Shown here piece by piece: positions 1 to 64,000 of a DNA stretch of 64,000 bases (its first letter is position 1; each line of letters opens with the position of its first letter). The notes under the pieces are model-generated. The model was given only the letters and a program-made list of their open reading frames with translations. It was not told the origin of the DNA and did not search any database. The translations under genes were made by a program, and so were the position numbers. The stretch is from Subtercola boreus (lineage in GTDB: Bacteria > Actinomycetota > Actinomycetes > Actinomycetales > Microbacteriaceae): contig NZ_NBXD01000024.1 of NCBI RefSeq assembly GCF_003399645.1, forward strand, positions 124,001 through 188,000, read 5' to 3'.

Positions 1-647
1 GCGGGCAGCCGCTGCCGAGCATCCGTCGCCTGCTCGATGACGGTGCAGACCGCGTCGAGCCAGCCCGCCACCACGAACCCGAAGGTCGTCGGCGCGGCGT
101 GCTGCCCCAGTGTGCGGCCCGCCTGCGGGGTTCGGCGATGCTGCTCGGCCAGCACGGTCAGCGCCGACCCCAGCTGCCGCAGGTCGTCGGTCACCCGGTC
201 GAGCACGCGCGCGGCGAGGAACATCGCCGCGGAGTCGACCATGTCCTGGCTCGTCGCTCCGACGTGCACGAATTCGGCCGAGCCGGGATGGCGCTCCTCG
301 GCGAGCGCCGAGAGCCGGGCGACGAGCGGGATGACCGGGTTGCCGCCCGCGCGGGCCGCCACCGCGATCGCCCCGGGGTCGACCACGCCGGGTTCACCAA
401 CCGTGTCGGTGACGGCGAGCATCCAGGTGGGGGCCACGCCCGCGGAGACGAGCGCCCTGCTCAGGGCGACCTCCGCTCTGACCAGCGCAGCGAGCCACGC
501 CTCGTCGCCGATGAGGTGCGAGGCCGAACCGTCAGCGCCGAGCGGGTCGAGCAGGTCGGTGTACCGGAACGACGTCTGCTTCGCGCCCGCCGGAGCCTGC
601 GAGCCCGCCCGCCCGGCAGACAGCCCTGCCGCAGCCGCCTCAGGCAT
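1..647 (-). CDS. pcaB: 3-carboxy-cis,cis-muconate cycloisomerase, 5' part (runs off the window)
   Basis: Beta-ketoadipate pathway enzyme of the fumarase/adenylosuccinate lyase superfamily. It converts the ring-cleavage product of PcaHG into gamma-carboxymuconolactone. About 215 codons are present from an ATG at 647; the reading frame stays open to position 1, so the C-terminal half lies outside the window. The translation carries the PcaB-type segment FVHVGATSQDMVDSA at about residues 126-140 and, further on, GRTLGQHAAPTTFG. The start overlaps the end of pcaG by 8 nt, which implies translational coupling in a pobA-pcaH-pcaG-pcaB operon. The first roughly 25 residues are Ala/Gly-rich and could be an unconserved extension. 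Confidence 0.9.
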   Translation of the reverse strand, partial: MPEAAAAGLSAGRAGSQAPAGAKQTSFRYTDLLDPLGADGSASHLIGDEAWLAALVRAEVALSRALVSAGVAPTWMLAVTDTVGEPGVVDPGAIAVAARAGGNPVIPLVARLSALAEERHPGSAEFVHVGATSQDMVDSAAMFLAARVLDRVTDDLRQLGSALTVLAEQHRRTPQAGRTLGQHAAPTTFGFVVAGWLDAVCTVIEQATDARQRLP

Positions 648-1197
648 CGAAATCCAGGAACACCGTCTCGTTCTCCCCCTGCAACCGGATGTCGAAACGG
701 TACGACCCGGCCCCGTCGGCCACGGCGAGCAGTGTCGGCACCCGCTCAGGCGGCAGCTTCGACAGCACCGCGTCACCAGCGACCGCGGCCGGAACCTCGT
801 CGGGCGTGAGGAAGTAGACGCGCGTGAAGAGGTGGTGCAGCAACCCCCGCGCGAAGAGCGTGACCAGCGCATAGGCCGCTCCGCCGCCCACGGCACCCGG
901 TGTCACCGTGGTGAACGTGTAGTCGCCGGCGCGCGTGGTCTCGGTGCGGCCGAATCCGGTGAAGGTGTACCCGTCGCGCTCGTGGCTGCCCAGCTCGCGA
1001 CTGATGACGCCCGACCCGTCCGGCTGCCAGAGCTCGAGCAGGGCATCCGGAATCCCGATGCCCTCACCGTCGAACACCCGCCCGTGCAGCCTGATGGCGC
1101 CGGGCTGAGCGCGATCGACCACCTCGCCGCCCCGTTCGAACGGCAGGGCGTACCCGAAGAACGGGCCGACGGTCTGCGACGGCGTCTGCTCACTCAT
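640..1197 (-). CDS. pcaG: Protocatechuate 3,4-dioxygenase, alpha subunit
   Basis: Non-catalytic partner of PcaH in the intradiol ring-cleaving dioxygenase that turns protocatechuate into 3-carboxy-cis,cis-muconate in the cytoplasm. 185 aa with the alpha-subunit N-terminal signature TPSQTVGPFFGYAL, then RLHGRVFDGEGIGIPDALLE and the VTLFARGLLHHLFTRVYF segment. The start was placed at the ATG of MSEQ (1197), 8 nt inside the end of pcaH; an ATG nine bases upstream is also in frame. As usual for this subunit, the full set of iron ligands seen in PcaH is not visible. The 3' end overlaps pcaB. Confidence 0.93.
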   Translation of the reverse strand: MSEQTPSQTVGPFFGYALPFERGGEVVDRAQPGAIRLHGRVFDGEGIGIPDALLELWQPDGSGVISRELGSHERDGYTFTGFGRTETTRAGDYTFTTVTPGAVGGGAAYALVTLFARGLLHHLFTRVYFLTPDEVPAAVAGDAVLSKLPPERVPTLLAVADGAGSYRFDIRLQGENETVFLDFDA

Positions 1198-1963
1198 GGT
1201 CATCATCCTGCTCCATCCAGGTCTGTTTCGGGCCGGTCAGCGTGATGTTCCACCGGTAGCCGATGGCCCACTCCGGCACGCTCACGTCGTGGTCGTACTG
1301 CGACACGAGCCTCTGCTGGGCCGCCGGGTCGACGATCGACTGGTAGATCGGGTCGAGCGCGAACAGCGGGTCGCCCGGAAAGTACATCTGCGTCACCAGC
1401 CGCTGGGTGAACGCGGTGCCGAAGAGCGAGAAGTGGATGTGCGCCGGCCGCCAGGCGTTCGTGTGGTTCTTCCACGGGTACGCGCCCGGCTTGATCGTGA
1501 CGAGCCGGTAGCTGCCGTCGTCGCCCGTGATCACGCGGCCGACCCCCGTGAAGTTCGGATCGAGCGGTGCCGGGTGCTGGTCGCGCTTGTGCACGTAGCG
1601 GCCCGAGGCGTTGGCCTGCCAGACCTCGAGCAGCTGATTGCGTACCGGCCGGCCCTCGCCGTCGAGCACCCTGCCGGTCACGATGATGCGCTCGCCCAGC
1701 GGCTCCCCCGGGTGCTGGATGGTGAGGTCGGCCTCGTACGAATCGACATCGGTGTGCCCGAAGGCCGGTGAGGTGCGCTCGATCTCCTCGGGGTCGGCCT
1801 TCACCAGGGCGTGGGTCGGATGCCTCAGCACGGAGCTCCGGTACGGGGCGTAGCCGCGCCTCGGGTGCAGCTCGGGTGTGCCTCCGGCTTCGACCGTCGC
1901 CCGCGCCTCGGCGCTGATCGCGGCGATCTCGCGGTTGATCTCGTTCTGTGTCGACAGCGGCAT
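1190..1963 (-). CDS. pcaH: Protocatechuate 3,4-dioxygenase, beta (catalytic) subunit
   Basis: Catalytic, Fe(III)-binding subunit of the intradiol dioxygenase. 257 aa from the ATG of MPLSTQNEIN; the open frame extends upstream but that extension has no family character. Typical features are the N-terminal RRGYAPYRSSVLRHPTH, the core GRVLDGEGRPVRNQLLEVWQ, and the ligand-bearing segments GAYPWKNHTNAWRPAHIHFS (Tyr and two His) and QMYFPGDPL. It lies 43 nt downstream of pobA and overlaps pcaG. Known role in this family: ring opening of protocatechuate supplied by PobA. Confidence 0.95.
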   Translation of the reverse strand: MPLSTQNEINREIAAISAEARATVEAGGTPELHPRRGYAPYRSSVLRHPTHALVKADPEEIERTSPAFGHTDVDSYEADLTIQHPGEPLGERIIVTGRVLDGEGRPVRNQLLEVWQANASGRYVHKRDQHPAPLDPNFTGVGRVITGDDGSYRLVTIKPGAYPWKNHTNAWRPAHIHFSLFGTAFTQRLVTQMYFPGDPLFALDPIYQSIVDPAAQQRLVSQYDHDVSVPEWAIGYRWNITLTGPKQTWMEQDDDHE

Positions 1964-2006
1964 GCTCGTCTGGCTTTCTGTGTGAGTGGTGTTCAAGATG
2001 CCCGGC

Positions 2007-3188
2007 TCACGCCAGGCGCAGTCCGGTGTACTGCTCGGCCAGAGACCGCATCGCCTCCTCGGAGTGCGTGACATAGTCGAGGCGACCGAGCTGGCTGCGG
2101 TAGTCGAAGGCCGCGGTGTCATCGGTTCCCGGCCGTCGGTGCAGCATGTCGGTCATCCACTGGGAGAACTGCTGCACCTTCCACTGGCGGGCCAGAGCGG
2201 TGTCGCTGTAGGCGTCGAGCAGGGTGTCGTCGCCCGCGTAGTGCCGAACGAGAGCCACACTCAGCTGGGCGACGTCCGACATGGCCGAGTTGAGGCCCTT
2301 CGCACCGGTGGGAGGCACGATGTGGCCTGCGTCGCCGACGAGGAAGAGCCTGCCGAAGTTCATCGTCGAGACGACGAAGCTGCGCATGGGCAGGATCGAC
2401 TTCTCGGTGATCGGGCCCTCCTGGAGCGTCCAGCCGGGAACGGCGAGCCGAGTGTGGAGGGCGTCCCAGATGCGCTCGTCCGACCAGTTCGCCACGTCCT
2501 CCGCCGGATCGACCTGCACATACAGCCGCGAGACGGAGGGCGAACGCATCGAGTGCATCGCGAATCCGTCGTCGTGCAGGGCGTAGATCAGTTCGTCGGT
2601 CGACGGTTCGACGTCGGCGAGGATACCCAGCCACGCGAACGGATACTCGCGCACGTAGGTCTGCAGGGCATCCTTCGGCACCGCCTGCCGGCACACCCCG
2701 TGAAACCCATCCGCGCCCACGATGATGTCGGCATCCACCCGGTGGGCCCGGCGCCCGTGGGTGAAGCTCAGCGAGGGCGAGCCCGTCAGGTCGTGCACCG
2801 CGACATCGCTCGCATCGTAGAACACCGGCGTGCCGGCACCGTCGTGCGCGGCGACCAGGTCGCGCACCACCGACTGCTGGCCGTAGACGGTGACGGTGCG
2901 GTCGATGAGCTCGCTGAAGTCGACACGGTGACGTTCGCCCGCGAACTGCAGGTGGATTCCGTCGTGCACCATGCCCTCCGCCTCGACGCCCGCACCGAGG
3001 CCGAGCCGCTGCAGGGTCTCGACCGAACCCTGCTCCAGAACACCGGCGCGGATACGGCCGAGAACATACTCCCGATCGCGGTTCTCGACGATGACGAAGT
3101 CGATGCCCGCCCGGTGGAGCGACCAGCCCAGCAGCAGGCCGGCTGGGCCGGCGCCGACGATGGCTACGCGGGTGGTGAGGTGGGGCAC
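2007..3188 (-). CDS. pobA: 4-hydroxybenzoate 3-monooxygenase
   Basis: FAD-dependent aromatic hydroxylase that converts 4-hydroxybenzoate to protocatechuate with NAD(P)H and O2. 393 aa, full length for PobA. The Rossmann FAD motif GAGPAG is at residues 12-17 and the second FAD motif GDAGHIVPPTGAKGLN at about 285-300; a DG motif lies in between (VGADGFHGVCRQAVP). Translation starts at a GTG preceded by a GGGAG ribosome site. It lies between the IclR regulator and pcaH on the same strand, so the locus would take 4-hydroxybenzoate through ring cleavage. Confidence 0.95.
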   Translation of the reverse strand: MPHLTTRVAIVGAGPAGLLLGWSLHRAGIDFVIVENRDREYVLGRIRAGVLEQGSVETLQRLGLGAGVEAEGMVHDGIHLQFAGERHRVDFSELIDRTVTVYGQQSVVRDLVAAHDGAGTPVFYDASDVAVHDLTGSPSLSFTHGRRAHRVDADIIVGADGFHGVCRQAVPKDALQTYVREYPFAWLGILADVEPSTDELIYALHDDGFAMHSMRSPSVSRLYVQVDPAEDVANWSDERIWDALHTRLAVPGWTLQEGPITEKSILPMRSFVVSTMNFGRLFLVGDAGHIVPPTGAKGLNSAMSDVAQLSVALVRHYAGDDTLLDAYSDTALARQWKVQQFSQWMTDMLHRRPGTDDTAAFDYRSQLGRLDYVTHSEEAMRSLAEQYTGLRLA

Positions 3189-3257
3189 GCGGATCTCCCT
3201 AGCGACGGTGACAGGATGCTCGCCAGCATGGACTCTTCGCGAACCGCGGTGGGGTGA

Positions 3258-3276
3258 CCTTCCGTTCAGCGGAAGG
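3258..3276 (-). other. Small hairpin spanning the stop codon of the IclR gene
   Basis: Perfect 7-bp inverted repeat CCTTCCG-TTCAG-CGGAAGG; the stop codon of the IclR gene lies in the 5-nt loop. There is no T-run after it, so this is not a classical terminator. It could affect readthrough into pobA or protect an mRNA 3' end. Confidence 0.3.
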
Positions 3277-4036
3277 AACTGTCGTAGCCGAGGGCGCGGC
3301 CGATACCGCGGGCGGCGAGGCGCACGACGGCCTCGGTCTGCCGGGACGAGGCATCCGTCGTTCGCACGACGACCGAGACGGCCCCGACGACGGCACCGGT
3401 GCGGTCGTGCAGCGGGGCGGCGGTCGACGACGATCCGGGGGTCATCTCTTCGCTCATCTGGGCGATTCCGGTGGTGCGGATGTCGGCGAGCCGGCGACGC
3501 AGCCGGTCGGGCGAGGTCACGGTGTTGGGCAGAAAACCGGCCAGGGGTGACGCGAGGTACTCGTTGATCAGCGCCGTCGGCGCGAATGCCAGCAGAACGA
3601 GGCCCACGCCTGTCGAATGCAGCGGCAGTCGGGCTCCGACACGCGAGATGATCGGCACCGCGTCATGACCCGTGAGCTTCTCGAGGTAGAGCGCGTCATG
3701 CCCGTCGAGAATCGCGAGGTGCACGTGCTCGTGGGTGGCCTCGAAGAGGTCTTCGAGGTAGGGCAGGGCGATCGTACGCAGGTTCCGGGCGGGAGGCGCG
3801 AGCGTGCCGAGCTCCCAGAGGCGAAGGCCCAGCGAGTAGCGACCGTCGTCGTCGCGGCTGAGACCGCCCCACGCCACCCATTCCCCGACGAGCCGGTGAG
3901 CCGTCGAGAGGGGCAGCCCCGTGCGCTCGGCGATCGCGGTCAACGTCAGCGACGACGAGGCGGGGGGCCGGGCGAAGGCATCGGCGATGGCGAAGAGCTT
4001 GTCGGCGACAGAGCGGCCGGTCGTTGCGTCAGCCAT
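3266..4036 (-). CDS. IclR-family transcriptional regulator of the pob/pca genes
   Basis: 256-aa regulator with an N-terminal winged helix-turn-helix (about residues 8-70; ERTGLPLSTAHRLVGEW is the recognition region) and a C-terminal IclR ligand domain (ILDGHDALYLEKLTG, GARLPLHSTGVGLVLLAFAP, GIAQMSEEMTPGSSSTAAPL). IclR proteins such as PcaR, PobR and PcaU commonly control 4-hydroxybenzoate and protocatechuate operons. Its position directly upstream of pobA on the same strand suggests that job here (inference). The ATG at 4036 overlaps the stop of the upstream membrane protein gene by 8 nt; a longer start at 4072 is in frame but would overlap that gene more. Confidence 0.88.
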   Translation of the reverse strand: MADATTGRSVADKLFAIADAFARPPASSSLTLTAIAERTGLPLSTAHRLVGEWVAWGGLSRDDDGRYSLGLRLWELGTLAPPARNLRTIALPYLEDLFEATHEHVHLAILDGHDALYLEKLTGHDAVPIISRVGARLPLHSTGVGLVLLAFAPTALINEYLASPLAGFLPNTVTSPDRLRRRLADIRTTGIAQMSEEMTPGSSSTAAPLHDRTGAVVGAVSVVVRTTDASSRQTEAVVRLAARGIGRALGYDSSFR

Positions 4037-4748
4037 GGGACCCGCCGGCGCCCGCGGCGACCCGGCCGACACTTCTCTCGTCCTGAACGCCGGTCGGCGA
4101 GGGAGCGGGCGGCCGCGGGTGCACCCGTCGCGGAGGCATCCGCGGCAGCCGACTCGCAGCGATCAGCCCCGCCGACACCAGGAGGATGAGCGCTGCCAGC
4201 ACGGCCGCGTAGACCCCCACTGCAGAGTAGCTCCCGGCCCACTGCGGGTCGAGGAAGATGTACGGATACCAGCCGACCGCCGGACCCCGCACCAGCGTGT
4301 ACGCCGCGTAGACGAGAGGGAACGCGAGCGACACCCACACCGTGTTCCAGTGCAGCCGCCGCCTCCCGGGCGCGAACACGAAATCGAGGATCGCATACGA
4401 CGGCACCACGAAATGCAGCACCTTCTCCGAGGTCGGCACCAGAAAGACGTAGTCGGCGATCCCCGCGTTCGCGATGAGCGCGACGAAGGTGACGCCCGAC
4501 ACCACCAGGTATGCCGTGACGAGAGCCCGAAGCACCGTCAGCCATTCCCGTTCGGCACGGTGCAGCCCTCGCGCGAGCAGCAGAACCAGCAGGACGACGA
4601 ACGCGATGTTGCTCTCGATGGTGAAGTAGCTGAGCAGATTGGATGCCCGGCAGGTGCCGCTCGCGAACACGCAGTCGGCCCGGGAGAGCAGCGCGAGAAA
4701 GGTCGTCACAAGAGCTGCAGTGCGCAGAACGAGAAACAGAACCTTCAC
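4029..4748 (-). CDS. Pr6Pr-family integral membrane protein
   Basis: 239-aa hydrophobic protein with about six predicted membrane helices and a charged, Pro/Arg-rich C-terminal tail. Pattern and motifs (NLLSYFTIESNI near the N-terminus, HFVVPSYAILDFVF in the middle) match Pr6Pr-type actinobacterial membrane proteins, whose function is unknown. It starts at a GTG with a GGGAG ribosome site and overlaps the IclR gene by 8 nt, so it may be co-transcribed with it; a role in aromatic uptake or efflux cannot be claimed. The stretch from 4749 to 4839 is the divergent promoter region shared with the lipoprotein gene. Confidence 0.7.
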   Translation of the reverse strand: MKVLFLVLRTAALVTTFLALLSRADCVFASGTCRASNLLSYFTIESNIAFVVLLVLLLARGLHRAEREWLTVLRALVTAYLVVSGVTFVALIANAGIADYVFLVPTSEKVLHFVVPSYAILDFVFAPGRRRLHWNTVWVSLAFPLVYAAYTLVRGPAVGWYPYIFLDPQWAGSYSAVGVYAAVLAALILLVSAGLIAASRLPRMPPRRVHPRPPAPSPTGVQDERSVGRVAAGAGGSHG

Positions 4749-4839
4749 GGGACTCCCGACGCCGGTTGCGGTACCACAAGGCTACGTTGCCGCCGGTGCG
4801 GTGTTTCCCATCCTGCCCGGTTGCTCGTACGCTGGCCAG

Positions 4840-5508
4840 ATGGCGACAGACTCCGGCGGCGCGGCCGCACGACCCGTCGCGACGTGTTCGCGGGGGCGAG
4901 CGGGGCTGCGGCTGCGGGTGGGGGTACGGCTGCGGCTCACGCTCTCGGCCCTGTCGCTGGCCGCGCTGGCGGTCGGAGTCATCGGATGCTCGCCCGCCGA
5001 GGTGTCGCCCACGGGCATCCCGACCCCCACCGACCAGGCGAATTCGGAGTGGGGTTCGTATGGCAACAGGGACGACGCCTGCTCGGCGGTGGCGGGCGAT
5101 CTGCTGACACTCGCCCTCGTTCCGAAGAACCTCGCCCTCGCCGACCCGGGCAGCGGCGTGAACGACATCGACGACGTCATCGTCGCTGCGGGAACCGCCG
5201 CGCCCCCGTCAGTCGCGCCGAACTACCAGCAGCTCTCGGCCCTCGTGCGCTCCTACGGCGTGCAACTGGCCGCCTGGAGCGCGGCCACAGCACCCAGCCC
5301 GACGCCCACGGTGACGCAGACCCCGTCGCTGACCCTGTCGCCCACGCCGAGCCCGGCGTCGACGCCGACCAGTCCCGCCTCCGCCTCCCCCTCCCCCTCT
5401 GCCTCTGCCTCGCCGACGTCCGCTCCCGACCGCCCCACCTTCGACGACACTCCGTACACCGCCCGTCTCGACGGCATCAAAACCTGGCTCTCCACCACCT
5501 GCGGCTGA
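4840..5508 (+). CDS. Putative lipoprotein with Ser/Pro/Thr-rich segment
   Basis: 222-aa protein not assigned to a family. A hydrophobic segment (about residues 33-49) ends in a lipobox-like V-I-G-C with Cys50. The N-region before it is long and Arg-rich, so translation may start further downstream. The mature part has a short globular region, then a low-complexity stretch of TPSPTPSPAS type repeats at about 150-195, and a short conserved-looking end with a final Cys. Likely membrane-anchored and surface exposed. It is immediately followed by the left copy of the direct repeat that brackets hicAB. Confidence 0.6.
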   Translation: MATDSGGAAARPVATCSRGRAGLRLRVGVRLRLTLSALSLAALAVGVIGCSPAEVSPTGIPTPTDQANSEWGSYGNRDDACSAVAGDLLTLALVPKNLALADPGSGVNDIDDVIVAAGTAAPPSVAPNYQQLSALVRSYGVQLAAWSAATAPSPTPTVTQTPSLTLSPTPSPASTPTSPASASPSPSASASPTSAPDRPTFDDTPYTARLDGIKTWLSTTCG

Positions 5509-5513
5509 CCGCA

Positions 5514-5547
5514 CAGCGGAAGCGCAGGGAACGTGCAGACGCCTCCG
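5514..5547. repeat. Left copy of a 34-bp direct repeat flanking hicAB
   Basis: Begins CAGCGGAAGCGCAGGGAACG and ends GCCTCCG. It matches 6210-6243 at 31 of 34 positions in the same orientation. It ends on the base next to the hicB stop codon and starts 5 bp after the lipoprotein stop. It may be an insertion or attachment-site footprint of the hicAB cassette. Confidence 0.8.
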
Positions 5548-5937
5548 TCAGGCGCTCAGCGGCTGGTTGACGATCTGCGAAACGCGACCCGGTGACACAT
5601 GGAGCAGGCCAGCGATGTCGCGAACGGAATACCCGGCCGCCGTGAGTTCACGCGCCCGCTCGCTCGTCTCGGCCTGGAGCCGCTTGACCCGTGCATCGTT
5701 GGCCCGTCGCTCGGCGCCCAGTTCGGCCGCCACTTTCACCACCGCGGGCACCTTCTCGTAGCTGTACTCGATCTCGAGGGTCGCCTCGTTGCTGATGTCG
5801 AGCACGAGTGCGATCGCCTCACGAACGCTGTGGTCGAGTGAGACCAGGCTCCGGGCGAAGGTGTGCGCACCGGGTAGGTTCGTGACGTCAGCGACCCACG
5901 TGTCGCCGTCCAGACCGATTTCGACACGGTAGATCAT
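5548..5937 (-). CDS. hicB: HicB-type antitoxin with C-terminal DNA-binding domain
   Basis: 129 aa. The N-terminal part (residues 1 to about 55; IYRVEIGLDGDTWVADVTNL, then HTFARSLVSLDHSVREAI) has the HicB degenerate RNase H-like pattern. The C-terminal part (about 95-125; AAGYSVRDIAGLLHVSPGRV) is a helix-turn-helix. In this family HicB neutralises the HicA mRNA interferase and represses its own operon. The ATG overlaps the hicA stop by 4 nt, so the pair is translationally coupled. The gene ends exactly at the left flanking direct repeat. Confidence 0.85.
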   Translation of the reverse strand: MIYRVEIGLDGDTWVADVTNLPGAHTFARSLVSLDHSVREAIALVLDISNEATLEIEYSYEKVPAVVKVAAELGAERRANDARVKRLQAETSERARELTAAGYSVRDIAGLLHVSPGRVSQIVNQPLSA

Positions 5938-6143
5938 GACAGCCAGTCCTTTCCGAATATGGGCTCGAGATCCCGTTCAATGGATCGCTGAGTGCCTCGG
6001 GGCACGTCTCCCGAATGTTGGGGCACAACAGTCTGAGCCATCAGCCCGTCTCCGGTTGCTCGGTACAGTCGGTGCGACCCCCGTTGCCTGACCATCTGGC
6101 CACCGAGCCGTTCGATTCGTCGACCAATCTCCCGGGCCTTCAT
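5934..6143 (-). CDS. hicA: HicA-type toxin (mRNA interferase)
   Basis: 69 aa, normal size for HicA. It has the small dsRNA-binding-like fold pattern: KAREIGRRIERLGGQMVRQRG followed by Ser23-His24, where the GSH histidine is the expected catalytic residue, and VVPQHSGDVPRGTQRSIERD near the C-terminus. Family role: ribosome-independent cleavage of mRNA, held in check by HicB. It is first in the operon, toxin before antitoxin, as usual for hicAB. No Shine-Dalgarno is visible in the 8 bases before the ATG, consistent with a leaderless message. Confidence 0.88.
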   Translation of the reverse strand: MKAREIGRRIERLGGQMVRQRGSHRLYRATGDGLMAQTVVPQHSGDVPRGTQRSIERDLEPIFGKDWLS

Positions 6144-6191
6144 ACCGTACAGTTTAGTGACTAAACACGCAAGTGTCTAGCGACTAAACAC
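6144..6191 (-). promoter_or_regulatory. hicAB promoter with two operator-like palindromes
   Basis: On the minus strand TAGACA (6179-6174) and TAAACT (6156-6151) are separated by 17 bp, a good -35/-10 pair. The -10 ends 7 nt before the hicA ATG, so transcription would start at or next to the start codon (leaderless). A perfect palindrome with 7-bp arms, GTTTAGTGACTAAAC (6152-6166), covers the -10. A second, imperfect one (6173-6191, GTGTCTAG-CGA-CTAAACAC) covers the -35. Both share the half site ACTAAAC and are good candidates for HicB autorepression. Confidence 0.7.
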
Positions 6192-6209
6192 CCCCTCCTT
6201 CGGTATGTT

Positions 6210-6243
6210 CAGCAGAAGCGCAGGGAACGCGCAGACACCTCCG
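6210..6243. repeat. Right copy of the 34-bp direct repeat flanking hicAB
   Basis: Begins CAGCAGAAGCGCAGGGAACG and ends ACCTCCG. It is 31/34 identical to 5514-5547 and in the same orientation. It lies just upstream of the hicAB promoter region and 73 bp before the small membrane peptide gene. Together the two copies enclose hicAB plus its operators and nothing else. Confidence 0.8.
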
Positions 6244-6316
6244 AGACAGGGCTGTCACCCTGAAGAAGCATTCGCCGGGCGGCGCGTGCACCACAACCCG
6301 AACCGAAGGACGAACC

Positions 6317-6454
6317 GTGTCGCACCTGCTTGACGACGCCATCGCAGGCGGCCTTGTCGTGACCTCCGTCTGGACGGTCGGATCGGTGGCGCTGGCGCTG
6401 CTCCTCGGCCGCGTCGTGCGGGCCCGCGAGACGTACGACCTGCGCGACCGCTGA
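6317..6454 (+). CDS. Small single-pass membrane peptide (45 aa), function unknown
   Basis: GTG start with a well placed GAAGGA ribosome site (6305-6310, 6-nt spacer). The 45-residue product begins MSHLLDDAIAGG, continues with one hydrophobic helix (about residues 10-33, ending ALALLLGRVV), and has a charged C-terminus RARETYDLRDR. Composition and the ribosome site argue for a real gene. It does not match a family known to me. It lies next to the right hicAB flanking repeat; whether it belongs with the toxin cassette or with the ancestral locus is unclear. Confidence 0.6.
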   Translation: MSHLLDDAIAGGLVVTSVWTVGSVALALLLGRVVRARETYDLRDR

Positions 6455-6610
6455 CATCCACTCCGCCGTGAAGCGCGAGCCCCGCTCGAGCCCGGATGTG
6501 GGAGAACGTGCAGCGGCAAACACTTCTACCCGGGGCGACCGGGCCCTACGCTGGGTACCGACCCGAGCGATGCCGCTCGGCGCACGCGACACGGAAAGAG
6601 CAGGGAAGCT

Positions 6611-6856
6611 ATGACCGACCAAGGCACCTACAAAGCAGAGCTCATCGGGCCGGGGGTCATCGGCAACAATGAGGTCGTGGAGCTCACATTCGTCGACGGC
6701 GCCTACCAGGATCTCGTCGAGCTCACCTTCGAGGCCGCAGGCACCACCTCGGTGCGAACCTGGGCCCTCGGCGAGGTCGGCGAAGACACCCTCGAACCGA
6801 TCCCCTACAACTTTCTCGGCGAAGTCGACCAGACCCCGCCCAACGTCGAGAACTGA
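6611..6856 (+). CDS. Hypothetical acidic 81-aa protein
   Basis: 81 aa with a Shine-Dalgarno (CAGGGAAGCT) before the ATG. The product is acidic, lacks a signal peptide or membrane helix, and looks like a small beta-rich cytosolic protein: YKAELIGPGVIGNNEVVELT, then ELTFEAAGTTSVRTWALGEV. No family was recognised. It is convergent with the aldose epimerase gene. The 156 bp before it, after the small membrane peptide, hold its presumed promoter but no clear boxes. Confidence 0.65.
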   Translation: MTDQGTYKAELIGPGVIGNNEVVELTFVDGAYQDLVELTFEAAGTTSVRTWALGEVGEDTLEPIPYNFLGEVDQTPPNVEN

Positions 6857-6893
6857 CGACGCCTCGGGCATCCGGCCCGCCCACTGACGCCGG

Positions 6894-7823
6894 TCAGGCG
6901 CGGTGCCGGATGCCCCACCGCAGCACCCAGGTCTCACCGGGTGCCAGCCACCGGAGGCCGCGCCCGGAATTGAACGCGTCGGCCGGAGCCGTCATCGGTT
7001 CCAGCGCGACTGCCACGCCGGGTCCGGATGCACGGGGAAAGTCTTTCGGGGTGTACACCTGCACGAAAGCGAAGTTCTCGTCGCCCCACAGTTCCGTTCG
7101 GGAGCCGTCGGGAGCCTGAACCGAGTGAACGACCTCGCCGGCCGAGAACCCCAGCTCGCCATAGCCGCTGTTCGCCGTGAGGTCTCCGACCCGGCGGCCT
7201 CCCCGCAGGTCGTGCTCGGTACCCTCGACACCGACCTCGGCGGTCGGGATGTTCAGGGCGTCCACCTCGAAGACCGTCGACGCATCGACCGTGACGACCA
7301 GGTCTTCGACCGGAACGTCACCGACCCTGAAGTACGGGTGCGCGCCGACGGCGACCGGAGCCGCGGCATCTGACTCGTTCGTCAGGGTGTGGATGACCGT
7401 CAGCCCACTCTCGTCGAGAACGTACTGCACGCTCGTGTCGAGGCGGAACGGGTACCCGTGCTGCGGAAACACCGTCGCCGAGAGCGTCACCGCGCTCTCG
7501 CGCTGGGCGGTGACCCGGTAGGCAGTGTTCCGCAGCAGGCCATGTGTCGCGTTGCCCGTCGAGGGCTCCGTTCGGTCGAGCTGCTGGGCCTTTCCGTCGA
7601 GGTGCCACCGGGCATTGGCGATCCTGTTCGGCCAGGGAACGAGAACGAGCCCAGCGCCCATGGGCGGCAGTTCGTTCTCGGAGTGCGGTTCGACGCTCTC
7701 GACCCCGTCGAGGAACAGTTCGCGAAGGGCCGCGGCGAGTTCGGTGACGACCGCCGTCGATCGGCCCCGGCCGCCGGGGTTGTCGAACGAGATCGCGAAC
7801 TGCTCGCCGGTCAGGGGTTTCAC
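6894..7823 (-). CDS. Aldose 1-epimerase family protein
   Basis: 309-aa GalM-like mutarotase that interconverts alpha and beta anomers of aldoses in the cytoplasm. Family marks are LVPWPNRIANARWHLDGKAQQL near residue 60, GNATHGLLRNTAY (substrate His), and VGAHPYFRVGDVP (second conserved His); an acidic residue in ALEPMTAPADAFN fits the catalytic Glu position. It starts at a GTG 7 nt after the glyA stop and is probably co-transcribed with glyA, with no clear metabolic link. Exact sugar specificity cannot be read from the sequence. Confidence 0.85.
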   Translation of the reverse strand: MKPLTGEQFAISFDNPGGRGRSTAVVTELAAALRELFLDGVESVEPHSENELPPMGAGLVLVPWPNRIANARWHLDGKAQQLDRTEPSTGNATHGLLRNTAYRVTAQRESAVTLSATVFPQHGYPFRLDTSVQYVLDESGLTVIHTLTNESDAAAPVAVGAHPYFRVGDVPVEDLVVTVDASTVFEVDALNIPTAEVGVEGTEHDLRGGRRVGDLTANSGYGELGFSAGEVVHSVQAPDGSRTELWGDENFAFVQVYTPKDFPRASGPGVAVALEPMTAPADAFNSGRGLRWLAPGETWVLRWGIRHRA

Positions 7824-7830
7824 GCCCGTA

Positions 7831-9114
<1,284 letters not shown>

Positions 9115-9317
9115 CGGGCTCTCCTTTTTCGGCAGTACGGAGTGGTTCAGGTGCGGTTCCGTAGCGACCCAGGCGAGCGGCCGAATCCGTGTCAGTCGCT
9201 TCCCGATGGTGACCATCTGAACGCCAGTTGCGACCACGTCAGCATAGCAGCGTTGCTTTGCTCCTCCATGATGAGTATTGTTCATTAACTGCGGTGATTC
9301 GGATGCCGCGACAGGAG

Positions 9318-11837
9318 ATGAGCGCGGTGTTGGCCAACGGAGCGATGGGTGAGCCGATCGGGGCGCACGCGGTACCCGACACTGAGACGGGCCCGAGCGA
9401 CCTCGACCTCGTCGAGCGCACCCGGGCCGGTGATTCACGGGCCTTCGCGGAGCTATGGAACAGGCACTCGCGGGCGGGCCGAACGGTGGCCCGCAGCTTC
9501 TCGTACGATGCCGACGACATCGTCTCCGAGGCCTTCGCCAAAGTGCTGCAGGCCATTCGCAGCGGCGGTGGCCCCACCAGTGCGTTCCGGCCCTACCTCT
9601 TCAGTACCATCCGCAACGTCGGCATGCAGCTGAAGCGCGGTGCGCAGGTCGACGCGAGCGACGAGCTCGATGCACTGGCCGACCCGTCGAGCGAAGAGTC
9701 CGAGACGATCCTCGCCCTCGACAAGAGCCTGACGGCCCAGGCCTTCCGCAGCCCGCCGACGCGCTGGCAGGAGGCGCTCTGGTACAGCGAGGTCGAGCAA
9801 CTGGCCTCGCACGAGATCGCGCCGCTGCTCGGAATGACGTCGAACGCGGTGTCTGCGCTCACGTTCCGGGCCCGGGAGGGCCTCCGGCAGGCGTGGATCC
9901 AGGCGCACCTCGTACGAGCAGCAGACACCGAGTGTGCCGCCGTGATCGAGAAGCTCGGCTCGTACACTCGCGGCAGCCTCGGCGCCCGCGAGACACGCAA
10001 GGTGCAGCAGCACCTCGCGGAGTGTGCCTCCTGCAGCATCGTCGGCGAGGAGGCCCGTGACGTGGGCTCACGGCTCGCGCTGGTGCTGCTGCCGCTGGTG
10101 GCAGGCATCGCGGGGGCGACCGCCTACACCGTGTCGCTGCAGGGTGGCGGCAGCGGTGCGGTCGCGGCGGCGTCGGCGGCCGTGCAGGGGGTGCCTGCTC
10201 TGCACGGGGCGGCGGCGGTTCACGGGGTCCCGGCGGTTCACGGGGTGCCGGCGGTTCACGGGGCGCCGGCGGCGGCTGTGGCGCCCGCACCCGTCGCGCA
10301 CGGGGTGCCTGCGGTGCACCTCGTTTCGGTGTCACCGGCTGCACCCTCGCCCTCCTCCGTCTCCACCGCCTCGGCCTCTCGCCCGCTCGGCACCATCGGC
10401 CGTGGCGCGCGCTGGGCACGCCACGGAAGTGCCGGCGCCGTCGGCTCGGCCCGCACCGGTCTGGTCGCCGTCTTCCCCCGGGCGAGCAGCGTCGTCGGCT
10501 TCGCCCTTGCCACCGCGGCCGCCGTCGGTGCAGCCTTCCTGCTCTCACCTCTTCTCTCGACCGCCCCCCAGACCGTCGAGGCGGCACCGACCACCGTCAC
10601 CTCGGAAGACGGAGACCCCTCCCTCAGCACCGGGCCATTCGGCTCCGAGCAACGATCGGCGAACGACGCCTCTGCATCACTGCTGGGCGGGACTCCCGGT
10701 TCTGGTGGCGGTGCGCCGGGCACCGGGGCCGCAACCACTCCGGGCACGGGCAGCAGCGGCGCAGGTGCGGGCGTTTCGGGTGGAGGCACGGGAGGCACGG
10801 GCACCGGCTCCGGCTCTCCCTCTGCGCGCTCGGTCGACGTCGTGCAGTCCACCACGGCTCCACCGGCATCACCCACCACCCCGGCAGCACCGATCACCGC
10901 CACCCCGACGCCCACCGCAACCCTGCCCACCACCCCCTCGACGCTCCCCGCGACGCCCACGCCAGACAGCAGCATTCCGCCGCTGCCCCCGGTCACCCCG
11001 CCGCCCGTCACACTGCCCCCGGTCACCCCGCCGCCCGTCACACTGCCGCCGGTCACCCCGCCCCCGGTCACACTGCCGCCCGCACCGCTCCCCCCGGTCG
11101 TCGATCCCCCATCGCCTCCGACCCCGCCCGTTCCGCCGACCCCGCCCGTTCCGCCAACCCCGCCCGTTCCGCCGGTCATCCCCGCGGCCCCGGAATTCGA
11201 TATCACCGCAGACCCTGACGCCCGCCTCTTCCCCGTCATCACCGGCCACGCCGAACCAGGTGCCACGATCGAGGTCATCGATCTCCCCGACGCCACCACC
11301 ACCCGCACCCTCGCCAGAACAGCCGGCGCCACCCCCGGCCCGGGCGCGACCTCCGAGCCGGGCCGAGTCGCGTCCGGCGCCACCCCAGATGGCTCCACCG
11401 TGGTCGCGACACTCACGGCAGATGCCAGGGGCGCGTTCGAGATTAGGGATTACCCGGGCCTCGGCTTCGGAACCCACCGCCTCGCCCTCCGCCAGGTGTC
11501 CGCCGCAGGAACCGCCTCACCCGTCAGCCCGGAGACGAGCGTCACTCTCGCACCCCTGGCCATCCTCACCCCGCAGCCCGGGGAATCGGTCAGCGCATCG
11601 GGATTCAGGCTCTACGCCCGCGGGGTTCCCGACGCCTTCTTCCAGGTCTCCGTCGACGGTGAACCGAACCCGCTCACCCAGGCTCTCAACTCCGACGGGT
11701 ACTACGGCGGTGACCTGTCGCTCTCAGAAACCCCCACCACCGATCCATCCGCGGTCACCATAGCCATCCGCTACACCGATCCCGACACCGGCCAGCACGG
11801 CCCCTCGGCCACCACCACCGTCCATCCCGCCCCGTAG
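9318..11837 (+). CDS. ECF-type sigma factor fused to anti-sigma-like zinc finger, membrane helices and Pro-rich/Ig-like C-terminus
   Basis: About 839 aa; the start could also be the ATG at 9303. Numbering is from 9318. Residues 25-110 are sigma region 2 ([37 protein letters not shown]). Residues 145-195 are region 4 ([20 protein letters not shown]). At 206-239 is a ZAS-like zinc finger ending H-x3-C-x2-C (QHLAECASC). Hydrophobic helices lie at about 253-273 and 390-410, with Val-His-Gly-Val-Pro repeats between them. Then come a Gly/Ser/Thr then Pro-rich stalk (about 430-610) and a C-terminal beta-rich region with two Ig-like units ([19 protein letters not shown]). Sigma and anti-sigma functions in one membrane polypeptide imply release by proteolysis or conformational control (inference). 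Actinobacterial ECF groups with such extensions are known. Confidence 0.85.
10215..10268 (+). repeat. Three 18-bp tandem repeats inside the sigma-factor fusion gene
   Basis: Units at 10215-10232, 10233-10250 and 10251-10268 start GCGGTTCACGGGG and encode Ala/Val-Val-His-Gly-Val-Pro type hexapeptides between the two membrane helices. The in-frame period suggests expansion by slippage. Confidence 0.8.
10985..11172 (+). repeat. Proline-repeat coding DNA in the sigma-factor fusion gene
   Basis: Tandem in-frame repeats encoding [10 protein letters not shown] units (30-bp period) followed by [14 protein letters not shown] units (15-bp period). The product is a stiff polyproline stalk that separates the membrane part from the C-terminal Ig-like part. 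Confidence 0.8.
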
Positions 11838-11862
11838 CACTCCGCGCCCGTCCACGTGGCCC

Positions 11863-11926
11863 CAGGCCAGAGTGGCGCCAGGCCAGGGTGGCGTCAGGCC
11901 GGAGTGGCGTCAGGCCAGGGTGGCAG
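11863..11926. repeat. Four 16-bp tandem repeats across the 3' end of the MFS gene
   Basis: Units 11863-11878, 11879-11894, 11895-11910 and 11911-11926, consensus CAGGCCAGGGTGGCGT. The MFS stop codon (minus strand TGA, 11912-11910) lies on a unit junction. The next junction also gives a TGA (11896-11894) 16 nt later, that is, in another frame; the other junctions carry TGG. Confidence 0.85.
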
Positions 11927-13139
11927 CGTGGCGACGGTGCGCGACGATGACCGAGACCCAGAGGAGGGCGCCCGCTACGACGAGCAGGACGAGGTAGCCG
12001 AGGGGGAGCGATTCGAGGCCGAAAGCGCCGAGGAGCACACTCCCGAGGAGAGCGCCGCCCGCGATACCGATGTTGAACGAGGTCGAGTAGTAGGCGTTGG
12101 CCGTGTCGCGAATGGCCGGCGAGGCCACGTGCAGGAGCCGCGCCTGCATGAGCGCCGGAATGACACCGAACGCCGCACCCCAGACAGCGAACGCCGGAAT
12201 CGCCAGGAACGGGTTCGCGGCCCAGACCGACAGCACCACCACGGAGGCACCCGTGACGACGAGTCCGATTCCCACACCGAAGGTGGGGCGGGCGGAGAAG
12301 ACGAACCCGGCCAGCAGCAGCCCCACGGCTCCCGCCACTCCGTACACGAAGAGCAGGCCTCCGACGTTCGCGCCCGGCACACCCATCCGACCGATGAGGT
12401 AGGGCGTGACGTAGGTGTACATCGCGTAGTGACCCACCATGAGGATGGCGACGACGGCGCAGAGCAGCGCGACGCCCGGCACACTCGCATCGCGCTGCTT
12501 CGTATTGCGGGATGCTGCCGAGCGAGCATCCGGAGCCGGAGCATCGACCCTCGGCAGCAGCTTCGCGATCAGCACCGCTGCGCACAAAGCCAGCACACCG
12601 ATGGCCGCGAACGGCACGCGCCAGCCGAAGGCGTGCCCGACCACCGTGGCAATGGGAACACCGAGTACGAAGGCGAGCGTTCCGCCGCCAGTCGTGATCG
12701 CGACGGCACGGGCGATGTGGTGACGGGGAACCAGGTGTGCCGAGTACACCCCGACGATGGCCCAGAAGAGCCCATGGGCTGTGCCGCCGAGCACGCGCGC
12801 GACGGCGAGCAGTTCGTAGTTGGGCGCGAGGGCAGAGAGCACGCTGCTGACGGCCACCGTGATCAGCACGGCGACAATGAGGGAGTGGCGAGAGAAGCGC
12901 CGGGTCAGCGCGGTCAGCGGTACGGCCGTGACCACCACCGCGACAGCGAAGAGCGTGACGAGCAAGCCGATCTGGCCCTCGCTCACGCCGAGGTCTGCGC
13001 TCATCTCGGGCAGCAACCCTGTCGGCATCATCTCTGCCGTGACCGACATGAAGACGGCGGTGGCGAGCACGAAGAGCCCGCCGTAGGGGAAGGGTGCGTC
13101 AGCAGAGGGAACGACGGGGAGTTTGACGGAGTTCGTCAC
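11910..13139 (-). CDS. MFS transporter, sugar/arabinose efflux (DHA1) type
   Basis: 409 aa with about 12 membrane helices and a central basic/Ser-rich loop (PDARSAASRNTKQRDAS). N-terminal half marks: FMSVTAEMMPTGLLPEMSAD and the motif A-like LTALTRRFSRHSL; also VLGGTAHGLFWAIVGVYSAH and GVPIATVVGHAFGWRVPFAA, typical of the AraJ/YdhP-like DHA1 group. Presumably proton-driven export of a small molecule; substrate unknown. The start was taken as the GTG before TNSVKLPV because membrane helix 1 follows soon after; an ATG at 13193 is in frame. The 3' end lies in a 16-bp tandem repeat. Confidence 0.85.
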   Translation of the reverse strand: MTNSVKLPVVPSADAPFPYGGLFVLATAVFMSVTAEMMPTGLLPEMSADLGVSEGQIGLLVTLFAVAVVVTAVPLTALTRRFSRHSLIVAVLITVAVSSVLSALAPNYELLAVARVLGGTAHGLFWAIVGVYSAHLVPRHHIARAVAITTGGGTLAFVLGVPIATVVGHAFGWRVPFAAIGVLALCAAVLIAKLLPRVDAPAPDARSAASRNTKQRDASVPGVALLCAVVAILMVGHYAMYTYVTPYLIGRMGVPGANVGGLLFVYGVAGAVGLLLAGFVFSARPTFGVGIGLVVTGASVVVLSVWAANPFLAIPAFAVWGAAFGVIPALMQARLLHVASPAIRDTANAYYSTSFNIGIAGGALLGSVLLGAFGLESLPLGYLVLLVVAGALLWVSVIVAHRRHAATLA

Positions 13140-13276
13140 GGCGAAAAGACCACGTTTCGAGGGTGCACATTCGGCGAGTACGCAACCGACCATGTCCGCG
13201 CTCGGGGCAGTGCGATATCCGCCCACCACTGTCCATGGTACCCGGTGTTCAGGGCACACCGCAGGCTGCGCGGCAC

Positions 13277-13309
13277 GGGGCGGGGCACGGGGCGGGGCGC
13301 GCGGCGGGG
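13277..13309 (+). other. Strong G-quadruplex-forming motif in a divergent intergenic region
   Basis: Four GGGG tracts at 13277-13280, 13282-13285, 13289-13292 and 13294-13297 with loops C, CAC and C. A fifth GGGG is at 13306-13309. It lies in the 264-bp gap between the divergent MFS and YrdB-like genes; the rest of this gap (13140-13403) is low-complexity GC-rich DNA with no gene that I can support. Confidence 0.6.
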
Positions 13310-13403
13310 CGAGCGGCGGCAGGCCGGGCCGCAAGGGAGGCGGGACGGCCGGGTGACGGGCAGCGGCAGGCCGGGCACCCTGCCGCGCAGTACGATTGCA
13401 GGC

Positions 13404-13760
13404 GTGAACACCGACCAGAGCGCACCCCAGCGCATCGGCCCGAACGACGCTTTTCGCTTCGTGCTCGAGCTGTTCGCCTTCTTCTCGATCGGGCTCTGGG
13501 GCTTTCTTGCGTGGCCGCCGCTCTGGAACTGGGCCTTCGGCATCGGCGCACCTCTGTTCGCCATCGTGCTCTGGGGCCTGTTCCGCTCCCCCAAGGCCGT
13601 CATCACGCTCGATCCTTTCGGCAAGGCCCTGGTCGAGATCGTGATCATGGGGTCGGCGGCGCTCGCCTGGCTCGTCATGGGGCAATGGATCGTCGCGGTC
13701 GTCTTCGGCATCCTGGCCGTGATCAGCGGCGTCATCTCCGGTCGCAAGGAGTTCGCGTGA
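13404..13760 (+). CDS. YrdB-like (DUF2568) small membrane protein
   Basis: 118 aa with four hydrophobic helices. It starts at a GTG (NTDQSAPQRIGPNDAFRF). The pattern FVLELFAFFSIGLWGFLAWP near the N-terminus and ALVEIVIMGSAALAWLVMGQ in the middle resemble the DUF2568/YrdB family, which has no known function. Its stop overlaps the start of nagA by 3 nt (GTGA), so the two are co-translated. A link to amino-sugar metabolism is only positional. Confidence 0.75.
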   Translation: MNTDQSAPQRIGPNDAFRFVLELFAFFSIGLWGFLAWPPLWNWAFGIGAPLFAIVLWGLFRSPKAVITLDPFGKALVEIVIMGSAALAWLVMGQWIVAVVFGILAVISGVISGRKEFA

Positions 13761-14908
13761 CCGTCGTCATCCACTCCGCCACGAAGGTCGACGCCGACGA
13801 CTTTCTCGACGACTTCTGGATCGCCTTCACCGGGCCCACCATCGCTGCGACAGGTACAGGCAACGGCTGGCACGGCTGGGCGACCGCGCCGAACGCCGAG
13901 GTCATCAATGCCGGGGGCCGCAGGCTCAGCCCGGGCTTCATCGACATGCACAGCCACGGCGGTGGCGGCCACGCCTTCGACGATGGTGCCGAGGCGATCG
14001 AGAAGGCCGTGGCGGTGCACCGCGCCCACGGCACGACCCGGTCCCTCCTCAGCCTGGTCGCCAACCCCATCGAGAAACTGTGCGAGAGCCTGTCGACGAT
14101 CGCCGACCTGGCCGACGCAGACCCGCTCATCCTCGGCTCGCACCTCGAGGGCCCGTTCCTCGCGAGCACTCAGCGCGGCGCCCACAACCCCGAGTACCTG
14201 CTCACTCCGTCGCCCGAGATCGTCGACAAGCTCCTCAGCGCCGGCCGCGGAACGATCAGGCAGGTCACCCTGGCTCCCGAACTACCCGGAGCGATGGAGG
14301 CGATCGACCGTTTCGTGGCCGCCGGAGTGCTCGTGGGAGTCGGCCACACCGACGCCGACTTCGCCGTCACGAAACAGGCGTTCGACCACGGCGCGACCCT
14401 GCTCACCCATGCGTTCAACGCGATGCCCGGCATCAGGCACCGCGAGCCGGGCCCTGTGACGGCGGCGCTTGGTGACCCGCGCGTGGCCCTCGAGCTCATT
14501 CTCGACGGGTTCCACGTGCATCCTGAGGTCGCCCGGGTCGCGTTCTTCGCAGCTCCGATGCGCATTCTGCTGATCACCGATGCCATGGCGGCAGCGGGTT
14601 CGGCCGACGGGCACTACACGCTCGGCGATCTGTCGGTGTCGGTGACCGATGGCCGGGCCCTGCTGTCGGGAACGACCACCATTGCCGGCTCGACGCTGAC
14701 CCAGGATGTCGCACTGCGGTCGGCGCTCATCGACTCCGAGATCGATCCGGTGCTCGCCATTCGCGCGGTGACGGCCTCGCCGGCCCGTGCGCTGGGGCTG
14801 GATGACCGTCTGGGCTACCTGGCGCCCGGTTTCGCGGCCGACGTCGTGCTGTTCGACACCGAATGGAACGTCAGCCGGGTCTGGGCCGCCGGCGCGCCGG
14901 TCGTCTGA
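13757..14908 (+). CDS. nagA: N-acetylglucosamine-6-phosphate deacetylase
   Basis: Amidohydrolase that removes acetate from GlcNAc-6-P to give GlcN-6-P, for chitin or cell-wall amino-sugar recycling. 383 aa from a GTG overlapping the previous gene. Visible family sites: SPGFIDMHSHG (metal motif H65-x-H67), SHLEGPFLASTQRGAHNPEY (metal Glu), VGVGHTDAD (His), LTHAFNAMPGIRHREPGP (metal His and substrate site), and LLITDAMAAAG (catalytic Asp). The C-terminal end GYLAPGFAADVVLFD is typical of the amidohydrolase fold. No nagB is in the window. Confidence 0.95.
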   Translation: MTVVIHSATKVDADDFLDDFWIAFTGPTIAATGTGNGWHGWATAPNAEVINAGGRRLSPGFIDMHSHGGGGHAFDDGAEAIEKAVAVHRAHGTTRSLLSLVANPIEKLCESLSTIADLADADPLILGSHLEGPFLASTQRGAHNPEYLLTPSPEIVDKLLSAGRGTIRQVTLAPELPGAMEAIDRFVAAGVLVGVGHTDADFAVTKQAFDHGATLLTHAFNAMPGIRHREPGPVTAALGDPRVALELILDGFHVHPEVARVAFFAAPMRILLITDAMAAAGSADGHYTLGDLSVSVTDGRALLSGTTTIAGSTLTQDVALRSALIDSEIDPVLAIRAVTASPARALGLDDRLGYLAPGFAADVVLFDTEWNVSRVWAAGAPVV

Positions 14909-14911
14909 AAG

Positions 14912-14949
14912 CACGCTGGGCCGCCGGAGTGAACCGGCCGCCCAGCGTG
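14912..14949. terminator. Hairpin terminator between convergent nagA and icd
   Basis: Outer stem CACGCTGGG/CCCAGCGTG (9 bp) extended by seven more positions with one mismatch, loop AGTGAA. It lies 4 bp after the nagA stop and 17 bp after the icd stop, so it can serve both strands. No strong T-run. Confidence 0.7.
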
Positions 14950-14965
14950 AACAGAACGGCCGAGG

Positions 14966-16180
14966 CTACGCCAGGCGCGTCTTCAGGTTCTCGGCCAGCG
15001 TCGCGAGGAACTCCTCGGTGGTCTGGTAGGCCTGGTCGGGGCCGACGAGCAGGGCGAGGTCTTTCGTCATCGCACCCGACTCGACCGTCTTGATGACCAC
15101 ATCTTCGAGCGTGTCGGCAAACGTCGCTAGCTCGGCGTTGTCGTCGAGCTTTGCGCGGTGCGCGAGCCCACGGGTCCACGCGTAGATCGACGCGATGGGG
15201 TTGGTCGACGTGGGCTTGCCGGCCTGGTGCTGGCGGTAATGACGCGTGACGGTGCCGTGCGCGGCTTCGGCCTCGACGGTCTTGCCGTCGGGCGTGAAGA
15301 GCACGCTCGTCATCAGGCCCAGCGAGCCGAAGCCCTGGGCGACGGTGTCGCTCTGCACGTCACCGTCGTAGTTCTTGGCGGCCCACACGTAGCCGCCCTC
15401 CCACTTGAGTGCCGCAGCGACCATGTCGTCGATGAGGCGGTGCTCGTAGGTGATGCCGGCCTCCGCGAAGCGGTCGGCGTACTCCTCGTCGAAGACCTCC
15501 TGGAAGAGGTCTTTGAACCGGCCGTCATAGGCCTTCAGGATGGTGTTCTTGGTCGAGAGGTACACCGGGTACGTGCGGCTGAGTCCGTAGCTGAGGGAAG
15601 CCCGCGCGAAGTCCCGGATCGAGTCGTCGAGGTTGTACATCGCCATGGCGACACCCGAACCCGGCGACTGGAAGACCTCGAACGACTGTGCTTCGCTGCC
15701 GTCTTCGGGCGTGAACGAGATGGTCAGCGTTCCCTTGCCCTCGAACCGGAAGTCGGTCGCCTTGTACTGGTCGCCGAACGCGTGGCGACCGACGATGATC
15801 GGCTTGTTCCAGCCGGGAACGAGACGCGGGATGTTCGAGATGATGATGGGCTCACGGAAGATGGTGCCGCCCAGGATGTTTCGGATCGTGCCGTTGGGGC
15901 TCTTCCACATCTTCTTCAGGCCGAACTCCTCGACACGGGCCTCATCGGGCGTGATGGTGGCGCACTTGACACCCACGCCGTGCTTCTGGATGGCCTTCGC
16001 AGCGTCGATGGTCACCTGGTCGTCGGTCGCGTCGCGGTGCTCGATGCCGAGGTCGTAGTACTCGAGGTCGATCTCGAGGTAGGGGTGGATGAGCGTGTCT
16101 TTGATGGCCTGCCAGATGATTCGCGTCATCTCGTCGCCGTCAAGCTCGACGACCGTTCCTTCTACGTGGATTTTCGACAT
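14966..16180 (-). CDS. icd: NADP-dependent isocitrate dehydrogenase (dimeric, eukaryote-like type)
   Basis: Oxidative decarboxylation of isocitrate to 2-oxoglutarate in the TCA cycle. 404 aa with the N-terminus [19 protein letters not shown], phosphate/substrate segments [20 protein letters not shown] and [20 protein letters not shown], the metal region [19 protein letters not shown], and the coenzyme site [14 protein letters not shown]. This matches the ~400-residue homodimeric subfamily rather than the 740-residue monomeric IDH found in some actinobacteria. GAGGAG ribosome site before the ATG. It is transcribed alone. Confidence 0.96.
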
Positions 16181-16316
16181 TCGCTACTCCTCTTCGTACG
16201 TGTCAAATTCGTCGGCCACTGAAGGCCATGTGTAGCCTACTCGCTTCGCCAACTGTCTTGACGTAGAGAGACTTTCGGCTGTGGCGCGCGCCGGGGCCAG
16301 CCGCTACCCTGTGATC

Positions 16317-16769
16317 ATGACCGACCTGAGACTGGTGGAGCTCTCTGCGAGCAACATCGTGGCCGCAAACACGCTGACCCTGAAGCCGGGGCAGGAGCAG
16401 TTCGTCGCGCCGGTCTCGCATTCCATCGCCGAGGCGTATGTGAACCCCGCGACGGCATGGCCCCGGGTGGTGCTCGACGGCGACGAGGTCGTCGGCTTCA
16501 TCATGGGCAACTTCGACCCCGACAGCCCGCACGACGAGTTTCGCGGGTGCATCTGGCGCATGAACGTGGCGGCAGACGCGCAGGGCAAGGGCATCGGCCG
16601 TTTCGCTGTGACCGCACTGGCCGAGGAGGCGAGAACGCGGGGCTTCGACCGCCTCACGGTCATGTTCGAGCCGGGAGACCTCGGGCCCGAGGCCTTCTTC
16701 CTCGCCGTCGGGTTCGAGCCGGTCGGCGAGACCCAGTTCGGCGAGACGATCGCCGCCCTCACACTCTGA
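16317..16769 (+). CDS. GNAT-family N-acetyltransferase
   Basis: 150 aa with a complete GNAT fold pattern: the beta4 segment FRGCIWRMNVAADAQGKGIG carries the acetyl-CoA motif A (Q-x-x-G-I-G), followed by RFAVTALAEEARTRGFDRLT and motif B (FFLAVGFEPVGE). Close to diamine acetyltransferase-like members (VLDGDEVVGFIMGNFDPDS), but the substrate is not clear. The start was taken at the ATG of MTDLRLVEL; a GTG six bases upstream is an alternative. It begins 137 bp from the divergent icd start. Confidence 0.85.
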   Translation: MTDLRLVELSASNIVAANTLTLKPGQEQFVAPVSHSIAEAYVNPATAWPRVVLDGDEVVGFIMGNFDPDSPHDEFRGCIWRMNVAADAQGKGIGRFAVTALAEEARTRGFDRLTVMFEPGDLGPEAFFLAVGFEPVGETQFGETIAALTL

Positions 16770-16814
16770 GTTGAAGCGGCCTACGGCGGCTGAACCCCGG
16801 CTGAGGTGGGGCCA

Positions 16815-17138
16815 GTGACTCACCATCACCTCGAAGACTTCGGGGCGCGGGTTCTGGAGGTCGTCGACTCCATCCCTGCCGGGCGGGTGCTGACCTACGG
16901 GGATGTCGCGGCCCTGCTCGGCTCCCGGGCCGCACGCGCCGTGGGCACTGTGCTGGCCCACTCGGCCGGCGCCCACCCGTGGTGGCGTGTGGTGCGTTCG
17001 GGCGGGCATCCGCCCCGGGGCCTCGAACGGAATGCCGCACCGCACTACGAAGCTGAGAAAATGCCCCTCAGCCCCGCCCTGACGGAGTGCGGTTACCGGG
17101 TCGACTACGCTGTGGCAAGGTGGAATCCAGATGACTGA
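16815..17138 (+). CDS. Alkyltransferase-like (ATL) DNA-damage recognition protein
   Basis: 107 aa with the MGMT DNA-binding domain: IPAGRVLTYGDVAALLG, then GSRAARAVGTVLAHSAG (HTH), then HPWWRVVRSGG. At the position of the alkyl-accepting Cys in PCHR of MGMT there is Trp (PWWRV), as in ATL proteins. These bind O6-alkylguanine without repairing it and hand it to nucleotide excision repair (known for the family). A GTG at 16815 with GAGG 8 nt upstream was chosen; a GTG at 16806 is in frame. It follows the GNAT gene at a 45-nt gap on the same strand. Confidence 0.85.
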   Translation: MTHHHLEDFGARVLEVVDSIPAGRVLTYGDVAALLGSRAARAVGTVLAHSAGAHPWWRVVRSGGHPPRGLERNAAPHYEAEKMPLSPALTECGYRVDYAVARWNPDD

Positions 17139-17184
17139 CCCACCACGAACCTGTTCACCCACTCGACAGACACCCGGAGAAGCT

Positions 17185-17625
17185 GTGAAGCGTCGCTTGC
17201 TGGTTGCTGTGCCGATCATCGCTCTGGGCACCCTGATGCTCTCGGGTTGCGGCGTTGCCAACGTGATCTCACCGCCGTTCGCCTCGGCGATCTACGCCAC
17301 GCCGGCCGACGCCGCGGGGGCTGCCGAGACCGTGGCCCTGCCGTCGTGGGTGCCGGCCGATGCCACCTTCATCCGTATCAAGACCGACGAGACCACCAAG
17401 GCCTCGATCATGATGTTCTCACCCGGCGCGACGCCCCCGACGTTCACGGCCTGCGACCCGGCGTCAGATCCGCAGGTCGACCAGTCGAAGAGCACGGGCG
17501 CGATGACGGCCGAGCTGGCTGAGACCTGGTGGCCGCAGAAACTGAACGACGGCGTCGTTCCGGTGTGCGCCGGCGTCTGGCACCTCTTCGGCCAGGACGA
17601 CCACTACTACGCCTGGACTCCGTAG
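17185..17625 (+). CDS. Putative lipoprotein, function unknown
   Basis: 146 aa. GTG start with a GGAGAAG ribosome site. N-terminal KRR, hydrophobic core and a clear lipobox L-S-G-C with Cys22, so the mature protein is probably membrane-anchored outside the cell. The mature part (VALPSWVPADATFIRIKTDE, then TWWPQKLNDGVVPVCAGVWH) is Trp-rich with two further Cys that could form a disulfide. No named family was recognised. It starts 46 bp after the ATL stop; a functional link is not apparent. Confidence 0.75.
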   Translation: MKRRLLVAVPIIALGTLMLSGCGVANVISPPFASAIYATPADAAGAAETVALPSWVPADATFIRIKTDETTKASIMMFSPGATPPTFTACDPASDPQVDQSKSTGAMTAELAETWWPQKLNDGVVPVCAGVWHLFGQDDHYYAWTP

Positions 17626-17634
17626 CAGTCGGCC

Positions 17635-17698
17635 GGGCCAGCCAGACCCTGGGCCAGCTACCCCCTCGGAGCGCTAAACCCTGGGCCGGCTACACCAA
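17635..17698. repeat. Four diverged 16-bp tandem repeats across the 3' end of the ABC exporter gene
   Basis: Units 17635-17650, 17651-17666, 17667-17682 and 17683-17698, first and second starting GGGCCAGC. On the minus strand three successive units contain TAG (17692-17690, the gene's stop; 17676-17674; 17660-17658) at 16-nt steps, so stops occur in all three frames. Units are 10-13/16 identical to unit 2. Confidence 0.75.
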
Positions 17699-19504
17699 CG
17701 ACTCGCGCCACGATGCGTGCAGCTGCGCGAATCGGCCGGTACCGCCGATCAGGTCGGCCGGTGTTCCGTCTTCGATGATGCGCCCGTGCTCCATCACCAG
17801 CACGCGGTCGGCGATGGCCACGGTCGAGAGCCGGTGGGCGATGATGATGGCCGTGCGATCTGCGAGCAGGGTCTGCAGCGCATCCTGAACCTGGCGCTCG
17901 CTCGGGATGTCGAGGGATGCCGTCGCCTCGTCGAGGATGAGCACCGCGGGGTCGGCCAGGAACGCCCGCGCGAACGACACCAACTGGCGCTGGCCCGCTG
18001 AGACCCGCCCACCGCGCTTGTTCACATCGGTCTCGTACCCGTCGGGCAGAGAGTCGATGAAGGCGTGGGCGCCGACCGCTTTGGCGGCAGCGACGATCTC
18101 CTCGCGGGAGGCACCCGGCCTGCCGATGGCGATGTTGTCGGCGACCGTTCCGGAGAAGAGGTAGGCCTCCTGGGTGACCATCACGATGGCGCGTCGGAGG
18201 TCTTTCGGGTGCAGGTCGCGCAGGCTGATGCCATCGAGCGCGACCCGTCCGGTGGAGGGGTCGTAGAACCTGGAGATGAGCTTCGCGAGCGTGGACTTGC
18301 CCGCGCCTGTCGACCCCACCAGCGCGATGGTCTGGCCCGCGGGGAGGTGCAGGCTGAACTCGGGCAGCACGACGCGGCCGTTCTGGTACGAGAACTCGAC
18401 CTCGTCGAAGTCGATCGAACCCTCGGCCTTCCACAGGTCGATGGGGCGCACCGGGTCGGGCACGCTGAGCTCCTCCTCGAGCACGCCGGAGATCTTCTCC
18501 AGCGCTGCTGCGGCAGACTGGTAGGAGTTGTAGAACATCGCCATCTCCTCCATCGGGTCGAAGAAGCGGCGGGTGTAGAGCACGGCGGCGAGCAGCGCAC
18601 CGATCGCCACCTGGCCATCGATCACCCGGAACGCACCGACGAGCAGAACCACGGCCACCGTGACGTTGCCGATCAGCACCAGCCCGGGGTCGAAGATGCC
18701 GAACAGCTGGATGACCCGGGCATTCGAGAGACGATGGCCCTCGACGAGCGCGCCGAACTCCGCCGCGTTGCTCTTCTCGGTGCGGAAGGCCTTGACCGCC
18801 CTGATGCCCGTCATGGTCTCGACGAACTTGACGATCAGCTTCGCCGACGCTGTTCGGGTCGTTCGGAACAGTCGCTGTGAGCGCAGCTGGAACCAGCGGG
18901 TGAGAATGAGCAGCGGCACGAGCGAGACGACCAGGATCAGCCCGCTGGCGATGTCGAGCGAGAACAGCGCGATGCCGATGAAGAGCATGTACAGCAGGCC
19001 CTGCACGAGCTGGTTGATGCCTGAGTCGAGCAGTTCCCGGATGGAATCGAGGTCGCTCGTCTGGCGCGAGATGATGCGGCCCGACGTGTAGGTCTCGTGG
19101 AACTCGAGGCTGAGGCGCTGGGTCTGCAGGAAGACGCGTTTGCGCAGGTCGAACAGGATCGCCTGGGAGATGCGCGCCGTGAGCACGGTGAACCACGAGA
19201 TGAGCACCGCCCCGACGATGCCGGTGACCAGGTAGATCGCCCCGGCCATGGCGAGCGGAATCCAGTTGCGATCGACCAACTGGGGCAGACCGGTGTCGAT
19301 GCCGTAGGCGATCAGGGCGGGGCCGGCCACCTGCGCCGCCGTGCTGACGATGACGACGACGAGCCCGACGAGCAGTCGTGAGCGCTCGGGGCTGAGCAAC
19401 GACCCCAGAAGCTGCGTCGAGCGTCGCCGGATCTGCCGGCTCTCGGCCTTGGTGAAGTCGTTGCGCTCTTCGCCCTCGACGCCGGTGACGGTGGATTCGG
19501 TCAC
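17690..19504 (-). CDS. ABC exporter half-transporter (membrane domain plus ATPase), subunit 1
   Basis: 604 aa: N-terminal six-helix ABC membrane domain (about 35-330) and C-terminal ATPase. Walker A is GSTGAGKST, Walker [13 protein letters not shown] with catalytic Glu, and the switch His is in IIAHRLST. The signature is degenerate, VSAGQRQ instead of LSGGQ. With the downstream-encoded partner having the reverse defect, this is the known arrangement of heterodimeric exporters (TmrAB/BmrCD type) with one consensus and one degenerate ATP site. GTG start overlapping the partner's stop by 4 nt. Substrate unknown (drugs, lipids or peptides). Confidence 0.9.
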
Positions 19505-21270
19505 GCGGTCACCTCCTCTTCATCGAAACTCGAGATCACATAGCGGTAGTGGTCGTTGTGCGCCAGAAGATCCGCATGGGTTCCGACGGCCGTCACGCGG
19601 CCGTTCTGCAGCAGCGCCACCCGATCGGCGAGAGCCACGGTCGACGGCCGGTGCGCCACGATGAGCGCGGTGGTCGAGGCGAGCACCCGGCGAAGTGCCG
19701 CCTCCACCAGCGCCTCGGTGTCGACATCGAGAGCGCTCAGGGGGTCGTCGAGCACCAGCACCCGAGGCTTCGCGGTGACGGCGCGCGCGAGCGCGAGCCG
19801 CTGGCGCTGGCCACCCGAGAGGCTCAGGCCCTCCTCGCCGACCCGGGTGTCGAGGCCCTCGGGGAGGTCGTAGACGAACTGGGCCTGCGCGATGGCGATT
19901 GCCTCGGCGACCTCCTCCTCACTGGCGTCCGGGCGACCCAGAACCAGATTCTCCCGCACCGAGGCACTGAAGAGGGTAGCGTCTTCGAAGGCCATGGCGA
20001 TGTTCGTGCGAACCTCGACTTTCGACAGGTCGCGGATGTCGATGCCGTCGAGCATCACCCGACCCGAATTCACGTCGTAGAGCCGGGTGGTGAGTGCCGT
20101 CAGCGTGCTCTTGCCCGACCCGGTGAGGCCGACCAGCGCCATCGTCTCCCCCGGCTCGACGACCAGGTCGATACCGTTCAGCAGGTCGTCGTGGCTCTGG
20201 GGGGCATCCTGGTACCGAAAGTGCACGTCGTCGAACGTCAGCCTGCCGCGGGGGTTCAGGATGCTCGTCGGAACCTCGGGGTCGACGATCGTGTTCTCGG
20301 AGTCGAGCACGTCGAAGAATCTCGACGTCGCGGTCTTGGCGTCGAAGGTCATCGCCAGGAAGTAGCCCATCGACTGCACGGGAAACAGCAGCACCGTGGC
20401 GGTGGCGAAGAAAGCGACGAGGTCGCCCACGGTGGCCTGCCCGACGGAGGCCAGGTAGACGCCGACGACGAGGCAGACCGCGAACGCGACATCCGGTATC
20501 AGCAGCAGCCACAACCAGATGTTCGCGATGGCCTTCGCCTTCTCGATCTCGGTTCCGCGCAGCCGCTCAGCCTGGCGCTCGAACTTCGACAGCGCGAACG
20601 GCCCGCGACCGAATGCTTTGAGCACGCGGATGCCGTGCACCGACTCCTCGACGGAGGTCGCGAGGTCGCCCACCTGGTCCTGGCTGCGGCGTGCGGCGTT
20701 GGAGTACCGGCCCTCGAAGACGTAGCTGTAGACCAGCACGGGAATGGACGCGACAGCGAAGATGAGCCCCAGCACCCCATTCAGACTGAGCAGGATGATG
20801 AAACCGATGATGATCGTGACGACGTTGACCACAATGATGACCACGCCGAACGAGAGCCAGCGCCTGATCATGTTGAGGTCGCTGACGGCGCGCGACAGCA
20901 GCTGGCCGCTCGGCCAGCGATCGTGGAACTCCACCGGCAGTTCCTGCAGGTGCCGGTAGAGGCTGTTGCGCATGCTCGCCTCGATGTGGGTTCCCGGGGT
21001 GAGCACCAGAACCCGGCGAAGGGCGATCAGGATGGCCTCGAGCACCCCGAGAGCGAGGATGACCAGCGCCACCGGCCAGATCTGGGCGGAGTCGCCCTGC
21101 GCGAGCGGGCCGTCGATGAGCACCTGCAGCACCTGCGGAATCGCGAGCGACACCAGGCTCGCGACGAGCGACACGGCAGTCGCACCGTAGATGCGCGGCA
21201 TCGCCGGTCGGGCGTAGGTGTAGAGCCGACTGAGCGTGCGGAGGGTCGACTGCTCTTGTGAGGCAGGCAT
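19501..21270 (-). CDS. ABC exporter half-transporter, subunit 2 (non-catalytic Walker B)
   Basis: 589 aa with an N-terminal membrane domain (six helices; [20 protein letters not shown] coupling region) and a C-terminal ATPase: Walker [10 protein letters not shown], canonical signature [15 protein letters not shown], and Walker [13 protein letters not shown], where Asp replaces the catalytic Glu. Together with subunit 1 it should form one active and one degenerate ATP-binding site. It is the first gene of the pair; the ribosome site AAGGGAAAA precedes the ATG. Confidence 0.9.
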
Positions 21271-21369
21271 GGAGAATTTTCCCTTGTGAGGTGTTTTCGG
21301 GCAGCCTTGAAGGCTACACAGAGAATCGCCCGCCGCGCAACCTCAGGTCGGGGTCGAGGGTGAGACCCG

Positions 21370-22584
21370 TCAGCGCACGCGAACGGACAGGCAGGTCACG
21401 CAGCCCTCGAGCTTCTCGTATTCGCTGATGTCGACCGAGATGACGCGGTACCCGAGGTTCTCGATGAGCTGGGCCGTGAGGGGCGCGGAGGCCGCCATCA
21501 GCACGGTGTCGTCGGTGAGCTTCACGACGTGCGCACCACCCTCCTCGGGAACGCTCAGAAAACGGTCGAAGATCGCGGGGTCGTCGACGAGCGGCAGGTA
21601 GCCGATGACGGTTCCGTCGGGCAGGGCCGTGACAGCGCTCTTCAGGTGAAGCACCTTGGTCAGCGGAACGGCGACGACCGTGTACCCGAGCGACGAGACG
21701 ATGTGCCGCAGCTGGTGGATGCCCTCGGCGTTCGTGCGGCCGCTCCGCCCGACGTAGACCGTTGTGCCGACCTTCAGCACGTCCCCCCCGTCGAGCGTTC
21801 CGGGAACGGCGATGCGCGCGACCTTCAGCCCGAGCTCGCGAACCGTCGCCTCGACCGCCTCGGTCTCGGCGATGCGGTGCTCGCTGCCGGGGCTCGTGAT
21901 GACGGCGACGTCGCCGAAGATGATGACCGCGTCCTCGACGAACACCGAGTCGGCGAGCTCGTCGGCCCGGTCGACCTCGATCGTCGACCAGCCGGCGTTC
22001 TCCAGCACGTTCACATACGACTCCCACTGCTCGTCGGCCAGGTCGAGGTCGATCTGCTGCTTGTCGATGTGCGTCACATGACCGTCGGCCAGGGTGGCTG
22101 CAGGCCGCCGGATGATCGCGATGCGCCTCTCGCCGACCGAACCACCGGCATCCTGGGCCGTCGCCAGACCCTCGTACACCCGGCGACCGACCGTGGCCGA
22201 GGCCACGACCACCGTGATCACGAAGATGAGGTTGAGGCCCACCAGGGTCGCGACGACGTAGCCGATCAGTTCGCCGGTGAGCGGGGAGCCCGAGGCGAGG
22301 AGGGGCACGGCCGTGCCGACCAGCGCCCCAAGCAGCCCGGCGACCACGCCGCTCGTGAGGGCGATGTACCAGCTGCGGTAGCCGCCCACGAAGATCAACA
22401 CCGCGGCGAACAGCACGGTGAAGAGCGTCTGCGGCAGGAAGAACGCGTTCACGTCGCCGAAGTAGTCGGGCTTGAACCCGTTCACGGCGAAGAACACGAG
22501 CAGCACGACCAGGTGGGCCGTGGCGCCCACGACGATGGCGGAGACGGCCGCGGCGAGAATCGAGCGGCTGGAGAGCAGGGGCAT
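21370..22584 (-). CDS. Membrane domain fused to dimethylarginine dimethylaminohydrolase-like (DDAH) domain
   Basis: 404 aa. Residues 1-135 contain four hydrophobic helices (AAAVSAIVVGATAHLVVLLV first), with no recognised family. Residues about 155-404 form an amidinotransferase/DDAH domain: DSVFVEDAVI (acidic residue 217), TLDGGDVLKVG (264-273), GRSGRTNAEG, VLHLKSAVT (catalytic His313) and GCVTCLSV (catalytic Cys398). DDAH hydrolyses N-omega-methylarginines to citrulline and methylamines. The domain looks catalytically intact and would sit on the cytoplasmic side of the membrane. It follows purH by 26 bp on the same strand. The start at 22584 was chosen because the fusion's helix 1 begins there. 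Confidence 0.82.
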   Translation of the reverse strand: MPLLSSRSILAAAVSAIVVGATAHLVVLLVFFAVNGFKPDYFGDVNAFFLPQTLFTVLFAAVLIFVGGYRSWYIALTSGVVAGLLGALVGTAVPLLASGSPLTGELIGYVVATLVGLNLIFVITVVVASATVGRRVYEGLATAQDAGGSVGERRIAIIRRPAATLADGHVTHIDKQQIDLDLADEQWESYVNVLENAGWSTIEVDRADELADSVFVEDAVIIFGDVAVITSPGSEHRIAETEAVEATVRELGLKVARIAVPGTLDGGDVLKVGTTVYVGRSGRTNAEGIHQLRHIVSSLGYTVVAVPLTKVLHLKSAVTALPDGTVIGYLPLVDDPAIFDRFLSVPEEGGAHVVKLTDDTVLMAASAPLTAQLIENLGYRVISVDISEYEKLEGCVTCLSVRVR

Positions 22585-22610
22585 ACCAGCGACCCTAGCG
22601 CGCGGGGTGC

Positions 22611-24254
22611 TCAGTGGAAGAAGTGGCGCTCCCCGGTGAAGTACATCGTCACGCCCGCGTTCTGCGCGGCCTCGATGACCTCGGCGTCGCGAACCGACCC
22701 GCCGGGCTGCACCACGGCCTTCACACCCGCGTCGAGCAGCACCTGCAGTCCGTCGGCGAAGGGGAAGAACGCGTCGCTGGCGGCAACCGAGCCCGCCGCA
22801 CGGGACCCTGCGCGGTTGACCGCGAGGTGACACGAATCGACCCGGTTGACCTGGCCCATGCCGACGCCGGTGGAGGCCCCGTTCACCGCCAGCAGAATGG
22901 CGTTCGACTTCACCGAACGGCAGGCCTTCCAGGCGAACAGCAGGTCGCTCATCGTGTCGGCGTCGGCCGGCTCACCCGAGGCCAACTGCCACGCGTCGGT
23001 GGTGTAGCCCGCGAACCCGTCAGCCGTCTGGGCCAGCACTCCCCCGCTGACCTGCTTCAGCTCGACGGCGGAGCGCGCGTACTCGGAGGGCAGGCAGAGG
23101 ATCCGCAGGTTCTTCTTGGTCTGCAGGAGTTTCAGGGCGTCGGGCTCGAAGTCGGGCGCGACCAGCACCTCGGTGAAGATCTCCTTCACGGCCTCCGCCA
23201 TGGCGAGCGTGACGGTGCGGTTGGCAGCGATGACCCCGCCGAAGGCCGACACCGGGTCGCACTCGTGCGCGCGGAGGTGCGCCGAGGCGATCGGGTCGAG
23301 AGCGGTGGAAGAGGCGACTGCGATTCCGCACGGGTTCGCGTGCTTGACGATGGCCACCGCCGGCTCGGCGAAGTCCCACGCGGCGCGAACGGCCGCGTCC
23401 GCATCGACGAAGTTGTTGTACGACATCTCCTTGCCGTTCAGCTGCGAAGCCTGCGCGATGCCGTGGCCACGCGGCTCGAGGTAGAGGGCGGCCCTCTGGT
23501 GCGAGTTCTCGCCGTAGCGCAGCTCGTGCGAGAGGGCGACACTGCGTTCGAGGAGCTTGGGGAATCCCTCGGCGCCCAGGGGGGCGGTCGGGTCGAAGAC
23601 ACCCTCGACGGGCAGGGCGCTTGCTCCGAGCTGCTCGGCGAACCAGGTCGCGACGCCCGTGTCGTAGGCGGCGGTGTGGGCGAACGCGGTCGCCGCGAGG
23701 TGGCGACGGGTCTCGAGGGTGGTTCCGCCGGAGGTCAGCGCCTCGGTGATCTGAGGATAGGTGTCGGGCGACACGGCGATGGCCACGTTCGCGTGGTTCT
23801 TGGCCGAGGCGCGCACCAGGGCGGGGCCACCGATGTCGATCTGTTCGATCACGTCGTCGGGCTCGGCGCCGCTCGCGACGGTCTCGCTGAACGGGTAGAG
23901 GTTCACGACCACGAGCTGGAAGGCCTGGATCTCGAGCTGCTGCAGCTGCGCGATGTGCGACTCGAGCCGCAGGTCGGCGAGGATGCCCGCGTGGACGGAG
24001 GGGTGCAGGGTCTTCACGCGACCGTCGAGCGACTCGGGGAACCCGGTGATCGACGACACCTCGGTGACGGCGAACCCGGCCGACGCGATGGTCTTCGCCG
24101 TCGAACCCGTCGAGACGATCTCCACGCCGGCCGCGCTCAGGGCACCGGCGAGCTCGACGAGGCCGGATTTGTCGCTCACAGAGACGAGCGCACGCTTGAT
24201 CTCGATGAGATCGCGGTGGTGGAATTCGGCGGGGTCGTGACGTGGGCCGCTCAT
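22611..24254 (-). CDS. purH: Bifunctional AICAR transformylase / IMP cyclohydrolase
   Basis: Last two steps of de novo IMP synthesis. 547 aa. The N-terminal MGS-like cyclohydrolase domain ([43 protein letters not shown]-type region) is followed by the transformylase domain with [16 protein letters not shown] and the catalytic [15 protein letters not shown] (Lys-His). The end [20 protein letters not shown] is typical. The ATG overlaps the purN stop (ATGA), so the two are translationally coupled. About 15 leading residues before IEIKRALVS are not conserved in character. Confidence 0.96.
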
Positions 24255-24871
24255 GATGGTGTGGCACTCCTGTTGCTCTGGTGGATGCTGCTGAGGTCGA
24301 TGGTCGAGGTGGCGATGTCACGCACGGTCTGCACGAGCAGGTCGCGTTCGATGACTTTGATGCGCTCCTGCAGCACATGTTCGGTGTCGCCGGGAAGCAC
24401 CGCGACGGACCGCTGCACGAGGGTCGGCCCGGTGTCGACACCCTCGTCGACGATGTGCACGGTCACGCCCGTCTCGGTGGCACCGGCGGCGAGGGCATCC
24501 CGCACCGCGTGCGCGCCCGGGAACAGCGGAAGCAGGGCCGGGTGGGTGTTGATGAGGTTCGGCGAGAGTGCCCCGACGAAACGCGGGGGCAGGATGCGCA
24601 TGAAACCCGCGCAGACGACCAGGTCGGGCGTCCACTGCTCGACCTGCTGCAGCAGTTCATCACCCCATGCGGCGCGGTCGGCGAAGCTCGTCGGGGTGAC
24701 GGTGAAGGTCGGCACGCCGAACTGCTCGGCGTGGGCGAGGCCGGCTGCATCGGTGTCGGAGCCGACGGCGACGATGCGGGCGGGAAAGTCTCTGTCGCTC
24801 GCCGCCTCGAGGAGGGCACGAAGGTTCGAGCCTCCGCCGGAGATCAGAACGACTATCGACAGCACCCACAC
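24251..24871 (-). CDS. purN: Phosphoribosylglycinamide formyltransferase
   Basis: Transfers a formyl group from 10-formyl-THF to GAR in purine synthesis. 206 aa. P-loop-like phosphate site [17 protein letters not shown] near the N-terminus, formyl-folate site [14 protein letters not shown], and the catalytic stretch [20 protein letters not shown] (Asn, His), with the catalytic Asp in [12 protein letters not shown]. It begins with GTG at 24871 or 24865. It lies 3 nt after the DUF6350 gene and overlaps purH, a common actinobacterial arrangement. Confidence 0.95.
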
Positions 24872-24874
24872 AGA

Positions 24875-26344
24875 CTAACGCAGCAGGGGGGTCTCGGATT
24901 CGGGGGCGGGGGCGGTAGTGGCGGCTGGCTTCGCGGTCTCCCCCGCCGCCGGGGTGGGGGCGGGCGTCTTCGCGGTCTGCTCGGGCTGCCCGGGCTTCGC
25001 GGGCTTCGCGGTCTGCCCGGGCTTCGCGGGCTGTCCGGGCTTCGCGGGCTGACCGGGCTTCGCGGGCTGACCGGGCTTCGCGGTCTGCTCGGGCTTCGCG
25101 GGCTGCCCGGTGGTGACCCTCGCTTCGCGCGTCGGCAACCGCACCCCACTCGCCAGCAGCCCGATGCTCGCCGACACTCCGAAGATCACCGCCGACCAGA
25201 GCCAGACGGCGCCGGGCTCCGGGCCCACGTCGGCCAGGCGACCGGGCCCCGCCGCGCCACCGGAGAACACCGAGAGCAGGCCCAGGATGCTCGCCGCCAC
25301 GATTCCGAGCCCGAAACCGGTGCCGATCATCCGGCCCGCCCAGGCACCCGTCGACAGTGACGACGCGAGGCCGACGAGCCGCGGACGAAGGGCCACTGCC
25401 ACCACGAAACCGATCGCCACGGGCACGACCAGCACGGCGAAACCGAGCGGAGACGCCTCGGGCAGGGCTCCGAACAGCGGCAGCGACGGCAGCAGGCCCA
25501 CCTGCGTGCCGAGGGACGAGACCGATGACCCCGTGCCGAGCGCGAAGCCCGGGCCGACGAACCAGGTCGCCGCCCAGATGACCGCATTCGGCAGCAGCGC
25601 GAGCTGGCCGAGCGTCAGCGCAGCGCCCCCGCCGACGCCCGACTGCAGAGACTCGTAGAGCGAGATCACCGTCGAGTAGTGGATGACCAGCGAGACCGCC
25701 ATGGCAAGGCCGCCGACAGCGACCATCGCCGCGCCCACGATCGCTCCACCGCGAAGCGCGACGTCGACGAGCGGACGCACGGCATCGGAGAGCCGGTCGA
25801 ACTGCTGCAACACCCATGCAGCGAGCGGATCGCGCGCCCGCACGAGGCTGCCCGCCGCACCGATCACGACCCCCAGCCCGTAGACACCCGGAACGAACAC
25901 CACGGCCTGGCGGAACGACGGCAGGGCGTCGGCACTCTGGGCGCTCAGCCAGACCAGCGCCGAAAGCACCGCGACCGTGACCACACCGACCGCGAGTCCC
26001 AGCACGGGATGCGGCGAGAGCCCCAGGCGAAGGCCCGAGCGGCGGCCGAGCAGAAGGGTGAGGGCCGCGAATCCGAGGGGTGCGATGCCCACCTCGAACG
26101 GCGTTGCGGCTCCCTCGAGCGCGAGTCGGGCCGCCGTTGTGGGGTCGATGGTGAGCAGCAGGTCGACACCGTTGCCGAGCATCCACAGGTCTGCGGATGC
26201 CCGCCAGAACACCGTCCAGTCGATACCGAGGTCGAACTGGGTCGCCCAGAGGATCGTCAGCATGACGAGTGGGATGCCGAGACCGATCGCGACCGCGAGC
26301 AGGGCGTCGAGCGCGGAGAGGAGGGCGGTGGTGGGTCGGTTCAC
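24875..26344 (-). CDS. DUF6350 family multi-pass membrane protein with Lys-Pro-Gly-Gln repeat tail
   Basis: 489 aa, GTG start. Residues 1 to about 400 hold roughly ten membrane helices (ALLAVAIGLGIPLVMLTILW at the N-terminus; LTLGQLALLPNAVIWAATWF and FVGPGFALGTGSSVSSLGTQ in the middle, the typical DUF6350 region). The family is found in actinobacteria next to purN/purH, with no established function. The last 80 residues are a cytoplasmic-looking low-complexity tail of GQPAKP/GQTAKP units, then Ala/Pro/Thr-rich sequence. It is part of a minus-strand run with the 210-aa membrane protein, purN and purH. Confidence 0.85.
   Translation of the reverse strand: MNRPTTALLSALDALLAVAIGLGIPLVMLTILWATQFDLGIDWTVFWRASADLWMLGNGVDLLLTIDPTTAARLALEGAATPFEVGIAPLGFAALTLLLGRRSGLRLGLSPHPVLGLAVGVVTVAVLSALVWLSAQSADALPSFRQAVVFVPGVYGLGVVIGAAGSLVRARDPLAAWVLQQFDRLSDAVRPLVDVALRGGAIVGAAMVAVGGLAMAVSLVIHYSTVISLYESLQSGVGGGAALTLGQLALLPNAVIWAATWFVGPGFALGTGSSVSSLGTQVGLLPSLPLFGALPEASPLGFAVLVVPVAIGFVVAVALRPRLVGLASSLSTGAWAGRMIGTGFGLGIVAASILGLLSVFSGGAAGPGRLADVGPEPGAVWLWSAVIFGVSASIGLLASGVRLPTREARVTTGQPAKPEQTAKPGQPAKPGQPAKPGQPAKPGQTAKPAKPGQPEQTAKTPAPTPAAGETAKPAATTAPAPESETPLLR
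25018..25089 (-). repeat. 18-bp tandem repeats encoding the Lys-Pro-Gly-Gln tail of the DUF6350 protein
   Basis: Four consecutive 18-bp units (25018-25035, 25036-25053, 25054-25071, 25072-25089) starting CGGGCTTCGCGG on the plus strand, with degenerate copies on both sides (about 24990-25110). They are in frame and encode repeated KPGQ(P/T)A hexapeptides; copy number is likely to vary between strains. Confidence 0.85.
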
Positions 26345-26370
26345 AGGGGTGGTCTCACGGGGTCGGCGTT

Positions 26371-27003
26371 TCAGTGGAAGGCGATCTTGAGGAGGATGAC
26401 GAACAGGCCGAGGGAGCTGGTGACCCAGGCGGCGAAGAGCTTGGCGGGCCAGCGCGCGCCCCTGTCGGCCAGAGCGAACCAGCCGAGCGCCCCGAGCAGG
26501 AAGACGGGGAAGAGCAGCGCGAGAGCGTACGCCAGGGCTTCCTGCATGCCGCCGACCGCGCCGGCGACGAGGAAGGCGCACGGAACGACACCCGCATACA
26601 GCAGCCCGGAGGAGTGCCCGACGCTGTGCCTCAGCGCTCCGCGCATGGTGGTGTTCTCGCGGCCGTGCTTGCCGTAGTGCGAGATCCCCTCGGCGAAGAC
26701 GTGCGCGACCCAGAACACGAGCAGGGTCGGCACCGTCGTCACCAGAACGTCGAAGTCGGTGTCGTCGTCTTCCGAGGTACCGATGATGGCACTGACCAGC
26801 AGCGTTCCATAGATGGCGGGCGGGGTGACGATGCGGTGCCGGATGCGCTTCCAGCGGGTGGGCTGGTGCATCGCCGCCGCGAGTTCGGCTGGCGGGGCCG
26901 GGGGCGGAGGCGGTTGCACGGCCGCTGCTGCCGCGGGTGCGGGGAGCGCGGGCGCGGCCGTTTCGGGCCACATCCGGTCGGCGCCGTTCGACTCGCTCGT
27001 CAC
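26371..27003 (-). CDS. Hypothetical membrane protein with Pro/Ala-rich N-terminus
   Basis: 210 aa, GTG start taken at TSESNGADRM. Residues 1-55 are Ala/Pro-rich and cytosolic; then HQPTRWKRIRHRIVTPPAIY leads into about five hydrophobic helices. A central segment HVFAEGISHYGKHGRENTTM is rich in His/Glu and may be the functional site. It resembles uncharacterised actinobacterial integral membrane proteins; no function can be named. It ends 26 bp before the DUF6350 gene start and is probably the first gene of that operon. The gap 27004-27220 upstream shows no gene; it contains the promoter region and the sucD terminator. Confidence 0.7.
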   Translation of the reverse strand: MTSESNGADRMWPETAAPALPAPAAAAAVQPPPPPAPPAELAAAMHQPTRWKRIRHRIVTPPAIYGTLLVSAIIGTSEDDDTDFDVLVTTVPTLLVFWVAHVFAEGISHYGKHGRENTTMRGALRHSVGHSSGLLYAGVVPCAFLVAGAVGGMQEALAYALALLFPVFLLGALGWFALADRGARWPAKLFAAWVTSSLGLFVILLKIAFH

Positions 27004-27220
27004 TCGTCGGCTCCCTCCGGCTGCCCCCAGCGGGCTGTTCAAACGTAGCCGACACCACCCCACCCACCCTCCGCGCCTCGCGCGCCACCCCCCGATTGAG
27101 CAACCCCGCGACATCCGCGAGTCACTCGATCAGGCCAGGCGACAACCCGACCCGCAATCGTGGACAGCGAGGGAGACTGCCTGAATTGCGGTCGTGTCCG
27201 CTGCAGACCGGCGCGCACAG

Positions 27221-27256
27221 GAAGGGCCCGCCACCGCTACCGGTGACAGGCCCTTC
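27221..27256 (-). terminator. Terminator hairpin downstream of sucD
   Basis: Outer stem GAAGGGCC/GGCCCTTC plus inner stem CACCG/CGGTG with loop CTAC. It lies 11 bp after the sucD stop codon on the minus strand. There is no marked T-run, as is common in high-GC actinobacteria. Confidence 0.7.
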
Positions 27257-27267
27257 GATGCTCGTGG

Positions 27268-28158
27268 CTAGAGCGCCGCGTACACCTCGCGGAGCAGCGC
27301 GGCGGTCTCGCTCGGCGTCTTGCCGACCTTGACGCCCGCGGCCTCGAGCGCCAGCTTCTTGCCGTCGGCCGTTCCGGCACCCGACGAGACGATGGCGCCG
27401 GCGTGGCCCATCGTCTTGCCCTCGGGAGCGGTGAAGCCGGCGACGTAGCCGACGACGGGCTTCGTCACGTGCGCCTTGATGTAGTCGGCCGCGCGCTCTT
27501 CGGCGTCGCCGCCGATCTCGCCGATCATGACGATCGCCTTGGTGTCGGGGTCGGCCTCGAACGCCTCGAGCGCATCGATGTGCGTCGTGCCGATGATGGG
27601 GTCGCCGCCGATGCCGATCGCGGTCGAGAAACCGAGATCCCGCAGCTCGTACATCATCTGGTACGTCAGCGTGCCCGACTTCGAGACCAGGCCGATCGGG
27701 CCCTTGCCGGTGATCGTGGCGGGCGTGATGCCGACGAGCGACTCGCCCGGTGTGATGATGCCGGGGCAGTTCGGGCCGATGATGCGGGTCTTGCCGCCTT
27801 TGGCCTTCGCGGTCGCCCAGAACTCGGCAGAATCCTGGATCGGGATGCCCTCGGTGATCACGACGACAAGCGGGATCTCTGCTTCGACGGCTTCGAGCAC
27901 TGCGTCCTTGGCGAACGCCGGCGGAACGAAGACGATCGAGACATCCGCGCCGGTCTCGGCGATGGCCTCGGCGACCGTGCCGAACACGGGCAGTGAGACG
28001 CCGCCGTCGTGCTCGACCGTGGTGCCGGCCTTGCGCGCGTTCACGCCGCCGACGATCTTCGTGCCGGCCTTCAGCATGAGGGCGGTGTGCTTGGTGCCCT
28101 CACCGCCGGTGATGCCCTGCACGATGACCTTGGAGTCTTTGTTGAGGAAGATCGACAT
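27268..28158 (-). CDS. sucD: Succinyl-CoA synthetase, alpha subunit
   Basis: 296 aa; forms the TCA-cycle ligase with SucC. CoA-binding Rossmann start [20 protein letters not shown], nucleotide/CoA segments [13 protein letters not shown] and [33 protein letters not shown], and the phosphorylated active-site His in [20 protein letters not shown]. It lies 16 nt after sucC, clearly one operon, and ends at a terminator hairpin. Confidence 0.97.
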
Positions 28159-28174
28159 TCTTGTTCTGTTCCCT

Positions 28175-29338
28175 TTACTTCGAAGCCAGTTCGGCGGCCT
28201 TGGCGGCGCCTTCGTCCATGGTGTCTGCGAGCGAGACGAGCGGGTTGGCTGCGTCGCGGAGGATCTGGCGACCCTCCTCGACCTTGTTGCCGTCGAGACG
28301 CACGACGAGGGGTTTCGTGGCGGCGCCGCCCAGGATCTCGAGCGCCTTCACGATGCCGTTGGCCACGGCGTCGCATGCGGTGATGCCGCCGAAGACGTTG
28401 ACGAACACGCTCTTGACCTGCGGGTCGCCGAGGATCACGTCGAGGCCGTTGGCCATCACCTCAGCGGATGCTCCGCCACCGATGTCCAGGAAGTTGGCCG
28501 GCTTCACACCCGAGAAGTTCTCGCCCGCGTAGCTGACGACATCGAGCGTCGACATGACGAGTCCGGCACCGTTTCCGATGACACCGACTTCGCCGTCGAG
28601 CTTGACGTAGTTCAGACCGAGCTTCTTGGCCTTCGCCTCGAGGGGGTCTTCGGCATCCTGGTCGACCAGCGCTTCGTGGTTCGGGTGGCGGAAGTCGGCG
28701 TTCTCGTCGAGCGAGACCTTGCCGTCGAGGGCCACGATGTCGCCCTCCTCGGTGAGCACGAGCGGGTTGACCTCGACCAGCGTCGCATCCTCGCCCTTGT
28801 AGACCTCGTAGAGCTTCACGAAGACCGGCGCGACCCTGTCGACGAGATCGGCCGGGAACTTGGCGGCGATCGCGATCTCGGTGGCCTTCGCGAGGTCGAC
28901 GCCCTGCAGCGGGTCGACCTCGATGCGGGCGAGGGCCTCGGGGCGCTCGACAGCGAGCTCCTCGATCTCCATGCCGCCCTCGAAGCTCGAAAGGCTGAGG
29001 TAGCTGCGGTTGGCGCGGTCGAGCAGTACAGAGAAGTAGTACTCGCTCGCGATACGGGCGCCGCCGGCGACCATCACGCGCTTGACGGTGTGGCCCTTGA
29101 TGTCGAGACCGAGGATCGACTTCGCGGCCTCTTCGGCCTCGTCGGGATTCTTTGCGACCTTGACGCCGCCGGCCTTTCCGCGCCCACCGACCTTGACCTG
29201 GGCCTTGACGACGGTCACGCCGCCGAGCTTCTCGGCCGCGGCGCGCACCTCTTCAGGGGCGTCGGCGATGATGCCCGGGAGAACCGGGACTCCATAGCTC
29301 TCGAAGAGGTCTCGAGCCTGATATTCAAATAGGTCCAC
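28175..29338 (-). CDS. sucC: Succinyl-CoA synthetase, beta subunit
   Basis: 387 aa, ATP-grasp N-terminal domain ([40 protein letters not shown] nucleotide-binding region) and C-terminal ligase domain ([20 protein letters not shown]). Makes succinate plus ATP/GTP from succinyl-CoA with SucD. It starts with GTG. The 217-bp gap up to the divergent surface-protein gene holds its promoter; no unambiguous -35/-10 pair was found. Confidence 0.97.
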
Positions 29339-29555
29339 GCTTGCTCATCCCATCAGCATGCGCAGCCCTCGCCACGCACGCGTTGCCTGGTTTCTGTCGA
29401 AAACGATAGCCAGACGCCCGCTCATTGTGTCTTGAGATCGAGACATCTGGACCGCCTCAAAGCCTACCCCTCCACAAGGCCGCGGTTTCGCGAACTCTCC
29501 ACAGTTCGGCTCGACGGCCCCGCCGCGCCTCGCCGACCGCGGCAGTCTTGCCCGC

Positions 29556-31304
29556 ATGAAACGTCTGAACACATCCCTCGCCCCGGCCGTCTCGGCCCTC
29601 CTCGCCGCACTGCTCGCCGCCCTCCTCACCGGCCTGCTCGCAGCTGTCAGCGTGCTGCTCGTCGCCTCCGCCGCGAGCGCCCTTCCCGTGGTCGGCCACG
29701 GCTACGGCCACACCTGGCGCAACGACGGCCGGTCGTGGCTCGGGTCGCACCGGCTCTCCGACGGCAACCTCGGCCTCTGCCTGCAGGTGCAGTTCGCCCC
29801 ACCCGAGGGCGCCGACGCGCAGTACCAGCTCGGCACCAATCTCGGCTGGGTCTCTGCAGACGACGCAGCCCGTCTCGCCTACATCGGTCGATGGTGGGCA
29901 TCGGCGGCCGACAACAACATGGCCGCGTCGGCGCAGCTGGCAACGTGGGGCATCACGGGCCTCGGGTCTCACGACATGGGCTGGTACGCCCAGCGGGCCA
30001 ATGACTCCGACAGGGTCGTCCTGGCCCGGGCCGTCACCATGCGGGAGACGATGGATGCTCCCGCCGGGGCATCCCGTGGCGTGACCGCCAAGCTCACCCT
30101 CGCCGTGCCGGGCGCCGCTGCGGGCACCGTGCGGAGCGACCTCGTGGTCGACTACCTGGGCGGCGGTCCGGCCAAGCTCCCGTCGGGCAGGCACACGGGA
30201 ACCCTGACGCTGAAGGGCGCCGCCTTCGCCGACGGCTCCACCGTGCAGGGGGTACAGAACGGGCAGACGCTTGCCATCACTCCGGCCGATGGAACGGCTC
30301 TCAGCGATGTGACGGCCGACGTCGTGTACACCGACCTGCCCTACGGCACTGCGTTCTACGTCGCGAAGGCGCCCACGGGCATCCAGAGCCTGCTCGTTCC
30401 TCCGCCGGGCGGAATCGCCGCACAGGCACACGCGCACGGTGGTGACATCTCGCCGCTACCTTTCGCACCGGCTGTTCAGACCGAGACGAGTGCGGCCGAG
30501 ACGGAGGTGGGGGCCCACCTGTTCGACGCGCTGGAACTCAAGCTGGCGGTGAAGCCCCGGTTCACCGGGGAGAGGGATGCTGCGGATGCACCGGGCGACT
30601 CGGGTGACCCCGGCGACTCGGATGTTCCGGGCGACGGTGACGCCGTCGGCGACAGCACCGCAGCTCTCGTTCCGCCGACGACCCTGTCGGAATGGGGCGT
30701 CTACCGTGACGGGGAGGGCGCGCTGCAGCCGGTGCCCGTGACCATCAGGAGCACACTCTGGGGGCCGTTCGCCTCACCGCCCGCGCGGCAGGCCGACATC
30801 CCGCTGGGCTCGAAGGCCGTCTGCCGGGTCTCGGTCGTCGCCGAGAACGGTCCCGGCCCCTACAGAACCCCCGACTGCACTCTCCCCGCCGAGGGTTACT
30901 ACGTGTGGACGGACACGATCGACCCGGCAGACACTCCGGTCAGCCAGGGCGGAGACCGTATCACCGCATGGTCATCGCCCTTCGGAGTCGCCGAGGAGGT
31001 GACTCTCGCGGTCACTCCGCCTCCGCCACCCGTCGTTCCCGCGACTCCCCCGCCGACCCCGCCCGCGACTCCCCCGACGGCGCCGCCCGTCGCTCCGCCG
31101 ACATCGCCGCCCGCGACGCCTCCGACGCCGGAGACCCCCCGCACGATGTCGGCCACGCCCGCCGCGACCGCGTCACTCGCTTCGACCGGTCGTGACTCCG
31201 ACACCATCACTCCGTGGCTTGCGGCAGCCTCGGGCATCGTGGCGCTGGGGTCGGCGTCCTTCGCGCTGGCCGCACAGCAGCGGGCTCGCAGGCGCCGCAC
31301 CTAG
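29556..31304 (+). CDS. Secreted cell-wall protein with LASTG sorting signal
   Basis: 582 aa. Signal peptide (MKRLNTSLAPAV, a long hydrophobic stretch, ASALP cut region near residue 43). A globular secreted region (about 45-470) begins VVGHGYGHTWRNDGRSWLGS and includes a Thr/Ala-rich all-beta stretch. A Pro/Thr-rich wall-spanning segment lies at about 488-535. The C-terminus reads LASTG, a hydrophobic helix (ITPWLAAASGIVALGSASFA) and RARRRRT. The pentapeptide fits the LAxTG motif of class E sortases of high-GC actinobacteria, so covalent anchoring is likely. No sortase gene is in the window. Function of the exposed part unknown. Confidence 0.82.
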   Translation: MKRLNTSLAPAVSALLAALLAALLTGLLAAVSVLLVASAASALPVVGHGYGHTWRNDGRSWLGSHRLSDGNLGLCLQVQFAPPEGADAQYQLGTNLGWVSADDAARLAYIGRWWASAADNNMAASAQLATWGITGLGSHDMGWYAQRANDSDRVVLARAVTMRETMDAPAGASRGVTAKLTLAVPGAAAGTVRSDLVVDYLGGGPAKLPSGRHTGTLTLKGAAFADGSTVQGVQNGQTLAITPADGTALSDVTADVVYTDLPYGTAFYVAKAPTGIQSLLVPPPGGIAAQAHAHGGDISPLPFAPAVQTETSAAETEVGAHLFDALELKLAVKPRFTGERDAADAPGDSGDPGDSDVPGDGDAVGDSTAALVPPTTLSEWGVYRDGEGALQPVPVTIRSTLWGPFASPPARQADIPLGSKAVCRVSVVAENGPGPYRTPDCTLPAEGYYVWTDTIDPADTPVSQGGDRITAWSSPFGVAEEVTLAVTPPPPPVVPATPPPTPPATPPTAPPVAPPTSPPATPPTPETPRTMSATPAATASLASTGRDSDTITPWLAAASGIVALGSASFALAAQQRARRRRT

Positions 31305-31314
31305 GCTGGGCGGC

Positions 31315-32184
31315 ATGAGAGCTCGAAGCGACAGCGTGTTCACGAGCCTCGCAGCCGAAGCCGTGCTGCTCGCTGGTGGGGGGCGGGCGATCCTGCTGCA
31401 GATCGCCGACGCCGAGGTCGGCTACGGGGTTGCCGCCCACAGCGACTTCGCGAACCGCCCGCTTGAGCGCCTGGCGAACACGGTGACGTACGCCTACGCC
31501 ACCGTGTTCGCCTCCCCCGAAGAACTCGCCCGAGTGGTCTCCCGCGTGAACCACGCCCACGCCCCCGTCGTCAGCTCGCCGCACGAACACGACGAATACC
31601 ACCGCGCCTCGAACGCTGACGAACGCGAGGCAGATGGCGGCGAGCGGGGGGTGGGCGGGCACCCCACCGTGCACTACAACGCATTCGACCGGAGGGCGCA
31701 GCTCTGGGTGGCGGCAACGCTGTACCAGACGGCGCTGACCGTCTACGAGAAGACGTTCGGGCCCCTGGAGCCTGACGACGCCGAGGAGGTGTACCAGCGG
31801 TACGGGGTTCTCGGCTCCGCGCTGCAGATGCCGGCGGAGCTCTGGCCCGCTGACCGTGCGGCATTCCGCGAGTACTGGAACACCGCCGTGGCCGACCTCC
31901 GAGTCACCGACCCGGCCAGGCGGGTCGCGCACGATCTGCTGCACCCGAGAACGGCTCCGCTCTGGCTCAGGGCGGTGATGCCCGTCGTGCGTCTCGTCAC
32001 AACCGGGTTGCTCAGTCCTGAGCTCCGCCGAGCATTCGTGCTGCCGTGGAGCACCGGCTCGCAACGCCGCTTCGACCGCCTGTTCCGCGTGCTGGCGGTC
32101 GTGTACCCCCGGCTGCCACTCGCCGTTCGCCGCCTCCCCCGCGACCGCTACATGCGGGCACTGCGCGCCTCCCTCCAGGACTGA
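31315..32184 (+). CDS. Oxygenase MpaB-like (DUF2236) family protein
   Basis: 289 aa. It contains the family features SDFANRPLERLANTVTYAYA near residue 45, a His-rich loop (VNHAHAPVVSSPHEHDEYHR), HPTVHYNAFDRRAQLWVAAT, and EYWNTAVADLRVTDPARRVA. DUF2236 includes MpaB and latex-clearing-protein-like heme proteins; whether this one binds heme is not known, but the His residues in the VNHAHAP and ALWVAAT regions are candidates. It follows the surface protein by 10 bp on the same strand, so the two may be co-expressed. Confidence 0.8.
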   Translation: MRARSDSVFTSLAAEAVLLAGGGRAILLQIADAEVGYGVAAHSDFANRPLERLANTVTYAYATVFASPEELARVVSRVNHAHAPVVSSPHEHDEYHRASNADEREADGGERGVGGHPTVHYNAFDRRAQLWVAATLYQTALTVYEKTFGPLEPDDAEEVYQRYGVLGSALQMPAELWPADRAAFREYWNTAVADLRVTDPARRVAHDLLHPRTAPLWLRAVMPVVRLVTTGLLSPELRRAFVLPWSTGSQRRFDRLFRVLAVVYPRLPLAVRRLPRDRYMRALRASLQD

Positions 32185-32221
32185 CGCCCCACGAGCCCAC
32201 GCCGGGCGGGTGGGGGTGACC

Positions 32222-32244
32222 GCCGGGCCGCGCTAGCGCCCGGC
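32222..32244. terminator. Hairpin between convergent MpaB-like gene and pcrA
   Basis: Stem GCCGGGC/GCCCGGC (7 bp), loop of 9 nt. It lies in the 63-bp gap between the two convergent stops and could terminate either transcript. No T-run. Confidence 0.5.
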
Positions 32245-32247
32245 AGC

Positions 32248-34719
32248 TCAGAGCTTTTCGATGGGGGCGATCTTAATCAGCAGCTTCTTGGCGCCCGCGG
32301 CGTCGAACTGCACGTGCGCCACCCGTTTCGTTCCCGCGCCGGTGACGGCACTGACAAGACCCTCGCCGAAGTCGACGTGCCGGATGCGGTCGCCCGCCTC
32401 CAGCTCGAGGTCGCCGTTGTCGCGCACCTGTGCCGTGACGCGGTTCGGCCATTCCGCCTTCGGGCGAAAACCCGAACCCGAACCGCCAGAGCCGGAACCC
32501 GCGGCGTCCGCGTCGCGGAACGACAGCGAATCGCTCGACCGCACCGCACTGCGGTTGCCGAACCCACCACCACTGGGCCGCGACGCGTTAAGCGCGCGCG
32601 GCTGGGTTCCCCCGCGCGATGTCGCCATGCCCGGCGACTGCCGCCAGTCGATGAGCTCCGCCGGAATCTCCTGCAGGTACCGGCTCGGCATCGCCACGGC
32701 CGTCTCGCCGTACTGCGCACGGGTCATCGCCAGCGAAAGGTACAGCCTCTTCCGCGCCCGGGTGATCCCCACGTAGAACAGCCGACGCTCCTCGGCCGGA
32801 CCACCCGGCTCCGAAGCCGACATACGGTGCGGCAGCAGGTCTTCTTCGACACCGGTCAGGAAGACCGCCTCGTACTCCAGCCCCTTCGCCGTGTGCAGTG
32901 TCATCAGCGACACCGTTCCACTCGTGTCGTCGAGTTCGTCTGCTGCGGCAACCAGCGATACCTCCGTCAGGAAGTCGACGAGGGTGCCCTCCGGGTTGTT
33001 CTTCTGGAACTCCCGCGTCACCGCCACGAGCTCCTCCACGTTCTCGGCCCGCGCCTCGTCTTGTGGGTCACGCCCCGCGCGGAGGGCCGTGACATAACCG
33101 CTCCGGTCGAGCAACAGCGTCAGCACCTCAGCGACCGAAGCGACCGCACCCTCCTCACTCAGCTCGGCATCGAGCATCCCGGTCGCCTCGTCGAGCAGCC
33201 CTGCCAGGTCGACGATCGCCCCCGTCACCTTCGGCCCGAGGCCGAGTTCCCGCGCGCGGCGCATCGACTCGCGGTAGGTGATCTCGTTCGTGTCGGCGAA
33301 GACGCCGAGCGCCGTCTCGGTCGCCGGGCCGATTCCCCGCTTCGGAGTGTTCAGGATGCGACGGAGCGCCATGGCGTCGAAGGGGTTCGCCACCGCAATG
33401 AGGTAGGCCAGAACATCCTTGATCTCGGCGCGTTCGTAGAACCGGGTGCCACCGAGCACCCGGTAGGGAACCGCCGACCGGATCAGGATCTCCTCGAGCG
33501 CCCGGGTCTGGGCGTTCGTGCGGTAGAACACCGCAACATCTTTGTAGGGCGTGCCGGAGTCGTGCAGCTTCGACACCTCGTCGGCGACGAACTGCGCCTC
33601 ATCGTGGCCGCTGTACCCGGTGAACCCGACGATCTTCTCGCCGTTGCCGACGTCGGTCCAGAGCTTCTTGTCTTTGCGATCGAAGTTGTTCGAGATGACG
33701 GCGTTGGCGGCCGACAGGATGTTCTGGGTCGACCGGTAGTTCTGCTCGAGCAGAATCACCTTGGCCCCCGAGAAGTCGCGCTCGAACTCGACGATGTTGC
33801 GGATGTCGGCCCCGCGGAAGGCGTAGATCGACTGGTCGGAGTCGCCGACCACCGTGAGCGAGGCGCCCGGGAGCGAGGCCGTGCGCTCATCGAACCCCGG
33901 CTGCTCCTCCACCGGCAGGGTCAGCTCGCGGATGAGCGCGTACTGGGCGTGGTTCGTGTCCTGGTACTCGTCGACCAGAATGTGACGGAACCGCCTCCGG
34001 TAGGTTGCCGCGACATGCGGGAAGGCCCGAAAGAGGTAGACCGTCTGGCCGATGAGGTCGTCGAAGTCGAACGCGTTCGCGGCGCTGAGGCTGCGGGTGT
34101 AGTGCCGAAAGATCTCGACGAAGAGCCGCTCCTGCGGGTCGTCGAAGTTCGCCTGGCGCGCGTAGCTGTCGGCGTCGGCCAGCTCGTTCTTCAGCTTCGA
34201 GATCTTGCCGGCGACGCCGGACACCGTGAATCCGAAGGTGTCGGCCTGCAGCTCCTTGATGATGCGCTTGATCAGGGTGCGCGAATCGTGCGAGTCGTAG
34301 ATGGTGAAGGCCTTCGTGAACCCGAAGTTCTCGGCCTCGCGGCGGAGGATGCGCACGCACGCCGAGTGGAACGTCGAGATCCACATGCCGTCGGCCGTCT
34401 GCCCGAGCAGTGCTCCGACCCGCTCGCGCATCTCGGCCGCAGCCTTGTTGGTGAACGTGATGGCGAGAATCTGGCTCGGCCATGCCTCGCGGCTGTCGAT
34501 CAGGCTGGCGATGCGGCGCGTCAGCACACTCGTCTTTCCCGAACCCGCGCCCGCCACGATGAGCAGGGACGGTCCGCGGTACTCGACCGCCTCCTTCTGC
34601 TGCGGATTGAGACCGTCGAGCAGGGCGTCGTTGAACGACGAACCAGAGCGGGAGCCCCTGGAACCGTCGAGGATGAGGGGCACTGAAGAAGGGTTCGCCG
34701 GGCGTGAGGAGGGGGTCAT
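32248..34719 (-). CDS. pcrA: ATP-dependent DNA helicase UvrD/PcrA
   Basis: 823-aa superfamily 1A 3'-5' helicase for nucleotide excision repair and fork processing. Q motif LLDGLNPQQKEAVEYRGPSL; Walker A AGAGSGKT (56-63); motif Ia TFTNKAAAEMRERV; Walker B HILVDEYQDTNHAQYALI; motif III VGDSDQSIYAFRGAD; motif IV QNYRSTQNI; motif V VSLMTLHTAKGLEYEAVFLT; motif VI YVGITRARKRLYLS. The C-terminal 120 residues are a Gly/Ser-rich linker and a Tudor-like PcrA tail (GDRIRHVDFGEGLVSAVTGA). ATG at 34719; open frame upstream is not conserved in character. Divergent from the BI-1 gene, with 168 bp of promoter region between. Confidence 0.95.
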   Translation of the reverse strand: MTPSSRPANPSSVPLILDGSRGSRSGSSFNDALLDGLNPQQKEAVEYRGPSLLIVAGAGSGKTSVLTRRIASLIDSREAWPSQILAITFTNKAAAEMRERVGALLGQTADGMWISTFHSACVRILRREAENFGFTKAFTIYDSHDSRTLIKRIIKELQADTFGFTVSGVAGKISKLKNELADADSYARQANFDDPQERLFVEIFRHYTRSLSAANAFDFDDLIGQTVYLFRAFPHVAATYRRRFRHILVDEYQDTNHAQYALIRELTLPVEEQPGFDERTASLPGASLTVVGDSDQSIYAFRGADIRNIVEFERDFSGAKVILLEQNYRSTQNILSAANAVISNNFDRKDKKLWTDVGNGEKIVGFTGYSGHDEAQFVADEVSKLHDSGTPYKDVAVFYRTNAQTRALEEILIRSAVPYRVLGGTRFYERAEIKDVLAYLIAVANPFDAMALRRILNTPKRGIGPATETALGVFADTNEITYRESMRRARELGLGPKVTGAIVDLAGLLDEATGMLDAELSEEGAVASVAEVLTLLLDRSGYVTALRAGRDPQDEARAENVEELVAVTREFQKNNPEGTLVDFLTEVSLVAAADELDDTSGTVSLMTLHTAKGLEYEAVFLTGVEEDLLPHRMSASEPGGPAEERRLFYVGITRARKRLYLSLAMTRAQYGETAVAMPSRYLQEIPAELIDWRQSPGMATSRGGTQPRALNASRPSGGGFGNRSAVRSSDSLSFRDADAAGSGSGGSGSGFRPKAEWPNRVTAQVRDNGDLELEAGDRIRHVDFGEGLVSAVTGAGTKRVAHVQFDAAGAKKLLIKIAPIEKL

Positions 34720-34887
34720 ATCACCATCGAGTTTAGGCGAGACCCCCGACAACGGGGCCGGGGCGAGCCGGGCGGATGCCCGTAGTCGCCCTGAGAGAAC
34801 ATCCAGCGAAACCGAGGCAGGAGCCGCTAGATTTATGCGAAGCATCACCTTTTGCTCCCACACGAGCGACACATGAACGAGGAAACC

Positions 34888-35697
34888 ATGGCATCGAACA
34901 ACCCCGCTTTCTCGCGGATTCCTGTCTTCAACGGAAAGGGCCTCGACAAGCAGTCGGCCCAGCAGGTGCCCACGCTGTCGGCCGACGGTCTGCAGCAGAT
35001 GTACGACGGCCCCACCGCGACAGCCGCCGACACCAACCGCATGAGCTACGACGACGTCATCATCAAGACCGGCGTGAGCTTCATCGTGCTGCTGGCGTTC
35101 GCGGTCGTCGGCTGGCAGGTGCCCGCTCTCATGGCTCCCGCGGCCATCGTCGGCTTCGCCCTGGCTCTGGTCAACATCTTCAAGCGCACCCCGTCGGCGC
35201 CTCTCGTACTGCTCTACGCGGCGGCCGAGGGTCTCTTCATCGGTGCCATCTCGGGTGTCTTCGAGACCATCTACCCGGGTGTCGTCGTGCAGGCCGTCAT
35301 CGCGACGGTCTGTGTGTTCGCTGTCACCCTTGCGCTCTTCGCCAGCGGAAAGATCCGCGCGTCGAGGCGGGCCACCAAGATCTTCCTGATCGCGATGGTG
35401 GGGTACATGCTGTTCTCGCTGGTCAACATCGTGCTGATGGTCACCGGCGTGCAGAGCACCGGTTTCGGTCTGAACAGCAACGTGCACATCCTCGGCATCC
35501 CGCTCGGCCTGATCATCGGCGTCTTCGTCACGATCCTCGCGGCGTACTCCCTGGTGCTCGACTTCGACCAGATCCAGCGCGGCGTGCGTGCCGGCGCTCC
35601 CCGCATCTACGGCTGGTCGGCGGCCTTCGGCCTCGTCGTCACCGTCGTCTGGCTGTATCTCGAACTGCTCCGCATGTTCGCCATCGCGCGCAACTAG
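34888..35697 (+). CDS. Bax inhibitor-1 / YccA family membrane protein
   Basis: 269 aa with a soluble N-terminal 55 residues (NPAFSRIPVFNGKG) and seven membrane helices. The end of the protein has the family charge pattern LVLDFDQIQRGVRAGAPRIYGW (conserved Asp residues of the pH-sensing di-aspartyl site, helix 7). Members are cation/Ca2+ leak channels or stress-related proteins (YetJ is the best studied). ATG preceded by GAGGAAACC. It is transcribed alone and ends before a 24-bp terminator stem. Confidence 0.9.
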   Translation: MASNNPAFSRIPVFNGKGLDKQSAQQVPTLSADGLQQMYDGPTATAADTNRMSYDDVIIKTGVSFIVLLAFAVVGWQVPALMAPAAIVGFALALVNIFKRTPSAPLVLLYAAAEGLFIGAISGVFETIYPGVVVQAVIATVCVFAVTLALFASGKIRASRRATKIFLIAMVGYMLFSLVNIVLMVTGVQSTGFGLNSNVHILGIPLGLIIGVFVTILAAYSLVLDFDQIQRGVRAGAPRIYGWSAAFGLVVTVVWLYLELLRMFAIARN

Positions 35698-35728
35698 CCC
35701 CGGGCGGCTCAGCCGCACCCTTCCACCG

Positions 35729-35779
35729 TACGCACACAGAGCGGGCCCGTCGCAACGACGGGCCCGCTCTGTGTGCGTA
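35729..35779. terminator. Very long perfect terminator hairpin (24-bp stem)
   Basis: Arms 35729-35752 and 35756-35779 are perfect reverse complements, with only a CAA loop. It starts 31 bp after the BI-1 gene and lies 96 bp past the end of the convergent ABC exporter, so it can stop both. The plus-strand 3' side continues TAAAGG, without a T-run. The rest of 35780-35875 shows no gene I can support. Confidence 0.85.
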
Positions 35780-35875
35780 AAGGAGGGTGGTTGCACCCGC
35801 TGGCCCTGGTACATCCTCACCGCCGCTCTGCACCTCTTCTACGCACAGGCCGCGGGCGCGGGCGCAGCCGCCGGA

Positions 35876-37846
35876 TCACTCCGAGAGCGTCACTCCCGCG
35901 AATTGGGCGTTGTAGAGGTTCGCGTAGGCACCGCCGGCGGCGAGCAGGGTTTCGTGCGTTCCCTGCTCGACGATGTGCCCCGACTCCATCACCAGGATGA
36001 GGTCGGCGTCCCGGATGGTCGACAGCCGGTGGGCGATGACGAAGCTCGTCCGTTCCGCACGGAGGGCCGACATCGCGCGCTGCACCAGCACCTCGGTGCG
36101 GGTGTCGACCGACGACGTCGCCTCATCGAGGATGAGCACCGACGGAGCCGCCAGGAATGCCCGGGCGATGGTGATGAGCTGCTTCTCACCCGCGCTCACG
36201 TTGTCGGCCTCGTCGTTTAGTACCGTGTCGTAGCCATCGGGCAGCGAGTGCACGAAGCGGTCGACGTAGGTCGCCTGCGCCGCCGCAAGGATCTCCTCCT
36301 CCGTGGCTGTCGGCCTGCCGTAGGCGATGTTGTCGCGGATGGTTCCACCGAACAACCACGTGTCCTGCAGCACCATGCCGGTTCGACTGCGCAGATCGTC
36401 ACGCGTCATCGCCGCGATGTCGGTGCCGTCGAGCGTGATGCGCCCGGAGTCGAGCTCGTAGAACCGCATGATCAGGTTGACGAGGGTGGTCTTCCCGGCT
36501 CCCGTCGGTCCGACGATCGCCACCGTCTGCCCGGGCAGGGCGACGAGCGACAGGTCGTCGATGAGCGGCTGGTCGGGCGCATACCGGAACGACACCTTCT
36601 CGAAGACGAGCCTGCCGGCCGAACCGAGGGGCGACAGAGCAGGCACCGGATCGGGCGACTGGTCGTCAGCGTCGAGCAACTCGAAGACCCGCTCGGCCGA
36701 TGCCACCCCCGACTGCAGAACGTTCGCCATCGAGCCCAGTTGCGTCAGCGGCTGCGTGAACTGCCGCGCGTACTGGATGAAGGCCTGCACATCGCCGAGG
36801 CTGAGCGAACCGCTCGCCACCATCAGGGCACCGACGACCGCGATGGCGACGTAGACCAGGTTTCCGACGAACATCATCGCGGGCATGATGATGCCCGAGA
36901 CGAACTGCGCCCCGAAGCTCGCCCGGTAGAGCTCCTCGTTCTTCTGCCGGAACACCTCGTTGATCTCGCGGTGCCGCCCGAACACCTTCACCAGGGCGTG
37001 CCCGCTGTAACTCTCCTCGATGCGCGCGTTGAGCGTACCGGTGTGCTTCCACTGGGCCACGAAGAGCTTCTGCGAGCGCTTCGCCACGACCGCGGTGATG
37101 ACAATGGTGAGCGGGATGGTCACCAGCGCGATGAGAGCCAGAAGCGGCGAGATGACGAACATCATCGTGATCACGCCGATCACGGTGAGCAGTGACGTCA
37201 TGATCTGCGACAGCGACTGCTGCAGGCTCTGCGACACATTGTCGATGTCGTTGGTGACCCGGCTGAGCAGCTCGCCCCGCGGCATCCTGTCGAAGTAGCC
37301 GAGCGGCAGCCGGTTGATCTTGTCTTCCGTCTCGGCGCGCAGCCGGAAGACGGTGCGCTGCACCACCCCGTTCAGCAGGTACGACTGCGCCCAGCTGAAC
37401 ACCGACGAGAACACGTAGATGGCGAGAACCATCAGCAGCACCGTGCCGAGCTGCGAGAAGTCGATGCCCGAGCCGGGCGTCAGGGTCACACCGCCGAGCA
37501 GGTCGGCCTGCGCTCCGTCACCCGAGGCGCGCAGGTTCGCAATCACCTGCTCCTGGGTCTCGCCGGCGGGCAGCTGCTTCGACAGGATGCCCGCGAAGAT
37601 GATGTTCGTGGCCGTGCCCAGCATCTTCGGGCCGAGCACCGAGAGGGCGACGCTCACGATGGCGAGTGCCGTGACGACGCCGATCAGCATGCGCTCGGGC
37701 CGCAGCCTGCCCACCAGCCGCTTGGCCGACGGGCCGAACGCCTTCGACTTCTCGGCGGGCAGGCCGGCGCCGCCGAACGGGCCGCCCCCTCCCGGCCCGC
37801 GCCTGACGGGCGGGCGGGGAGTCTCGGAGTTCTTCCCGTCGCTCAT
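35876..37846 (-). CDS. ABC exporter half-transporter (TM287/288-like), catalytic subunit
   Basis: 656 aa. Gly/Pro-rich N-terminus (RRGPGGGGPFGGAG), then membrane domain with an unusually large extracytoplasmic insert between helices 1 and 2 (about 75-130) and ATPase domain: Walker A GPTGAGKTT, Walker [13 protein letters not shown] with Glu, H-loop VIAHRLST, but degenerate signature VSAGEKQ. It pairs with the 578-aa subunit whose Walker B and H-loop are degenerate. ATG overlaps the partner stop by 4 nt. Presumably an efflux pump or lipid exporter; substrate unknown. Confidence 0.9.
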   Translation of the reverse strand: MSDGKNSETPRPPVRRGPGGGGPFGGAGLPAEKSKAFGPSAKRLVGRLRPERMLIGVVTALAIVSVALSVLGPKMLGTATNIIFAGILSKQLPAGETQEQVIANLRASGDGAQADLLGGVTLTPGSGIDFSQLGTVLLMVLAIYVFSSVFSWAQSYLLNGVVQRTVFRLRAETEDKINRLPLGYFDRMPRGELLSRVTNDIDNVSQSLQQSLSQIMTSLLTVIGVITMMFVISPLLALIALVTIPLTIVITAVVAKRSQKLFVAQWKHTGTLNARIEESYSGHALVKVFGRHREINEVFRQKNEELYRASFGAQFVSGIIMPAMMFVGNLVYVAIAVVGALMVASGSLSLGDVQAFIQYARQFTQPLTQLGSMANVLQSGVASAERVFELLDADDQSPDPVPALSPLGSAGRLVFEKVSFRYAPDQPLIDDLSLVALPGQTVAIVGPTGAGKTTLVNLIMRFYELDSGRITLDGTDIAAMTRDDLRSRTGMVLQDTWLFGGTIRDNIAYGRPTATEEEILAAAQATYVDRFVHSLPDGYDTVLNDEADNVSAGEKQLITIARAFLAAPSVLILDEATSSVDTRTEVLVQRAMSALRAERTSFVIAHRLSTIRDADLILVMESGHIVEQGTHETLLAAGGAYANLYNAQFAGVTLSE

Positions 37847-39579
37847 GCCGCCTCCTCCGCCGTCAGCTGCGACTCGACGATCTCGCGGTACGTCTCCGAC
37901 CGCTCGAGCAGTTCGCCGTGCGTGCCCCTGTCGACGATCGAGCCGTCTTCGAGCACCAGGATCTGGTCGGCCCCGATGATCGTCGACACCCGCTGCGCCA
38001 CCACGATGATCGTCGCTCCCCGCACATCGCGTCGGAGCGCGGCACGCAGCCGGGCATCCGTCGCCAGGTCGAGCGCCGAGAACGAGTCGTCGAACACGTA
38101 GATCTCCGGCCTCTTCACCAGCGCCCGCGCAATGGCCAGCCGCTGTCGCTGCCCGCCCGACACGTTCGTGCCGCCCTGCGCGATCTGCGACTCGAGACCC
38201 AGCTCCATCGCCGAGACGAAGTCGTGCGCCTGCGCTGTCTCGAGCGCGGCCCACAGCTCATCGTCGCTCGCATCGGGCTTGCCGTAGCGGAGGTTCGACG
38301 CGATGGTGCCCGAGAACAGGTAGGGCTTCTGCGGCACGAGCCCGATGCGCCCCCACAGCAGGTCGGGGTCGAGGTCGCGCACGTTCACACCGTCGACCCG
38401 CACCTCTCCGCTGGTCGCGTCGAAGAGCCGGGGCAGCAGATTGACCAGGGTGGTCTTGCCCGACCCCGTGCTGCCGATGATGGCGGTGGTCTGGCCCGGC
38501 GAGGCGACGAAGGTCAGGTTGCAGAGCACCGGCGACTCGGCCTTCGGGTAGGCGAAGCTCACATCGTCGAGTTCGATGAGACCGTGCTCGGCCACGGTCG
38601 TGATGGGCGACAGCGGCACGACCACCGACGAGGGCGTCGAGAGCACCTCGGTGATGCGGTCGGCGCAGACGGAGGCCCGGGGAATGAGGATCGCCATGAA
38701 GGTCGCCATCATCACCGCCATCAGGATCTGGATGAGGTAGGTCAGGAATGCTGTCAGCGTGCCGATCTGCATCGAGCCGTCGTCGATGCGGAAGGCCCCG
38801 AACCACAGCACGGCCACGCTCGACACGTTCAGCACCAGCAGCACGATCGGGAACATCAGCGCGAACAGCCGACCCGCCCGCAGCGCGGTGTCGGTGACCT
38901 CGCGGTTGGCGACGTCGAACCGTGCCGTCTCGACGCGTTCCCGAACGAAGGCTCGCACGACCCGGATGCCCGTCAACTGCTCCCGCAGAACCCCGTTGAC
39001 CCTGTCGATGCGCTGCTGCATCAGGCGGAAGAGCGGCACCATGCGCACGATGATCAGCGACAGCGCCACCAGCAGCACCGGAACGGCGATACCGATCAGC
39101 CCCGACAGCGGTACGTCGAGCGACAGCGCCATCACGATTCCGCCGATCGCGAGGATGGGCGCCGAGACGAGCAGCGTGCAGGTGAGCAGCACGAGCATCT
39201 GCACCTGTTGCACGTCGTTCGTCGTTCGGGTGATCAGCGACGGCGCGCCGAACTGCGACACCTCGCGCTCGGAGAAGTCGCCGACGTGTGTGAAGACGGC
39301 CTGCCGCAGGTCGCGGCCGAGACGCATCGCGAGCTTCGCCCCGAAGTACACCGCGACGATCGCGCAGATCACCTGCACGAGGGTGATGAGCAGCATGATG
39401 CCGCCGATACCCATGATGTAGCCGGTGTCACCCGTGGCGACACCCCGGTCGATGATGTCGGCGTTCAGCGTGGGCAGGTAGAGCGACGCGATCGACTGCG
39501 CGAGCTGGAACACGACGACGCCCACGATCAGCCGCCAGTAGGGTCTCACGAACGTGCCGATGAGCCGGATCAGTTTCAT
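37843..39579 (-). CDS. ABC exporter half-transporter (TM287/288-like), degenerate-site subunit
   Basis: 578 aa with membrane domain (six helices) and ATPase: Walker A GSTGSGKTT, signature [15 protein letters not shown], but Walker B IYVFDDSFSALD has Asp in place of the catalytic Glu, and the H-loop His is Gln (VVAQRVST). These two changes are the hallmark of the non-hydrolysing half of heterodimeric exporters (known from TM287/288). First gene of the pair; the upstream gene guaA ends 44 bp before its ATG. Confidence 0.9.
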   Translation of the reverse strand: MKLIRLIGTFVRPYWRLIVGVVVFQLAQSIASLYLPTLNADIIDRGVATGDTGYIMGIGGIMLLITLVQVICAIVAVYFGAKLAMRLGRDLRQAVFTHVGDFSEREVSQFGAPSLITRTTNDVQQVQMLVLLTCTLLVSAPILAIGGIVMALSLDVPLSGLIGIAVPVLLVALSLIIVRMVPLFRLMQQRIDRVNGVLREQLTGIRVVRAFVRERVETARFDVANREVTDTALRAGRLFALMFPIVLLVLNVSSVAVLWFGAFRIDDGSMQIGTLTAFLTYLIQILMAVMMATFMAILIPRASVCADRITEVLSTPSSVVVPLSPITTVAEHGLIELDDVSFAYPKAESPVLCNLTFVASPGQTTAIIGSTGSGKTTLVNLLPRLFDATSGEVRVDGVNVRDLDPDLLWGRIGLVPQKPYLFSGTIASNLRYGKPDASDDELWAALETAQAHDFVSAMELGLESQIAQGGTNVSGGQRQRLAIARALVKRPEIYVFDDSFSALDLATDARLRAALRRDVRGATIIVVAQRVSTIIGADQILVLEDGSIVDRGTHGELLERSETYREIVESQLTAEEAA

Positions 39580-39623
39580 GCAGCAACTCTAACCCCGGCC
39601 CCCGACAGCGGAGTGAGGTTAGC

Positions 39624-41216
39624 TCACTCCCATTCGATGGTTCCCGGCGGCTTCGACGTGACGTCGAGCACGACCCGGTTCACCCCGGCCACCTCATTCG
39701 TGATGCGGTTGGAGATGCGCGCCAGCAGGTCGTACGGCAACCTGGTCCAGTCGGCTGTCATCGCATCCTCCGACGACACCGGTCGCAAGACGATCGGATG
39801 CCCGTAGGTACGCCCGTCGCCCTGGACGCCGACCGACCGCACATCCGCCAGCAGCACGACGGGGCACTGCCAGATCTCACCGTCGAGCCCGGCCGCCGTG
39901 AGCTCGGCGCGCACGATGGAGTCGGCCTCGCGCAGCAGTTCCAGCCGCTCGAACGTGACCTCACCGATGATGCGGATGCCGAGGCCCGGGCCGGGGAACG
40001 GCTGGCGCCCCACGATGACCTCCGGCAGCCCGAGCTGGCGACCGATCGCACGCACCTCGTCTTTGAACAGCGCCCGGAGGGGCTCGACGAGAGCGAACTG
40101 CAGATCATCCGGAAGCCCACCGACGTTGTGGTGGCTTTTGATGTTCGCGGTACCGCTGCCGCCGCCCGACTCGACCACATCAGGGTAGAGCGTGCCCTGC
40201 ACCAGGAACTCGACCGGCTCGCCGGAGGAATCGGCGGCGGCCTCGAGCACCAGAGCCTCGGCGGCACCCTCGAAGCTGCGGATGAACTCCCGCCCGATGA
40301 TCTTGCGCTTCTGCTCGGGGTCGGTCACCCCGGCCAGTGCGTCGAGGAACTGCTGCCGGGCATCCACCGTCACCAGCCTCACGCCGGTCGAGGCGACGTA
40401 GTCCACCTCGACCTGCCGGCGCTCGTCGGCGCGCAGCAACCCGTGGTCGACGAAGACGCAGGTGAGCTGGTCGCCGACCGCTTCGTGCACCAGCGCCGCG
40501 GCGACAGCCGAGTCGACACCGCCCGACAACCCGCAGATGACCTTGCCCGACCCCACCTGCTCGCGGATGAGCGCGACCTGGTCGGCGATGACGTTGCCGC
40601 TGTTCCAGTCGGCCGGGATGCCCGCCGCCGTGTGCAGGAAGTTCTCGAGCACTCTCTGACCGAAGTCCGAGTGCTTCACCTCGGGGTGCCACTGCACGCC
40701 GTAGAGCTGCGCCGCGTCGTTCGCGAAGGCCGCAACGGGAGTGGACGCACTGCTCGCCACGACAGTGAAGCCCTCGGGCGCCTTCGAGACCTGGTCACCG
40801 TGGCTCATCCACACGGTCTGGTCGACGGGCTGGCCGTCGAGCAGCACTCCCCCGTCACCCGTGATCTGCATGTCGGTGGCGCCGTATTCTCGCAGGCCGC
40901 TGTGCGCCACCTCGCCCCCGAGCGCCTGGGCCATGACCTGGAAGCCGTAGCAGATGCCGAGCACCGGCACACCGAGGTCGAAGATGGCGGGGTCGAGCCC
41001 CGGCGCACCCTCTTCGTAGACGCTCGAGGGCCCGCCGCTCAGAACGATGCCGACCGGCGACTTCGCAGCGACTTCGGCGGCCGTGATGCTGTGCGGAACG
41101 ATCTCGGAGTAGACGCTTGCCTCCCGCACTCGCCGGGCGATCAGCTGGGCGTACTGCGCACCGAAGTCGACGACGAGCACGGGCCGTGACGTAACGGGGG
41201 AAGAGGGGGTGCTAAT
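39624..41216 (-). CDS. guaA: GMP synthase (glutamine-hydrolysing), apparent ATT start
   Basis: Amidates XMP to GMP. Glutaminase domain ([20 protein letters not shown]; catalytic Cys in [20 protein letters not shown]; His/Glu in [12 protein letters not shown]), ATP pyrophosphatase P-loop ([14 protein letters not shown]) and C-terminal dimerisation domain ([20 protein letters not shown]). The first ATG/GTG/TTG in frame is a GTG at 41180, which cuts into the conserved start and has no ribosome site. An ATT at 41216-41214 has GGAGG six bases upstream and gives (M)[18 protein letters not shown], 530 aa, overlapping the DUF3817 stop (ATTAG). I place the start there with moderate certainty. Confidence 0.95.
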
Positions 41217-41661
41217 GGGATGCCTCCACGGTCGGGTTTTCGTTCAGGGCAGCCTCCCGCTTGGCGAGATACGCGAGCACCTCGCGCGCGATTCGGCCCT
41301 CGAGGAAATAGGAGAGCAGCGGCACGATGCCGCCGAGCGCCAGCAGCACGAAGCGGGTGAAGTTCCAGCGCATGCGACTCCACAGCTGGAAGCACGAGAA
41401 CAGGTAGACCACATAGAACCAGCCGTGCACGATCAGCAGGCCCGTCGAGATGTTCACCGCTGTGACCGTCCCCGCCGGCACGAGCGCAAGGAACCCGTGG
41501 GACCCACCCAGCTCGACTTCGAGCGCGAGAGGGGTGTACTTGAGGATGACTTCGACCACCAGCAGCAACAGGAACGTACCCGTGATGATCGAGCAGACCC
41601 GGTAGAACGTCAGGGCCGAACGGATGCGCGGAAAGTCGGCGCGTTTGGGCTCAAGTGGCAT
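41212..41661 (-). CDS. DUF3817 domain integral membrane protein
   Basis: 149 aa with three to four hydrophobic helices. The DUF3817 pattern is clear: [20 protein letters not shown], a His-rich centre [20 protein letters not shown]-type segment, and [20 protein letters not shown]. The family is found next to surf1 or guaA in actinobacteria; function unknown. Its start overlaps surf1 by 11 nt and its 3' end carries the ribosome site for guaA. Confidence 0.85.
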
Positions 41662-42460
41662 GGGTCAATTCTACTTCGGCCTCTTCGGTCTCTCGTTCCC
41701 ACGCGTCTCGCACCAGGCGGTACCAGAAGAAGATGGCGAAGCCCGCGAAGATGACCCATTCGACGGCGTAGAAGATGTTCAGCCAGTTCAACTCGGTGGT
41801 GCGCTGCGGCACCGGCGAGTCGATGGCGGCGAGACCGGCGGGCGGGGCGGATGCCACGATGTACCCCCCGTAGACCGCGGTCGTGTCGGGAAAGTCGACC
41901 CAGGTGTTGATGAGCGCCGGAATGGCCATCGTCGACATCACGCGGTCTGCCGCCGCTTTGTCCTGGGAATCCTTGATCTCGGGGCCGTCGCTGCCGACAT
42001 ACCGCCCGGTCAGCTCTTCGGAGGGGAACGTCGGTGTCTGGTTGAGCTGTCGCGCGGCGGTCTCGGCCTGCGACCGGTCAGCCGACCAGCCGAGGGCCAC
42101 GGCGACCGACGCCGGTGATGCCGCCGACGCCGAAGCCGTCACATCGAACCGCCCCACCACCCAGTAACCGAGCGTGCCGGCGTTCAGTCGGTTGGCGACG
42201 ATGGTGAAGTCGGGCGACACCAGCGCACCCACAACAGTGACCATCTGGCCGTCCTGCGACTCCGACACCGCGACGCCGGGGGCGGCGATGTCGGGCAGCG
42301 ACTTCGCGACCTCCGTCGTGGCGTTCTGGTTCGGCCCGTTCGAGGTGACGGCGCGACTGAGCTGCCACTGGCCGAGGGCGGCGAACACGGCGGCGATGAC
42401 GAGCGCGAGTACCAGGGCCCAGATCCATTTGGGCCGCCGCATGACGCTGAGCAGAGTCAA
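41651..42460 (-). CDS. SURF1-family cytochrome oxidase biogenesis protein
   Basis: 269 aa with one N-terminal helix (WIWALVLALVIAAVFAALGQWQ, the SURF1 start ending in GxWQLxR) and one C-terminal helix (WVIFAGFAIFFWYRLVRDAW), and a beta-rich extracytoplasmic domain between them (VTVVGALVSPDFTIVANRL; GYWVVGRFDVT; VALGWSADRSQAETAARQL). SURF1 helps heme a insertion into subunit I of aa3 oxidase. The TTG at 42460 was chosen because it overlaps the antiporter stop as TTGA; an ATG six codons later is possible. Confidence 0.88.
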   Translation of the reverse strand: MTLLSVMRRPKWIWALVLALVIAAVFAALGQWQLSRAVTSNGPNQNATTEVAKSLPDIAAPGVAVSESQDGQMVTVVGALVSPDFTIVANRLNAGTLGYWVVGRFDVTASASAASPASVAVALGWSADRSQAETAARQLNQTPTFPSEELTGRYVGSDGPEIKDSQDKAAADRVMSTMAIPALINTWVDFPDTTAVYGGYIVASAPPAGLAAIDSPVPQRTTELNWLNIFYAVEWVIFAGFAIFFWYRLVRDAWERETEEAEVELTHAT

Positions 42461-43923
42461 TACTCGCTGTCTTTCTCTCGGGTGACGTTGGAGAGGCTCG
42501 AATCGAGGGCATCGGTCTGCCTCGAGGCCTGCTCGGCGATGGGATCAACATACTCCGGCTCGGCTGGATGCTCGCCGGGTACATCGTCGACGAACCCGGT
42601 CTCGGGCGGCCCCTGGGCAGCATCCGGAGCCGTTGCGGCCTCGACGAGCGCAATCCCGTCGAGCAGCATCGGGTCGCGACTGCGCTTCACCCGGGCCGAA
42701 GCCTCCGCCTTCCTGCGCCTCGACTTTCGAAGCAGCCGGGCTCCGATCTTCTCGGAGTTGGCGGCGAGAATGGGGCCGGCGACCGCCATCACCAGAACGT
42801 AGAGGCCCGCGAAGGCCTGCAACCGATCATCCAGGCCCGCGGCGAGCGCCAGGGTGGCCAGAATGAGCGCGAACTCTCCCCGGTTCTGCAGGATGACGGT
42901 GGTGTTGATACCGGCCTGCACCCCCAGCCCGTTCATCCGCGCGACGAGCTGCCCCGCCAGGATGTTCAGCAGCATGGTCATCACGACCGCGCCGAGCACC
43001 GGCCAGATGACCTCGGGGAACTGCGCGGGGTTCAGCCCGAGCCCGAAGTTCAGAAAGAAGAAGGCGCCGAACACATCGCGCAGCGGGATGGCGATGTGTT
43101 CGATCTTGTTGCGGTACCGCGTCGCGCCCAGCACGAGACCGATCAGGAAGGCGCCGATCGCGTCGGTGACGCCCAGCAGCTCGCCGATGCCGCCGAAACC
43201 GATGGCCAGGCCGAAGAAGAGCACGGTGAAGAGCTCGTCGTCTTTCGTGCGGAAGAGTTTCGACACCCATCTGCCGCCGAACCTCGCGACGGTGAACATG
43301 ACGACCAGGAAGAGGAACGAGATGCCGAGCTTCGCGATCACGGGCCAGACGGCCGTCTCACCGCTCAGCACCACAGAGACGATGGCGAGGTAGATGGCGA
43401 TGAAGATGTCTTCGACCACCGTCACGCCGAGGATCATCGGCGTCTCGGGGTTGGCCAGCCGGTTCAGCTCGATGAGCAGCTTCGTGACGATGGCGCTCGA
43501 CGAGGTGGCGGTGATTCCCGCGATGACCAGCGCCTCGCGGGTGCCCCAGCCCACGAGGAAGCCGAACGCGAAGCCGGCCACCATGTTGATGGCGATGTAC
43601 GAGCCGCCCGAGATGATGAGCTTGCCGGCGTTGCCGAAGAATTCGTCCTGGTCGAACTCCAGGCCGAGGTTGAACAGCAGCAGCACGAGCCCGAACACCG
43701 CGATGAGGGCGATGTAGTCCTTGTTGACGAAGTCGAGCGGAAAGAGGTTGAAGTTCGGGCTCGCCAACAACCCGACGACCATGTAGATCGGGATGGCCGG
43801 CAACCCGATCGACTTGCCCAACCGGCCGAGGATGTAGGCGATGACGAAGAGGATTCCGAGAACCAGGAGGTCGCCGCCGAGGTGGGTGGTGTCGCCCTCG
43901 GTGGCCGCGAGAACGAGCTGCAT
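42457..43923 (-). CDS. CPA2-type cation/proton antiporter (KhtU-like)
   Basis: 488 aa: about 12 membrane helices (residues 20-390) with the CPA2 signatures LPAIPIYMVVGLLASP, FNLGLEFDQDEF, GITATSSSAIVTKLLIELNR, TVVEDIFIAIYLAIVSVVLS and LQNRGEFALILATLA. No RCK domain follows; instead a charged 95-residue tail (RKSRRRKAEASARVKRSRDP). Likely exchanges K+ or Na+ for H+. The preceding gene encodes a TrkA-C type regulator, so the pair resembles KhtT-KhtU of Bacillus, whose activity responds to c-di-AMP and pH. Confidence 0.9.
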   Translation of the reverse strand: MQLVLAATEGDTTHLGGDLLVLGILFVIAYILGRLGKSIGLPAIPIYMVVGLLASPNFNLFPLDFVNKDYIALIAVFGLVLLLFNLGLEFDQDEFFGNAGKLIISGGSYIAINMVAGFAFGFLVGWGTREALVIAGITATSSSAIVTKLLIELNRLANPETPMILGVTVVEDIFIAIYLAIVSVVLSGETAVWPVIAKLGISFLFLVVMFTVARFGGRWVSKLFRTKDDELFTVLFFGLAIGFGGIGELLGVTDAIGAFLIGLVLGATRYRNKIEHIAIPLRDVFGAFFFLNFGLGLNPAQFPEVIWPVLGAVVMTMLLNILAGQLVARMNGLGVQAGINTTVILQNRGEFALILATLALAAGLDDRLQAFAGLYVLVMAVAGPILAANSEKIGARLLRKSRRRKAEASARVKRSRDPMLLDGIALVEAATAPDAAQGPPETGFVDDVPGEHPAEPEYVDPIAEQASRQTDALDSSLSNVTREKDSEY

Positions 43924-43926
43924 CGC

Positions 43927-44457
43927 CTAGCCCCCGGGCGACGCGTCGACGGAGCTCTTGGCTTTGTACTGGCCGGTGCGAAAGAAGTTGAACACCTTCG
44001 CGACCTTCTCCGGCGTTCCGGCCACCACCAGGGTGTCGCCGGGGAAGACCCGGAAGTCGCTGGCCGGGGCGGGATTGGCCGAACCGCCGCGCACGACGGC
44101 TACCACGGTGACCCCCACGACGCCGCGGTCGGCTGGGTCGCCGAGCTCCTGGCCCGCGATGTGGTCGTCGTAGTCGACGGTGAACCAGTCGATCGAGAGG
44201 CCGGGGATCTGGTCGAGCTGGGTGAGCGATTCGGTGATCTGCGTGCCGCCGAGCAGTTCGGCGAGGGTGTGCGCCTCGTCTTCGCTGAGACGCAGCGAGA
44301 CCTTGTTCGACTCGGCCCCGTCTTCGTCGTCGGCGAAGGTGATCAGGTCGCTGTGACCCGAGCGGTGGGCGATGACGCCGACCTTGCCGCCGTCGTCGGT
44401 GATGAACGTGTGCAGCACCCCGACCCCCGGGAGTTTGACCCGTCGTACATCAACCAT
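43927..44457 (-). CDS. KhtT-like regulatory subunit with TrkA-C (RCK_C) domain
   Basis: 176 aa soluble protein. N-terminal unit VDVRRVKLPGVGVLHTFITD with GKVGVIAHRSGHSDLITFAD is characteristic of KhtT-like proteins. The C-terminal RCK_C domain (about 85-165) reads VVGVTVVAVVRGGSANPAPA and FRVFPGDTLVVAGTPEKVAK. In Bacillus, KhtT controls KhtU and binds c-di-AMP in this domain. It is separated from the antiporter by 3 nt, so the two are made together. GAGGGAGATC ribosome site. Confidence 0.88.
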   Translation of the reverse strand: MVDVRRVKLPGVGVLHTFITDDGGKVGVIAHRSGHSDLITFADDEDGAESNKVSLRLSEDEAHTLAELLGGTQITESLTQLDQIPGLSIDWFTVDYDDHIAGQELGDPADRGVVGVTVVAVVRGGSANPAPASDFRVFPGDTLVVAGTPEKVAKVFNFFRTGQYKAKSSVDASPGG

Positions 44458-44504
44458 GACTGATCTCCCTCGTGCTCTGGTGCCGGTTCGCCACGCGTTC
44501 CAGT

Positions 44505-45626
44505 CTACGAACCGTAGGGTGCGACAACGACCTCGATGCGCTGGAACTCCTTGAGGTCGGAGTACCCCGTCGTCGCCATCGACCGGCGCAGGGCCCCGAT
44601 CAGGTTGGCGGTTCCGTCGGCGACCGGCGACGGCCCGAAGAGGATCTGCTCGAGCGGCGCGACCGCTCCGACGTGCACACGGTTGCCGCGCGGCAGCTGG
44701 CTGTGGTGCGCCTCGGGGCCCCAGTGGTAGCCGCCGCCCGGGGCATCCGTCGCCCGCGCCAGGGCCGTACCGAGCATGACGGCGTCTGCGCCGACCGAGA
44801 TCGCCTTGACGATGTCACCCGAGGTGCCGAGGCCGCCGTCGGCGATGACGTGCACGTAGCGCCCACCCGACTCGTCGAGATAGTCGCGCCGCGCGCCGGC
44901 GACGTCGGCCACAGCGGTCGCCATCGGCGCGTGGATGCCGAGGGTCGCCCTGGTCGTCGAGGCCGCGCCGCCGCCGAACCCGACGAGCACCCCCGCTGCA
45001 CCGGTGCGCATGAGGTGCAGTGCCGCAGTGTAGGTCGCGGCCCCGCCCACGATCACGGGAACGTCGAGCTCGTAGATGAACTTCTTGAGGTTCAGCGGCT
45101 CGACCGTCTTCGAGACATGCTCGGCCGACACCGTCGTTCCACGGATGAAGAACAGGTCGACACCGGCCGCGACGACAGTCTCGTACAGCTCCTGGGTGCG
45201 CTGGGGCGAGAGGCTGCCGGCGACCGTGACTCCGGATGCCCGGATCTCCGCCAGGCGGGCCGTGACCAGTTCCGGCTTGACCGGCTCTGCGTAGATCTGC
45301 TGCATGCGCACGGTGTACGCGCCCTCGGGCAGTTCCCGGATCTCGGCCAGCAGCGGCTCGGGGTCGTCGTACCGGGTCCAGAGGCCTTCGAGGTCGAGCA
45401 CACCCACGCCGCCGAAGCGGCCCATCGCGATGGCCGTTGCGGGCGAGACCACCGAGTCCATCGGGGCGGCGAGCACGGGGATCTCGAACTGGTAGGCGTC
45501 GATCGACCAGGTGGTCGAGACATCCTGCGGGTCGCGGGTTCGCCGGGACGGAACAACAGCGATGTCGTCGAACGCATAGACCCTGCGACCGCGCTTGGAC
45601 CGGCCGATTTCTCTTTCCATACTCAC
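44505..45626 (-). CDS. guaB3: GuaB3-family IMP dehydrogenase-related protein
   Basis: 373 aa, single TIM barrel without CBS domains. N-terminus SKRGRRVYAFDDIAVVPSRR and PVLAAPMDSVVSPATAIAMG match the GuaB3 group of actinobacteria and cyanobacteria. The catalytic-Cys loop of IMPDH (GSICTTR in GuaB) reads GGGAASTTRATLG here, with no Cys, so normal IMPDH chemistry is unlikely; GuaB3 proteins have been proposed or shown to act as GMP reductase-like enzymes. Start GTG at 45626 or ATG six bases later. Next to guaB, as usual. Confidence 0.88.
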   Translation of the reverse strand: MSMEREIGRSKRGRRVYAFDDIAVVPSRRTRDPQDVSTTWSIDAYQFEIPVLAAPMDSVVSPATAIAMGRFGGVGVLDLEGLWTRYDDPEPLLAEIRELPEGAYTVRMQQIYAEPVKPELVTARLAEIRASGVTVAGSLSPQRTQELYETVVAAGVDLFFIRGTTVSAEHVSKTVEPLNLKKFIYELDVPVIVGGAATYTAALHLMRTGAAGVLVGFGGGAASTTRATLGIHAPMATAVADVAGARRDYLDESGGRYVHVIADGGLGTSGDIVKAISVGADAVMLGTALARATDAPGGGYHWGPEAHHSQLPRGNRVHVGAVAPLEQILFGPSPVADGTANLIGALRRSMATTGYSDLKEFQRIEVVVAPYGS

Positions 45627-45650
45627 CCGGCAAGCCTACCGGGCGTTTCT

Positions 45651-45748
45651 AACGGCGGTAGGCGAGCGCGGCGCACTGCAACTGCCGCCTAACGGCGGTA
45701 GGCGAGCGCGGCGAGCGCCCTGAACGGGCGCCCGCTCGCAACTGCCGC

Positions 45749-45750
<2 letters not shown>
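45651..45750. repeat. Duplicated stop-containing sequence after guaB
   Basis: AACGGCGGTAGGCGAGCGCG occurs at 45651 and again at 45691, and GCAACTGCCGCCT at 45678-45690 and 45738-45750. On the minus strand the guaB end CCGCCGCTAG is followed by two more CCGCCGTTAG copies, giving stops at 45751-45749, 45691-45689 and 45651-45649. Parts can fold into hairpins (GCGAGC/GCTCGC with GGCGG/CCGCC), so it may also act as a terminator. Confidence 0.7.
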
Positions 45751-47281
<1,531 letters not shown>

Positions 47282-47286
47282 TTACT

Positions 47287-47332
47287 GTTGTGACAACTCT
47301 AACGAAGCGCGGGCGGGGCCTATTCCGCCCGC
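47287..47332. promoter_or_regulatory. Palindromes in the guaB-livH divergent promoter region
   Basis: GTTGTGACAAC (47287-47297) is a perfect palindrome with 5-bp arms. Further right GCGGGCGG/CCGCCCGC (47309-47316 and 47325-47332) forms an 8-bp hairpin with an 8-nt loop. The region separates divergent guaB and livH. The first could be a repressor site; the second a leader hairpin. No regulator can be named. Confidence 0.35.
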
Positions 47333-47431
47333 ACCCGAAACACGCATGACACAAACCCTGTATAACGTAAGCTCACTTGCAACTCACTCGCAGCGTCCAA
47401 CGATGCGCGCTCGTCCTGGAGGAATTGAAAC

Positions 47432-48826
47432 TTGACGACACTGACCGTGCCGCAAAGGCCCGAAGGCCGTGTGAGAATCTGGCGTTCCGCCTGGATCATC
47501 ATGCTCATCATCACGGGGGTGTTGATGGCGGGCAGCCTCGGAGCCTCTCCGGCACAGGCCGCCACCGCTCCCCCGCTCACCGCAGCGCCCTGCGCGACAG
47601 ACCCGGCGACGGGGTGTCTGCAGGGAACGATCAAGCTCCCGAACGGTGACCCCGCGGTGGGTATCAAGCTCGAGATCGCGGGCGCGGGCCTCGACACCGT
47701 CGCCGTCACGGGTGACGACGGTAAGTGGAGCCAGGCGATCACCGCTGCCGGCGCGTACACGATCAACCTCGACACGAGCTCGATTCCCGATGGAGCCGTT
47801 CTCGACTCCGCGACCAAGAATCCGGCCACCGTCAACGGCGCTCTGAACAAGAACACGGGTTACGTGTTCAAGATCGTGGGCGGCACCACGGCCGCCGACG
47901 GGACGACGACCCAGACGCCGACCACCGATGCCGGAACCGGGGTGACCTTCGAGCGGTTCCTTCAGCAGCTCGTGTCGGGCATCCGGCTGGGCCTGCTGCT
48001 CGCCCTCGCCGCGGTCGGGCTCTCCCTGATCTTCGGTACGACGGGCCTGTCGAACTTCGCCCACGGTGAACAGGTGACGCTCGGTGGCCTGCTCGCCTAT
48101 CTCTTCGCGAACGTGCTCGGGCTGAACCTCATCCTGGCCGCGGTCATCTCGGTGGCGATCTGCGCGGCGACGGGTTACTTCCAGGATGCACTCATCTGGA
48201 AGCCGCTTCGCCGCCGCGGGCTCGGCACGACCCAGCTCATGATCGTCACCATCGGGCTCTCGATCGCGCTGCAGTATGCGTTCCAGTACTTCCTCGGAGC
48301 GTCCACCGTCCGCATCGACCAGGCCAACCCGGTCACCGTCGCGCTCGGCCCTGTCACTCTCTCGGCGCAGTCACTGATCTCGATGGGAATCGCGGTGGTC
48401 ATCATCGCCCTGGTCGGTTTCGTGCTGGTGAAGACCCGGATCGGCCGGGCGACCCGCGCCGTCTCCGACAACCCCTCGCTGGCAGCTGCCTCCGGCATCG
48501 ACGTCGACCGCATCATCCGTCTCGTCTGGACGTCGGCAACAGCCCTCGCGGGACTGTCGGGGGTGCTGCTCGGCCTGGTGCTGAACGGCGTGAACTGGCA
48601 GACCGGCCTGCAGCTGCTGCTGCTGATGTTCGCGGCCATCACGCTGGGCGGCCTCGGAACCGCTTTCGGGGCCCTTGCCGGCGCCATGATCATCGGGCTC
48701 GTCGTCGAGCTCACCAACCTCGTCTTGCCGGGCGACTTCAAGTACGCAACGGCACTCGTCATCCTGATCCTCGTGCTGCTGTTCAGGCCACAGGGAATCT
48801 TCGGGCGCCGAGAGCGCATCGGTTAG
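47432..48826 (+). CDS. livH: Branched-chain amino acid ABC permease LivH with extra N-terminal exported domain
   Basis: 464 aa, TTG start with GGAGG nine bases upstream. Residues 165-464 are the LivH permease (IRLGLLLALAAVGLSLIFGT; GLSNFAHGEQVTLGGLLAYL; C-terminal GLVVELTNLVLPGDFKYATA and FRPQGIFGR). Before it lies an unusual extension: signal-peptide-like helix with an AxA site (about 17-44, SPAQA), then a beta-rich carboxypeptidase-regulatory-like domain (LQGTIKLPNGDPAVGIKLEI; KWSQAITAAGAYTINLDTSS) and a Thr-rich linker. Typical LivH has about 300 aa. The extension should face outside and might contact the binding lipoprotein. First gene of livHMGF. Confidence 0.9.
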   Translation: MTTLTVPQRPEGRVRIWRSAWIIMLIITGVLMAGSLGASPAQAATAPPLTAAPCATDPATGCLQGTIKLPNGDPAVGIKLEIAGAGLDTVAVTGDDGKWSQAITAAGAYTINLDTSSIPDGAVLDSATKNPATVNGALNKNTGYVFKIVGGTTAADGTTTQTPTTDAGTGVTFERFLQQLVSGIRLGLLLALAAVGLSLIFGTTGLSNFAHGEQVTLGGLLAYLFANVLGLNLILAAVISVAICAATGYFQDALIWKPLRRRGLGTTQLMIVTIGLSIALQYAFQYFLGASTVRIDQANPVTVALGPVTLSAQSLISMGIAVVIIALVGFVLVKTRIGRATRAVSDNPSLAAASGIDVDRIIRLVWTSATALAGLSGVLLGLVLNGVNWQTGLQLLLLMFAAITLGGLGTAFGALAGAMIIGLVVELTNLVLPGDFKYATALVILILVLLFRPQGIFGRRERIG

Positions 48827-48839
48827 AAGGGCTGCACTC

Positions 48840-49829
48840 ATGGATCAACTCCTCGGTACTCTGAACGCCATCCTCAACTCGGCCATCTCGCCGCAGACGG
48901 CGGCACTCGCCATCGCGGCGATCGGGCTGAACATCCACTTCGGCTACACCGGCCTGCTGAACTTCGGCCAGGCCGGGTTCATGCTGATCGGCGCCTACGC
49001 CTTCGCGATCTCGATCATCGGGGGGCTGCCGATCATCCTGGCGGTCATCATCGCGCTGGTCGCAGCACTCATCTTCGCGCTCATCCTCGGCATTCCCACG
49101 CTGAAGCTGCGCGGTGACTACCTGGCCATCGTGACGCTGTCGGCCGCAGAGGTCGTGCGAATCGTCGGTCGGTCATCCCTGCTGACGAATGTCACCGGCG
49201 GCTCGAACGGCATCACGGGCAACGAGTACCGCAGTCCGTTCACCGACCTGTCGTTCTTCGGCGACGGCCGCGTCGACTTCGGGCCGTGGAACTACGACGC
49301 GACCGGCTCGAACGGCTGGTGGTTCATCGCCACTGCATGGTTCGTGGTGGCGCTTCTCTGCCTCTTCGTCTGGGCGATCATGCGCAGCCCCTGGGGCCGG
49401 GTCCTCCGAGGCATCCGTGAAGACGAAGACGCGGTGCGCAGCCTCGGCAAGAACGTCTACAGCTACAAGATGCAGGCTCTCATCCTCGGCGGTGTGATCG
49501 GCGCGATCGCCGGTATCGTCTACATCCTCCCCGCCTCGCTGCAGGCCGACAGCATGGGCCGCTCGATGACGTACTTCATCTTCACCGCCCTCCTGCTGGG
49601 CGGGGCCGCGACGGTCTTCGGACCGGTGCTCGGCGCCATCGTCTTCTTCGCCATCCGTCTCTTCGTGCAGGGTATCGCCGGCCAGTTCGTGCCCGGCAAC
49701 ATCATGAACGGCCAGCAGACCGAGCAGTTCGCGTGGATCGTCATCGGCATCACCCTGATGCTCGTCGTGATCTTCAGGCCGCAGGGAATCCTCGGCAACA
49801 AGAAGGAGCTGAGTTTCGATGTCAAGTGA
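48840..49829 (+). CDS. livM: Branched-chain amino acid ABC permease LivM
   Basis: 329 aa, about eight to nine helices. LivM signatures: IGLNIHFGYTGLLNFGQAGF near residue 30, IPTLKLRGDYLAIVTLSAAE, and the cytoplasmic EAA-like loop MRSPWGRVLRGIREDEDAVR SLGKN-type region; ends FRPQGILGNKKEL. It forms the membrane channel with LivH. AAGGG ribosome site; 13 nt after livH and 11-nt overlap with livG. Confidence 0.93.
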   Translation: MDQLLGTLNAILNSAISPQTAALAIAAIGLNIHFGYTGLLNFGQAGFMLIGAYAFAISIIGGLPIILAVIIALVAALIFALILGIPTLKLRGDYLAIVTLSAAEVVRIVGRSSLLTNVTGGSNGITGNEYRSPFTDLSFFGDGRVDFGPWNYDATGSNGWWFIATAWFVVALLCLFVWAIMRSPWGRVLRGIREDEDAVRSLGKNVYSYKMQALILGGVIGAIAGIVYILPASLQADSMGRSMTYFIFTALLLGGAATVFGPVLGAIVFFAIRLFVQGIAGQFVPGNIMNGQQTEQFAWIVIGITLMLVVIFRPQGILGNKKELSFDVK

Positions 49830-50808
49830 CGTCCCCACCACCACCGGCACCATGACCGCGGCCGGTGCGGCCGCGAAAGCCAGCGTCGCCGGCGTCGCGC
49901 CTTCTCCCGGCGTCTCGAAGCCCGATCCGATTCTCACCGTCGACCATGTCACACGCCGCTTCGGCGGGATGACCGCGGTCGACGTCGGCCATCTCGAAGT
50001 GCAGCGGGGAATCATCACCGCTCTCATCGGGCCGAACGGTGCCGGCAAGACCACGTTCTTCAACCTCATCACCGGATTCGACAAACCGAGTTCGGCCCCG
50101 AAGATGATCGGCGGCCCCAAGGCGGGCGAAGCCGCGAAGTCGACCTTCAACGGCACCGATGTGGGCAGCATCGGTGCCACCAAGGCGGCCAAGAAGGGCA
50201 TGGTGCGCACCTTCCAGCTGACCAAGGCCCTGTCCAAGCTCACCGTGCTCGAGAACATGCGCCTCGGGGCCAAAGACCAGCCGGGCGAGAATCTCTTCGT
50301 CTCGATCTTCAAGCCGCTCTGGGCGAAGCGCGAGGCTGAGATCACGGAGAAGGCCGAAGAACTGCTGGCCCGCTTCAAGCTGCTCGAGAAGAAGGACGAC
50401 ATGGCCGGCAGCCTGTCGGGCGGCCAGAAGAAGCTGCTCGAGATGGCTCGCGCCCTGATGAGCGACCCGGTCATGATCATGCTCGACGAGCCGATGGCCG
50501 GGGTCAACCCCGCGCTCACGCAGTCGCTGCTCGGCCACATCCAGGCTCTCAGAGACGAGGGGATGACCGTGCTCTTCGTCGAGCACGACATGCACATGGT
50601 TCGCCACATCTCCGACTGGGTGATCGTCATGGCCGAAGGAAAGGTTGTCGCAGAGGGGCCCTCGGGCACCGTGATGGACGATCCCGCGGTCATCGACGCG
50701 TACCTCGGAGCGCACCACAACACCGACCTGGGCGACGATTCGCTGCTGACCGATGAGGTCGCCGAAGAACTCGCCGCCGAAGTCACCGCAGAAGAGGGCA
50801 AAGCGTAA
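49819..50808 (+). CDS. livG: Branched-chain amino acid ABC transporter ATP-binding protein LivG
   Basis: 329 aa. A 35-residue Ala/Thr/Gly-rich N-terminal extension precedes the ATPase: Walker A GPNGAGKTTFFN, signature LSGGQKKLLEMARAL, Walker B MIMLDEPMAGVNP, H-loop FVEHDMHMV. The acidic C-terminal extension (TDEVAEELAAEVTAEEGKA) is longer than usual. Energises the LivHM channel with LivF. AAGGAG ribosome site; starts inside livM. Confidence 0.94.
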   Translation: MSSDVPTTTGTMTAAGAAAKASVAGVAPSPGVSKPDPILTVDHVTRRFGGMTAVDVGHLEVQRGIITALIGPNGAGKTTFFNLITGFDKPSSAPKMIGGPKAGEAAKSTFNGTDVGSIGATKAAKKGMVRTFQLTKALSKLTVLENMRLGAKDQPGENLFVSIFKPLWAKREAEITEKAEELLARFKLLEKKDDMAGSLSGGQKKLLEMARALMSDPVMIMLDEPMAGVNPALTQSLLGHIQALRDEGMTVLFVEHDMHMVRHISDWVIVMAEGKVVAEGPSGTVMDDPAVIDAYLGAHHNTDLGDDSLLTDEVAEELAAEVTAEEGKA

Positions 50809-50811
50809 GTC

Positions 50812-51594
50812 ATGGCCGAAACGACCGAAACCCGAGTACCCGTGATGCAGGCGACCGATCTGGTCGCAGGCTATCTGCCGGGCATCAACATTCTCAACGG
50901 CTGCAACCTCGACGTCTATCCCGGGGAGCTCATCGGCATCATCGGCCCGAACGGCGCCGGCAAGTCGACACTGCTCAAGGCGCTCTTCGGCCTCGTCAAC
51001 GTGCGTGGTGGCTCGGTGACGCTCAAGGGCGAGAACATCACCGGCTACAAGGCCAACAAGCTCGTGCAGGCCGGTGTGGGGTTCGTTCCGCAAAACAACA
51101 ACGTCTTCCCCTCGCTCACCATCGAGGAGAACCTGCAGATGGGGCTGTTCCTGCGCCCCAAGATGCTCAAGGAGCGCCTCGACGCCATCTTCGACCTTTT
51201 CCCGGTGCTCGCCGACCGGCGCCAGCAGCGAGCCGGTTCGCTCTCGGGTGGTGAGCGCCAGTCGGTCGCGATGGCTCGCGCCCTGATGATGGACCCGTCG
51301 GTGCTGCTGCTCGACGAGCCCTCTGCGGGCCTCTCCCCCGTGCGCCAGGACGAGACCTTCATCCGCACCCGTCGCATCAACAAGACCGGGGTCTCGATCA
51401 TCATGGTCGAGCAGAACGCCCGCCGCTGCCTGCAGATCTGCGACCGCGGCTACGTGCTCGACCAGGGCCGAAACGCCTACACCGGTACCGGGCGCGAACT
51501 GGCCGACGACCCCAAGGTCATCGAGCTCTACCTCGGCACCCTCGCCAAAGACGTGGAGAGCGAGTCAGGCCCCGACGCCCCGGGCGCCATCTGA
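50812..51594 (+). CDS. livF: Branched-chain amino acid ABC transporter ATP-binding protein LivF
   Basis: 260 aa ATPase: Walker A GPNGAGKSTLLK, LivF-type segment GVGFVPQNNNVFPSLTIEEN, signature LSGGERQSVAMARAL, Walker B VLLLDEPSAGLSP, and H-loop position MVEQNARR (Gln in place of His, usual for LivF). Last gene of the operon, followed by a 15-bp-stem terminator. Confidence 0.94.
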   Translation: MAETTETRVPVMQATDLVAGYLPGINILNGCNLDVYPGELIGIIGPNGAGKSTLLKALFGLVNVRGGSVTLKGENITGYKANKLVQAGVGFVPQNNNVFPSLTIEENLQMGLFLRPKMLKERLDAIFDLFPVLADRRQQRAGSLSGGERQSVAMARALMMDPSVLLLDEPSAGLSPVRQDETFIRTRRINKTGVSIIMVEQNARRCLQICDRGYVLDQGRNAYTGTGRELADDPKVIELYLGTLAKDVESESGPDAPGAI

Positions 51595-51924
51595 GGCGCC
51601 CTCAGCGCCCGAACAAGGCCCCGCCCCGGTCATCGGTGGCGGGGCCTTGTTCGTGGCCGCTCCGCCCTTTCGCGCGGAGAGCCTCTGCCGGGCCGCGGGC
51701 GGTGTGGCCGCCCAGTCGGTCACGCCGGCCTCGACGGCCCATTGGACGGGCGCAAGCCCACCGAGGTCGTCGACGTCGACCGTCCGTGGTGCGGAATACC
51801 AGATCGCGAGTGATGTCACGTCGAATGGGAACTGCAGCCGCAGCCCGTCTTCGAAGGAGACGGTCACGTGCGTCCTGCGATGCGACAGTACGGATTGCGG
51901 CTTGTTGGGATGCCAGCCTTTCAT
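51565..51924 (-). CDS. Possible orphan protein (119 aa) between livF and the binding protein
   Basis: No family recognised. The first 75 residues look protein-like (MKGWHPNKPQSVLSHRRTH, FEDGLRLQFPFDVTSLAIWY, APVQWAVEAGVTDWAATPP). The last 40 are low complexity because the frame runs through the livF terminator and the end of livF, antisense. Fifteen bases upstream lies an AT-rich inverted repeat that could be its operator. The rest of the gap 51958-52114 has no gene I can support. A real gene is plausible but not certain. Confidence 0.4.
   Translation of the reverse strand: MKGWHPNKPQSVLSHRRTHVTVSFEDGLRLQFPFDVTSLAIWYSAPRTVDVDDLGGLAPVQWAVEAGVTDWAATPPAARQRLSARKGGAATNKAPPPMTGAGPCSGAEGASDGARGVGA
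51611..51652 (+). terminator. Terminator downstream of livF
   Basis: Perfect 15-bp stem, GAACAAGGCCCCGCC (51611-51625) with GGCGGGGCCTTGTTC (51638-51652), loop of 12 nt. It lies 16 bp after the livF stop; the descending arm ends TTGTTC. Confidence 0.85.
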
Positions 51925-51938
51925 TCCGAAGGTAGCGA

Positions 51939-51957
51939 GTCATACTCATATTATGAC
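51939..51957. promoter_or_regulatory. AT-rich inverted repeat upstream of the orphan gene
   Basis: GTCATA (51939-51944) and TATGAC (51952-51957) with a 7-nt spacer CTCATAT. It is markedly AT-richer than its surroundings and sits just upstream of the possible 119-aa gene. It could be a repressor site and overlap a -10 (TATGAG/TATGAC on the minus strand). Confidence 0.4.
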
Positions 51958-52114
51958 CGCACGCTGCGTAGATTGCTTCGACGGAATGGACGCCGTTTCG
52001 GACACCGAGCGCGTGAACGGGTCGGAGGCGCGAATCGGCGTCGATTCCGGCGGGCAGCCGGGCGGCTGGCCGCGGGCGGCGGGGGGCGGATGCCCGGCGG
52101 GGCCCGCACACGAA

Positions 52115-52148
52115 GAAGCCCCCGACCGGCGAACCGGGCGGGGGCTTC
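52115..52148 (-). terminator. Terminator downstream of the amino-acid binding protein gene
   Basis: Stem GAAGCCCCCG/CGGGGGCTTC (10 bp) with an inner CCGG/CCGG pairing and CGAA-type loop. It starts 20 bp after the stop codon at 52169 on the minus strand. Confidence 0.85.
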
Positions 52149-52168
52149 TCGTACGAGGCGGTCATTCC

Positions 52169-53500
52169 CTAGTAGGAGGTCTGGCCTTCGATAGCCGACT
52201 GGAAGACCGGCTTGTTGTCACCATCGAACTTGTAGATGCCGATGAAGGCGCTCGACGGTTCGTTGTGGTCGTTGAACGGGCCGATACCGGACTGGCCGGT
52301 GTACTGGATCTCCGTGCCGGCCGAGACGAGCTTGGCGCAGTCAGCGTAGGTCGTGCACTTCGTTCCGCCGCTGGCACCCGACACCGCAGCGAGCTGCGCG
52401 TTCAGGTCAGCAGAAACGTTCGACTTGGCCTTCAGCGCCGCGAGAGCGGTGAGGATGGTTGCGTCGTACGACTCGGGAGCGTAGGAGAAGTCGGCGAGGT
52501 CGGCGTTCTCGTTGGCCTTGTACCAGTCGACGAGCGACGCCTTGAAGGCGTCGTTGGCCGCGGCGCCGGGGATCGTACCCTGCGAATCGGTCAGCGTGCC
52601 GGCCTGGAAGTCCTTGCTGTAGTCGGCGGTGTTGCCGTCTGAGAAGTACGTCTTCGGCATCGTCCAGCCCTGGGCGACGAGCTCGGGGATGATCGACTTG
52701 GTCTCGTCGAACGCGAGCACGACGATCGCGTCAGGCTTGGAGGCCAGAGCAGCGGTCACCTCGGCCGAGAACGTGGTCTGGCCGGGAGGGAACTCCTGGC
52801 CGGCACCCTTGGCACCGTAGACGACCGTTCCACCGGAGGACTCGATCGAAGCCTGCGTGAAGTCGCGAAGACCGGTTCCGTAGGAGTCGTTGAAGACCAG
52901 GAAGGCGACCTTCGAGTTGCCGTCACCGGTGATCAGCGAACCGAGGGCAGAACCCTGTACCGAGTCCGGCGGAGCGGTGCGGTAGTAGAACTGGCCGTAG
53001 CCGCTGAGCTTCGCCGACGTGTTCGCGGGCGAGATCTCGGTGATCTTGGCCGAAGCGAACGAGTCGACGACGTTCAGCGAGACGCTCGACGACGCGGCGC
53101 CGATGGCGACCGACACCTTCGCGGCGATCAGCTTCTGGGCGCTCGCGGTCGAAACGCTGAGGTCGGTGGAGTCGCCCGAGTCGGAGGCCAGGACACAGGC
53201 CTTCTTACCGTCGACGCCGCCTGCAGCGTTGATGTCGGAGACGGCCAGGCCGACGCCCGCCTGCTCCGGCGGGTTGAGGTACGCGAGGCTGCCCGTGATG
53301 GGCAGGATGGTACCGACGACGAGACTGTCGGCGGTCGTCGCGTCGCTCGCGCAGTCAGACGACGCTGCCGATGCCGTCGACGCGGCCGAGGAGGTCGAAG
53401 AAGTCGTGCTGCCACCGGAGGCACAGCCGGAGAGCATGATGGCGATGATGCCAGCTCCGGCCAGAAGAGACGTCCGGAGGGCACTCTTGGATTTGATCAT
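52169..53500 (-). CDS. Branched-chain amino acid ABC transporter substrate-binding lipoprotein
   Basis: 443 aa. Signal peptide with lipobox L-S-G-C (Cys26), a Ser/Thr/Ala-rich tether (27-47), then a type I periplasmic-binding fold: VVGTILPITGSLAYLNPPEQ, AGVGLAVSDINAAGGVDGKK, AIGAASSSVSLNVVDSFASA, and YAPESYDATILTALAALKAK. Extra Cys pairs suggest disulfides. Captures branched-chain amino acids or related substrates for LivHMGF. Unusually for such operons it is on the opposite strand from livHMGF and has its own promoter and terminator. ATG at 53500, GAAAGGG nine bases upstream. Confidence 0.92.
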   Translation of the reverse strand: MIKSKSALRTSLLAGAGIIAIMLSGCASGGSTTSSTSSAASTASAASSDCASDATTADSLVVGTILPITGSLAYLNPPEQAGVGLAVSDINAAGGVDGKKACVLASDSGDSTDLSVSTASAQKLIAAKVSVAIGAASSSVSLNVVDSFASAKITEISPANTSAKLSGYGQFYYRTAPPDSVQGSALGSLITGDGNSKVAFLVFNDSYGTGLRDFTQASIESSGGTVVYGAKGAGQEFPPGQTTFSAEVTAALASKPDAIVVLAFDETKSIIPELVAQGWTMPKTYFSDGNTADYSKDFQAGTLTDSQGTIPGAAANDAFKASLVDWYKANENADLADFSYAPESYDATILTALAALKAKSNVSADLNAQLAAVSGASGGTKCTTYADCAKLVSAGTEIQYTGQSGIGPFNDHNEPSSAFIGIYKFDGDNKPVFQSAIEGQTSY

Positions 53501-53584
53501 CCTGTGAACCCTTTCATAGTGCTCGCGAGTCAGGAGCCCCCACAGCGGCGGCCCCACGCGTTCATTAGGTACAACCTAGGGTCG

Positions 53585-54541
53585 TTATGTTTCGAGGATG
53601 TTTTCTGAACGATTCTGTAAGAGATCGTTAGCATTCTGTGACCGGGCTCGACCAGCCCGCAGCAGGTCGATGCTGAGCACGATCAGAGCCAACCAGACGA
53701 TGGCGAAACCGATGAGTCGCTCGGGCGGCATGGGCTCGCCGAGCAGGAACACCCCCACGATGAACTGCAGGATGGGTGTCAGGTACTGCACGAACCCGAG
53801 GTAGACGAGCGGCAGCCTCTTCGAGGCCGAGGCGAACAGCAGCAGGGGTGCCGCCGTGACCACACCCGCACCGACCAGGCCGGCAGCATGCCAGCCGCCC
53901 GACGAGGCGAAGGTGAGCCCGGTCGTCGCCCCGACGACGCTGAGCTGCACCACCATGAAGGGCAGCAGCCAGAGCGACTCGAGCGTGAGGCCGTTCACCG
54001 CGTCGATGCGGGGGCCCACCTGCTTCTTCACCAGGCCGTACAGCCCGAACGACCCCGCAAGGATGAGGGAGATCCAGGGGATGGCCCCGTAGCCGATCGT
54101 CAACACGACCACGGCGATGAGGCTGATGCCCAGACTCACCCACTGCAGCATCCGGAGCCGCTCGCGCAGAATGAACACGCCCAGCAGGATCGTGACGATC
54201 GGGTTGATGAAGTACCCGAGCGACGCCTCGAGAACGTGGCCGCCGGTGCTGGCGATGACGTACACCTGCCAGTTGACGTAGATCAGCACGCCGGCCAGCC
54301 CCATCACGAGCACGAGCCGGGGCTGCCTGAAGACAGCGAAGAATCGCTGCCAGCCACGCACGATGGTGATCAGGATGGCGCAGACGACGAGCGCCCAGAT
54401 CACCCGCCAGGCCACGATCTCGAAGGCGTTCGACGGAGCCAGCAGGAGGAAGTAGAGGGGCAGCATCCCCCAGATGAGGTAGGCCCCGAGGGCATAGAAA
54501 AACCCGGACCTGCTCGGCCCGGGTCTCTCTGAAGAACTCAC
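53585..54541 (-). CDS. rarD: EamA/RarD-family transporter
   Basis: 318 aa with ten membrane helices. RarD signatures: GFFYALGAYLIWGMLPLYFL at the N-terminus, LASPNAFEIVAWRVIWALVV-type segment, NWQVYVIASTGGHVLEASLG, YFINPIVTILLGVFILRERL, and LPLVYLGFVQYLTPILQFIV. Presumed drug/metabolite exporter (chloramphenicol-sensitive protein family). The GTG at 54541 shares a base with the groES stop. A terminator-like hairpin lies inside codons 6-14, so readthrough from groES may be limited. Expression with groES is likely to be heat-responsive (inference). Confidence 0.88.
   Translation of the reverse strand: MSSSERPGPSRSGFFYALGAYLIWGMLPLYFLLLAPSNAFEIVAWRVIWALVVCAILITIVRGWQRFFAVFRQPRLVLVMGLAGVLIYVNWQVYVIASTGGHVLEASLGYFINPIVTILLGVFILRERLRMLQWVSLGISLIAVVVLTIGYGAIPWISLILAGSFGLYGLVKKQVGPRIDAVNGLTLESLWLLPFMVVQLSVVGATTGLTFASSGGWHAAGLVGAGVVTAAPLLLFASASKRLPLVYLGFVQYLTPILQFIVGVFLLGEPMPPERLIGFAIVWLALIVLSIDLLRAGRARSQNANDLLQNRSENILET
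54499..54525 (-). terminator. Terminator-like hairpin inside the 5' coding region of rarD
   Basis: On the minus strand ACCCGG (54525-54520), 11-nt loop, CCGGGT (54508-54503) running into a TTTTT tract (54503-54499). It is 16 bp past the groES stop. The T-run encodes the Gly-Phe-Phe of RarD. This is the best Rho-independent T-tract seen in the window. Confidence 0.65.
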
Positions 54542-54837
54542 TATCGAACGATAACAGCCAGCACGTCGCGAGCGGACAGTACGAGGTACTCTTCGCCGTT
54601 GTACTTGACCTCGGTTCCGCCGTACTTGCTGTACAGAACCTTGTCGCCGACGGTCACGTCGAGGGGCACGCGGTTGCCGTTGTCGTCGATGCGGCCGGGG
54701 CCGACGGCCTCGACGACACCTTCCTGCGGCTTCTCTTTGGCCGTGTCAGGAATGACGAGACCAGACGCAGTGGTCGTTTCAGCTTCGACCTGCTTGATGA
54801 CGATGCGATCTTCGAGCGGCTTGATGGAGACCGACAC
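54541..54837 (-). CDS. groES: Co-chaperonin GroES
   Basis: 98 aa heptameric lid of the GroEL chaperonin. [20 protein letters not shown] at the N-terminus, mobile loop [20 protein letters not shown], then [20 protein letters not shown] and [23 protein letters not shown] start with GAGG ribosome site (AGAAGAGGTCAACT). No groEL follows; rarD does. Many actinobacteria have groEL elsewhere. It has a CIRCE-controlled promoter. Confidence 0.97.
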
Positions 54838-54875
54838 AGTTGACCTCTTCTTTCTTCGGTTCAAAAGTCATGTTT

Positions 54876-54948
54876 TTGGCACACTCACACTGAGAGTGCT
54901 AACTCCACTTTAGGGGTGCGGCTGGCACTCGGTCAACCTGAGTGCCAG
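54876..54948 (-). promoter_or_regulatory. groES promoter with two CIRCE (HrcA) operators
   Basis: CIRCE 1 (54922-54948): CTGGCACTC-N9-GAGTGCCAG, perfect 9-bp arms. CIRCE 2 (54876-54902): TTAGCACTC-N9-GTGTGCCAA on the minus strand, one arm degenerate. A promoter TTGACC (54936-54931), 18 bp, TAAAGT (54912-54907) puts CIRCE 1 on the -35 and CIRCE 2 at the transcript start. HrcA repression and heat induction follow from known biology. CIRCE 1 is only 31 bp before the divergent methyltransferase start. Confidence 0.93.
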
Positions 54949-54979
54949 CCTCTCGCACCGGCGCACCTAAACTTGCCCC

Positions 54980-56170
54980 ATGCAGAGAACCGAGCTCGAA
55001 CAGCTGATGACAGCCGAGGGCTTGAACCTGCTCGACTCGCTTCCGCCGTACACGACGGGCGCGAATATCGTGCGTTCCGTCACCGCCCTCCGAAAGCGCG
55101 GGTACTCCGCAGATCTCGTCGGGGCCGTGATGACGCAGGCCCGCCTGCGGGCGAAGGCCGTGGCCAAGTTCGGCGATTTCGCCGACAGGATGCTCTTCAC
55201 CGAGGCCGGGCTCGAGCAGGCCACGCGCCTGAACGTCGCCGCCCTGCACGCCGGTCGCTTCCGGGCGGCCGGGCTCGACCGCGTCGCCGACCTCGGTTGC
55301 GGGATCGGGGCCGATGCCCTCGCCTTCGCGGGGCTGGGGCTCGACGTCACGGCCGTCGACCACGACGAGGTCACTGCCGCACTGGCCTCCTACAACCTCG
55401 CCCCGTTCGACACCGCCCGCGTCGAACTGGGCGAGGCAGAGGCGTTCGAGCTGTCGCGGGTCGACGCGGTCTACTTCGACCCCGCTCGCCGCACCGCCGG
55501 CCACAGCAACACCTCGCGCCTCACCGACCCCGACGACTACAGTCCCTCGCTCCGGCACGTCTTCGCCGTGGCCGAACGGATGCCCGTGGGCGTCAAACTC
55601 GGGCCCGGGCTCGACCGCGAACTACTGCCCGACGACGCCGAGGCGCAGTGGGTCTCGGTCGACGGCCATGTGGTGGAGACCGGGCTGTGGTTCGGCCTCC
55701 TCGCCCGACCGGGCATCCGTCGTTCGGCGCTGGTGATCGCGAAGGGCCGCACCGACGAGCTGACCGCCGCTGCGGATTCAGCGGATGTCGACGCCGGTGA
55801 GCTCGGCGAATTCCTCTACGAACCCGACGGCAGCGTCATCCGGGCCCGGCTGATCGGCGACCTCGCCAGGCACCTGGGGGCGCGGATGGTCAGCGACCAG
55901 ATTGCCTACCTGACGTCGGACGACCTGATCGCAACGCCCTTCGCCACGGCGTTCCGGGTGCGCGAGGTGTTGCCGTACAACGTGGCCACTCTGAAGCGCG
56001 AGCTCAAGGCCCGGGGTATCGGGCGCCTGGAGATCAAGAAGCGCGGTGTCGACCTCGATCCCGCAGCGCTCCGGCCGAAGCTGTCGCTGCAGGGTACCGA
56101 GGAGGCCACCCTGTTCGTGACGCGGATCGCCGGGCGGCACGCCGCCATCCTGGCGGACCGACTGGGCTGA
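54980..56170 (+). CDS. Class I SAM-dependent methyltransferase, THUMP-like
   Basis: 396 aa. SAM site RVADLGCGIGADALAFAGLG (about residues 99-118), acidic loop VTAVDHDEVTAAL, and the catalytic-type motif AVYFDPARRTAG (D-P-A-R, like the DPPY motif). The C-terminal 90 residues (EVLPYNVATLKRELKARGIG, LEIKKRGVDLDPAALRPKLS) are the THUMP-like module seen in this actinobacterial family. Substrate probably RNA, not established. It diverges from groES and could be affected by the CIRCE 1 operator. It ends at a 12-bp-stem terminator. Confidence 0.85.
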   Translation: MQRTELEQLMTAEGLNLLDSLPPYTTGANIVRSVTALRKRGYSADLVGAVMTQARLRAKAVAKFGDFADRMLFTEAGLEQATRLNVAALHAGRFRAAGLDRVADLGCGIGADALAFAGLGLDVTAVDHDEVTAALASYNLAPFDTARVELGEAEAFELSRVDAVYFDPARRTAGHSNTSRLTDPDDYSPSLRHVFAVAERMPVGVKLGPGLDRELLPDDAEAQWVSVDGHVVETGLWFGLLARPGIRRSALVIAKGRTDELTAAADSADVDAGELGEFLYEPDGSVIRARLIGDLARHLGARMVSDQIAYLTSDDLIATPFATAFRVREVLPYNVATLKRELKARGIGRLEIKKRGVDLDPAALRPKLSLQGTEEATLFVTRIAGRHAAILADRLG

Positions 56171-56172
56171 AC

Positions 56173-56200
56173 GCGCCGTGTGCCCCGAGGCACACGGCGC
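56173..56200. terminator. Bidirectional terminator after the methyltransferase gene
   Basis: Perfect 12-bp stem GCGCCGTGTGCC/GGCACACGGCGC with tetraloop CCGA. It lies between the convergent methyltransferase (stop 56170) and the DUF4190-like gene (stop 56207). Confidence 0.9.
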
Positions 56201-56206
56201 AACCGC

Positions 56207-56812
56207 TCAGTACGTGTAGTTGTACGAGTTCATGCTCGCGACGAGCGTCACGATGGCGATGACGATGAGGGCCACCGACAGCAGGATTCCGAAGAAGCCG
56301 GTGATCAGGGCGGTCAACCAGAAGCCGCGCGCCGCAGGCTCTTTGCGGCGGCCGATGAAGCCGAGCACGACGGCGGCCGCCGAGAAGATGAAGCCGCCAA
56401 TACCGATGCTGACCGCCGAGATCAGGATGCCGACGATGCCGGCGATCATGCCGATGAGGCTGAGCACGGCGGTCTTGGCCGGCGCGCCCGAGGCGTAGGC
56501 GGCCGGTGCGCCGTAGGCGGGGGCACCGGGTGTTCCGGGCGTGCCGTAGCCAGGAGCGGCCGGGGGTGCCGGCGCGTACACCGGCGGGGTCACCGGGGCT
56601 CCGGGTGCCGACGAACCCGGTGCGTCGTACGCGGGTGCCGAATACGACGGTGTCGCGTACGACGGTGCCGCGGGAGCAGCCGGCGGAGCGGAGGGCGCGG
56701 CCGGAGGCGCGGTCGGCGGCGCGCTGGGCGGCGGCGGGGGCGGCGGGGTGTCAGACCCTGCTGCCGGGTAGGTCGGATTCTCGGGGCCGGTGGGGGTGTT
56801 GGGATCGGTCAT
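56207..56812 (-). CDS. Pro/Ala-rich DUF4190-like membrane protein
   Basis: 201 aa. Residues 1-110 are a disordered Pro/Ala/Tyr-rich cytosolic segment (PPPPPPPSAPPTAPP, then PGYGTPGTPGAPAYG). Residues 113-190 hold two to three hydrophobic helices with GFIGRRKEPAARGFWLTALI between, as in DUF4190-type proteins; it ends NSYNYTY. Function unknown; such proteins are often paralogous and membrane-stress related. The next gene upstream is a shorter relative. Confidence 0.75.
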   Translation of the reverse strand: MTDPNTPTGPENPTYPAAGSDTPPPPPPPSAPPTAPPAAPSAPPAAPAAPSYATPSYSAPAYDAPGSSAPGAPVTPPVYAPAPPAAPGYGTPGTPGAPAYGAPAAYASGAPAKTAVLSLIGMIAGIVGILISAVSIGIGGFIFSAAAVVLGFIGRRKEPAARGFWLTALITGFFGILLSVALIVIAIVTLVASMNSYNYTY

Positions 56813-56873
56813 GGTGACGGTTCCTTCCGCGTTCTCGATCGTTGACGTGCTTCGAGCCTAGCGAGGCCGGGGC

Positions 56874-57152
56874 CTAGTAGTTGGTCGAGACCGACGAAGC
56901 ACCCACGAGCACCACGATGAAGATGATGTAGATGATGAGCAGCACCAGCTCGACGAAACCGATGATGATGGCGGCGAGCGCCAGGCCGCGGCCGGCTTCA
57001 CCCGTCTTTTTGATCTGGTTGAGGCTGACGAAACCGAGAACGATACCGATGATCGTGAAACCGACGATCGACACGACCAGCGCCACGATCGACAGAACGT
57101 TGGTCTTGCGGGCCGGGGCTCCGGGGGCAGCGTAGGGATTGGGTGTTGTCAT
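56874..57152 (-). CDS. DUF4190-domain small membrane protein
   Basis: 92 aa: short N-terminus TTPNPYAAPGAPARKTNVLS, two hydrophobic helices, and between them GFVSLNQIKKTGEAGRGLAL, the typical DUF4190 Gly/Lys loop; ends SSVSTNY. Related in layout to the 201-aa neighbour and possibly a paralogue. The start was taken at the ATG of TTPNPY, with AAAGGAG upstream. Confidence 0.82.
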   Translation of the reverse strand: MTTPNPYAAPGAPARKTNVLSIVALVVSIVGFTIIGIVLGFVSLNQIKKTGEAGRGLALAAIIIGFVELVLLIIYIIFIVVLVGASSVSTNY

Positions 57153-57217
57153 GGTTGTGAGGGCTCCTTTGTCGGTGCCATAGTGACAGCTACTCCCAGC
57201 GAGTGTCAATCCACCGT

Positions 57218-58318
57218 TCAGACCACATGGACGTCTGTGACGGGGAGGGTGGAGTCCGCTCCGAAGTCGAACCCGGAGGGGGTCTTGCCCCGGAGGATCA
57301 GCTGTGCACCCAGGGCGGCGATCATCGCCCCGTTGTCGGTGCACAGAGACAGCGGAGGGATGCGGAGTGCGACGCCCGCGGCCGCGGTGCGCTCTTCGGC
57401 GAGCTGCCGCACCCGCGCGTTCGCCACCACACCGCCGCCGAGCAGCAGCCGGGGCACATCCAGATCGGCGCACGCCGCCAGCGCTTTCGTCAGCAGCACG
57501 TCGGCGACCGCCTCGCGGAAGCTCGCCGCCACATCGCTCACCGGAACCTCTTCGCCCCGGTCGCCTCTTGCCTCGACCCAGCGCGCCACAGCGGTCTTCA
57601 GCCCCGAGAACGAGAAGTCGTACCGGTGTCGCTCGCGGTCCTTCGGCAGGGTCAGACCGCGGGGGAACCGGATCGCCTTCGGATTGCCCCCTTCGGCGAC
57701 CCTGTCGATCTGCGGGCCACCCGGATAGGGCAGCCCGAGCACCCGTGCGACCTTGTCGAACGCCTCCCCGGCCGCATCGTCGATGGTCTCGCCGAGCAGC
57801 TCGACGTCGTCGACCAGATCCCGCACCAGCAACAGGGAGGTGTGCCCGCCCGACACGAGCAGGGCCACGGTGGGGTATTCCAGCGGCTCGGAATCCGGCG
57901 TCACCAGGTCGACGCCGACATGCCCGACGAGGTGGTTGACCGCATAGAGCGGCTTACCGGTCGAGAGCGCCAGGGCCTTGGCCGCCGCCACGCCGACCAT
58001 CAGTGCACCCGACAGCCCCGGGCCGCAGGTCACCGCGATCGCATCGAGGTCGCCGAGCGCCAGGCCAGCCTCAGCGAGAGCGGCCTGGATGGTCGGGGTC
58101 AACGCTTCGAGGTGTGCCCGTGCGGCGATCTCGGGCACCACTCCCCCGTAGCGCGCGTGCTCGTCCATCGACGACGCGATGGCGTTCGCGAGCAGGGTCG
58201 TGCCGCGCACGATGCCGATACCGGTCTCGTCGCAGGATGTCTCGATGCCGAGCACCACGGGTTCCCGTCCGCCCGCGGCGAACGCGGCCGGGTCGAAGGC
58301 GACGGTCTCGGCGTTCAC
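57218..58318 (-). CDS. tsaD: tRNA N6-adenosine threonylcarbamoyltransferase TsaD
   Basis: 366 aa catalytic subunit that transfers the threonylcarbamoyl group to A37 of ANN-decoding tRNAs. ASKHA fold: [17 protein letters not shown], metal-binding [50 protein letters not shown] and [13 protein letters not shown], and the C-terminal [16 protein letters not shown] with [16 protein letters not shown] start overlapping rimI by 4 nt; last gene of the cell-wall/t6A operon. Confidence 0.96.
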
Positions 58319-58794
58319 GCGGAAGCTCCCGCCACCAGGTCGAGACGCATCGACACCGCGTCGACGTCGTCGGGCTGGTAGTACCCGCGCCGCACGCCGA
58401 TCGGCGCGAATCCGAGGCTTGCGTACAGCGTCTGGGCTCCGGGATTGTCGGCCCGAACCTCGAGGAACACCCGCCGGGCACCCCGCTCGCGCGCCTCGGC
58501 GATCAGGGTCAGCATGAATCTCCGCGCGAGGCCGCGCCGCCGGGCATCCGGAGCGACAGCGATCGTCTGGATGTCGGCGTCCGCCCCGCCTCTAGGGCTC
58601 ATCAGGCCCGCGTAGCCCGAGAGCCCCTCGATGTCGGGGTCAGTCGCCACGAGGTAGTAGCAGTGGGTCTGCGAGAGATCGGCCAGCATCATCGCGTGCG
58701 ACCACGCGTCGTTCCGGAACGTCTCCGTCTCGAGCGCCATGATCGCGTCGACGTCGGCGGGTCCCGCCACCCTCAGCTCGAAACCGTCACTCAC
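58315..58794 (-). CDS. rimI: RimI-type ribosomal protein S18 N-acetyltransferase
   Basis: 159-aa GNAT enzyme. [20 protein letters not shown] near the start, acetyl-CoA motif [20 protein letters not shown], then [20 protein letters not shown] and [20 protein letters not shown], the RimI-type signature. Located between tsaB and tsaD with 4-nt overlaps on both sides, which is the standard order in actinobacteria. Confidence 0.93.
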
Positions 58795-59489
58795 TGGGTC
58801 ACCCTCTTCACACCGGTCGAGACGGTCACGTCGGGCGAGCGCAGGTAGATCGCCCGGTCTGCTGCGAAGTCGCCGCCCGACGCCAGCAGCGCCAGTGCGA
58901 CGAGCCCGAGCTGACCCGCCGACACCCGGGCCGCCTCGGTCGTGCGCGCCCCAGGATGCGGCAGGGCATCGGGCTTCGCAAGTCCCGGGCCGTCGAGGCG
59001 CACCGCACTCGCGCCGGCGCCGGCTCCGGCTCCGGAAGCGTCGGCCGCCTCACCCACGCCGTCGCCCGCAGCCGCAGCTCCCGCCAGCTCGTAGAGCGAC
59101 CAGTACACCTCGCGCCGCCGGGCATCCGTGACCACCAGCAGCTCGCCGCCCGCACCCGCCGTCGCCTCGGCGAGCGCGATCGCGTCGTGGCTGACGACCG
59201 GGTACAACGGCACGCCCCGGCCCAGCGCGAAGACCCGGGCGGCCGCGATTCCGACCCGGAGGCCGGTGAACGGGCCGGGTCCCATTCCCGCCACGACGCC
59301 GGTCAGCTCATCGACCCGCACGCCCGCCTCAGTGAGCGCGCGCTCGATCAGCCGGCCGATCACCTCGGCGTGCTTCATCGTGTCGTGGCCGTCGGCCTGG
59401 CTCAGGATGCCCGACCCCTCCCGCACGACGGAGACACTGGTTCCGGCGGAGGTGTCGATCGCCAGCAGCAGCTCCGGGCGGTCAGCCAC
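58791..59489 (-). CDS. tsaB: tRNA threonylcarbamoyladenosine biosynthesis protein TsaB
   Basis: 232 aa scaffold and partner of TsaD. ASKHA start LLLAIDTSAGTSVSVVREG, HAEVIGRLIERALTEAG, and the family signature VVAGMGPGPFTGLRVGIAAA; the C-terminal half has a Gly/Ala-rich insert (GEAADASGAGAGAGASAV). It ends with [20 protein letters not shown], also typical. GTG start overlapping the alr::tsaE gene by 8 nt. Confidence 0.93.
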   Translation of the reverse strand: MADRPELLLAIDTSAGTSVSVVREGSGILSQADGHDTMKHAEVIGRLIERALTEAGVRVDELTGVVAGMGPGPFTGLRVGIAAARVFALGRGVPLYPVVSHDAIALAEATAGAGGELLVVTDARRREVYWSLYELAGAAAAGDGVGEAADASGAGAGAGASAVRLDGPGLAKPDALPHPGARTTEAARVSAGQLGLVALALLASGGDFAADRAIYLRSPDVTVSTGVKRVTQ

Positions 59490-61314
59490 GCGGGGCTCCC
59501 GTCGCGACGCGGCCCGGGCCGCGGTGGTGGTGGAGCGTGACGGTTCGCGGCTCGACGGGTGCGTCGCCGTCATCGGTGCCATCGGTTTGCACCACGTCTG
59601 CGCGGGCGCCGCGGGGACGCTCGATCACCAGCTCCAGGTGCTCGCCGACCAGGTTCTCGATCATCCCGGAGCCCCACTCGACCACCACGATCGAGTTGGC
59701 GAAGTCGATGTCGAGGTCGTCGAGCTCGGCCGCACTGCCGAGCCGGTAGGCGTCGACGTGCACGAGCGGAACGCCCGTGGAGAGAGTCGGATGCGTGCGC
59801 GCCAGCACGAAGGTCGGGCTGGTGACCGAGCCACGCACCCCCAGCCCCTCACCGAGGCCGCGGGTGAAGGTGGTCTTGCCCGCTCCGAGCTCACCCGTCA
59901 GCACCAGCACCGACCCCGCACCCAGCCGCTCGGCGAACGCGACGCCGAAGGCGTGCATCGCTTCCGGATCGGCGATCACCCACGACTCGCCGCCCGCAGC
60001 CGCCGCCGCAGCCGCCGCCGCCGCCGCGCCATCGTCACCGGGCGCATCCGTCACATACTGCCGAACGACGCGCGGGCCCACCCGGGCCACGATCTCGTCG
60101 CCGATGGTCTGCGCCCAGCCGGCCCACTCCTCCGCCGTCGGAACGGAATCACCCGCGGTACCCGCACCCGCATTCGCGCTCGGCGCCTCGCCGAACACGA
60201 TCACCTCGTCGCCGACGTTCACGGCGGCATCGCCCACGTCGATCACGATCTGGTCCATCGCGACGCGACCCGCCACAGGGTACCGCGTGCCGGCGATCCA
60301 CACCTGCCCCTTGCCGTTCGACGCCCGCGGAATGCCGTCGGCATACCCGAGCGGAACGAGCGCGAGCGTCGTCGGCGCCTCCGTTCGGTAGTCGAACCCG
60401 TACGACACTCCCTGCCCGGCCGGCACGCGCTTCACCGACACCACCGGCGCCGCCAGGGTCATCACCGCACGCAACCCGAGCTCCTCAGCCGTCTCATCGT
60501 CGAACGGCGACACACCGTAGGCCGCGATTCCAAAGCGCACGAAGTTGAAGCGGGCCTCCGGCATCCGGATGCCCGCAGAACTCGCGGCCAGGTGCAGCCT
60601 CTGCAACCGTGCTCCGAGGGATTCCGCGACAGCTACTGCGGCGCGGAACTTCTCCAGCGCGTCGCTGTCGTCCGCCGGCGAGGCGTCGGCCAGGTGCGAC
60701 CACACCGCATACAGCTCGAGCGCACCCTCCTCGTCGAGCGCCATCGCCCGGCGAACGAGGGCGGGCCACTGCTCAGGCGTCGCACCGTTGCGGTGCAGCC
60801 CGGTGTCGATCTTGAGGTGCACGCGCGTGAGCGCGGGCAGCGCGGTTGGCGCTCCGGAGGGCTCCGCGTCGTCGGGGGGATCGCCGGCAGAGTCGCTGGC
60901 GGCGCCGTCAGCCGCCGCACGCGCGCGCTCGACGAGCTTCGCCCGCGCCTGGGCGATCCGCTCCAGCTGCCACTCGGCCGACACGCCGATGTCGATCTCC
61001 TCGGACACAGCCCCGTCGAAGTCAGCGTTCGGGGCGTGCATCCACGCGAAGATCGGCACGGTGAACCCGGCGGCACGGAGTTCGAGTGCGGCGGGGATGT
61101 CGAGGACGGCGAGCCAGGTCGCCCCCGCTTCGAGCGCCGCCGCGGCGAGCTGGATCATTCCGTGCCCGTAGGCGTCGGCCTTCACGGCGAGCATGATCTC
61201 CGACGGCTCCGCGTGCGCCGCCAGCACGCGCACATTGTGGCGGAACGCATCGAGGTTGACGCGAGCAACCCGTTCGGGTGCCGCCCCGCTCACGCCCATT
61301 GCTTCGTCGCTCAC
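59482..61314 (-). CDS. Alanine racemase fused to tRNA threonylcarbamoyladenosine ATPase TsaE
   Basis: 610 aa. Residues 10-422 are a complete alanine racemase: PLP lysine in MLAVKADAYGHG (Lys45), substrate Arg region HLKIDTGLHRNG, catalytic Tyr in GQGVSYGFDYRT (Tyr305), AMDQIVIDVG near 352. An Ala/Gly/Pro-rich insert lies at 132-160. An alanine-rich linker (about 428-441) leads to TsaE (445-575) with Walker A GELGAGKTTFTRGL (474-487), TSPTFVLARTHPT, HVDAYRLG and VVVEWG. D-alanine synthesis and tRNA t6A assembly are thus joined in one chain. A second, separate alr lies just upstream. GTG start, 4-nt overlap. Confidence 0.93.
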   Translation of the reverse strand: MSDEAMGVSGAAPERVARVNLDAFRHNVRVLAAHAEPSEIMLAVKADAYGHGMIQLAAAALEAGATWLAVLDIPAALELRAAGFTVPIFAWMHAPNADFDGAVSEEIDIGVSAEWQLERIAQARAKLVERARAAADGAASDSAGDPPDDAEPSGAPTALPALTRVHLKIDTGLHRNGATPEQWPALVRRAMALDEEGALELYAVWSHLADASPADDSDALEKFRAAVAVAESLGARLQRLHLAASSAGIRMPEARFNFVRFGIAAYGVSPFDDETAEELGLRAVMTLAAPVVSVKRVPAGQGVSYGFDYRTEAPTTLALVPLGYADGIPRASNGKGQVWIAGTRYPVAGRVAMDQIVIDVGDAAVNVGDEVIVFGEAPSANAGAGTAGDSVPTAEEWAGWAQTIGDEIVARVGPRVVRQYVTDAPGDDGAAAAAAAAAAAGGESWVIADPEAMHAFGVAFAERLGAGSVLVLTGELGAGKTTFTRGLGEGLGVRGSVTSPTFVLARTHPTLSTGVPLVHVDAYRLGSAAELDDLDIDFANSIVVVEWGSGMIENLVGEHLELVIERPRGARADVVQTDGTDDGDAPVEPRTVTLHHHRGPGRVATGAPRG

Positions 61315-62474
61315 GAGACGTACCGCCGCTCGATCCGGGCGCCGATGCGCGTCACGATCTCGTAGTTGATCGTCTCCGCAGCCTCAGCCCAGTCCTCCGC
61401 CGACGGATACCCGTCCTGCGGATCGCCGAACAGCACCACCCTGTCCCCCACCGCAGCCTCCGCATCGTGCACGTCGGCAACGAACTGGTCCATCGCGATG
61501 CGTCCAGAGACGCGGTGGATCTCGCCATTGATCCAGACCGGTGCGCGGTTCGACCCGAGCCGCGGAATCCCGTCGGCATACCCCAGCGCCACCAGCGCGA
61601 GCGTCGACTCCGTCGCTGTCCGATAGGTGTATCCGTACGAGACACCACTGTCGACGGGCACCCGCTTCACCGAGATGACCCGCCCTTCGACGCGCATCGC
61701 CGGCCGCAACCCGAGCTCTGCCGATGTCTGGTCATCGAACGGCGAGAGCCCGTACATGCCGATGCCGAGCCGGATCATCGACAGCCTCGTCTCGGGCAGC
61801 CTGAGCGCTGCCGCCGTCGAAGCCAGGTGGATGATCGGGGGCTCGAGCTGCGCAACCCGGGCCAGCTCGACCCCGGCGAGCAGCCGCTCGAGCTGCGCAC
61901 GGTCTTCTTCGTCGTTCGTGTTCGAAAGGTGGCTGAACAGGCCCACCACGGTGAGCTGCCCGGCGCGCTGCAGTTCCGCCGCGCGTGCGAAGAACGCGGG
62001 CCAGAGGCTCTGTTCGGCGCCGTTCCGGCCCAGCCCGGTGTCGAGCTTGAGGTGCACCCGGGCCGGTTGCTGCGCGGCCCCGCCCTCTCCGGCTTCCCGC
62101 AGGCCCGCCGCCACCCGCAGCCCCGCCGCCGCCACCGCGTCGAGCTGCGCGACCGAGCTCACCCCCACATCGATCGAGTGGGCGACAGCACGGTCGAACG
62201 ACGCCTGCGGCGAGTGCAGCCACGCCAGCACCGGAACCGACAGTCCGGCGTCGCGAAGCGCCACCGCCTCATCGACATCGGCCACGCCGAGCCACGTCGC
62301 ACCCGCCTCCACCGCCGCGCGGGCGACCTCCACCGCTCCATGCCCATAGGCGTTGGCCTTCACCACCGCCATTACCTCGGCACCGCCGACCAGCGCCGCC
62401 ACCGTTCGCACGTTGTGCCGGATTGCCCCGAGGTCGACGGAGGCCAGCCGCAGGGGCTCCTCAGACGCGCTCAT
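61311..62474 (-). CDS. alr: Alanine racemase
   Basis: 387 aa, full-length PLP enzyme that makes D-alanine for peptidoglycan. PLP lysine Lys39 in VMAVVKANAYGHG, HLKLDTGLGRNG, MIRLGIGMYGLSPF, catalytic Tyr in SGVSYGYTYRT, GRIAMDQFVADV; C-terminal EDWAEAAETINYEIVTRIGA. It resembles the Alr half of the next gene throughout, suggesting tandem duplication. ATG overlaps the acpS stop by 4 nt. Confidence 0.96.
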   Translation of the reverse strand: MSASEEPLRLASVDLGAIRHNVRTVAALVGGAEVMAVVKANAYGHGAVEVARAAVEAGATWLGVADVDEAVALRDAGLSVPVLAWLHSPQASFDRAVAHSIDVGVSSVAQLDAVAAAGLRVAAGLREAGEGGAAQQPARVHLKLDTGLGRNGAEQSLWPAFFARAAELQRAGQLTVVGLFSHLSNTNDEEDRAQLERLLAGVELARVAQLEPPIIHLASTAAALRLPETRLSMIRLGIGMYGLSPFDDQTSAELGLRPAMRVEGRVISVKRVPVDSGVSYGYTYRTATESTLALVALGYADGIPRLGSNRAPVWINGEIHRVSGRIAMDQFVADVHDAEAAVGDRVVLFGDPQDGYPSAEDWAEAAETINYEIVTRIGARIERRYVS

Positions 62475-62875
62475 CGCCCGCCCCGATCATCCGGAGCCTG
62501 CACGGGCGACACCAGAACCGCGCCCGCACCCTCGGCCACCACGAACGCGCACGCCGTATCGCCGTCGTGACTGAGCGACAGGTGCAGCGCCCCGATGCCG
62601 TGCGCCTCCACCGCCTCGGCGGCTGACCCCGCCAGACGGAACGACGGTTTGCCGAGCGCATCGGTCACGACCTCCACGTCGTGCCACCGAAAACCGGTCG
62701 GGTCGCCGACTGCCTTCACCAACGCCTCTTTCGCGGCAAATCGAGCGGCCAGCGACCGCAGCGACAGAGAGCGTTCGCTCTCAGCGAACAACCTCGGCGC
62801 CAAGGCCGGCGTGCGCTGCAGCGAGCGCTCGAACCGGGGCACATCGACAATGTCGACGCCGACGCCGATGATCAC
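62471..62875 (-). CDS. acpS: Holo-[acyl-carrier-protein] synthase
   Basis: 134 aa phosphopantetheinyl transferase. GVGVDIVDVPRFERSLQRTP with the metal Asp, the second signature SLAARFAAKEALVKAVG (Glu and Lys), and LHLSLSHDGDTACAFVVAEG. It activates ACP with the pantetheine arm of CoA. ATG 14 bp after the glmS stop; overlaps alr by 4 nt. Confidence 0.93.
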   Translation of the reverse strand: MIIGVGVDIVDVPRFERSLQRTPALAPRLFAESERSLSLRSLAARFAAKEALVKAVGDPTGFRWHDVEVVTDALGKPSFRLAGSAAEAVEAHGIGALHLSLSHDGDTACAFVVAEGAGAVLVSPVQAPDDRGGR

Positions 62876-62889
62876 GAACCGACCCCCCG

Positions 62890-64000
62890 CTACTCGACCG
62901 TGACCGACTTGGCCAGGTTGCGCGGCTGGTCGACGTCGAGACCCTTGGCCGTGGCCAGCTCCATCGCGAAGATCTGCAGCGGAACGACGGCCAGCAGCGG
63001 CTCGAACAGCGCACCCGCCAGCGGAATCGGGATGACCTCGTCAGCGAACGGCAGCACGGCCGCATCGCCCTGCTCGGCGACGGCGAGGATGCGCGCACCC
63101 CGGGCCCGGATCTCCTGGATGTTCGAGACCACCTTAGCGTGCAGCGAGTTCGGGTCGCGCGGGCTCGGCACGATGACGAACACCGGCTGGCCCGGCTCGA
63201 TCAGGGCGATCGGGCCGTGCTTCAGCTCGCCGGCAGCGAATCCCTCGGCGTGGATGTAGGCCAGCTCCTTGAGCTTGAGGGCACCCTCGAGCGCCACGGG
63301 ATAACCGACGTGCCGGCCGAGGAAGAGCACGGCACGGGAGTCCGACATCCATTTCGCCAGCTCCTGGATGCGGGTGGAGGTCAGCAGCACCTGCTCGAGC
63401 TTCGCCGGAATGCCCGACAGCTCTTCCAGCGCCTCGGCGATGGCGGGCGCCGACAGCGTTCCACGAACCCGCGCCAGGTGCAGCCCGAAGAGGTAGAGCG
63501 CCGCGATCTGGGCGACGAAGGCCTTCGTCGACGCCACGGCGACCTCGGGGCCGGCGTGCGTGTAGATCACGGCATCCGACTCGCGCGCGATCGTCGCACC
63601 CTGCGTGTTGCAGATCGAGAGCGTCGCCGCTCCCGCCTCGATCGCGTACTTCACGGCCATCAGCGTGTCCATGGTCTCGCCCGACTGGCTGATCGACACG
63701 ACGAGGGTGCGGGGCGTCAGCACCGGCTCGCTGTACCGGAACTCGTGCGAGAGCTGCACCTCGACCGGGATGCGGGCCCACTTCTCGAGGGCGTACTTGC
63801 CGAGCATCCCGGCGTAGCTCGCCGTGCCGCAGGCGATGATGACGATGCGGTCGATGTCGGTCAACGCCTCTTCGAGCCCGGCCAGCTCGGGCAGTTCGAT
63901 GCGGTCGTGATGGATGCGCGTGCGCAGAGTGTTGGCGACCGCTTCGGGCTGCTCGCTGATCTCCTTCGCCATGAAGCTCGACCAGCCACCCTTCTCAGCG
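62890..64000 (-). CDS. glmS: Glutamine-fructose-6-phosphate aminotransferase, 3' part (runs off the window)
   Basis: Makes glucosamine-6-P for the cell wall. About 370 codons of the C-terminal part are present; the reading frame continues to 64000 (AEKGGWSSFMAKEISEQPEA), so the N-terminal glutaminase domain lies beyond. Two SIS isomerase domains are seen: the first with VIIACGTASYAGMLGKYALE and SISQSGETMDTLMAVKYA, the second with FLGRHVGYPVALEGALKLKE and ELKHGPIALIEPGQPVF. The end LDVDQPRNLAKSVTVE is the canonical GlmS C-terminus. Confidence 0.97.
   Translation of the reverse strand, partial: AEKGGWSSFMAKEISEQPEAVANTLRTRIHHDRIELPELAGLEEALTDIDRIVIIACGTASYAGMLGKYALEKWARIPVEVQLSHEFRYSEPVLTPRTLVVSISQSGETMDTLMAVKYAIEAGAATLSICNTQGATIARESDAVIYTHAGPEVAVASTKAFVAQIAALYLFGLHLARVRGTLSAPAIAEALEELSGIPAKLEQVLLTSTRIQELAKWMSDSRAVLFLGRHVGYPVALEGALKLKELAYIHAEGFAAGELKHGPIALIEPGQPVFVIVPSPRDPNSLHAKVVSNIQEIRARGARILAVAEQGDAAVLPFADEVIPIPLAGALFEPLLAVVPLQIFAMELATAKGLDVDQPRNLAKSVTVE

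What the first reader, a model, noticed from the sequence alone, without database searches (positions are those of the whole stretch)
5514..6243. hicAB cassette exactly bracketed by 34-bp direct repeats
Two copies of a 34-bp sequence (5514-5547 and 6210-6243), same orientation, differ at only 3 positions. They enclose hicB, hicA and the operator region, and nothing else; the left one abuts the hicB stop codon. This is what a precise insertion with a long target duplication, or a site-specifically recombined cassette, would leave. Neither repeat is inside a recognised gene. It could be a mobile toxin-antitoxin unit without its own recombinase, moved in trans or by homologous recombination between the repeats.
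Basis: seen in the sequence. Interest (0 to 1): 0.75.

Follow-up and report, generated by a model that had tools for sequence, protein, structure and literature searches.

The report
Toxin-antitoxin insertion with 34-bp scar
A small toxin-antitoxin gene pair appears to have been inserted between two genes in one species of this genus, with a 34-base piece of DNA, probably local, now standing on both sides of it; it looks like a one-off repair-type scar rather than a dedicated mobile cassette.

Summary
Two direct copies of a 34-mer (5514-5547, 6210-6243; 31/34 identical) enclose hicB, hicA and operator-like repeats (5548-6209). Four relatives of the same genus (G001, G002, G003, G007) keep both neighbouring genes with no hicAB between them. 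The repeat's 27-base core occurs twice in its own genome and in none of 397 other family genomes at up to 3 mismatches. It partly resembles the relatives' intergenic sequence, and the right copy lies near the native distance from the next gene in two sister species (80 versus 74 nt), so the duplicated bases are probably, not certainly, local. The nearest hicAB (G003) lies about 1.4 kb away without such repeats; it is more diverged at silent sites than three flanking genes, which suggests separate acquisition. No terminal inverted repeats, attC motifs, dif likeness or tRNA were found; recombinases were not searched for outside the insert. The genome encodes Ku and LigD. Best reading: illegitimate, NHEJ-like capture of a minimal hicAB fragment with duplication or copying of 34 bp. 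Rare precise loss by slippage remains possible. A mobile unit moved in trans is not supported.

The parts
5514..5547 (+). left copy of the 34-bp direct repeat, filling most of the gap between the upstream gene's stop and the hicB stop
5548..5937 (-). hicB antitoxin, 129 aa, C-terminal helix-turn-helix
   Evidence: phrog_8245 HicB-like antitoxin 4.1e-31; Pfam HTH matches only, below the curated cut-offs
5934..6143 (-). hicA toxin, 69 aa
   Evidence: Pfam PF07927 HicA_toxin 4.7e-11; phrog_353 toxin 1.2e-13
6152..6191 (.). two operator-like repeats (6152-6168, 6175-6191) upstream of hicA; similar TTAG..CTAA sites lie upstream of hicA in several other family loci
   Evidence: operator role inferred
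6210..6243 (+). right copy of the 34-bp direct repeat; its CAGAC ends 80 nt before the downstream gene, against 74 in G002 and G003
4843..5508 (+). upstream neighbour, coding frame (start not determined) conserved in the four empty-site relatives; 'lipoprotein' is my reading, no Pfam or NCBIfam hit
6317..6454 (+). downstream neighbour, 45-aa small protein, present in the four empty-site relatives

Best explanation
After the window's lineage split from its known congeners, a fragment of about 662 bp carrying just hicBA and its operators was joined into the gap between two conserved genes by non-homologous (illegitimate) repair of a break. A staggered or resected end was filled in, or local sequence was copied at the junction, so that 34 bp of the pre-existing intergenic sequence now stands on both sides. 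The toxin-antitoxin pair then favoured its own retention. Shown: no hicAB at the orthologous site in four congeners; the repeat's core is not found elsewhere in the family genomes searched; the genome encodes Ku and LigD. Inferred: that the insert was gained here rather than lost in the relatives, that break repair made the duplication, that the fragment came from outside, and that the pair is active.
For: No hicAB between the two neighbours in 4 of 4 congeners that keep both. The 27-base core is in 1 of 398 family genomes, the own one. Of 8 repeat-versus-empty-site alignments, four are matched by few of 500 shuffles: left/G002 2, left/G003 4, right/G001 1, right/G003 9; in G003 the block is GCGCAGGG..CGTGCAGAC. 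Its CAGAC ends 74 nt before the next gene in G002 and G003, 80 nt in the window's right copy. Ku and a LigD with primase-polymerase, phosphoesterase and ligase domains lie side by side on one contig. Insert G+C is 62.2% against a mean of 68.0%, in the lowest 3.6% of 4514 overlapping 662-bp windows. hicAB of window and G003 agree at 31 of 88 fourfold sites, three flanking genes at 181 of 325, Fisher p 7e-4. In Streptomyces, NHEJ scars carry inserts of 30 bp to 18.8 kb, two of them (42 and 83 bp) from nearby sequence (PMC5869714, passages and one section read).
Against: The other four alignments do not stand out (57, 60, 60 and 140 of 500 shuffles as good). G002 and G003 are close sisters here (93% identical), so they count nearly once. 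The G001 match of the right copy is gapped and lies at another place: CAGAC ends 25 and 111 nt before the gene in G001, and G007 has none. So local origin of the 34-mer is suggestive only. Fill-in in PMC5869714 was 1 to 4 nt, far less than 34 bp. I see no microhomology at the junctions. Without the 696-bp unit the window's gap is 112 nt against 171, 171, 157 and 138, so a further deletion on the left must be added. Two hicAB units within about 1.4 kb of each other's sites in two species is more than random joining predicts, unless the neighbourhood is a hot spot.
Confidence: 0.55

Rival explanations
1. Stepwise ordinary rearrangement: hicAB lay nearby, as in G003; a tandem duplication of hicAB plus the two neighbouring genes up to the 34-mer was followed by two deletions, leaving 34-mer, hicAB, 34-mer.
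For: G003 has the same minimal hicAB in the same orientation just beyond the two neighbouring genes. The outcome has the observed order.
Against: Needs three events. hicAB is more diverged at silent sites than three flanking genes (31 of 88 versus 181 of 325), which argues against simple shared descent. G002, 93% identical to G003 here, has no hicAB in the 6.5 kb compared; its only HicB match is 29% identical and on another contig.
Confidence: 0.17
2. Insertion by a transposase or other integrase acting in trans, with a 34-bp target-site duplication.
For: Exact borders and direct repeats of local-looking sequence.
Against: No terminal inverted repeats (scores 4, 4 and 6; 995, 995 and 241 of 1000 shuffles as good). 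One HicB match and no further copy of the repeat in the own genome. 17 other hicB loci show no flanking repeat above score 12, against 25 here. 34 bp would be an unusually long duplication (recalled). A search for transposases in the genome was not run.
Confidence: 0.1
3. attL/attR of a decayed prophage or integrative element of which only hicAB is left.
For: All 21 phage records with a relative of this HicB are Mycobacterium phages. In phage Redi hicA begins about 0.6 kb from the integrase gene.
Against: No tRNA in the window; hicBA fill the insert, leaving no room for an integrase; phage HicB 36-39% identical in the 20 listed rows; no close relative in viral contigs (a search for close relatives only). 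The 27-base core is absent from 397 other family genomes; phage records were not searched for it.
Confidence: 0.08
4. Site-specific cassette of integron or Xer/dif-module type.
For: Toxin-antitoxin genes are common in dif modules of Acinetobacter plasmids (PMC13141974, abstract).
Against: No attC core motifs (motifs recalled). Only two copies in the genome.
Confidence: 0.03

Closest known systems
HicAB type II toxin-antitoxin systems (HicA_toxin PF07927; HicB-like antitoxin phrog_8245)
   Same: HicA and HicB-like proteins in overlapping genes with operator-like repeats upstream
   Different: This HicB matches no Pfam HicB model at E 0.001; the pair stands between 34-bp direct repeats
NHEJ-associated insertions at double-strand breaks (Streptomyces, PMC5869714, passages and section 5)
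   Same: Actinobacterial genome with Ku and LigD; inserted DNA at a junction; copies of nearby sequence reported (42 and 83 bp)
   Different: Reported fill-in is 1-4 nt; here a 34-bp direct duplication brackets a whole gene pair, and no break was observed
Deletion between 38-bp direct repeats in Mycobacterium smegmatis (PMC3519483, passages)
   Same: Direct repeats of like length flanking an insert, which there is precisely lost without need of RecA or NHEJ
   Different: Engineered repeats there; here 31/34 identical, and loss was not tested
Acinetobacter dif modules carrying toxin-antitoxin genes (PMC13141974, abstract)
   Same: Small gene unit between short sites
   Different: The 34-mer is not dif-like and was found around no other unit

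Membership tests
HicAB toxin-antitoxin | HicA toxin domain with adjacent HicB-like antitoxin | tested here: met
   PF07927 4.7e-11, over its cut-off; phrog_8245 4.1e-31
HicAB toxin-antitoxin | toxicity of HicA, neutralised by HicB | not testable with these tools
   needs an expression assay
Non-homologous end-joining insertion scar | Ku and LigD in the genome | tested here: met
Non-homologous end-joining insertion scar | orthologous site without the insert in relatives | tested here: met
   4 congeners with both neighbours; none of the same species
Non-homologous end-joining insertion scar | duplicated bases are native local sequence | tested here: inconclusive
   4 of 8 alignments with at most 9 of 500 shuffles as good, 4 of 8 with 57-140; spacing agrees in G002 and G003, not in G001 and G007
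Non-homologous end-joining insertion scar | dependence of the event on Ku/LigD | not testable with these tools
   past event
Transposon, IS or MITE | terminal inverted repeats | tested here: not met
Integron cassette | attC core motifs at the borders | tested here: not met
   (motifs recalled)
dif module | dif-like border sites | tested here: not met
Prophage or integrative element remnant | integrase gene or remnant inside the borders, or tRNA attachment site | tested here: inconclusive
   ORF list shows only hicBA and overlapping frames between the copies and no tRNA in the window; no recombinase search was run, and attachment sites need not be tRNAs
Mobile cassette with its own border repeat | same border repeat around other insertions | tested here: not met

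The most novel reading that the evidence does not exclude
This neighbourhood is a recurrent landing site for bare hicAB units (window and G003 gained them separately, about 1.4 kb apart in the shared gene order), and the 34-bp repeats make the window's copy a reversible insertion that can be precisely lost by slippage: a recombinase-free way for toxin-antitoxin units to come and go.
Probability: 0.12. Interest if true: 0.5.

Novelty: new member of a known kind. Interest (0 to 1): 0.28.

Why it matters
Toxin-antitoxin pairs are patchy between close relatives, but the physical route by which a bare pair enters a chromosome is rarely visible. Here the borders, the site without the pair in four relatives and the repeated bases can all be read, so the route can be examined. 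If it is a repair scar, it supports capture of toxin-antitoxin units without any mobile element in actinobacteria that carry Ku and LigD.

Tried and rejected
Dispersed repeat: not supported. In one search a 22-base core gave one 3-mismatch hit each in G003, G006 and G009, and the reversed control pattern one hit in G006. Plasmids: no HicB match; the DNA gave one 73-bp match, in the upstream gene. Viral contigs: 139 pattern stretches, none a relative. Genome contigs by HicB: 237 pattern stretches, none a relative; by the repeat: no exact match. Both tools may leave out records near the own genome. Terminal inverted repeats, dyad (680 and 965 of 1000 shuffles as good) and attC: not found. dif: not found. 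Solved structures: one weak match to an oxidoreductase. NCBIfam: only sub-cut-off sigma-factor matches for HicB, none for HicA. Literature: (listings only) showed no title or abstract start describing this arrangement; one search returned no paper; some searches gave listings. Papers opened: PMC6449649 and PMC13141974 (outline with abstract), PMC5790767 and PMC3519483 (passages), PMC5869714 (passages and one section).

Limits of my own tests. One search used 18 of the 30 hicB loci fetched (window and G003 among them), with 12 mononucleotide shuffles each, of one side only. L057, L058, L060 and L065-L073 were dropped before the count: an internal stop, a contig start, or a weaker match than those kept. 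Four of the 17 others slightly exceeded their own shuffles (L050 10 versus 9, L059 11 versus 10, L062 11 versus 10, L064 10 versus 9). In one search my query for the small downstream gene was in the wrong frame and gave nothing; its conservation rests. The silent-site test used three flanking genes (membrane, 81-aa, epimerase), not the two others at hand. Recombinases and transposases outside the insert were not searched for.

Full report
Observation. They enclose hicB (5548-5937, minus), hicA (5934-6143, minus; HicA_toxin 4.7e-11) and operator-like repeats at 6152-6191. HicB is a HicB-like antitoxin by phrog_8245 (4.1e-31), although Pfam gives only sub-threshold HTH matches. For the 27-base core, no shuffle of the window gave a match (0 of 100).

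Uniqueness. At up to 3 mismatches the 27-base core occurs twice in the own genome, both here, and in 1 of 398 family genomes, the own one. A 22-base core at up to 3 mismatches gave three more hits in 12 genus genomes, each with 3 mismatches, and the reversed control one. A 23-position form had no exact match in genome contigs. In 464 kb of the own genome 11 direct repeat pairs 150-4000 bp apart were listed, so such pairs are not rare as such; I did not classify the others.

Sites without the insert. A search of 12 genus genomes, the own included, and loci fetched from the 11 others showed both neighbours in G001, G002, G003 and G007. Between the two genes lie 157, 171, 171 and 138 nt respectively, against 808 nt in the window, or 112 without the 696-bp repeat unit. 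The other seven loci align only from about window 6547 or further right, apart from one 41-bp match in L037, so they say nothing about this gap. No strain of the window's own species was available, and loss in the four relatives instead of gain here is not formally excluded.

Origin of the 34-mer. None of the 11 relatives' loci holds it at up to 11 mismatches; there were two places with 12 mismatches, both in G001, one of them in the orthologous gap. Local alignment to the four gap regions gave, as shuffles at least as good of 500: left copy 140 (G001), 2 (G002), 4 (G003), 60 (G007); right copy 1 (G001, gapped, at another place), 60 (G002), 9 (G003), 57 (G007, outside the gap). The shared CAGAC ends 74 nt before the next gene in G002 and G003 and 80 nt in the window's right copy; in G001 it ends at 111 and 25 nt, and G007 has none. 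I read the 34-mer as native intergenic sequence with moderate confidence. The left side is about 65 nt shorter than in G002 and G003 (32 versus 97 nt from stop to end of CAGAC), so a deletion or copying at the left junction is likely.

Related hicAB. Of 398 family genomes, 78 have a match to this HicB at E up to 0.001, most of them weak. The closest, G003 (73% identity), sits beyond the two neighbouring genes, about 1.4 kb from the gap, beside what I read as a hydrolase remnant (no family search made), in the same orientation and equally minimal. It has no flanking repeat above its shuffles (12 versus 12). Among the 17 loci other than the window's, the best flanking score was 12, against 25 here. 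At fourfold sites the two hicAB agree in 31 of 88, three flanking genes in 181 of 325 (Fisher p 7e-4; membrane and epimerase genes alone 151 of 283, p 0.003). Composition alone would give 0.29 for hicAB and 0.39 for the membrane and epimerase genes. This favours separate acquisition over a local jump, without proving it. The two repeat copies differ at 3 of 34 sites (95% interval 2-24%), whereas the orthologous gaps hardly align with the window's; so the duplication is probably younger than the species splits, barring gene conversion.

Mechanism. I found no terminal inverted repeats, dyad or attC motifs, no dif likeness and no tRNA; hicBA fill the insert. Recombinases elsewhere were not searched for. 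The genome has Ku and, side by side with it, a LigD with primase-polymerase, phosphoesterase and ligase domains. In Streptomyces, NHEJ scars carry inserts from 30 bp to 18.8 kb, including 42- and 83-bp pieces from nearby, but fill-in of only 1-4 nt (PMC5869714, passages and section 5). I therefore favour illegitimate capture with local duplication or copying; this last step is inference. As to the future of the insert, engineered 38-bp direct repeats in M. smegmatis gave precise deletions at about 6e-6, not requiring RecA or NHEJ (PMC3519483, passages), so slow precise loss is plausible here without a dedicated recombinase.

Verdict. A real, well-bounded insertion scar, apparently specific to this lineage, around an otherwise ordinary HicAB pair. 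The specialised-cassette reading is not supported by anything found here.

Noticed in passing
L035:2977-3890 (G003) and the left side of window 4029: The DNA just left of the membrane-protein gene differs between window, G001, G002 and G003; in G003 it holds hicAB beside what looks like a hydrolase remnant, 75% identical to a stretch of G001. It looks like a rearrangement hot spot.
   Followed up: partly
window 6485-6530: A stretch upstream of the 81-aa gene at 6611 (around GGATGTGGGAGAACGTGCAG) is conserved in G001, G002, G003 and G007, perhaps a regulatory element.
   Followed up: no
own genome C24:37547-37830 (L081): Two 100-bp direct repeats 184 bp apart, start to start.
   Followed up: no
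window 60325-60822 and 61560-62057: Two direct repeat pairs at the same spacing of 1235 bp, which suggests paralogous tandem genes.
   Followed up: no
L100 (Mycobacterium phage Redi): A distant hicAB lies near the integrase and immunity repressor genes in this phage; relatives of the HicB occur in 21 Mycobacterium phage records.
   Followed up: partly
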